In this document: one piece after another, positions 1-32,929 of the stretch
Layout of the letters: each line of letters starts with the position of its first letter
Position numbering within the stretch: the stretch's first letter is position 1
Assembly (NCBI GenBank): GCA_016219715.1
Contig: JACRKX010000043.1
Span: forward strand, 1-32,929
Length of the DNA stretch: 32,929 bases
Direction of reading: 5' to 3'
DNA from: Actinomycetota bacterium
GTDB lineage: Bacteria > Actinomycetota > Thermoleophilia > Solirubrobacterales > JACPNS01
Translations under genes and position numbers: made by a program
Notes under the pieces: generated by a model
What the model saw: only the letters and a program-made list of their open reading frames with translations
The model's database searches: none
Told to the model about the DNA's origin: nothing

Positions 1-60
1 CGTCCGCTGTCGCGCACGAAGCGCTGGCGCCTCGTCGAAGTCGTGGAGCGTGCCAAATGA
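1..60 (+). CDS. rpsQ: 30S ribosomal protein S17 (uS17), 3' end only
   Basis: Only the last 19 codons are inside the window; the gene begins upstream of base 1. Frame 1 reads [19 protein letters not shown] and stops at TGA. The [13 protein letters not shown] ending is the typical C-terminus of bacterial S17, a primary 16S rRNA-binding protein of the small subunit. Its stop overlaps the rplN start in an ATGA arrangement, so the two are probably translationally coupled. Position directly before rplN is the standard S10/spc order, which supports the call despite the short fragment. Confidence 0.9.
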
Positions 61-425
61 TCCAGAACGAGAGCCGTCTGAAGGTCGCCGACAACACCGG
101 CGCCCGCGAGATCCTCTGCATCCGCGTTCGCGGCGGAAGCCAGCGCCGCTACGCCGGCGTCGGCGACACGATCGTCGCCACGGTCAAGCAGGCCGCGCCG
201 AACGGCTCGGTCAAGAAGGGCGAGGTCGTTCGCGCCGTGGTCGTGCGCACCAAGAAAGAGTTCGGCCGCGACGACGGCACCTACATCGCCTTCGACGAGA
301 ACGCGGCGGTCATCATCGACCAGCAGAACAACCCGCGTGGCACCCGCATCTTCGGGCCCGTGGCTCGCGAGCTGCGCGACCGCAACTTCATGAAGATCAT
401 CAGCCTCGCTCCGGAGGTGCTCTAA
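57..425 (+). CDS. rplN: 50S ribosomal protein L14 (uL14)
   Basis: The 122-residue product has the usual length of bacterial L14 and begins [19 protein letters not shown], the family signature, with the conserved [12 protein letters not shown] and [14 protein letters not shown] segments and the C-terminal [21 protein letters not shown]14 sits at the subunit interface of the 50S particle and contacts L19 and 16S rRNA bridges. The ATG overlaps the rpsQ stop by four bases, so it is read as part of the same operon without its own promoter. Nothing in it is unusual. Confidence 0.98.
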
Positions 426-428
426 ACC

Positions 429-800
429 ATGGCCAAGAAGAAGAAGGTCATCCCGAAGTCGGGCAAGATGGGGCCGGGCATTCGCCGCGGCGACCGCGTC
501 AAAGTCCTCTCGGGCAAAGACAAGGGTCACATCGGCGAAGTGCTGCGTGTCGATCGCGAGCGCGCTCGCGTGTACGTCGACGGCGCGATGATCCAGAAGG
601 TCAGCTCGAAGGTCCAGCAGATGCGCGAGGCCAACAAGGGCAATCAGACGGGCGGTATCATCGAGCGCGAGGGTCCGATCCACGTGTCGAATGTCGCCCT
701 GATCGACCCGAAGGACAACAAGGCCACCCGCGTCAAGGTTGTCCGCGAAGACGGAGTCCGTTCGCGCCGTTCGGCACGCACCGGATCCAAGCTCGACTAA
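429..800 (+). CDS. rplX: 50S ribosomal protein L24 (uL24)
   Basis: The 123-residue product carries a KOW motif at about residues 18-52 (RRGDRVKVLSGKDKGHIGEVL), the RNA-binding fold of L24, an assembly-initiating protein of the 50S subunit. The C-terminal half (GGIIEREGPIHVSNVALIDP) also matches the family. The first 14 residues are a lysine-rich leader (MAKKKKVIPKSGKM), so an internal start at Met14 is possible, but a GGAGG lies about 12 bases before the ATG at 429 and the gap to rplN is only three bases, so I keep the longer form. Confidence 0.97.
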   Translation: MAKKKKVIPKSGKMGPGIRRGDRVKVLSGKDKGHIGEVLRVDRERARVYVDGAMIQKVSSKVQQMREANKGNQTGGIIEREGPIHVSNVALIDPKDNKATRVKVVREDGVRSRRSARTGSKLD

Positions 801-836
801 CTCTTTTCAAGCTTTTAAAACCACTCAGGCACACAC
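801..836 (+). other. AT-rich spacer between rplX and rplE
   Basis: This 36-base gap is distinctly AT-rich for the operon and contains the palindrome TTTTAAAA and a HindIII-like AAGCTT. It is one of the few real gaps in an otherwise tightly packed operon. In E. coli the S8 feedback site lies at the start of rplE, so a control role is conceivable here, but I see no convincing S8-type helix. The function is unknown. Confidence 0.35.
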
Positions 837-1493
837 ATGCACGCAGACAAAGCAGACAACACCAAAGTAACCGACACTGACGCAGCGCCGGCCGCGGCCG
901 CGAAGCCCGCACCGCCCGCGCGTCTCAAGATCGAGTACTTCGAGAAGATCCGCCCGGCCCTCAAGGAGCAGCTCGAGCTGCCCAACATCATGATGGTTCC
1001 GCGGATCGAGAAGATCACCCTGAACATGGGTGTCGGCGACGCCAAGCAGGACAAGAAGCTGCTCGAGGCCGCTCTCGGCCAGCTCGCGCTGATCGCCGGC
1101 CAGCAGCCGAGCGTGCGCCGTGCTCGCAAGTCGATCGCCACCTTCAAGCTGCGCGACGGGATGCCGGTCGGCGTTGCCGTGACGCTGCGTGACGCACGCA
1201 TGTACGAGTTTCTCGACCGCCTGATCTCGATCGCGGTTCCGCGCATCCGCGACTTCCGTGGTCTCAACCCGAAGTCGTTCGATGGCCGTGGCAACTACGC
1301 GATGGGCGTTCGGGAGCAGATCATCTTCCCGGAGATCGACTACGACACAATCGACCAGACGCGCGGTCTCGACATCGTGATCACGACCAGCGCCACCAAC
1401 GACGACCACGCCCGCGCGCTGCTTGACGCCTTCGGCATGCCTTTCAAGAAGGAAGAGAAGCGTCAGGACCAGCCCGAGCAGGCTGCGGCGTAA
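837..1493 (+). CDS. rplE: 50S ribosomal protein L5 (uL5) with N-terminal extension
   Basis: From about residue 29 ([19 protein letters not shown]) onward this is canonical L5, including [39 protein letters not shown] and [33 protein letters not shown]5 binds 5S rRNA and the P-site tRNA region of the central protuberance. The total of 218 residues is about 30-40 longer than usual. The extra N-terminal segment ([15 protein letters not shown] followed by an Ala/Pro run) looks disordered and acidic, and a short Glu/Gln tail closes the protein. No ATG nearer the core fits better. Only a weak Shine-Dalgarno (CAGG) precedes the start. Confidence 0.96.
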
Positions 1494-1502
1494 GGAACAC
1501 AA

Positions 1503-1688
1503 ATGGCAAAGACTTCACTCAAGGTAAAGCAGTCCCGTCCGGCCAAGTACCCCTCGCGCGAGTACACCCGCTGCCGTAAGTGCGGCCGTCCTCGCTCGGT
1601 CTACCGCAAGTTCGGCATCTGCCGGATCTGCCTGCGCGAACTCGCGCACCAGGGCTACATCCCCGGCATGACCAAGTCCAGCTGGTAG
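1503..1688 (+). CDS. rpsN: 30S ribosomal protein S14, zinc type (uS14)
   Basis: The 61-residue product is the short zinc-ribbon form of S14 (often annotated rpsZ/rpsN type Z). It has Cys24, Cys27, Cys40 and Cys43 in the CRKCGRPRS...CRICLREL pattern, and ends [11 protein letters not shown] as the family does. S14 binds the head of the 30S subunit near 16S helix 43. The zinc-free paralog usually found elsewhere in actinobacterial genomes cannot be assessed from this window. It lies nine bases after rplE. Confidence 0.97.
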
Positions 1689-1725
1689 CCGGCGGACATC
1701 TACAAGAAGCAGAGTTTTCATTTCA

Positions 1726-2133
1726 ATGAGTTACACCAACGACCCGATCGCAGACTTCCTGACCCGCATTCGCAACGCGATTACCGCGGGACACGACGAG
1801 ATCTCCCTGCCCTCTTCGAAGGTCAAGGTCGAGATTGCGCGCGTGCTCAAGGAGCAGGGCTACATCGACGAGTACTCGACGGCTCCGGCCACCGACACTC
1901 CCGGCGAGTCGCTTCGCGTCCGCCTGCGTTACGACGATGACCGCCGCCCCGTCCTGTCGGGCCTGAAGCGCGTCTCAAAGCCAGGCCGCCGCGTGTTCGT
2001 GGCGCGCCAGGACATTCCGCGCGTACTCGGCGGCATGGGCACCACGATCGTCAGCACCAGTGGCGGAGTGATGACTGGCCACGAGGCCACCAAGAAGAAC
2101 CTCGGCGGCGAGATCTGGGCGGAGGTCTGGTAG
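1726..2133 (+). CDS. rpsH: 30S ribosomal protein S8 (uS8)
   Basis: The 135-residue product starts MSYTNDPIADFLTRIRNA and ends with the S8 signature ISTSGGVMTGHEA followed by GGEIWAEVW. S8 binds helix 21 of 16S rRNA in the platform and, in E. coli, represses the spc operon; whether it does so here is not shown by the sequence. It follows rpsN after a 37-base spacer and precedes rplF by two bases. Length and motifs are ordinary. Confidence 0.98.
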   Translation: MSYTNDPIADFLTRIRNAITAGHDEISLPSSKVKVEIARVLKEQGYIDEYSTAPATDTPGESLRVRLRYDDDRRPVLSGLKRVSKPGRRVFVARQDIPRVLGGMGTTIVSTSGGVMTGHEATKKNLGGEIWAEVW

Positions 2134-2135
2134 CG

Positions 2136-2669
2136 ATGAGCCGCATCGGAAAGCAGCCGATCGTCGTTCCCGACAGCGTCACCGTCACGCTGCAGCCCGG
2201 CCTGGTCCAGGTCAAGGGCCCGAAGGGCGAGCTCGAGCAGAAGTTCGACGAAGCGATCACGATCGAGCAGGCCGACGGCGTGCTCACGGTCAAGCGTCCG
2301 TCCGACAGCAAGGACCACCGTGCCAAGCACGGCCTGGTGCGCGCACTGGTTTCAAACATGGTCGAGAACTGCGCCAACGGCTACCAGAAAGAGCTCGAGA
2401 TTCAGGGCGTCGGTTACCGCGCCGCGATGAAGGGCAAGACCATCGAACTTTCTGTGGGCTACTCGCACACCGTTCTGATCGAGCCGCCCGAGGGCGTCAC
2501 GATCGAGTGCCCGCAGCCCACGCAGGTGATCGTCAGCGGCGCTGACAAGCAGGCCGTCGGCGAGATTGCCGCGCGCATCCGCAAGACGCGTCCGCCCGAG
2601 CCCTACAAGGGCAAGGGCATCCGCTACAAGGACGAGTACGTCCAGAGGAAGGTTGGTAAGCGCGCATGA
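2136..2669 (+). CDS. rplF: 50S ribosomal protein L6 (uL6)
   Basis: At 177 residues the product has the standard L6 length with two tandem L6 folds: residues about 11-80 ([23 protein letters not shown]) and about 90-165, including the signature [25 protein letters not shown] at the C-terminus. L6 binds near the sarcin-ricin loop and the GTPase-associated region of the 50S subunit. The TGA stop overlaps the rplR ATG (ATGA), which implies translational coupling. Confidence 0.98.
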
Positions 2670-3022
2670 GCACCACGCAGCTCAAGCAGGCGCGCCGCGT
2701 GCGCCGCAAGCGCCGTGTGCGTGCGAAGGTCACCGGCACCGCGGAGCGCCCGCGCATTTCGGTGTACCGCTCAAACCGTGGCATCTCCGCCCAGCTCATC
2801 GACGACACGGCCGGCAAGACGCTCGCCTCCGTCAACTGGACCGAGGCCGATCTCAAGAAGCTCACCGGCGCCGAGCAGGCCAAGAAGGCCGGCGAGGTGT
2901 TGGCCGGCCGCGCCAAAGAGGCCGGCATCGAAGCGGCGGTCTTTGACCGTAATGGCTTCCTTTACCACGGCCGCGTGGCCGCGTTCGCCGACGGCGTCCG
3001 CGAGGGCGGCTTGACCGTCTAA
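2666..3022 (+). CDS. rplR: 50S ribosomal protein L18 (uL18)
   Basis: The 118-residue product has the basic N-terminus [28 protein letters not shown] and the C-terminal [26 protein letters not shown] typical of L18, the partner of L5 on 5S rRNA. Start codon overlaps the rplF stop. A longer - strand ORF covers the same bases but is a GC-rich shadow. The gene is normal in length. Confidence 0.98.
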
Positions 3023-3073
3023 CTCAATTTCAATTACTCTCGATCGCTTTCCTAAGGAATCCCAGGCAACTTC

Positions 3074-4090
3074 ATGGCAGTCAAACACCGCATAACCAAC
3101 GTCTCCTCTGACGGTCTCGACCTTCAGGAGCGCGTCGTCGACATCAACCGCGTCGCCAAGGTCGTCAAGGGCGGACGCCGCTTCTCGTTCACCGCGCTGG
3201 TCGTGGTCGGCGACGAGCAGTCGATCGTCGGCATCGGTTACGGCAAGGCCAACGAAGTGCCGATCGCCATCCAGAAGGGCGTCGAGCAGGCAAAGAAGAA
3301 CCTTTTCCAGGTGCCCAAGTACAAGAGCACCATCACCCACAAGACCGTCGGCCGCTTCGGCGCCGGCCAGGTCATGCTCAAGCCGGCTTCGCCGGGTACC
3401 GGTGTTATCGCCGGCGGTGGCGTGCGTGCCGTGCTCGAGCTGGCGGGTGTGCACGACATCCTGGCCAAGAGCCTGGGTTCGCAGAACTCGATCAACCTCG
3501 TCAAGGCCACCGTTGACGCGCTGCAGTCGTTGCGCCGTCCGGAAGAAGTCGCCAAGGCGCGCGGCCTCACGGTTCACGACGTGCTTGGTATTGAGAAGCC
3601 TGCGCCTAAGAATGTTGAAGATGAAGTGGTTGCTGGAGATGCGTCCGAAGACGTCTCCTCCTCGACCGAGGGCGGATCTGCGGGGGAGACGTCTTCGGAC
3701 GCCGCCGCAATCACTCCTGCTCCCGATGCTGGTGGCGCGGAAGTCGGCACAGAGGCAGCGCCGGAAGTTTCGGCCGCTGGGGCGGGCGAGGCTCAGGTTG
3801 AAGCTGTCGCCGAAGCCCCTGCCGAGGCGCAGGCTGCTTCTCAAGAAGAAGTCGCCGCCGAGCCCACCACTGGCGAGGCCCAGCCTGCTGCTGAAGAAAC
3901 CGTTTCCGCTGAGCCCGCTCCTGCCGAGCCGGCCGCCACTGAGCCCGCTCCTGTCGAGCCCGCCGCCGAAGAGGCGCCCGCCACCGAGGCCGTAGATTCG
4001 GCGTCGGCCGAGGTGTCGCCCGCAGGCGACGCCGCCGAGGACGACACCTCGGGCGGCGACGAGGCCACCACCTCGGAGGAGAGCGCCTGA
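3074..4090 (+). CDS. rpsE: 30S ribosomal protein S5 (uS5) with a long acidic C-terminal tail
   Basis: Residues 1-175 are a normal S5: an N-terminal double-stranded RNA-binding domain ([23 protein letters not shown]) and a C-terminal domain with [20 protein letters not shown] and [15 protein letters not shown]5 works in decoding accuracy and mRNA entry. Residues about 180-338 form an added tail made of Ala, Glu, Pro, Ser, Thr, Asp and Gly, with roughly 40 acidic residues and no Lys, Arg, His or aromatic residue. The first codons of the tail (aat gtt gaa gat gaa gtg gtt) are AT-richer than the rest of the operon. The stop overlaps the rpmD ATG (TGATG), so the tail is inside an intact, coupled frame, not a readthrough artefact. 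A Shine-Dalgarno-like AAGGA precedes the ATG. Confidence 0.97.
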
Positions 4091-4269
4091 TGGCCAGCAA
4101 GGTCAAGATCAAGCAGGTCAAGTCCAAGAACGGAGCCAACCACGCTCAGCGCGAAACCCTGCGCTCGCTCGGACTTGGCAAGATCAACCGGATCGTCGAG
4201 CGCGACGACTCGCCGCAGCTGCGTGGCATGCTGCACCGTGTTCGCCACCTGATCGAGGTCGAGGAGTAG
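4090..4269 (+). CDS. rpmD: 50S ribosomal protein L30 (uL30)
   Basis: This 59-residue gene is below the ORF-track cutoff. It reads [20 protein letters not shown]...LRSLGLGKINRIVERDDSP...MLHRVRHLIEVEE. The LxSLGLxKIxxxVERxDxPxxRGML pattern and the length are those of bacterial L30, a small 50S protein on the solvent side near 5S rRNA. The ATG overlaps the rpsE stop by one base and the stop lies two bases before rplO, in the usual spc order. Confidence 0.96.
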   Translation: MASKVKIKQVKSKNGANHAQRETLRSLGLGKINRIVERDDSPQLRGMLHRVRHLIEVEE

Positions 4270-4271
4270 TC

Positions 4272-4787
4272 ATGGCTGAAGCTTCCAAGAAGACCGAGAC
4301 GACCGAAGAGGTCGTCGGTCTGCACAACATCAAGCCCGCCGCGCAGCAGCGGAAAGACCGCAAGCGGCTCGGCCGCGGTCACGGCTCGGGCACCGGCAAG
4401 ACTTCCGGTCGTGGCCACAAGGGCCAGGGTTCGCGTTCGGGCGGCAAGCCCGGTCCCGCCTATGAAGGCGGTCAGACCCCGGTGCACATGCGCATGCGCA
4501 AGCGCCGTGGTCCGACGAAGAAGACCTCGATGCCGCTGGAGCCTTTCCGCACCCACACTCAGCCCGTGAACGTCGACGACCTCGAGCGCTTGTTCGAAGC
4601 CGGCGCCACGGTCAATCCGGAGACGCTGGCCGCGAAGGGCCTTGCCACGCGCAAGGGCATCCCGGTCAAGGTGCTCGGACGCGGCGAGCTGACCAAGAAG
4701 CTCGACGTCACGGCGGCCAAGTTCTCGGCCGAGGCCCAGAAGAAGATCGAAGCAGCAGGCGGCACCTGCAAGGTGATCGGCGCCTAG
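4272..4787 (+). CDS. rplO: 50S ribosomal protein L15 (uL15)
   Basis: The 171-residue product carries the L15 hallmarks: LHNIKPA, then the Gly/Arg/Lys-rich loop RKRLGRGHGSGTGKTSGRGHKGQGSRSG, and the C-terminal LTKKLDVTAAKFSAEAQKKIEAAGG. L15 is a late assembly protein of the 50S subunit. It is about 25 residues longer than the common form, mainly through an acidic/Thr N-terminal stretch (MAEASKKTETTEEVV). It lies two bases after rpmD and 16 bases before secY. Confidence 0.97.
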   Translation: MAEASKKTETTEEVVGLHNIKPAAQQRKDRKRLGRGHGSGTGKTSGRGHKGQGSRSGGKPGPAYEGGQTPVHMRMRKRRGPTKKTSMPLEPFRTHTQPVNVDDLERLFEAGATVNPETLAAKGLATRKGIPVKVLGRGELTKKLDVTAAKFSAEAQKKIEAAGGTCKVIGA

Positions 4788-4803
4788 GGGAGGGCGTCCG
4801 GGA

Positions 4804-6063
4804 ATGCTGCAAACACTCGCCAACGCCTTTCGCACTGCGGAGATCCGCAAGAAGATCGCCTTCACGGCGCTGATGCTGCTTGCCTACCGCATCGGTTCGT
4901 ACATCCCTTCGCCGGGCGTCGACGCCGAGGCATTGAAGGAGTTCGACAACCAGTTCGGCGGCAGCGACATCCTTGGCTTCCTCAACCTGTTTTCGGGTGG
5001 AAGCCTTTCGCGTCTGTCGCTGTTTGCGCTGGGCATCATGCCCTACATCACCGCCTCGATCATCCTGCAGCTGATGACAGTCGTCTCGCCGACGCTCGAG
5101 CAGCTCGCTCGCGAGGGTGAGGTCGGTCAGCAGAAGATCACGCAGTACACGCGCTACCTGACGGTCGCGCTTGCCGCCGCGCAGGCGGTCGGATACGTTC
5201 TGCTGTTCAAGAACCAGCAGAACTCCGCGATCACCGACGACAGCTTCGGAAACATCTTGATGATCATCATCAGCATGACGGCAGGCACCGTGGTGCTGAT
5301 GTGGTTCGGCGAGTTGATCACGCAGCGCGGCATCGGCAACGGAATCTCGCTGCTGATCTTCGCCTCGATCGTCGCCGGCCTGCCGAACGGCGTCTCCAAC
5401 TGGTGGAACAGCTCCGACCAGGTCTTCAAGCTAATGATGCCGTTCATCGCGCTCGGTGTGATCGTCGCCGTGGTCTTCATCCAGGAAGGCCAGCGGCGCA
5501 TCCCGGTCCAGTACGCCAAGCGCCAGATCGGCCGCAAGATGACCCAGGGCGGCAGCACCTACCTGCCGTTGCGCGTCAACATGGCCGGCGTCATCCCGAT
5601 CATCTTCGCCGCTTCGATCATGGCCTTCCCGCCCACGATCGCGCAGATGATCCAGACCGACTGGGCGCAGAGCATCGCCAACTTCTTCAACCCGAACGGC
5701 ACCGCCTACATCATCGGCGAGTCGCTGTTCATCATCATGTTCACCTACTTCTACACCGCGGTCACCTTCAACCCGCGTGAGCAGGCCGACAACCTGAAGA
5801 AGTACGGCGGGTTCATCCCGGGCGTTCGCCCCGGTCTGCCGACGGCCGAATACCTCGACCGCATCCTTGCCCGGCTCACGTTCCCGGGCGCGCTCTACCT
5901 TGCCGCCGTCGCCGCGCTGCCCGTGCTGATCATCAATCAGACTGGGTCTGGCTTCTTCTTCGGCGGTACCTCGATCCTGATTACCGTCGGCGTCGCGCTC
6001 GACACGATGAAGCAGCTCGAGGCGCAGTTGCAGATGCGTAACTACGAAGGTTTCCTGAACTAA
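4804..6063 (+). CDS. secY: Preprotein translocase subunit SecY
   Basis: The 419-residue product is the channel subunit of the SecYEG translocon in the cytoplasmic membrane. It starts with the family's N-terminal segment LANAFRTAEIRKKIAFTALMLLAYRIGSYIPSPGVD, and shows the plug and second-helix region ALGIMPYITASIILQLMTVV, and the cytosolic loop EGQRRIPVQYAKRQIGRKM before a helix rich in LRVNMAGVIPIIFAASI. About ten hydrophobic segments can be seen, the expected number. Placement between rplO and adk is conserved. GGAGGG lies shortly before the ATG (ggggagggcgtccgggaATG), though spacing is a little long. Confidence 0.98.
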   Translation: MLQTLANAFRTAEIRKKIAFTALMLLAYRIGSYIPSPGVDAEALKEFDNQFGGSDILGFLNLFSGGSLSRLSLFALGIMPYITASIILQLMTVVSPTLEQLAREGEVGQQKITQYTRYLTVALAAAQAVGYVLLFKNQQNSAITDDSFGNILMIIISMTAGTVVLMWFGELITQRGIGNGISLLIFASIVAGLPNGVSNWWNSSDQVFKLMMPFIALGVIVAVVFIQEGQRRIPVQYAKRQIGRKMTQGGSTYLPLRVNMAGVIPIIFAASIMAFPPTIAQMIQTDWAQSIANFFNPNGTAYIIGESLFIIMFTYFYTAVTFNPREQADNLKKYGGFIPGVRPGLPTAEYLDRILARLTFPGALYLAAVAALPVLIINQTGSGFFFGGTSILITVGVALDTMKQLEAQLQMRNYEGFLN

Positions 6064-6075
6064 GCTGGCAGACCG

Positions 6076-6768
6076 ATGCCGGCCGAACTCAACCTCGTTT
6101 TCGTTGGACCGCCCGGCGCGGGCAAGGGCACACAAGCCGCGCGCCTGGTAGACGACTTCGGCCTTCCGTTCATCGCTACGGGCGACATCCTGCGCGCCAA
6201 CGTCGCCGAGGGCACCGAACTCGGCGTCAAAGCCAAGGAGTACATGGACCGCGGCGACCTGCTGCCCGACGATCTCGTCGTCGAGCTGATCATGGACCGC
6301 CTCGCTCAGCCCGACAGCGCCGACGGCTTCATCCTCGATGGCTTCCCGCGTACCGTGCCCCAGGCCGAGGCGCTCGACGCCGCGATGCAGCAGGCCGGGC
6401 GCCGCCTGACGGCCGTGATCCTCGTCGAAGTTCCCGACGAAGAGCTGATCGAGCGTCTGTCTGGCCGCCGCGTCTGCTCGAAGAGCGGACACACCTTCCA
6501 CGTCAAGTTCGACCCGCCTAAACACGAGGGCGTCTGCGACGTCGACGGCTCGAAGCTGATCCAGCGCGACGACGACCAGCCCGAGACGATCGCCAACCGC
6601 CTGCGCGTGTACCACGAGCAGACATCGCCCGTCGTCTCGTTCTACGACCGCGACAACGGCCCCAGCGGCGCAATCCTGCGCCGCGTAGATGGCAGCCGCG
6701 ACCCCGACGAGGTCTACCGCCACATTCGCGCGCTGATCGCGACGGTGCGCATGGAAGACACGCTCTAA
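6076..6768 (+). CDS. adk: Adenylate kinase, long form with hybrid LID site
   Basis: This enzyme interconverts ATP plus AMP and two ADP. The P-loop is GPPGAGKGTQ (residues 11-20), the AMP-binding part includes ATGDILRANV, and DGFPRTVPQAEAL (88-100) is the kinase signature. At 230 residues it is the long-LID form. In the LID the four positions that bind zinc in Gram-positive enzymes (Cys4 or Cys3-Asp), or form a hydrogen-bond network in E. coli (His, Ser, Asp, Thr), are Cys134, Ser137, Cys154 and Asp157. That is a mixed set and may not bind zinc tightly. It follows secY by 12 bases and precedes map by 22. Confidence 0.97.
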   Translation: MPAELNLVFVGPPGAGKGTQAARLVDDFGLPFIATGDILRANVAEGTELGVKAKEYMDRGDLLPDDLVVELIMDRLAQPDSADGFILDGFPRTVPQAEALDAAMQQAGRRLTAVILVEVPDEELIERLSGRRVCSKSGHTFHVKFDPPKHEGVCDVDGSKLIQRDDDQPETIANRLRVYHEQTSPVVSFYDRDNGPSGAILRRVDGSRDPDEVYRHIRALIATVRMEDTL

Positions 6769-6790
6769 GAAGCGGCACTGGGCAGTCGCC

Positions 6791-7585
6791 ATGTACGGTC
6801 ACGGCGTGATCAACCTCAAGACCCCGGAACAGCTCGACAAGATGGCCGCTAGCGGCCAGGTGCAGGCGCGTGCGCTTCAGCTCGCTGTCAGCAAGGCGCG
6901 CCCCGGCGTCACTACCGCCGAGATCGACGCCGCCGTCGAGAAGTTCATCCGCTCGCAGGGTGGCATTCCGTCGTTCAAGGGCTACAAGGGTTTTCCCGGC
7001 TCGATCTGTTCCTCCGTCAACGACATGGTCGTGCACGGGATTCCCGGCCCGCAGGTGCTCGCAAAAGGCGATCTGATCTCGATCGACATCGGCGTCACGC
7101 TCGACGGCTGGGTCAGCGACGCCGCGGTGACCGTTGCCGTCGGCGGCACCGAGGATCCGATCGCGCTCCAACTCATGGACGTCACCAAGCAGTCGCTGAT
7201 GGACGCCGTCGAGCAGTGCCGGGTCGGCAACCGGCTGGGCGACGTCTCGCACGCCGTGCAAGCGCGTGTCGAAGGGGCCGGCTTCTCGGTCATCCGCGAG
7301 CTGATCGGCCACGGAGTGGGCCGTGAGATGCACGAAGAGCCGCAGGTGCCGAACTACGGCAGCCCCGGCACCGGACCCGAGCTCAAGGCCGGCATGGTCA
7401 TCGCGATCGAGCCGATGGTCAACGTCGGTGGGCCCGAAATAACGATGGGCGACGACGGCTGGGCGGTGTATTCTTCAGATGGTTCGCTGACCGCTCATTT
7501 CGAGTTCACGGTCGCGATAACCGATGCCGGACCGCGAATCTTGACGCCGTGGCACGAGCTGTCCGGTGCAGGGTCGTTTGCCTGA
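6791..7585 (+). CDS. map: Methionine aminopeptidase, type I
   Basis: The enzyme removes the initiator methionine from nascent proteins. The five metal ligands of the pita-bread fold are present: Asp99 (ISIDIGV), Asp110 (WVSDAAVT), His174 (GHGVGREMHE), Glu207 (AIEPMV) and Glu238 (AHFEFTVAIT), with the conserved substrate His82 in SVNDMVVHGIP. The 264-residue length from ATG 6791 is plausible; a GTG at 6806 would give MINLKTPEQLDKM, which matches the family N-terminus better, and neither has a clear Shine-Dalgarno. It is the last gene before a 156-base gap where infA would normally start. Confidence 0.96.
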   Translation: MYGHGVINLKTPEQLDKMAASGQVQARALQLAVSKARPGVTTAEIDAAVEKFIRSQGGIPSFKGYKGFPGSICSSVNDMVVHGIPGPQVLAKGDLISIDIGVTLDGWVSDAAVTVAVGGTEDPIALQLMDVTKQSLMDAVEQCRVGNRLGDVSHAVQARVEGAGFSVIRELIGHGVGREMHEEPQVPNYGSPGTGPELKAGMVIAIEPMVNVGGPEITMGDDGWAVYSSDGSLTAHFEFTVAITDAGPRILTPWHELSGAGSFA

Positions 7586-7741
7586 ACTCAACGGTCGTTC
7601 GACCGTGCTAACATCCTGCGTCGCGCATCAGGGTCCGATTTCGGTGTTCTGTCTCAAGCGTATCTCTCTACGACTTGTTGGGACGATCACGGGCCATGAA
7701 GCGAATTTTTGCTGTCAATCAGGCATGTGGAAGTGGAAGCT
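7586..7741 (+). other. Gap between map and rpmJ; infA absent
   Basis: These 156 bases are lower in GC than the flanking genes. A normal infA needs about 220 bases, and I find no IF-1 reading frame in any frame. What is present is a short inverted repeat just after map, a TAACAT hexamer at 7609-7614, and a T-run near 7706. The frame ending at 7745 is open through the gap and its TGA overlaps the rpmJ GTG, but its translation resembles nothing I know. A promoter for the rpmJ-rplQ run could lie here. Confidence 0.5.
7591..7606 (+). terminator. Small hairpin after map
   Basis: ACGGTCGTTCGACCGT is a near-perfect inverted repeat (ACGGTC arms around GTTC) starting six bases after the map stop. There is no T-run after it, so it is only a candidate for a weak terminator or an operator upstream of the TAACAT hexamer. 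Confidence 0.25.
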
Positions 7742-7855
7742 GTGAAGGTCAGAGCATCAGTCAAGCCGATCTGTGAAAAGTGCCGCGTCATCCGACGCCG
7801 GGGCACTGTGCTCGTGATCTGTCAGAACCGCCGCCACAAGCAGCGTCAGGGCTAG
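7742..7855 (+). CDS. rpmJ: 50S ribosomal protein L36 (bL36), zinc type
   Basis: This 37-residue gene is too short for the ORF track. It reads [37 protein letters not shown] from a GTG start. The zinc ligands Cys11, Cys14, Cys27 and His32 mark the zinc-binding (C+) form of L36, a small 50S protein close to 5S rRNA and L16. The start is fixed by a purine-rich GGAAGTGGAAG a few bases upstream. It precedes rpsM by three bases, the usual alpha-operon order. Confidence 0.96.
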
Positions 7856-7858
7856 TTC

Positions 7859-8239
7859 ATGGCTCGTATCGCCGGAGTAAACATTCCGCTAAACAAGCGG
7901 GTCGAGATCGGTCTGACCTACGTCTATGGCATCGGTCAGCCCACCTCTCAGAGGCTGCTCGACAAGGCCGGCATCAACCGCGACACCTACGTTAAGGACC
8001 TCACCGAAGACGAGGTCATCAAACTGCGCGACCTGATCGACCAGGAACTTACGGTCGAGGGTGATCTGCGACGCGAACGCTCGCAAGACACCAAGCGTCT
8101 CATGGAGATCGGCGCGTACCGCGGCCTCCGCCACCGTCGTGGCCTCCCGGTCCGCGGACAGCGCACCAAGACCAACGCCCGCACCCGCAAGGGTCCCCGC
8201 CGCGCTCAGATCGCGAACAAGAAGAAGGTTTCGAAGTAA
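7859..8239 (+). CDS. rpsM: 30S ribosomal protein S13 (uS13)
   Basis: The 126-residue product starts [26 protein letters not shown], with the helix-two-turn-helix region, and has the signature [29 protein letters not shown] before a basic tail that reaches toward the decoding site. S13 sits in the 30S head and contacts L5 and the P-site tRNA. Length is normal. It follows rpmJ by three bases and precedes rpsK by three. Confidence 0.98.
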
Positions 8240-8242
8240 TTC

Positions 8243-8641
8243 ATGGCTGAAGCCAAGTCGAAAGGCCGTAGCGGCCGCCGCAAAGTAAAGAAGAACGTTC
8301 CGTTCGGTCAGGCTCACATCAAGTCGACCTTCAACAACACGATCGTCACCATCACGGACCGTTCCGGAAACGTCATCGCCTGGGAGTCCGCCGGTACGGT
8401 CGGGTTCAAGGGGTCGCGTAAGTCCACGCCGTTCGCAGCGCAGGTCACGGCTGAGTCCGCCGCGCGCAAGGGCATGGAGCACGGCCTGGCCAAGGTCGAA
8501 GTCTTCGTCAAGGGTCCGGGCTCGGGCCGCGAGACCGCGATTCGCTCGCTTCAGGCCACCGGCCTCGAAGTCGTCGGCGTTCGCGACGTCACGCCTCAGG
8601 CCCACAACGGCTGCCGCCCGCGCAAGCGCCGGAGGCTCTAG
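8243..8641 (+). CDS. rpsK: 30S ribosomal protein S11 (uS11)
   Basis: The 132-residue product has a basic N-terminus ([35 protein letters not shown]) and the S11 C-terminal signature [23 protein letters not shown]11 lies in the platform near the E-site and mRNA exit, paired with S7. Length and spacing (three bases on each side) are ordinary for the alpha operon. Confidence 0.98.
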
Positions 8642-8644
8642 GTC

Positions 8645-9265
8645 ATGGCCCGCGACACAGGTGCACAGTGCAAGCAGTGCCGCCGCGAGGGAGAGAAGCT
8701 CTACCTCAAGGGTGCCCGCTGCTTCTCCGACAAGTGCGGCGTCGACCGCCGCAGCTACCCGCCGGGACAGCATGGCCTCACCCGCCAGAAGCAGAGCGAG
8801 TACCGCCTGCAGTTGCGCGAGAAGCAGAAGGCCCGCCGCTTCTACCAGATCCTCGAAAAGCAGTTCCGTACCTACTACGACACGGCAAGCCGCCAGCAGG
8901 GAGTCACCGGCGACAACCTGCTGCGCCTGCTCGAGCGCCGCTTCGACAACGTTCTCGTGCGCCTCGGTTTCGCCGCGTCGCGCCGCCAGGCGCGCCAGCT
9001 GATCCGCCACGGCCACTGGACGATCAACGGCCGCCGGGTTGACATTCCAAGTTTCCAGGTCCGTGAAGGCGATGTCATCGCCGTATCGGACAAGTCGAGC
9101 GCGAAGGACATCATCAAGGAAGCAACCGAGATGACCGCCGCCGTGCCCGCATGGCTCCAGGCCGATCACGATGCGCTGACGGCACAGATCCTGCGTCTGC
9201 CCGAGCGAGGCGAAATCGCCACGCCGGTGCAGGAGCAGCTGATCGTCGAGCTTTACTCGAAGTAA
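8645..9265 (+). CDS. rpsD: 30S ribosomal protein S4, zinc type (uS4)
   Basis: The 206-residue product has a zinc knuckle at the N-terminus with Cys9, Cys12, Cys26 and Cys31 ([11 protein letters not shown]...CFSDKC), followed by the family's [10 protein letters not shown] and an S4 RNA-binding domain at about 97-155 ([40 protein letters not shown]). S4 nucleates 30S assembly and, in E. coli, represses the alpha operon. Retaining all four cysteines makes this the zinc-binding form. Confidence 0.98.
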
Positions 9266-9333
9266 CAATCCCCCGGGCGCCCCATGCACTCCGCTGAAGG
9301 CGGCGCCGATCAAGTTCCGAACAAAGGGTCCTA

Positions 9334-10284
9334 ATGCTTGAATTCCAGACTCCTCGCATTTCCGCCCAGCAGATCGAAGGAAACCGCGGTGTTTTCTCGA
9401 TCGAACCGCTGGACCGTGGCTTCGGCTACACCTTCGGCAGCGCGCTGCGGCGAGTGATGCTGTCATCGCTCGCAGGGGCGGCCGTCACCAGTCTTCGCAT
9501 CGAGGGAGTCGCGCACGAGTTCTCGACGATCCAGGGTGTCAAGGAAGATGTCACCGACATCGTCCTGAACCTCAAGGCGCTCACCTGCAAGGTGCACAGC
9601 GACGCCACAGAGGTCGAGGCGCCGCTGGTCTTCACCGGCCCCGGCGAGGTCAAGGCCAAGGACATCGATCTGCCTTCCGGCGTCGAGATCCTCAACCCCA
9701 ACGCCCACGTCGCCACGCTCGAGAAGAAGACCAAGCTCGAGATGTACATGACGATCGGCCGCGGCCGCGGTTACTCGCCGGCCGAAGAGAACAAGACCTC
9801 CGACCAGCCGATCGGCGTGATCCCGATCGACTCGATCTTCTCGCCCGTCAAGCGTGTCAGCTACTCGGTCGAGGGCGCTCGCGTCGGGCAGCGCACCGAC
9901 TACGACAAGCTCACGATCGAGGTCGAGACCGATGGCTCGGTCGAGCCCGACGCCGCGCTGCGCGAGGCCTCCGAGATCCTCATCAAGACGCTCGCGATCT
10001 TCACCGACGAGATGACCGTCGCCGCGCTGCGTGGCGAGCTCGACGAAGCCGAAGAGATCTCTGGCGGACTGCCTGAGGCCGGCGGCCCCGACGACATCCT
10101 CATCGAAGAGCTCGACCTTGGCGTTCGCTCCTACAACTGCCTCAAGCGCGGCGGCATCCAGACCGTCGGCCAGCTGCTCGAGCGCAGTGAGGCCGAGCTG
10201 GCGGCGATCCCGAACTTCGGACGCAAGAGCATCCAGGAGGTCGTCGACGTCCTGGCCGACCGCGGACTGGCTCTCAAGGGCTAG
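9334..10284 (+). CDS. rpoA: RNA polymerase alpha subunit
   Basis: The 316-residue product has both domains. The N-terminal dimerisation and assembly domain spans about residues 1-230 (FSIEPLDRGFGYTFGSALRRVMLSSLAGAAVTS). A short linker leads to the C-terminal domain, about 245-316, with the DNA and activator contact helix LGVRSYNCLKRGGIQTVGQLL and IPNFGRKSIQEV. It lies after a 68-base gap following rpsD, which has an AAAGGG close before the ATG, and 20 bases before rplQ. Confidence 0.98.
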   Translation: MLEFQTPRISAQQIEGNRGVFSIEPLDRGFGYTFGSALRRVMLSSLAGAAVTSLRIEGVAHEFSTIQGVKEDVTDIVLNLKALTCKVHSDATEVEAPLVFTGPGEVKAKDIDLPSGVEILNPNAHVATLEKKTKLEMYMTIGRGRGYSPAEENKTSDQPIGVIPIDSIFSPVKRVSYSVEGARVGQRTDYDKLTIEVETDGSVEPDAALREASEILIKTLAIFTDEMTVAALRGELDEAEEISGGLPEAGGPDDILIEELDLGVRSYNCLKRGGIQTVGQLLERSEAELAAIPNFGRKSIQEVVDVLADRGLALKG

Positions 10285-10304
10285 ATCGCTACTCTTTTCG
10301 AACC

Positions 10305-10658
10305 ATGCGCCACAACAAGACACGCAACAAGCTCTCGCGTGACAGCGCCCACCGTAAGGCGCTGTTCGCCAACCTCTGCAAGGAGGCGATCGACCACGAG
10401 CGCATCAAGACCACCGAGGCCAAGGCCAAGGCGGTCAAGCCTGAGCTCGAGAAGCTGATCACGCTCGCCAAGCGCGGCGATCTGCACGCGCGTCGCCAGG
10501 CGCTGGCCACGCTGAACAACGACAAGTTCACCGTGCACAAGCTCTTCGAAGAGATCGCGCCTCGCTACGAGACGCGCCCGGGTGGCTACACCCGCATCCT
10601 CAAGTTGGGTCCGCGCCGTTCGGACTCGACTGAGATGGTCTACCTCGAGCTGGTTTAA
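10305..10658 (+). CDS. rplQ: 50S ribosomal protein L17 (bL17)
   Basis: The 117-residue product starts MRHNKTRNKLSRDSAHRKALFANL, the family signature (usually MRHxxxxxKLxRxxxHRxAL), and ends GGYTRILKLGPRRSDSTEMVYLELV. L17 lies near the peptide exit tunnel of the 50S subunit. It is the last gene of the ribosomal supercluster here. Its stop is followed closely by a hairpin and by the convergent 3' end of a secreted-protein gene. Confidence 0.98.
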   Translation: MRHNKTRNKLSRDSAHRKALFANLCKEAIDHERIKTTEAKAKAVKPELEKLITLAKRGDLHARRQALATLNNDKFTVHKLFEEIAPRYETRPGGYTRILKLGPRRSDSTEMVYLELV

Positions 10659-10668
10659 CCGTTCGATC

Positions 10669-10691
10669 GGTCGCCGTCACAGGCGGCGACC
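10669..10691. terminator. Hairpin at the rplQ / beta-propeller gene convergent junction
   Basis: GGTCGCCG and CGGCGACC form an 8-base-pair stem around a 7-base loop, starting 10 bases after the rplQ stop and overlapping the last codons of the convergent - strand gene. There is no T-run on either side. As a GC-rich hairpin at a tail-to-tail junction it may end transcripts from both directions. Confidence 0.5.
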
Positions 10692-11837
10692 ATCTACCAG
10701 GTGCTTGATCCAGACGTCCTGGACCGAGCCGTTTCCGTCGCCGACGAAATCGTCGCCGCCGGCCGCCGCGAAGGTCACGAAGTTGGCGCGCGCACTGGCG
10801 TCGGCGTCGGAGATCGAGCTGTAGGAGTGGGCTAAGTCGTCTTTGTTGCCGGTGTTGCGGTTCAGGTAGTAGACGCTCGACCTCAGTCCGAAAACGATGA
10901 TGCCGCGATCGGCCGCGAAGGCCGTTACGCCGACCAGCGCGCCGGGTCCGCGTGTGACGATGCGGCGGCTGCTGACGCCCCGCTTGCCGGCGATGGCCAT
11001 GCGCACGGCTCCGCCGCTCTGATAGCCGACAACGCGCCGTCTGTTGGCCGCGTCCGAGACCTTCGGCGAGTTGCCGCGACCGATCGAGATCGTCTGCCCA
11101 GACCAGCGCAGCCTGACGCGGCCGGCGTGTTGCCAGGCCAGCGCGCGGCCGTCGTAGGAGTAGTCGGGCTGGCTGCCCGCGCGAAAGCGCCTGGGGCGGG
11201 GGCGACGCGCAGAGGCTGTGAAGACGTCGCCGTTTGCGGTGAACGCCACGCGCCGGCAGTCGCCGGAAATCGTCGGCTCCGCGGCATCTGAGACACCGCG
11301 CGAGACAAGCTTCGTCCTGCCTCGGCGTAAGTCGCGCAGATAAACGTCCCAGTCCGGGGAGCGGTCTCCGGAGGAGAGGTTGGTGGCGCGCGACTCGAAG
11401 ACCACACAATGCGGAGCGCGCGTGATCGATCCGTCTAGCGCAGGGTTCTGCGACTGGCCGTTGGCCTGTGCGCCTGCCGTCGAAACGCTGACCCGCGACA
11501 GCACTCCGGTGCCGGGGCGATCGAGCGTCAGGCCGGCCGATCCGCGTGGCCGGCGCCACACGAACACGTCGCGCTGGCCGTTTGCGTCGCCGCTGGTCAG
11601 GTTGTAAGCGTCCGAGTGAAACGCGGCCAGCCGCGCGAAGCGGTTATCGCCGCTGATCGCCGCTCCGCCCGAGGGGCCGTTACCGGCCTCGCCGCCGGGG
11701 CCGACGGAGATGTTCAGGGGATCGCTGCCGTAGATCGCAGCGGTAGCGGCCGGCGATACGCATGCCAAGGCCGCTGTGACGAAGGTGAGTGCGGCGAGCG
11801 CTTGCCCGGCGCGAGTGGGTGTGCGACGTGCGTGCAT
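10677..11837 (-). CDS. Secreted beta-propeller-like protein (TolB/PD40-type repeats)
   Basis: Read from the ATG at 11837, the 386-residue product starts MHARRTPTRAGQALAALTFVTAALACVSPAATAA, a clear signal peptide with an ATA-A type cleavage site. The ORF-track start is far upstream and runs through truA, so it is a shadow. The mature part has spaced motifs of the WD40-like/PD40 kind: NLTSGDANGQRDVFVW, NLSSGDRSPDWDVYLRDL, AEPTISGDCRRVAFTA and SVQDVWIKHLVDGR, consistent with a propeller outside the cell or in the wall. Similar actinobacterial proteins have no agreed substrate, and I assign none. It is inserted, in reverse, between rplQ and truA. Confidence 0.72.
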   Translation of the reverse strand: MHARRTPTRAGQALAALTFVTAALACVSPAATAAIYGSDPLNISVGPGGEAGNGPSGGAAISGDNRFARLAAFHSDAYNLTSGDANGQRDVFVWRRPRGSAGLTLDRPGTGVLSRVSVSTAGAQANGQSQNPALDGSITRAPHCVVFESRATNLSSGDRSPDWDVYLRDLRRGRTKLVSRGVSDAAEPTISGDCRRVAFTANGDVFTASARRPRPRRFRAGSQPDYSYDGRALAWQHAGRVRLRWSGQTISIGRGNSPKVSDAANRRRVVGYQSGGAVRMAIAGKRGVSSRRIVTRGPGALVGVTAFAADRGIIVFGLRSSVYYLNRNTGNKDDLAHSYSSISDADASARANFVTFAAAGGDDFVGDGNGSVQDVWIKHLVDGRRL

Positions 11838-11877
11838 GCGGGCTGAGGCTGTTCTCCGATCGGCCACAATCTGCATC

Positions 11878-12627
11878 GTGAGCGCGCGATTGCTGATCGA
11901 ATATGACGGTACTGCCTTCCATGGCTGGGCCGCCCAGCCGGGTCTGCGTACCGTGCAGGAAGAGCTCGAGCGGGCGCTCGCGGTCGTTAGTCGTGGGCCG
12001 CTGAAGCTGACGGTTGCCGGACGCACCGACGCCGGGGTACACGCGCTCGGCCAGGTCGCCTCGCATGAGGGCGATCCGGTGTCGGCGCGATCGTTGAACG
12101 CCTTGCTGCCCGACGACGTGGCCGTTCTCGAGAGCACAGCGGCGCCTGAAGGCTTCGACGCGCGCCGCGACGCGCTGTCGCGCACATACGTATACAGAGT
12201 TCGCCTGCACCGCGAACGTACGGCTCTGCAGCGCGACCGCGTGCTCGACTGGCGCTACCCCGTAGATCGCGATCTGCTCGATGCCTGTGCGGCGAATCTG
12301 ATCGGCGAGCACGACTTCGAAGCCTTCACGCTGTCCAAGGAGCCTTACATAAGCCATCGCCGCACGATCGACCGGTCGCAGTGGGTCGAGCGCGACGGAC
12401 TGCTCGAGTTCTGGGTGCGAGCCGACTCGTTCACGCGCCGGATGGTGCGTTCGCTGGTCGGTTACCAGCTCGATGTCGCCCGTGGCGCATGGTCGATCGA
12501 GCAGTTCACCGAGCTGCTGGCGGGTGCGCCGCGCAGCGCCGGGGGTCGTGCAGCTGCGGCGCACGGCCTCTTCCTTGCCGAAGTTGCCTACCCAATTACG
12601 GCGATGGACGGATCTCCGAGCGGCTAA
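11878..12627 (+). CDS. truA: tRNA pseudouridine38-40 synthase
   Basis: The enzyme makes pseudouridine at positions 38-40 of the tRNA anticodon arm. The catalytic aspartate is Asp51 in VAGRTDAGVHALGQV, and the N-terminal LLIEYDGTAFHGWAAQPGLRTVQEELERAL and C-terminal ADSFTRRMVRSLVGYQLDVARG are family signatures. I choose the GTG at 11878 (249 residues), which starts just before the conserved core; the track start at 11776 adds 34 residues that lie inside the divergent secreted gene's signal peptide region. No Shine-Dalgarno is visible; CACAAT lies seven bases upstream, so the message may be leaderless. truA after rplQ is a common pairing. Confidence 0.95.
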   Translation: MSARLLIEYDGTAFHGWAAQPGLRTVQEELERALAVVSRGPLKLTVAGRTDAGVHALGQVASHEGDPVSARSLNALLPDDVAVLESTAAPEGFDARRDALSRTYVYRVRLHRERTALQRDRVLDWRYPVDRDLLDACAANLIGEHDFEAFTLSKEPYISHRRTIDRSQWVERDGLLEFWVRADSFTRRMVRSLVGYQLDVARGAWSIEQFTELLAGAPRSAGGRAAAAHGLFLAEVAYPITAMDGSPSG

Positions 12628-12662
12628 AGACTCCCTGTCCCCGCTGCCGATCAGAAAATTAC

Positions 12663-12680
12663 GCGCCTAGGCAGTGGCGC
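12663..12680 (+). terminator. Possible weak hairpin after truA
   Basis: GCGCC and GGCGC form a 5-base-pair stem around 8 bases, 35 bases after the truA stop, followed only by TT. It could separate truA from the next gene but the stem is short. Confidence 0.2.
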
Positions 12681-12705
12681 TTCGACATGACGCTCGCGAG
12701 AGCCC

Positions 12706-12720
12706 GGAGGACAAGTCATC
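12706..12720 (+). promoter_or_regulatory. Shine-Dalgarno before a non-standard ATC start
   Basis: GGAGG (12706-12710) lies seven bases before an ATC codon at 12718. From that ATC the frame reads straight into a signal peptide and the RCC1 repeats. There is no ATG, GTG or TTG in this frame between the TGA at 12688 and the far side of the signal peptide. The spacing is ideal, which makes ATC, or a lost ATG at that place, the likely initiation site. Confidence 0.5.
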
Positions 12721-15519
12721 GTTCGCTATTCGGCAGGATGCCGCCTATCGGTTCGGCAATGGATTGCGCTTTTCGCGATCGCGACTGCCTGTGGGCTGGT
12801 GACCGCTCCGGCCGACGCGGCGACAGTGGTTTCAGGTGGCGGACACAGCTGCGCCATCGCCCGTTCGGGAAGCGTGATCTGTTGGGGCGCAAACGCCTCT
12901 GGCCAGCTCGGCGACGGGTCGACGACCGCCAGTTCGACGCCGGTGATCGTGCCCTCGTACGTGCCCGAGTCGCTCGACGTGACCGCGCTCTCGGCGGGAG
13001 CCGCGCACAGTTGCGCGCTCGTGGTCGACGGAACGGTCCAATGCTGGGGCGAGAACGGTGCGGGCCAGCTCGGCGACGGCACGACGGCAGATAGCTCGAG
13101 CCCACTGACGGTGGTCGGGGTGAGCGACGCGGTGCAGATCGCGGCCGGTGCGGCGTTCACGTGCGCGCTGCTCGCCGACGGAACGGTGAAGTGCTGGGGA
13201 GAGGGCAGCTCGGGCCAGCTCGGCGACGGCCTAGCAACCGACAGCGGATCGCCGGTGACAGTCAGCTCGCTGACCAATGCCTCACACCTGACGGCCGGCG
13301 ACGAGCATGTCTGCGTCGTGGCTTCGGGCGCCGTTCGCTGCTGGGGCGCCAACGCCAGCGGCCAGCTCGGCGACGGCACCATCATCCAGCGAAACGCGCC
13401 GGTTTCAGTCAGTGGCGTTAGTGGCGTGACCATGGTTTCAGGAGGCACCGCCTTCAGCTGTGCCTTGACGGCCGCCAACGTGAAGTGCTGGGGCGCCAAC
13501 GCCAGCGGCCAGCTCGGCGACGGCACCACCGTGTCGCCGCGTACGACCGCGGTGACGGTCGCGGGGCTTTCCAGTCCGTCCCGTGTTGCCGCTGGCGGCG
13601 CTCATGCGTGCGCCGTCGATTCCACTCCGGCGCTGAAGTGCTGGGGCGCCAACGCCAGCGGCCAGCTCGGCGATGCTTCGACGACGGCGAGCAGCTCGCC
13701 GGTAGCGGTGTCCGGCTTGACCGACGCCGACGCGCTGAGCGCATCGAGCAACCACACCTGTGCGCTCACCGCAACGGGCGGGTTCTATTGCTGGGGAGCC
13801 GGATCCAACGGAGAAATCGGCGACGGCGGTTCGACCGACCGGTCCACGCCGGCGACCGTCAGGGGTACGGCCGGCGGCAAGACGATCGCCAATGGGTCGT
13901 CTCACACATGCGTGGCGCTGAGCGGTGGCAAGGTCAACTGCTGGGGCGCCAACGCGAAGGGGCAGCTCGGCGATACGAGCACCTCGACGGCGACGACTCC
14001 GGTGGTCGCATTCAACCTCTTCAACCTGACCGGCATCTCCGCGGGATTCGCGCACAGCTGCGCCATCGAGAGCGGCGGACAGGCGAAGTGCTGGGGTGAC
14101 AATCAATTCGGGCAGGTTGGGTCTGGCAACTCGACGGCGCAGTTCACGATGGCCAACTCGGTCTCTGGTCTAAGCAACGCGACGCTGATCGACACCGGCC
14201 TCAACTTCAGCTGCGCCGTGACGACGGCAGCTCAGGCCAAGTGCTGGGGCCAGAACGGCAACTACCAACTGGGCGACGGTACGACCACAAACCGCAACGC
14301 GCCGGTGACGGTGTCGGGTCTGTCGAACGTGACGGCGATCTCGGGCGGTGGCACCACCACCTGTGCGATCGTCAGCGGAGGTCAGGCGAAGTGCTGGGGA
14401 AACAACGCCGCCGGCCAGGTCGGTCAGGGCAACACCAACACGCCGGTAACGGCGCCGGCGAACGTCAGCTCGCTGACCGACGCGGTCGCGATCGCCAACG
14501 GCCAGACTCACGCCTGCGCGATCGTCACAGGTGGCGCCGTCGAGTGCTGGGGCTCCAACGACTACGGGCAGCTTGGCGACGGCACGAACACGCAGCGCAC
14601 GACTCCCGTGAGTGTCTCCGGCCTGACCGGCGCAACCGCGATCGCGGCGGGCGATTACCACACCTGCGCGCTCGTGACGTTGGGCGCCGTCAAGTGCTGG
14701 GGCTTCGGGACCAACGGCCGGCTCGGCAACGGCGGAACGTCGAACAGCAACGTGCCGGTCGATGTTTCGGGCCTGCTCGGCGCCGTGAGTCTGTCGGGCG
14801 GCGGGCAGCACACGTGTGCGGTGGTCGCCGGCGGCAACACCTACTGCTGGGGGTACGGACTGAACGGCCAGCTCGGCAACGGCTCGACGGCCGACCGGCT
14901 CGTGCCATATGAGGCCGAGAAGGTGCTCGAAGGTCTGATCAGGATTACGACCCTCTCAGAAGGCTTGTTCACACAAAGCACTCAACCGTCGATCGGCTAC
15001 AGCACGCTCGACGTCATCAGCCCACTGGTCGAGTGCAATCTCGACGGTGCCGGCTACAGCTCGTGCAGCTTCCCGCCCTTCACGCCCGGGTCGCCGCTCT
15101 CGGTCGGCCGTCACACGATGCGGATCAAGGCCGCGCCGAACTTCCTGGGTAACGACGTGATCTCCTACACGAGCCTCAGCTTTGCCGTCAGCGTGGTCCT
15201 GCCGACCGCGACGATCTCGTCGCCGGTGGAGTCCGCTCAGACGGCCGACAGCACTCCCTCGATGACCTTCAGCGCTACTGGAGAAGGCGCTCTCACGACC
15301 GAGTGCCGCGCCGACAGCGGCAGCTGGGCGGCATGCAGCTCGCCGTGGACCTCCGGAGCGCTCGCCGACGGCGCACACTCGCTGGAGCTGCGCGTGACCG
15401 ACGCAAACACGAACACCGCGACCGCGTCGGTGAACATCGTCGTGGACACGGTCATGCCGGACACGACGATCACCGCCAGCCCGGCGTCGCTGTCGAACGT
15501 CACGCCAGTGCCGGATTGA
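12718..15519 (+). CDS. Secreted RCC1-repeat protein, 5' part of a broken giant gene
   Basis: The ORF track starts at GTG 12799, but that cuts a good signal peptide. In the same frame, upstream codons read VRYSAGCRLSVRQWIALFAIATACGLVTAPADAA: basic start, hydrophobic core and ADA-A cleavage site. The body holds 14 units of about 50 residues, each ending in a CWGxNxxGQLGDG-like motif (for example ICWGANASGQLGDG, KCWGFGTNGRLGNG), with a second cysteine in HSCAI/HTCAL. RCC1 propellers have seven blades, so 14 units would give two. After about 14920 come two Ig-like modules (VECNLDGAGYSSC, TECRADSGSWAAC). The third module is cut: the frame shifts at about 15500 and stops at 15519. Partners and role are unknown; related proteins are secreted and probably surface-bound. 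Confidence 0.8.
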   Translation: MVRYSAGCRLSVRQWIALFAIATACGLVTAPADAATVVSGGGHSCAIARSGSVICWGANASGQLGDGSTTASSTPVIVPSYVPESLDVTALSAGAAHSCALVVDGTVQCWGENGAGQLGDGTTADSSSPLTVVGVSDAVQIAAGAAFTCALLADGTVKCWGEGSSGQLGDGLATDSGSPVTVSSLTNASHLTAGDEHVCVVASGAVRCWGANASGQLGDGTIIQRNAPVSVSGVSGVTMVSGGTAFSCALTAANVKCWGANASGQLGDGTTVSPRTTAVTVAGLSSPSRVAAGGAHACAVDSTPALKCWGANASGQLGDASTTASSSPVAVSGLTDADALSASSNHTCALTATGGFYCWGAGSNGEIGDGGSTDRSTPATVRGTAGGKTIANGSSHTCVALSGGKVNCWGANAKGQLGDTSTSTATTPVVAFNLFNLTGISAGFAHSCAIESGGQAKCWGDNQFGQVGSGNSTAQFTMANSVSGLSNATLIDTGLNFSCAVTTAAQAKCWGQNGNYQLGDGTTTNRNAPVTVSGLSNVTAISGGGTTTCAIVSGGQAKCWGNNAAGQVGQGNTNTPVTAPANVSSLTDAVAIANGQTHACAIVTGGAVECWGSNDYGQLGDGTNTQRTTPVSVSGLTGATAIAAGDYHTCALVTLGAVKCWGFGTNGRLGNGGTSNSNVPVDVSGLLGAVSLSGGGQHTCAVVAGGNTYCWGYGLNGQLGNGSTADRLVPYEAEKVLEGLIRITTLSEGLFTQSTQPSIGYSTLDVISPLVECNLDGAGYSSCSFPPFTPGSPLSVGRHTMRIKAAPNFLGNDVISYTSLSFAVSVVLPTATISSPVESAQTADSTPSMTFSATGEGALTTECRADSGSWAACSSPWTSGALADGAHSLELRVTDANTNTATASVNIVVDTVMPDTTITASPASLSNVTPVPD
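12826..14920 (+). repeat. 14 tandem RCC1 units
   Basis: Fourteen copies of a roughly 145-155-base unit encode HSCAI...VKCWGANASGQLGDG-type blades. Some copies are nearly identical at the DNA level: CTGGGGCGCCAACGCCAGCG recurs near 13340, 13490 and 13640. Such identity suggests recent unit duplication or gene conversion and could allow copy-number change by recombination. Confidence 0.85.
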
Positions 15520-15892
15520 TGCGGGCAGCTGGAACAGCTGCACGAGCGCATACGGCCTCGTGCTTGCGGCCGGGTCGCACACGTTCGATGTGCGTGCGAT
15601 CGATCAGGCCGGCAACACCGACGCCACGCCCGCCAGCTACAGCTGGACGATCGACACCACCCCGCCAAACACCTTGATCACCGCCAACCCGGCCACGCTG
15701 ACCACCAGCACCGGCGCATCGTTCAGCTTCACCGCCACAGAGACCGCCACCTTCCAATGCCAGCTAGACGGCGGCGGATACGGCGCATGCACCAGCCCGC
15801 GCAACTACACGTCGCTGACAGACGGCTCGCACACCTTCGACGTGCGCGCCACCGACACCGCCGGCAACCTCGACTCCACCCCGGCCAGTTGA
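15500..15892 (+). pseudogene. Ig-like repeat fragment, middle part of the broken gene
   Basis: In frame 2, out of step with the RCC1 part, this reads QCRIDAGSWNSCTSAYGLVLAAGSHTFDVRAIDQAGNTDATPASYSWTIDTTPPNT and then a full 84-residue Ig-like module up to NLDSTPAS, where a TGA is created by the first copy of a 19-base duplication. No Shine-Dalgarno or start precedes it; the track's GTG at 15560 falls in the middle of a module. It is the continuation of the upstream gene after a loss of 41 bases, and cannot be made as a separate protein with any sense. Confidence 0.75.
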
Positions 15893-16928
15893 CTCCACCC
15901 CGGCCAGTTACAGCTGGACGATCGACACCACGCCGCCCAACACCTCGATCACTGCCAACCCGGCCACGCTGACCACCAGCACCGGCGCATCGTTCAGTTT
16001 CACCGCGACCGAAACCGCCACCTTCCAGTGCCAGCTAGACGGCGGCGGCTACAGCACATGCACCAGCCCGCGTAGCTACACGTCGCTGGCAGATGGCTCG
16101 CACACATTTATGGTGCGTGCGACCGACACCGCGGGCAACGCCGACGCCACGCCCGCGAGCTACACCTGGACCGTCGACACCACGCCGCCAAACACCTCGA
16201 TCACTTCGAACCCCGCGTCGCTGACCAACAGCACAGGCGCATCCTTCAGCTTCACCGCCACCGAGACCGCCACCTTCCAGTGCCAGCTAGACGGCGGCGG
16301 ATACGGCGCATGCACCAGCCCGCGCAACTACACGTCGCTGACAGACGGCTCGCACACCTTCGACGTGCGCGCCACTGACACGGCTGGCAACGTCGACGCC
16401 ACGCCGGCCAGCTACAGCTGGACGGTTGACACAACGGTGCCTGACACCTCGATCACCGTCAACCCGGCCGCGTTGACCACGAGCACCGATGCATCCTTCA
16501 GCTTCACCGCGACCGAGGTCGCCACCTTCCAGTGCCAGCTAGACGGCGGTGGCTACGGCGCATGCACAAGCCCGCGCGGCTACACGTCGCTGGCGGACGG
16601 CTCGCACACCTTCATGGTGCGCGCGAGCGACGCGGCCGGCAACACCGACGCCACACCTGCCAGCGTCACCTGGACGATCGACACGGCGGCTCCCAATACC
16701 ACCATTACGTCCAATCCCGCAGCGTTGTCTGGCAGCACCGGCGCATCCTTCAGCTTCACCGCCACAGAGACCGCCACCTTCCAATGCCAGCTAGACGGCG
16801 GCGGCTACGGCTCCTGCACCAGCCCGCGGGTCTACAGCTCGCTGGCCGACGGATCGCACACGTTCGACGTGCGCGCCACCGACACCGCCGGCAACACCGA
16901 CGCCACACTTGCCAGTTACGGCTGGACG
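15651..16928 (+). repeat. Tandem 252-base Ig-like modules
   Basis: The marker TGCCAGCTAGACGGCGG occurs at 15758, 16029, 16281, 16533 and 16785. The steps are 271, 252, 252 and 252 bases, so the unit is exactly 252 bases (84 residues) and the first step carries 19 extra. The units are close copies at the DNA level, all with IDTTPPNT...SFSFTATETATFQCQLDGGGYGACTSPR...DGSHTFDVRATDTAGN. Each has a cysteine pair (FQC...YGAC). Confidence 0.9.
15872..15909 (+). repeat. Perfect 19-base tandem duplication that breaks the frame
   Basis: GACTCCACCCCGGCCAGTT occurs twice with nothing between (15872-15890 and 15891-15909). Removing one copy restores NLDSTPASYSWTIDTTPPNT in one frame and returns the module spacing from 271 to 252 bases. 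With both copies the reading frame meets TGA at 15890-15892. Confidence 0.95.
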
Positions 16929-18308
16929 ATCGACGCGACCGTGCCCAACGTGCAGATCACCTCGCCGGCCGGCGGTTCGACGCTGGGCGACACCACTCCC
17001 GACGTCTCGTTCACGGCGAGTGACGCGAATGGCGTTACTGTCGAGTGCAAGACCGACGGCGGCCCATGGACGGCGTGCGGCTCTCCGTACACCACGCCGG
17101 CCCTTGCCGACGGAGCGCACGTCGTCTCGGTCCGCGCCCTCGATCCGGCCGGAAACGAAGGGTCAGCGGCGGTCAACTTCACGGTCGACGCGACCTTCCC
17201 GACGGTCTCCATCACCACGCCGGCAAGCGGCTTGGCTACCTCCGACGCGACCCCGACGATCGGCTTCACCGCGAACGGAAGCGGCGCGCTTACGGTCGAG
17301 TGCAAGGTCGACTCGGGAGCGTTCGCGGCGTGCACCTCCGGAGGCTCGCTCGCGACCCTCGCCGACGGTCAGCACACGCTCACCGTGCGGGTGACCGATC
17401 CGCTGGCCCGAGTGGTCACGGCCGATCGTACGTTCACCGTCGACACGAGCGCACCGGCGATCAACTTCGCCTCGCCCGCGAACGGCGCTGTCGCTCAGGG
17501 TCCGGCCCTTGACGTTTCCTTCGGCGTATCTGACGCGACGAGCGTCAGCCTCACCTGTAGCGTCGACTCTTCGCCGCCGGCGGCGTGCTCTTCGCCGTTC
17601 TCGACCGGCGCGCTTTCCGACGGGCCACACGGCGTCACGGTGAACATGGTCGACGCCGCCGGAAACGTAGCCGCCGGAAACGTCAACTTCACGATCGACT
17701 CGACCGCCCCGGCCTTGACGATCGGCTCACCCTCTGCGGGAGCGACCGTCACGACCGCCGTGGCGACGGTCGTCTTCGGAGCGACGGATTCGACCGCCGT
17801 CAGCTACCAGTGCGCGGTCGACGGCGGATCTCCGCAGCCATGCGCATCGCCGTATGTGCCGGCGATCGCCGCCGGATCCCGCACGGTCACCGTCTACGCC
17901 TTCGACGCCGCCGGCAACAGCACGTCGCAGGTGCTGAACTTCACCTTCGCGCCGCCGGCGCCGGCGCCGGACGCATCGCCCTCCACGCCGCCGGTCGGCG
18001 GGGCTCAGACCTACTCGGCCACGCTGACGGCCAAGAAGAAGGCCGGGAAGCTGAGGCTCTCGCTGAAGCTCACGCCGCCGGCCGGAGTCAGCGCAGCGTG
18101 TGCCGGCACAGTGAGCTTCAGCGGGAAGATGCTGCGGGTGAAGGTCGGGGGAACGGCCGTCCTCAAGTCGGTGGCCGGCGCGTGTGTGGCCATGCGCGTC
18201 GCCAAGGTCAAGAAGACGCTGAAGGGCAAGCTGAAGCTGACTGCGACATTTGCCGGCAGTGCGCAGATCGCGCCGGTAAAGACATCCAAGACGTTCAAGG
18301 TGAAGTAG
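16110..18308 (+). CDS. Ig-like repeat protein, 3' part of the broken giant gene
   Basis: The frame is open from just after the duplication (tac at 15909); 16110 is only the first ATG and lies inside a module, with no Shine-Dalgarno, so this is not an independent gene start. It encodes four near-identical 84-residue modules, then four diverged ones (VTVECKTDGGPWTAC, LTVECKVDSGAFAAC, VSLTCSVDSSPPAAC, VSYQCAVDGGSPQPC), each with a cysteine pair that could form a disulfide. A Pro-rich linker (APPAPAPDASPSTPP) leads to a basic domain of about 110 residues (TLTAKKKAGKLRLSLKLTPPAG...KVKKTLKGKLKLTATFAG) with two cysteines. The basic end may hold the protein to the cell wall, which is inference. Confidence 0.75.
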   Translation: MVRATDTAGNADATPASYTWTVDTTPPNTSITSNPASLTNSTGASFSFTATETATFQCQLDGGGYGACTSPRNYTSLTDGSHTFDVRATDTAGNVDATPASYSWTVDTTVPDTSITVNPAALTTSTDASFSFTATEVATFQCQLDGGGYGACTSPRGYTSLADGSHTFMVRASDAAGNTDATPASVTWTIDTAAPNTTITSNPAALSGSTGASFSFTATETATFQCQLDGGGYGSCTSPRVYSSLADGSHTFDVRATDTAGNTDATLASYGWTIDATVPNVQITSPAGGSTLGDTTPDVSFTASDANGVTVECKTDGGPWTACGSPYTTPALADGAHVVSVRALDPAGNEGSAAVNFTVDATFPTVSITTPASGLATSDATPTIGFTANGSGALTVECKVDSGAFAACTSGGSLATLADGQHTLTVRVTDPLARVVTADRTFTVDTSAPAINFASPANGAVAQGPALDVSFGVSDATSVSLTCSVDSSPPAACSSPFSTGALSDGPHGVTVNMVDAAGNVAAGNVNFTIDSTAPALTIGSPSAGATVTTAVATVVFGATDSTAVSYQCAVDGGSPQPCASPYVPAIAAGSRTVTVYAFDAAGNSTSQVLNFTFAPPAPAPDASPSTPPVGGAQTYSATLTAKKKAGKLRLSLKLTPPAGVSAACAGTVSFSGKMLRVKVGGTAVLKSVAGACVAMRVAKVKKTLKGKLKLTATFAGSAQIAPVKTSKTFKVK

Positions 18309-18347
18309 CCGCGCCGGTGGCTTGGCCGCGTGGATCGGTCGCGCACA

Positions 18348-18353
18348 TAGGAT
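18348..18353 (+). promoter_or_regulatory. Candidate leaderless -10 of surE
   Basis: TAGGAT lies seven bases before the surE ATG, with no Shine-Dalgarno in between. This matches the TANNNT-N7 spacing of leaderless actinobacterial promoters. A TTGGCC 20 bases further upstream is a poor -35. Confidence 0.45.
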
Positions 18354-18360
18354 TACGTGC

Positions 18361-21290
<2,930 letters not shown>

Positions 21291-21293
21291 TGG

Positions 21294-21310
21294 CGCGCGG
21301 CCACCGCGCG
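21294..21310. terminator. Hairpin between convergent ligA and P450 genes
   Basis: CGCGCGG and CCGCGCG form a 7-base-pair stem with loop CCA, and fill almost the whole 21-base gap between the two stop codons. There is no T-run. It is a candidate two-way terminator of the GC-only kind. Confidence 0.5.
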
Positions 21311-21311
21311 T

Positions 21312-22727
21312 TCAGTGCCGTGCGCGGACCACGACGCGCGCGCCGCGCGCGGGGATCATCGTCACGTTGCGGTGCCGGGCGCGCTCTGGTTCGGGCCGGT
21401 CGGCCTCGATGTCGAGCCGTTTGACCATCGCGTCGAAGACCACGCGCTGTTCGGCCATCGCGAGAGATGCGCCCAGGCAGCGGCGTGTGCCGCCGCCGAA
21501 GGGGAACCACTCGTAGGTTCCGGGCTTGCGGCCGGCCCAGCGTCGCGGCTTGAAGGCGTAGGGATCGGGGTAGAGGTCCTCGCGGTGGTGCGTGAGCAGG
21601 ATGCTGGCGGACACGGGTGTGCCTGCCGGTACGCCGAAGTCGCCGATGCGCCAGGCCGACTGTACGCGGCGACCGACGATCGGCACGACCGGACGTGAGC
21701 GCATCGCCTCGTTGATCACGTACTCGATCTGGTCGGCGGCGTCTTCGCGACCGCCGCGGACCGACTCGTAGAGCTCGTCGTAGGCGTCGGGCGTGCGGGT
21801 CAGCCGCTCCCAGGCCCACGACAGCGAGTTGGCCGTAGTCTCGTGGCCCGCGAGCACGAGCGTGACGAGTTCGTCGCGCAGTTCACGGTCGGTCAGCGCT
21901 TCGCCGTCGTCGGCGCGCGAACGCAGCAACATCGAGAGGATGTCGTGCCGGTCGCCGGCGTCGTCGGCTCGGCGCCGGTCGGCGATCACTTCGTAGGTCG
22001 CCCGGTCGAGTATTGAGATCGCCAGCTTGGCGATTCCGACCGGCTCGCTGTGCCCGAGGTTCATCAGCTCCCCGACCTGGGCGATGGCCCAGTTGGACAT
22101 CGTGACGACCTGCTTGGTCGCTTGACGCAGCCGCCACTCGGGTGTGTCGTGCTTCGGACGCCCTTCGATCCCGAAGATTCCCGACATGATTACGTCGAGC
22201 GTGATCGCCTGCATCCGGGGGGCCAGCTGGAATGGCTCACCGACCGGCCAGCGCGCGATCTCGCGTTCGGCCGCCCGCTCGATCATCTGCGAGTAACGCG
22301 CGACGGCGTCGCCGTGGAAGGCCGGAAGCAGCAGCTTGCGCTGGCGCATGTGGCGCTCGCCCTGGGAGGTGAGCACCGAGTTCTCGCCGACGAACGGGCG
22401 CAGTGGCGACTCACCCGTCAGCGACGGAACCAGCTCGGGTGGGGCCGTGAAGAGGGACTTCACGTGGTCGGGGTGGCTGACGACGACCGGCCGGCCGGCG
22501 ATGACGCCGTTGAAACGGAAGACCTCGCCGAGTTCGCGCCTGGCGCGCGATACGAACTGCTCCTGGCGCATCGTGAAGCGCAGGACCTGGATGGCCCGCG
22601 GAAGCTGGATCATCGGCGGCTCGGCGAGCCCCGCGAGCTCGGCGGCATCGATTGGACCGGCTGGCGAGGGCGTGGTGGTGCCCCGGCCCTCCAGTGGCAA
22701 CTCGGTTGCTTCGAGCGTCTCAGCCAT
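21312..22727 (-). CDS. Cytochrome P450
   Basis: Read from ATG 22727 the product is 471 residues; the track's longer start lies inside the divergent TetR gene. The I-helix oxygen-binding motif is AGHETT (293-298), the K-helix ExxR is Glu340-Ala-Met-Arg343, and the heme loop is FPFGGGTRRCLGASLAMAE with the heme thiolate at Cys417. It has no clear membrane anchor, so it is likely a soluble monooxygenase that needs ferredoxin and reductase partners; none is seen in this window. The substrate cannot be told from sequence. The divergent TetR gene and shared palindrome suggest induction by a ligand of that regulator. Confidence 0.93.
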   Translation of the reverse strand: MAETLEATELPLEGRGTTTPSPAGPIDAAELAGLAEPPMIQLPRAIQVLRFTMRQEQFVSRARRELGEVFRFNGVIAGRPVVVSHPDHVKSLFTAPPELVPSLTGESPLRPFVGENSVLTSQGERHMRQRKLLLPAFHGDAVARYSQMIERAAEREIARWPVGEPFQLAPRMQAITLDVIMSGIFGIEGRPKHDTPEWRLRQATKQVVTMSNWAIAQVGELMNLGHSEPVGIAKLAISILDRATYEVIADRRRADDAGDRHDILSMLLRSRADDGEALTDRELRDELVTLVLAGHETTANSLSWAWERLTRTPDAYDELYESVRGGREDAADQIEYVINEAMRSRPVVPIVGRRVQSAWRIGDFGVPAGTPVSASILLTHHREDLYPDPYAFKPRRWAGRKPGTYEWFPFGGGTRRCLGASLAMAEQRVVFDAMVKRLDIEADRPEPERARHRNVTMIPARGARVVVRARH

Positions 22728-22735
22728 AAGATTGG

Positions 22736-22748
22736 AGTGTAGACTACA
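22736..22748. promoter_or_regulatory. Shared P450/TetR control site: palindrome with two -10 hexamers
   Basis: TGTAGACTACA (22738-22748) is a perfect palindrome around a central A, in the 36-base gap between the divergent starts. A - strand TACACT (22736-22741) lies eight bases from the P450 ATG, and a + strand TAGACT (22740-22745) lies 18 bases from the TetR ATG. Both overlap the palindrome, so a bound repressor would block both promoters. Binding by the adjacent TetR is inferred. Confidence 0.5.
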
Positions 22749-22763
22749 AAAGATGGACTCGCT

Positions 22764-23417
22764 ATGACGACGGTTACTCCTAACAAGCGCGGGCTCCGAT
22801 CTCGTGAGGCCGTGCTCGACGCGGCCGAACGGGTCATGGCCGAGCGCGGCTACGAGGCTGCGACGATCACCCGCATCGTCGAGCTCTCGGGAGTTCCGAT
22901 GAGTTCGGTGTATCACTACTTCCAGTCGAAGGACGGCGTCCTGCTCGCGGTGCTGGAGCGCGGTGCGGCGCGGTTCATCGCTTCGCTCGACCTGCCGGCC
23001 GAACCGCTCGGCGATCCTTACGAGCACGCGTCGGCGATGTCGGCGAGGCTTGCGTCGGCCCTCGCGGACAATCCATGGTTCCTACGTCTGCTGATCGTCC
23101 TTGCTGTCCAGCCTCGTGGCGAGCGCGACCCCGAGGCAGACGCAACAATCGAGCGAGCGCGCGTGGCCGCCCTGAGCGCGATCCGCGAGCAGATCGCCGT
23201 GGCGGCGGGCATCGATGCCGAGGCTCCCGCCGCCAGACAGCTCGCGCTGTTCGCCCTGGCGATCTTCGACGGCGCATTCATCGCGTCTCAGCCCGATTCT
23301 CCTGACGCGCTGGCGGCCGTCCTCGATCTGCTGCCTGACGCGATGCTGGCCGCCGCGGCAAGACTGCTCGATGGCGTCTCCGGCGCCGCCGTCAGTCCAG
23401 CAGGGCGATCGTCTTGA
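22764..23417 (+). CDS. TetR-family transcriptional regulator, divergent from the P450
   Basis: The 217-residue product has an N-terminal TetR helix-turn-helix at about residues 13-58 (REAVLDAAERVMAERGYEAATITRIVELSGVPMSSVYHYFQSKDGVLLAVLE), with the usual sequence around the recognition helix. The rest is a helical ligand-binding part with no recognisable ligand class. It is divergent from the P450 and probably controls it and itself through the TGTAGACTACA site. Its 3' end overlaps the convergent dacB end by 26 bases. Confidence 0.93.
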   Translation: MTTVTPNKRGLRSREAVLDAAERVMAERGYEAATITRIVELSGVPMSSVYHYFQSKDGVLLAVLERGAARFIASLDLPAEPLGDPYEHASAMSARLASALADNPWFLRLLIVLAVQPRGERDPEADATIERARVAALSAIREQIAVAAGIDAEAPAARQLALFALAIFDGAFIASQPDSPDALAAVLDLLPDAMLAAAARLLDGVSGAAVSPAGRSS

Positions 23418-24720
23418 CGATGCGGTCCTGAGCGGTGCGAGCGCTGGGCGGCCAGACCCTGTTGTTGAGGATCGAAAAGGCGATCAAGTGGTCGGCGGCG
23501 GTGGTGCAGTAGCCCGAAAGGGCCGAGACGTTGCTGAGCGTGCCGGTCTTTGCCCGGCAGCGCTTCGAGGCCTGCGTGCCGCGCATGCGGTTGTGTAGCG
23601 TGCCGTCGACGCCCGGGATCGGCAGCGAGCGGTCGAAGGGCGTGAAGAACGGGGTGGTGCTTGCGCCGCGCAACAGGTCCACGACCTCTCGCGGCGCGGC
23701 GCGGTCGCTGCGCGAGAGACCTGAGCCGTCTCCCAGCGAGACGCGTGAGCCGAATTTGGATGCCGCCCTGCGGGCAGCCTCGGCACCGGCGCGGGTGGTT
23801 GCGGGATCGCCCTCGGTCAGGATCGGGTCGCCGTCGGCCGCCGCCTCGGCGCCTGCGCCGCCGGTGGTCTCGCCTGCGCCTCCGCGAACGACCTCGGCGG
23901 GCATCGCCAGGCCTTTCACCAGCATCTCGGCGAGGTAGTTGTTGGAGGGCTTGTTCATCTGTCGCGAAAGCTGCGACATCGGCAGCGATTCGACGTAGGC
24001 GACAGGGCGCGCGCCGGCGGGCGTGGCGCGCACTCCCGTGCTGCCCTTCACGACTACGCCGGCCTTGCGCAGTGCCGTGCGCATGCGCTGGGCCGCGTAA
24101 CGCGGCGGGTCGCTCTGGTACCTGCCGCCGGCGAATCCCTTGTTGAAGATCAGCGCGCCGAGCTGGCCACCGATGTCACCGCTGCGACGGAAGCCATAGG
24201 TGGCGGTGCCGCGGTAACGGTCCCACGCGGTCTCGTCGCCGTAAACGCGACCGGTGATCGTGGTGATCCCGACCAGGCGCGCGAGCAGCGCGATCTGCTC
24301 GGCGGTCGCGCCTGAGCCGAAGTGCTTCCTCACGTAGTCGGTGCTGCCGAACAGCGGATCTCCGCCACCGCGCAGGTAGACGTTTCCGACCAGTTCGCCA
24401 CCTACGGTCGTGCCGTCGGTCCACAGCGCCGTGATGAAGCGCTCGTCGGCCCCATAGCGGTCGAGCGCCGCGGCGGCGGTGAACAGCTTGGTGTTCGAGG
24501 CGAGGATGCGTCTGACGGTGCCGCGCCTGTTGAGCAGCGGCTTAGACGCCGTTACGTCGTAGACGTACGCTCCAGACGCGCCGGGCAGCCCGCGGGCCGA
24601 TCGCTTTAGATCGGCCACGGAGGCCGCGTGGGCGGGGATTACAACCGTCAGCACGGCAAGCGCCGCGATCAGACAGGCTACGGCGGCGGCGCGCAGGGCG
24701 GGTGAGACACGAGAAATCAT
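23392..24720 (-). CDS. dacB: D-alanyl-D-alanine carboxypeptidase/endopeptidase (PBP4 type)
   Basis: The 442-residue product is a low-molecular-weight class C penicillin-binding protein that trims or cleaves peptidoglycan peptides outside the membrane. A signal peptide (residues 1-33, ending PAHAA) leads to the three active-site motifs: Ser75-Asn-Thr-Lys78 (SxxK), Ser259-Asn-Asn261 (SxN) and Lys391-Thr-Gly393 (KTG). Between SxN and KTG lies a low-complexity Gly/Ala insert (about 279-312), unusual in detail but common in high-GC proteins. It overlaps the TetR gene tail to tail and lies 59 bases after fadD on the same strand. Confidence 0.94.
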   Translation of the reverse strand: MISRVSPALRAAAVACLIAALAVLTVVIPAHAASVADLKRSARGLPGASGAYVYDVTASKPLLNRRGTVRRILASNTKLFTAAAALDRYGADERFITALWTDGTTVGGELVGNVYLRGGGDPLFGSTDYVRKHFGSGATAEQIALLARLVGITTITGRVYGDETAWDRYRGTATYGFRRSGDIGGQLGALIFNKGFAGGRYQSDPPRYAAQRMRTALRKAGVVVKGSTGVRATPAGARPVAYVESLPMSQLSRQMNKPSNNYLAEMLVKGLAMPAEVVRGGAGETTGGAGAEAAADGDPILTEGDPATTRAGAEAARRAASKFGSRVSLGDGSGLSRSDRAAPREVVDLLRGASTTPFFTPFDRSLPIPGVDGTLHNRMRGTQASKRCRAKTGTLSNVSALSGYCTTAADHLIAFSILNNRVWPPSARTAQDRIVKTIALLD

Positions 24721-24779
24721 TGGTCAGATGATTAACCCCTTTCCCGCCCCAACGTAGCGGTCCTGCCTGCCGCGTGGCG

Positions 24780-26621
24780 TTAAGAAGCGTCTTCGGCGTA
24801 CATGCTCTCGAAGACGTCAGCGTACTTGTCGTAGACCACGCTGCGCTTGACCTTCAGCGTTGGCGTCAGCTCGCCGGTCGGCTGTGTGAGATCGTGGTCG
24901 AGGATGCGGAACTTCTTGACCTGCTCGACCGGGGCGAACTGCGAGTTGACCTCGGTGATCACCCCTTGAATCAGCTCGCGAACCTTCGGGTCTTCGGCCA
25001 TCGCGGCGTTGTCGGGCTCGATACCAAGCTGATCGCCCAGCGCCGGCAGTTCGTCGGGGTCGAGCGTGATCAGAGCCACCGGGTAGGGCTTGCGGTCAGC
25101 AAACATCACGGCCTGCGACACCCAGCGGTTCTGCTTCATCGCGTTCTCGAAGTTGGCCGGCGTGAGGTTCTTGCCGCCCGCCGTGATGATGATGTCCTTC
25201 TTGCGACCGGTGATGTAGACGAAGCCGTCCTCGTCGATCTCGGCGATGTCGCCGGTGTGCAGCCAGCCGTCGGGATCGAGTGTCTCGGCCGTCTCGTTTG
25301 AGTTCTTGTAGTAACCCTGGAAGATGTTCGCGCCCTTGATCAGCAGTTCGCCGTCTTCGGCGATGCGGCAGGTCACGCCCGGCACGGGCTTCCCGACCGA
25401 GCCGAAGCGGAACTCGTTACGCGTGTTGGCGGTCGACAGCGTTGCCGTTTCGGTCATGCCGTAACCCTCGTAGACCGGTACGCCGCAGGCGTAGAAGAAC
25501 TCGAGGATCTCCCTGGCGATCGGCGCGGCGCCGGTCACCGCGCGCTTGACGTTGCCGCCGAACAGGTTCTGGACCAGCGAGTAGACCGGTTCCTGGGCCG
25601 CCTCAAACGCTGCCATCAGCTCCGCCGGAACCTCTTCGCCGGCGTTCTGCATCAGACGAACTTTCAGCCCGACCTCGACGGCCTTGTCGAACATCGCCTG
25701 CTCTTCGGGGGTCTTCGACGCCTTGACCGTGTTGGCCAGCACGTAGAGCTTCTCGAAGATGCGCGGCACGCTCGGGAAGTTGGCGGGCTTGGTCTCCATC
25801 AGGTTGGGCACGATCTTCGCCGCATCGCGCTCCCAGTAGATGATCGTGCCGCCGATGTCGACGCTGGTGAACTGCACGAGCAGCGCGAAGCTGTGTGCCA
25901 GCGGCAGGAACAGGAACGAGGTCTCGCCGGGCTCGAGCACGCCGGCCGCCTCGGCCATGTGGGTGGTGTTTAGGTAGTTCTCGTGCGTGATCATGCAGCC
26001 CTTTGGCGGCCCGGTCGTACCGGAGGTGTAGATGATCGTGCAGAGATCGCCGGGCTGCACCGAGGCCACGCGGTCCTCGAACTCCGCGTCGGGGATGGCT
26101 TCGCCCTGCTGCTTGAGTTCGGTGAGCGTGATCGCTTCGCCGAGATCGTCGACGTCGGGATCCATGATCACAACGAGCTCCAGGTGCGTGAGGTTGCCGC
26201 GAACCTGCTTGATCTTGTCGAGCTGCTCGCCGTTCTCGAGAAACAGCACCTTGGCCTCGGAGTGCTCGAGCACGTACTCGCACTCGACCGGAGAGTTCGT
26301 CTGGTAAATCGGGGCGACACAAGCGCCGGCGCACAGCGCTGCGAAGTCGGCGTGCGTCCACTCGGCGCGGGTGTTGGCGAGGATCGCGACCTTGTCGCCG
26401 AGCGATACGCCGTTGGCCATCAATCCCTTGCCGATCGCCTTGACGATCTCACCGAGCTCGGAGTAGCTGATTTCGCGCCACTCTTCGCCCTCCTTCACTC
26501 GCTGGGCGATGCCCTCGGCGTACTTGGCCGTGGCCAGCGTGAGCATGTCGGCGACCGTTGTGGAGTTGGTCGATTGATCGACGACCGGCGCCGCTGGAGA
26601 GGCGTAAAGATCGATTCCCAT
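24780..26621 (-). CDS. Long-chain acyl-CoA synthetase (AMP-binding, FadD15-like)
   Basis: This enzyme joins a fatty acid to CoA through an acyl-AMP. The 613-residue product has the P-loop [11 protein letters not shown] (198-208), the A5 motif YEGYGMTET (about 384-392), the A7 motif [12 protein letters not shown] (452-463), the A8 hinge [17 protein letters not shown] (472-488) and a C-terminal lysine in LTPTLKVKR (about 590). The overall layout resembles the FadD15 group of mycobacteria rather than the E. coli FadD group. No signal peptide is seen. It sits 131 bases downstream of the acyl-CoA reductase gene on the same strand, and both probably work on the same acyl chains. Confidence 0.92.
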
Positions 26622-26634
26622 AACGTCTCGTTCC

Positions 26635-26665
26635 CAAATCCGTTTCTTCCGCCGCGGCGGATTTG
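26635..26665. promoter_or_regulatory. Inverted repeat in the fadD upstream region
   Basis: CAAATCCG and CGGATTTG are exact 8-base arms separated by 15 bases, 14 to 44 bases upstream of the fadD ATG. Placement in an otherwise gene-free 131-base stretch suggests an operator or a 5'-leader hairpin. I cannot name the binding protein, and the rest of the stretch shows only a - strand TAAGCT as a possible -10. Confidence 0.35.
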
Positions 26666-26752
26666 CGTTTGGAAGCCCGCAGCCTCCTCGGTTGGGGCTA
26701 GCTTAAACGAGCCGGCACGGATTCCGCGCGGCCACTGGACGTGTCTGGACGG

Positions 26753-28729
26753 CTACCAGTAGACGCCGCGCATGACGTGCGCGAAAGCGATCGCCTCGGG
26801 GGTGATCTCGCGCTTGCCGTCGGCCCCACGCGCGGCGGTGCTGTCGGGGAAGAGCTTGTACGCGGTGCCGAGGATCATGTCGGCGACGCTTGGCGCGACC
26901 GCGTGGATCACCTCGCCCGTGGCGCCCAGCGGCGTGCTTACGCGGCGCGGCGTGCCGATCATGCCCTTGATCACGAGATCGCTGGCCTCGCGCGGCGTAA
27001 TCATCGGGAAGGCCTTGTAGATCGTGGTCGGCGCTGTCATCGGCGTCTTGACCAGCGGCATGTAGACGGTGGTCAGGTGTACGCCGTCGCCGATCACCTC
27101 GGGCTGGATGCAGCGCGAGAACGAGTCGAGCGCGGCCTTGCTGGCGACGTAGGCCGAGAAGCGCGGCGGGTAGGCCTGCGCGCCGATCGACGAGACGTTG
27201 ATGATGCGGCCGTACTTGCGCTCGCGCATTCCCGGAAGCACGCCGAGGATCATCTTCAGTGCGCCGAAGTAGTTCAGCTGCATCGTGCGCTCGAAGTCGT
27301 GGAAGCGGTCGTAGGAGGCCGCCACCGAGCGACGGATCGAGCGGCCGGCGTTGTTGACGAGGATGTCGACCTGGCCGTGCTTCTCGATGATGTCGTTGAT
27401 TACCCGCTCGCAATCGTCGATGTCGGACAGGTCGGCGGGGAAGACGTCGGCTTGTCCACCGGCGTCGATGATCTCGTCGCGCATCTGCTCGAGCTTTGAG
27501 CGAGTGCGCGACACCAGCATCACGTGGCCGCCGGCACGCGCGACGCGGTGGGCCACGACCTCGCCGATTCCGCTGGAGGCGCCGGTGATCACCACGATCC
27601 GGCCGCGCACCGCACGCCGCAGCTTGCGGCGTGCGGTCGCGTCGACGTTGAAGTTGCGCTCCCAGTAGTCCCACAGGGTCTTCGCGTAGCGCTCGAGCGG
27701 CGGCACGTGCAGGCCGCTGCCTTCGAGCTCGGCGAAGGTCTCGCCGCACTCGAAGCGTGTTGGGTTGTCGAGGTAGCTGACGAGCTGACGCGGCAGGCCG
27801 AGGCGTCCGAGCACTTCGTTGGTGGCCAGCTTCGTAGGCGGCGTCGCGTCAGAGAGCTGCAGCAGCATGCGAGGTAGCGACTGCACGACTGGGTTGGCGG
27901 TGCGCAGAGAGAAGGTCGGGCCGCCGCCGGCGCGGCCGAAGATCGAGAGTGCTTCGCCGAGCGTGGGCGGATACGGGTCGACGAGGTGGAAGGCACGGCC
28001 GTCGAGGCCCGGCTTGTGCGCGAGATGGTCGATTGCCCCCGCCACGAAGTCGACCGGCACCATGTTGATGCGACCGCCGACGATGCCGGCGGTCGGCAGC
28101 CATGCCGGCAGCACCTTCTTGGCTTGCTTGAGCAGGTTGAAGATCAGGTACGGACCGTCGATCTTGTCGATCGCCCCTGACTGGGAATCGCCGACGACGA
28201 TCCCGGGCCGGTACACGCGCCATGGGCCGTTGCACTCTTCGCGGACGACCTGCTCGGCTTCGAACTTGGTGCGGTCGTAGGGAAACTCGAGCTTCTGGCC
28301 GGCGTCGAACATGTCCTCGCGGAAGACGCCGTTGTAGCGGCCGGCGACGGCGATCGAGCTGATGTGGTGGAAGGTGGCGTGGTCGAGCTGGTTGCAGAGC
28401 TTCACCGCGTTGATCGTGCCGCCGACGTTGTTCTCTCGGTTGGCCTCGTCGCCAGCGGTGAGGTCGTAGATCGCGCCGAGATGGATGAAGTGGTCGACGT
28501 CGTCGATCTTCTCGCGCTCGGCGGAGCTCAGGCCGAGGTTGGGCTCGGTGAGGTCGCCGGTCAGCACGACGATCCGGTTCTTCGGGGCGCCGATTCGCTC
28601 GATGATCGCGTCCATGCGCTCGCGCGACTTCGGTCGCACCAGCACGTAGATCGTTCCCTTGCGATCGAGCAGGCGCTGGAGAACGTAACGACCGATGAAT
28701 CCGGTGCCGCCGGTGACGAAATAGCTCAA
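26753..28729 (-). CDS. Two-domain fatty acyl-CoA reductase (SDR-SDR fusion, AcrA-like)
   Basis: Two short-chain dehydrogenase domains are fused in 658 residues. The N-terminal extended SDR has the nucleotide motif TGGTGFIG (6-13) and catalytic Tyr151-x3-Lys155 (PYDRTKFEAEQ), as in NAD-binding-4 acyl-CoA reductases. The C-terminal classical SDR has TGASSGIG (382-389), NNAG (459-462), Ser514 and Tyr527-x3-Lys531 (YVASK). This layout is that of mycobacterial AcrA1/Rv3391 and of the bacterial enzymes that reduce acyl-CoA to aldehyde or alcohol. The start is TTG, fixed by AAGGAAG six bases upstream. With the nearby fadD it implies activation and reduction of long-chain acids; the end product is unknown. 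Confidence 0.88.
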   Translation of the reverse strand: MSYFVTGGTGFIGRYVLQRLLDRKGTIYVLVRPKSRERMDAIIERIGAPKNRIVVLTGDLTEPNLGLSSAEREKIDDVDHFIHLGAIYDLTAGDEANRENNVGGTINAVKLCNQLDHATFHHISSIAVAGRYNGVFREDMFDAGQKLEFPYDRTKFEAEQVVREECNGPWRVYRPGIVVGDSQSGAIDKIDGPYLIFNLLKQAKKVLPAWLPTAGIVGGRINMVPVDFVAGAIDHLAHKPGLDGRAFHLVDPYPPTLGEALSIFGRAGGGPTFSLRTANPVVQSLPRMLLQLSDATPPTKLATNEVLGRLGLPRQLVSYLDNPTRFECGETFAELEGSGLHVPPLERYAKTLWDYWERNFNVDATARRKLRRAVRGRIVVITGASSGIGEVVAHRVARAGGHVMLVSRTRSKLEQMRDEIIDAGGQADVFPADLSDIDDCERVINDIIEKHGQVDILVNNAGRSIRRSVAASYDRFHDFERTMQLNYFGALKMILGVLPGMRERKYGRIINVSSIGAQAYPPRFSAYVASKAALDSFSRCIQPEVIGDGVHLTTVYMPLVKTPMTAPTTIYKAFPMITPREASDLVIKGMIGTPRRVSTPLGATGEVIHAVAPSVADMILGTAYKLFPDSTAARGADGKREITPEAIAFAHVMRGVYW

Positions 28730-28771
28730 AGGACTTCCTTCCGTGCGCGATGGGGGTGCGGAATCAGCCGC

Positions 28772-28786
28772 TTGCCGGCAATGATA
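28772..28786 (-). promoter_or_regulatory. Candidate promoter with operator palindrome for the acyl-CoA reductase
   Basis: On the - strand TATCAT (28781-28786) is followed at once by the 10-base perfect palindrome TTGCCGGCAA (28772-28781), where the transcript would start, about 45 bases before the TTG start. Wider arms GGGTGCGG (28754-28761) and CCGCACCC (28791-28798) enclose both. No clear -35 is seen. Confidence 0.35.
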
Positions 28787-28811
28787 ATCGCCGCACCCGG
28801 TCTTGCGGGTC

Positions 28812-29594
28812 TCAGACGGGATTTGGCAAGTCGACGAACTCGTGCGTGACGCCGAACCGCTCGGCGATCAGCTCGCCGATGCGGCGCACGCCGAAGGTTT
28901 CGGTGGCGTAGTGGCCGGCGGCTAGAAAGTGGATGCCGGCCTCGGCGCTCTCGGCCATCACGCGTTCGGCGGGTTCGCCGGTGATGAAGGCGTCGAGCCC
29001 CGCGCCGATCGCCTCGCCGAGGTGTCCGGCGGCGGCTCCGCTGATCACTCCGATGCGTTCGATCGCGTCGGGTCCGTTGGCGAAGACCAGCGGATCGCGG
29101 CCGGTGGCGCGCGTTACCCGCGCGGTCAGCTCGGCGACGTCGAATGGCTCGGCGGCGCGACCGGTCCAGCCGATCGCGTTGCCGCGATGGTCGCCGAAGC
29201 TGCCGTCGAGCTTCAGGCCGAGCGCTTCGCAGAGCAGCGCGTTGTTGCCAATCTCGCCGTGCGCGTCGAGTGGCAGGTGGTAGGCGGCGAGGTTGATGCC
29301 CTCACCCAGCAGCAGCTTCAGCCGGCGCGCCTGTGGCTCGCTGAGCGCTTCGGGGTTGCCGTTCCAGAAGATTCCGTGGTGAGCGATCACCATGTCGGCG
29401 CCGAGTTCGGCGGCGGCCTCGAACAGCTCGAGTGTGGCGCTGACTCCGGTGACGACCTTCGCGATCTCTTTGCGGCCGGGCACCTGTAGCCCGTTGGGGC
29501 AGTAGTCGGCGAAGTCGCCGGGCCGCAACAGTTCTTCGAGATAGTCGAGAATCGCGTCGCGATCCGCCGTGGCTTGGGCCGTCCGCTCGCTCAT
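28812..29594 (-). CDS. Nif3-like dinuclear metal-binding protein (GTP cyclohydrolase 1 type 2 family)
   Basis: The product matches the widespread Nif3/YbgI family: YCPNGLQVPG near residue 31, metal-binding IAHHGIFW (His72, His73), YHLPLDAHGEIGNN (about 105-118) and a C-terminal GHYATETFG carrying the last His and Glu ligands. The exact reaction of this family is still unsettled, despite the cyclohydrolase name. I use ATG 29594 (260 residues) rather than the track's GTG 29603, because a - strand TAGAGT lies seven bases before that ATG, a leaderless spacing. It is divergent from the next gene. Confidence 0.9.
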   Translation of the reverse strand: MSERTAQATADRDAILDYLEELLRPGDFADYCPNGLQVPGRKEIAKVVTGVSATLELFEAAAELGADMVIAHHGIFWNGNPEALSEPQARRLKLLLGEGINLAAYHLPLDAHGEIGNNALLCEALGLKLDGSFGDHRGNAIGWTGRAAEPFDVAELTARVTRATGRDPLVFANGPDAIERIGVISGAAAGHLGEAIGAGLDAFITGEPAERVMAESAEAGIHFLAAGHYATETFGVRRIGELIAERFGVTHEFVDLPNPV

Positions 29595-29601
29595 CGCGCC
29601 C

Positions 29602-29629
29602 ACTCTACGCGACCGCGCTCCGGTAATCT
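29602..29629. promoter_or_regulatory. Back-to-back candidate leaderless promoters
   Basis: In the 43 bases between two divergent starts, - strand TAGAGT (29602-29607) is seven bases before the Nif3-like ATG, and + strand TAATCT (29624-29629) is eight bases before the ATG at 29638. Neither gene has a Shine-Dalgarno. -35 elements are not evident. Confidence 0.45.
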
Positions 29630-29637
29630 CGGCTCAG

Positions 29638-29940
29638 ATGGCGAGCAAGAAGCAGGTCCGCACACCGGCCGCAAGGTCGCGCACGAAGGCAAAAGCCGAC
29701 TACGGCGTCGATTACGCCAGCTTCGCCGAGTCGATGATGGACACCAGCCTCTACGGCGTCGGCGCCTATTTCTGCGATCAGCACCCCGACCTCGTCGAGA
29801 GCGTGATCCGCGAGAGCGACCTGATCGAGCAGCTCGGCCTGCAGGCCTACGCCGCAGCCAACAAGCTGTCGTTCGAAGAGTGTCTGCAGACGCTCATCAC
29901 GGGGCTTGCCGTGCGGTACTACAACGCGATCGTCGGCTAG
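29638..29940 (+). CDS. Small protein of unknown function
   Basis: I do not recognise this 100-residue protein. From ATG 29638 it has a basic, Lys/Arg/Ala-rich first 22 residues (ASKKQVRTPAARSRTKAKA) and then a probably helical domain: YASFAESMMDTSLYGVGAYFCDQHPDLVESVIRESDLIEQLGLQAYAAANKLSFEECLQTLITGLAVRYYNAIVG. There is no signal peptide or membrane segment, and two cysteines are not in a metal pattern. The track start (29569) lies within the Nif3-like gene. TAATCT eight bases before ATG 29638 supports the shorter form. It precedes the alcohol dehydrogenase by 14 bases and is probably co-transcribed with it. Confidence 0.75.
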   Translation: MASKKQVRTPAARSRTKAKADYGVDYASFAESMMDTSLYGVGAYFCDQHPDLVESVIRESDLIEQLGLQAYAAANKLSFEECLQTLITGLAVRYYNAIVG

Positions 29941-29954
29941 GTTGCGCTTCAGCG

Positions 29955-31001
29955 ATGCTCGCCGTAACGTCACACGGATTGAAGGACATGCGCGTCGAGG
30001 ACGTGCCGCGGCCCGGCCTCGAGCAGTCGACCGACGCGATCGTGCGCGTCACCACCGCGGCGCTGTGCGGCTCGGACATGCACATCTACCACGGCAAGGT
30101 TCCCGCCGTCCCCGACGGTTGGGTGGTCGGTCACGAGTTTTGCGGCGTAGTCGAGGATGTGGGCGACGCCGTCACCGGCATCAAGCCCGGTGACCGTGTG
30201 GTGGCGGCCATGTACACGGCCTGTGGCCACTGCGCCGCTTGCGTAGCCGGCGACCACCGCCGTTGCAAGAGCTTTGCGATGTTCGGTTTCGGCGAGGCGT
30301 GGGGCGGGCTGCAGGGCGGTCAGGCCGAGTACGTTCGCGTGCCGCTAGCGGACATGACTCTGCGTGCGATCCCCGAGGGATTGAGCGACGAGTCGACGAT
30401 CTTCACCGGCGACATCCTTGCCACGGCCTTCACGGCGCTGCGCCAGGCGGCCGTGCGCGAAGGCGACTTCATCGCGATCGTCGGTGCCGGCCCGGTCGGC
30501 CAGCTGATCGCTATGTGCGCGCCGCTATTCGGCGTCGCGCGCGCCTTCATCATCGACATCGTGCCCGAACGGCTCGCCGAGGGCGCGGCCCTGGGTGCGG
30601 TGCCGATCGACTCGCGAACAGAGAGCCCGCGCAAGATCATCAAAGAGCAGACCGGGGGCGAGATGTGCGACGCCGTGTTCGAGGCCGTCGGCAACGCTCC
30701 GGCGCTTCAGACGGCGTTCAGCCTGCCGCGCCCCAACGGCGTGGTTGCGCTCGTTGGCATGCCTCTGGGCGAGGACTTCCCGCTCTCGGCCGGCGACGCC
30801 TGGCTGCGCAACACGAAGATCGTCCCGGTGCTCGGGGCGCCGTTCGCGCACCGCGACGAGCTGCTGCGGCTGATCGCGGCAGGCAAGATCGACGCCGCCG
30901 GAATCATCACCGACCGCATTCCGCTGGCCGGCGCCACTGAGGCCTACCGCGCCTTCGACGACAAAGAAGTGCAGAAGGTCGTCTTCGAGGTGTCGAAGTG
31001 A
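29955..31001 (+). CDS. Zinc-dependent alcohol dehydrogenase (MDR superfamily)
   Basis: The 348-residue product is a medium-chain zinc dehydrogenase. Catalytic zinc ligands are Cys38 (ALCGSDMHIYHG), His60 and Glu61 (VGHEFCG). A structural zinc site is given by Cys90, Cys93, Cys96 and Cys104 (CGHCAACVAGDHRRC). The cofactor motif VGAGPVG near residue 175 is followed by an acidic strand end (IIDIVPERLA), which suggests NAD rather than NADP. The track's 475-residue version starts in another gene and is extended artificially. The stop overlaps the following TetR start as GTGA, so they are coupled. The substrate is not evident. Confidence 0.92.
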   Translation: MLAVTSHGLKDMRVEDVPRPGLEQSTDAIVRVTTAALCGSDMHIYHGKVPAVPDGWVVGHEFCGVVEDVGDAVTGIKPGDRVVAAMYTACGHCAACVAGDHRRCKSFAMFGFGEAWGGLQGGQAEYVRVPLADMTLRAIPEGLSDESTIFTGDILATAFTALRQAAVREGDFIAIVGAGPVGQLIAMCAPLFGVARAFIIDIVPERLAEGAALGAVPIDSRTESPRKIIKEQTGGEMCDAVFEAVGNAPALQTAFSLPRPNGVVALVGMPLGEDFPLSAGDAWLRNTKIVPVLGAPFAHRDELLRLIAAGKIDAAGIITDRIPLAGATEAYRAFDDKEVQKVVFEVSK

Positions 31002-31684
31002 GCGGCGAAACCCCGCCACCGCAGGCCGGGCAGGCCGTACGCCGCCGCCTCTCGCGAAGCGAGCGACACGACCTGATCCTCGAGCACGCGATCACTGTGT
31101 TCGGCACGCGCGGGTACCACAACGTGTCGATGGACGACATCGCCGAGCACGCGGGTATCTCCAAGGCCCTCGTCTACCAGCACTTCGAGAGCAAGGACGA
31201 CCTCTACATGGCCGTCATCAACTCGTTCATGCAGGAGCTTGGCGAGAAGGTGCTGCCGGCCTGGGCGCAGGATCTGCCGCCGTCGGAGCGGTTCTGGCGC
31301 GGATTCGTGGCGTTCTTCGACTTCATCGACGAGAACCGCAAGGCGTGGGGCGTGCTCTACCGCGACGCCGTCGAGATCGACGACGCTCTCGTCAAGGGCA
31401 TCCACACGCTCAATGCTGAGATGGCCGAGCACATCGCCGCCGTCTTCGAGGCCGAGCTTGCCAATCGCGAGGTCAGTCCGCTGCTGCACCAGTACGCCAG
31501 AGTCGCCGGCCACGCCGTCGTCGGCGCCTGCCACGCGCTCGCCGACTACTGGCTCGACCACCCCGAAGAGACGCGGCTGCGCATGGCCTCGACTGCCATG
31601 GCGGTGCTCTGGCAGGGCTTTGACCAGTTGATCGAGCGCGGCGAGCCGTGGCTGCCGACGCCGGAGATGTTGAAGGACCTCTAA
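30998..31684 (+). CDS. TetR-family transcriptional regulator, coupled to the dehydrogenase
   Basis: The 228-residue product starts with GTG overlapping the dehydrogenase stop. After a Pro/Gln/Arg-rich start, the DNA-binding domain is at about residues 20-66 (RSERHDLILEHAITVFGTRGYHNVSMDDIAEHAGISKALVYQHFESKDDLYMAVIN). The C-terminal part is helical with WGVLYRDAVEIDD and LADYWLDHPEETRLRMA. It probably controls its own operon (unknown protein, dehydrogenase, itself). No strong palindrome was found at that operon's promoter. Confidence 0.93.
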   Translation: MSGETPPPQAGQAVRRRLSRSERHDLILEHAITVFGTRGYHNVSMDDIAEHAGISKALVYQHFESKDDLYMAVINSFMQELGEKVLPAWAQDLPPSERFWRGFVAFFDFIDENRKAWGVLYRDAVEIDDALVKGIHTLNAEMAEHIAAVFEAELANREVSPLLHQYARVAGHAVVGACHALADYWLDHPEETRLRMASTAMAVLWQGFDQLIERGEPWLPTPEMLKDL

Positions 31685-31704
31685 GCGGCCGCGCGGCCGC
31701 TTAG
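31681..31704. terminator. Perfect 24-base palindrome at a convergent junction
   Basis: CTAAGCGGCCGC is followed directly by its reverse complement GCGGCCGCTTAG, with no loop bases. It includes the stop codon of the TetR gene and lies ten bases from the end of the convergent GGDEF gene. No T-run follows on either strand. Placement suggests a two-way terminator. Confidence 0.55.
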
Positions 31705-31714
31705 GCAGCGGCGA

Positions 31715-32872
31715 TCAGGTCTCGGTGAACGGGTCGTGGGTATGCGCGACCATCTTCGAAACGTGCAGCGCGGCGTCGGCGCGGCGCAGCAGGTCGTGCG
31801 GCTGCTCGCCCGTGCGCCACTGGGCGACACCGACGCTTGCTTCGGGAGTTATGTCGGGGCATAGCCGCAGCCGTTCGCGGCGCACGGCGTCACGGATTCG
31901 CTCGGCGAGAGCGTTGGCCTCGCGCACGCTGGTGTCGACGGCGATCACGGCGAACTCGTCGCCGCCGCGGCGGGCAAGCAATTCGTTGGCTCGCACGACT
32001 CGATTCATCGCCCGTGCGCCGGCCACCAGCACGGCGTCGCCGAGCGTGTAGCTGTAGTTGTCGTTGACGAGCTTGAAGTCGTCAAAGTCGATCATCAGCA
32101 GGGTCAGCGGGCTGCCGTTGCGTGCCGAGCGGTCGATTTCGGTCTGGAGCCGCTCGTTGAACTTGCGCAGGTTCGCGACGCCGGTCAGCGGGTCGCGCCC
32201 GGCCAGCACCACGTTTTGGAGGATGCCGTCCTGGATCCGCTTTCGCGCGATCGCCAGCATGCCGACCGCGAGACTCATGAAGAACAGCATGTTGAGTGCG
32301 ATCGTGCGCTCGTCGGTGGTGGTGGCTTCGTCGCCGAGCGCGATGTAGAGGATCGCGGTCGAGAGCGCCGCGAGATGGCCGGCGGCCTGCTTGAAGGGCA
32401 TGAAGAACGCCGCGCACAACGCCGGCAGCAGCAGGTAGGGCAGTACGTCGATCGAGTGCTCGCCCGACGCGAGCGCCGCGCCGACTGCCAGCAGCGAGCC
32501 GACGCCGACGATCAAGTTCATGTAGGGCAGGGCCGGCACGTTCAGGCGGGCCATCGCGAGCCAGACGACCGACATCAGCATCGCGGCCGAAGCGAGCGCG
32601 ACGATCGGCGCCGAAACCAGCGTGTTGGGGATGCCCAGGCTAGGCACCAGGCCGTCGATCAGCATTGCGATCAGCGGCAGCGAACCGGCCACGGCGTACA
32701 TCGTCGCGGCGCCGAACCAGAAGACGTTGGGGTGCACGCGCAGGCTCTCGTCGTTCATCACGACGTCGGGTTCGAGCGGTCGCCGTGGCGGGCGGAACAC
32801 GTGACCGGCGCCGCGATGCACGCCGGCGTCGGTCAGCCATTTGCGCAGGGTGTAGCCGCGGCGCTTGGCCAT
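31715..32872 (-). CDS. Membrane GGDEF-domain protein (diguanylate cyclase)
   Basis: Six hydrophobic segments (about 52-74, 84-107, 114-136, 143-160, 163-180, 190-210) precede a cytoplasmic GGDEF domain starting at DPLTGVANLRKF (227). The catalytic motif RRGGDEFAV is intact (303-307), so c-di-GMP synthesis is likely. The usual inhibitory I-site RxxD five residues upstream is RANE (294-297), and the common YGHxxGD is YSYTLGD. ATG 32872 gives 385 residues, but the frame stays open to the window edge (about 19 more codons), so the true start could be upstream. Met39 is another possible start. Confidence 0.88.
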   Translation of the reverse strand: MAKRRGYTLRKWLTDAGVHRGAGHVFRPPRRPLEPDVVMNDESLRVHPNVFWFGAATMYAVAGSLPLIAMLIDGLVPSLGIPNTLVSAPIVALASAAMLMSVVWLAMARLNVPALPYMNLIVGVGSLLAVGAALASGEHSIDVLPYLLLPALCAAFFMPFKQAAGHLAALSTAILYIALGDEATTTDERTIALNMLFFMSLAVGMLAIARKRIQDGILQNVVLAGRDPLTGVANLRKFNERLQTEIDRSARNGSPLTLLMIDFDDFKLVNDNYSYTLGDAVLVAGARAMNRVVRANELLARRGGDEFAVIAVDTSVREANALAERIRDAVRRERLRLCPDITPEASVGVAQWRTGEQPHDLLRRADAALHVSKMVAHTHDPFTET

Positions 32873-32929
32873 CTCAGCTGCCTGGTCCTGGTTCGAAGTC
32901 TTCGCCGAGCCGGCGGGCGCGCCACGACC
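32873..32929 (-). other. Window edge upstream of the GGDEF gene
   Basis: On the - strand these 57 bases are open in the GGDEF frame and read GRGAPAGSAKTSNQDQAAE, Ala/Gly/Gln-rich and not clearly coding. They may be leader, the start of a longer GGDEF protein, or the end of another gene. AGG-containing purines lie before ATG 32872. Confidence 0.3.

Follow-up and report, generated by a model that had tools for sequence, protein, structure and literature searches.

Gene arrangement and gene identities

In the window (the whole stretch of DNA analysed, 32,929 nucleotides, from a draft assembly of 86% completeness and 4% contamination) a cytochrome P450 gene (21312–22727, − strand; 471 aa) and a gene for a TetR-family regulator (22764–23417, + strand; 217 aa) are read away from each other. 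The P450 was assigned by its PF00067 domain (192 bits) and the cysteine haem-ligand signature FGGGTRRCLG, the regulator by its N-terminal TetR_N helix-turn-helix (PF00440; 52.4 bits, cut-off 24). The P450 ATG (complement of 22725–22727) is backed by orthologue alignments that begin at query residues 2–21, and the TetR ATG (22764–22766) by orthologue N-termini (MTTVTPNKRG vs MATDVTPNRRG); the divergent control region between them (22728–22763, AAGATTGGAGTGTAGACTACAAAAGATGGACTCGCT) is exactly as long as the 36 bases given in the first-pass annotation. A weak possible ribosome site, GGA (22755–22757, + strand), stands in the sequence 6 nt 5' of the TetR ATG.

No C-terminal family of Pfam was found in the regulator at E 0.001, and neither protein reached a curated NCBI family cut-off; assignment of the TetR to a named equivalog (ScbR, FadR, KstR, AcuR and others) was tried and rejected, the best being the ScbR family with 52.2 bits vs an NCBIfam cut-off of 150. 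The nearest solved structures by sequence were PDB 5d18 and 6a4l (~97 bits, residues 7–182), which we take to be TetR proteins of the Rv0302 type.

The 3' end of the TetR gene overlaps by 26 bp (23392–23417) the 3' end of a convergent gene for an S13 D-Ala-D-Ala carboxypeptidase. Elsewhere in the window, a second TetR-family gene (30998–31684, + strand; PF00440, TetR_C_46) overlaps the end of the preceding zinc-type alcohol dehydrogenase gene (to 31001), and an RCC1-type repeat protein (12799–15519) is followed by ORFs 15560–15892 and 16110–18308 that have Ig-like repeats of the kind it has itself; this stretch (12799–18308, + strand) may be a single large gene that frameshifts in the repeats, or errors in their assembly, have split.

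Orthologues of the regulator

Four further genomes of the order yielded TetR orthologues of 51–52% identity (G100, G083, G124 = L031, G229 = L032); the contig of L032 is titled Bifidobacterium breve, its sequence is identical to G229 of the window's order, and the record name looks wrong. Among 399 genomes searched across the class, no orthologue was found besides the five of the order, and one further relative was weaker (G217, 39% identity); a plasmid collection gave no relative at E 1e-20. In G100 and G083 the regulator faces a gene for an FAD hydroxylase, and the gaps carry ATTGGAGCGTAGACTACAAAA and ATTTGGAGTGTCAACTACAAAA. Neighbours of the TetR relatives encode MhpA-like hydroxylases, catechol 2,3-dioxygenase-like enzymes, acetaldehyde dehydrogenase and hydroxy-oxovalerate aldolase; a P450 adjoins this regulator in the window only, the relatives' regulator standing by aromatic hydroxylase and meta-cleavage genes. 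An MhpA-like hydroxylase was not found in the window's own genome (86% complete; search run without a positive control).

The conserved 18-bp element

Directly 5' of four of the five TetR orthologues found in the order, boxes resembling TTGGAGY-N4-RCTACAR were located. In the window this predicted operator, defined by comparison, is TTGGAGTGTAGACTACAA (22732–22749, + strand; axis 22740/22741), i.e. TTGGAGT-GTAG-ACTACAA, an imperfect inverted repeat close to the regulator's own gene and kept with its orthologues, as is usual in the TetR family; seven of nine base pairs of the repeat match in the window and 4–6 in the other boxes. Invariant in the nine boxes compared were TTGGAG (22732–22737) and CTACA (22744–22748), the centre being variable.

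The pattern TTGGAGYGTNNACTACAA was met without mismatch in 3 of 101 genomes, which were the three with TetR orthologues known at that time. The relaxed pattern TTGGAGYNNNNRCTACAR gave seven exact matches in 232 genomes, five immediately 5' of TetR orthologues (G000, G100, G083 twice, G124) and two within coding sequence; the consensus was built partly from the loci so counted, G124 being the only independent test. There, with the consensus drawn from three other genomes, the 8.6-kb locus held four matches at ≤3 mismatches vs 0.005 expected: a single site before the regulator accounts for two of them, being read on both strands, and the others are two sites before the MhpA-like hydroxylase gene; 26 bp from the site before the regulator is a second, weaker one (4 mismatches). 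Matches at 2 mismatches were background everywhere, and in the window's own genome the 36-bp gap holds the sole site with 0–1 mismatch. Tandem boxes exactly 26 bp apart precede three TetR orthologues (L002, L003, L031), which suggests two dimers in the relatives; the window has one box. A possible left half-site, TTCGAGCGT, at 22710 in the P450 coding region was not credited. The TetR orthologue of G229 is an unexplained exception: no site within 4 mismatches was found in 16 kb, and its presumed recognition-helix residues match.

The operator had earlier been placed on an 11-bp palindrome, TGTAGACTACA (22738–22748), overlapping TACACT and TAGACT; all three elements are indeed present where they had been reported, the palindrome lying inside the 18-bp element. 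The window contains 70 perfect 5+1+5 palindromes; one arose in 1.9% of shuffles of the 36-bp gap, and any palindrome with 5-bp arms and a spacer of 0–4 bp in 7.9%, and because 2–8% of shuffled gaps have one the 11-mer is weak evidence alone. It is perfect in one of the nine boxes (the window's own), pairs at 4 of 5 positions in G100 and at 2–4 of 5 in the other seven, and a search of the literature for the exact 11-mer gave one paper, an unrelated one on Drosophila. That the palindrome, with its axis at 22743, is itself the operator is thus very improbable, in spite of its perfection in the window and near-perfection in G100: the conserved TTGGAG falls outside it, and the relatives keep the larger element, whose axis lies 2.5 bp leftward. 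Because the fixed bases are TTGGAG and CTACA and the perfect 11-mer is confined to the window, the 18-mer was taken as the predicted operator. Hardly any weight was left for palindrome and box being chance products of a short AT-rich gap; the shuffle frequencies would allow this for the palindrome, but the 18-mer co-occurs with the regulator across genomes, which already contradicts it. The 18-bp element, not the palindrome, is the predicted site that goes beyond chance, being conserved in relatives.

Promoters and transcript starts

A strict sigma-70 scan gave no promoter in the gap, and the −35 positions of both putative promoters match the consensus at 3 of 6 bases. The putative −10 of the P450, TACACT (22736–22741, − strand), lies 8 nt 5' of the ATG; that of the TetR gene, TAGACT (22740–22745, + strand), would give a start near 22752 and a leader of ~12 nt. 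The two hexamers share 22740–22741.

The assignment of TACACT gained backing from P450 orthologues: TANNNT ending 5–11 nt before a candidate start was found at 11 of 30 P450 loci, 29 of them orthologues and one the window's own (shuffles, 3.9 ± 1.8, with 0 of 1000 reaching 11), and of the same-genus P450 genes those of G001 and G003 have TACACT 10 nt before the ATG and that of G004 has it with a later ATG. By the usual −10 spacing transcription would start near 22729, which makes a leaderless P450 mRNA, or one with a ~2-nt leader, a reasonable prediction; the leaderless message proposed in the first-pass annotation agrees with the −10 spacing in part of the P450 orthologues, the leaderless type of spacing being confined to that part. 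TAGACT is present at the place reported for a regulator −10, but the orthologous boxes do not keep it, and position is what speaks for that role; a regulator promoter inside the P450 coding sequence is conceivable.

Ancestry and location of the P450 gene

The window P450 groups with the same-genus P450s of G001, G003 and G004 (tree support 99/99); these three genomes are without this regulator, and their P450 sits at another locus, near a gene for a small membrane protein. In the window's own genome, contig C61 shows that membrane-protein neighbourhood without a P450 and with a diguanylate-cyclase-like gene next in line instead. The P450–TetR pair of the window is placed between ligA and the S13 peptidase gene; the spacing of these two genes is 16 bp in G004, 26 bp in G001 and ~400 bp in G003, and no match to either gene was found in G002. 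On these sequence comparisons the P450 is a product of vertical descent within the genus that has been relocated.

P450 promoters of the relatives often bear another dyad at the −10 (e.g. TTACACTNNTTGRTGTMA), which is absent in the window. Upstream of the P450 orthologues of loci L125–L153 many share a different dyad over the −10 (e.g. TGACACCGATNNRTGTAAC or GTTACACTNNTTGGTGTCATG), often with no TetR gene within the 1.5-kb flanks. A TetR gene is nearby (1.5-kb flanks) at 2 of the 29 other P450 loci; G160 (L138, ~1370–1450) has an independent divergent TetR–P450 pair with a TetR of another type, in which GTGTAGCTTTACAC covers TACACT.

It appears that the P450 gene has come under the control of a regulator with relatives that serve another pathway; the succession of steps we infer, and the regulator may have arrived by transfer. 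The chances seem evenly balanced that the P450 became the neighbour of a TetR of different lineage, shed the dyad that had overlapped its −10 and adopted the box of that TetR, a regulator of an aromatic regulon thus coming to control a single P450. If this is true, the locus is a regulatory capture of recent date: one sensor exchanged the class of enzyme that it governs, flavin hydroxylase giving way to P450.

Proposed regulation

From the gene arrangement, the conservation of the predicted operator and its link to the regulator, and the ancestry and changed location of the P450, all read in the sequence, we infer binding, repression, transcript starts, a ligand and an order of evolutionary events as follows. 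A TetR dimer would bind the 18-bp imperfect inverted repeat and cover both TACACT and the putative TAGACT, keeping RNA polymerase off both promoters, so that the regulator would repress itself and the P450; both promoters would open once the dimer is released, probably by a small ligand. As the hexamers have two bases in common, the promoters could not be occupied together and would be mutually exclusive. The P450 mRNA would begin at the ATG or within ~2 nt of it. The module would date from a move of the genus's P450 out of its usual locus and into the interval flanked by ligA and the S13 peptidase gene, beside a TetR with relatives that govern aromatic hydroxylase and meta-cleavage genes. Autoregulated dual repression is likely, and a ligand may induce the module. 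The operator takes up 18 of the 36 bp, the middle half of the gap, and therefore, no matter which hexamers are the true ones, every promoter that starts in the gap would be overlapped by the bound dimer; the earlier suggestion that one dimer could silence both genes is in keeping with this conserved, regulator-linked predicted operator. Taken as a whole, a compact divergent promoter under the neighbouring TetR, with one operator, dual repression and a relocated P450, is the probable reading.

Two other readings accept the box and differ in what it does to the P450. The regulator may be autoregulatory through the box with the P450 controlled mainly otherwise (constitutively, or by a regulator in trans as in the relatives), as might be expected from the 27 of 29 P450 orthologues outside the window that have no TetR gene in their ~1.5-kb flanks and from the different −10 dyad, TTACACTNNTTGRTGTMA, of several of them; the window is without that dyad, however, and the regulator's box covers the predicted −10 and comes within 4 nt of the P450 ATG, so this reading was judged unlikely. 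Less probable again is a regulator that acts on the P450 promoter as an activator or in a dual capacity: some TetR-family proteins do activate, and the −35 matches are weak, but a box over the predicted −10 and start is in a polymerase-blocking position, and the precedents SAV576 and EdcR repress. Dual repression from one operator is accordingly retained as the preferred reading.

Meaning of the predicted module

An uncharacterised TetR subfamily gains a concrete predicted operator. Its ligand is predicted to be an aromatic compound, or an intermediate, like those processed by the relatives' meta-cleavage clusters, and this prediction offers an initial clue to what may be the substrate or inducer of an orphan P450 group found widely in the order. 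The locus cleanly illustrates the apparent rewiring of an enzyme gene to another regulator through relocation, and the minimal 36-bp two-way promoter is a possible compact biosensor part.

Comparison with known systems

The arrangement is an ordinary kind of bacterial switch. TetR regulators as a rule have short divergent gaps: in a mycobacterial survey most divergent TetR regulators lay ≤200 bp from the neighbouring gene and, as in the window, had a predicted palindromic motif in the gap and enzymes as common targets (PMC4482099). In Streptomyces avermitilis the TetR protein SAV576 acts through palindromic sites in the shared region to repress both its own gene and the divergently read P450 gene SAV575 (PMC3742746); the likeness of the window extends to the divergent TetR and P450 genes, repression here being predicted. 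The intergenic region of SAV576/SAV575 is, however, 900 bp long with three 15-bp sites CCRTACRVYGTATGS, the transcripts have leaders of 87 and 405 nt, and the enzyme is the P450–reductase fusion CYP102D1 (PMC3742746); in the window the gap is 36 bp, the single 18-bp site is unrelated in sequence, and the P450 message is predicted to be leaderless. The catabolic cluster of Caenibius tardaugens to which the TetR repressor EdcR belongs also includes a P450; EdcR's predicted palindromic operator, kept in one relative, overlaps the −10 elements of its targets and, in a less conserved form, its own, but EdcR serves an estradiol regulon of several operons through the operator TnnCnnTACnAnTnGTAnnGnnA (PMC8700777). 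The switch architecture is thus already known from SAV576/SAV575 and EdcR, and what is of greater interest in the locus is its history of rewiring.
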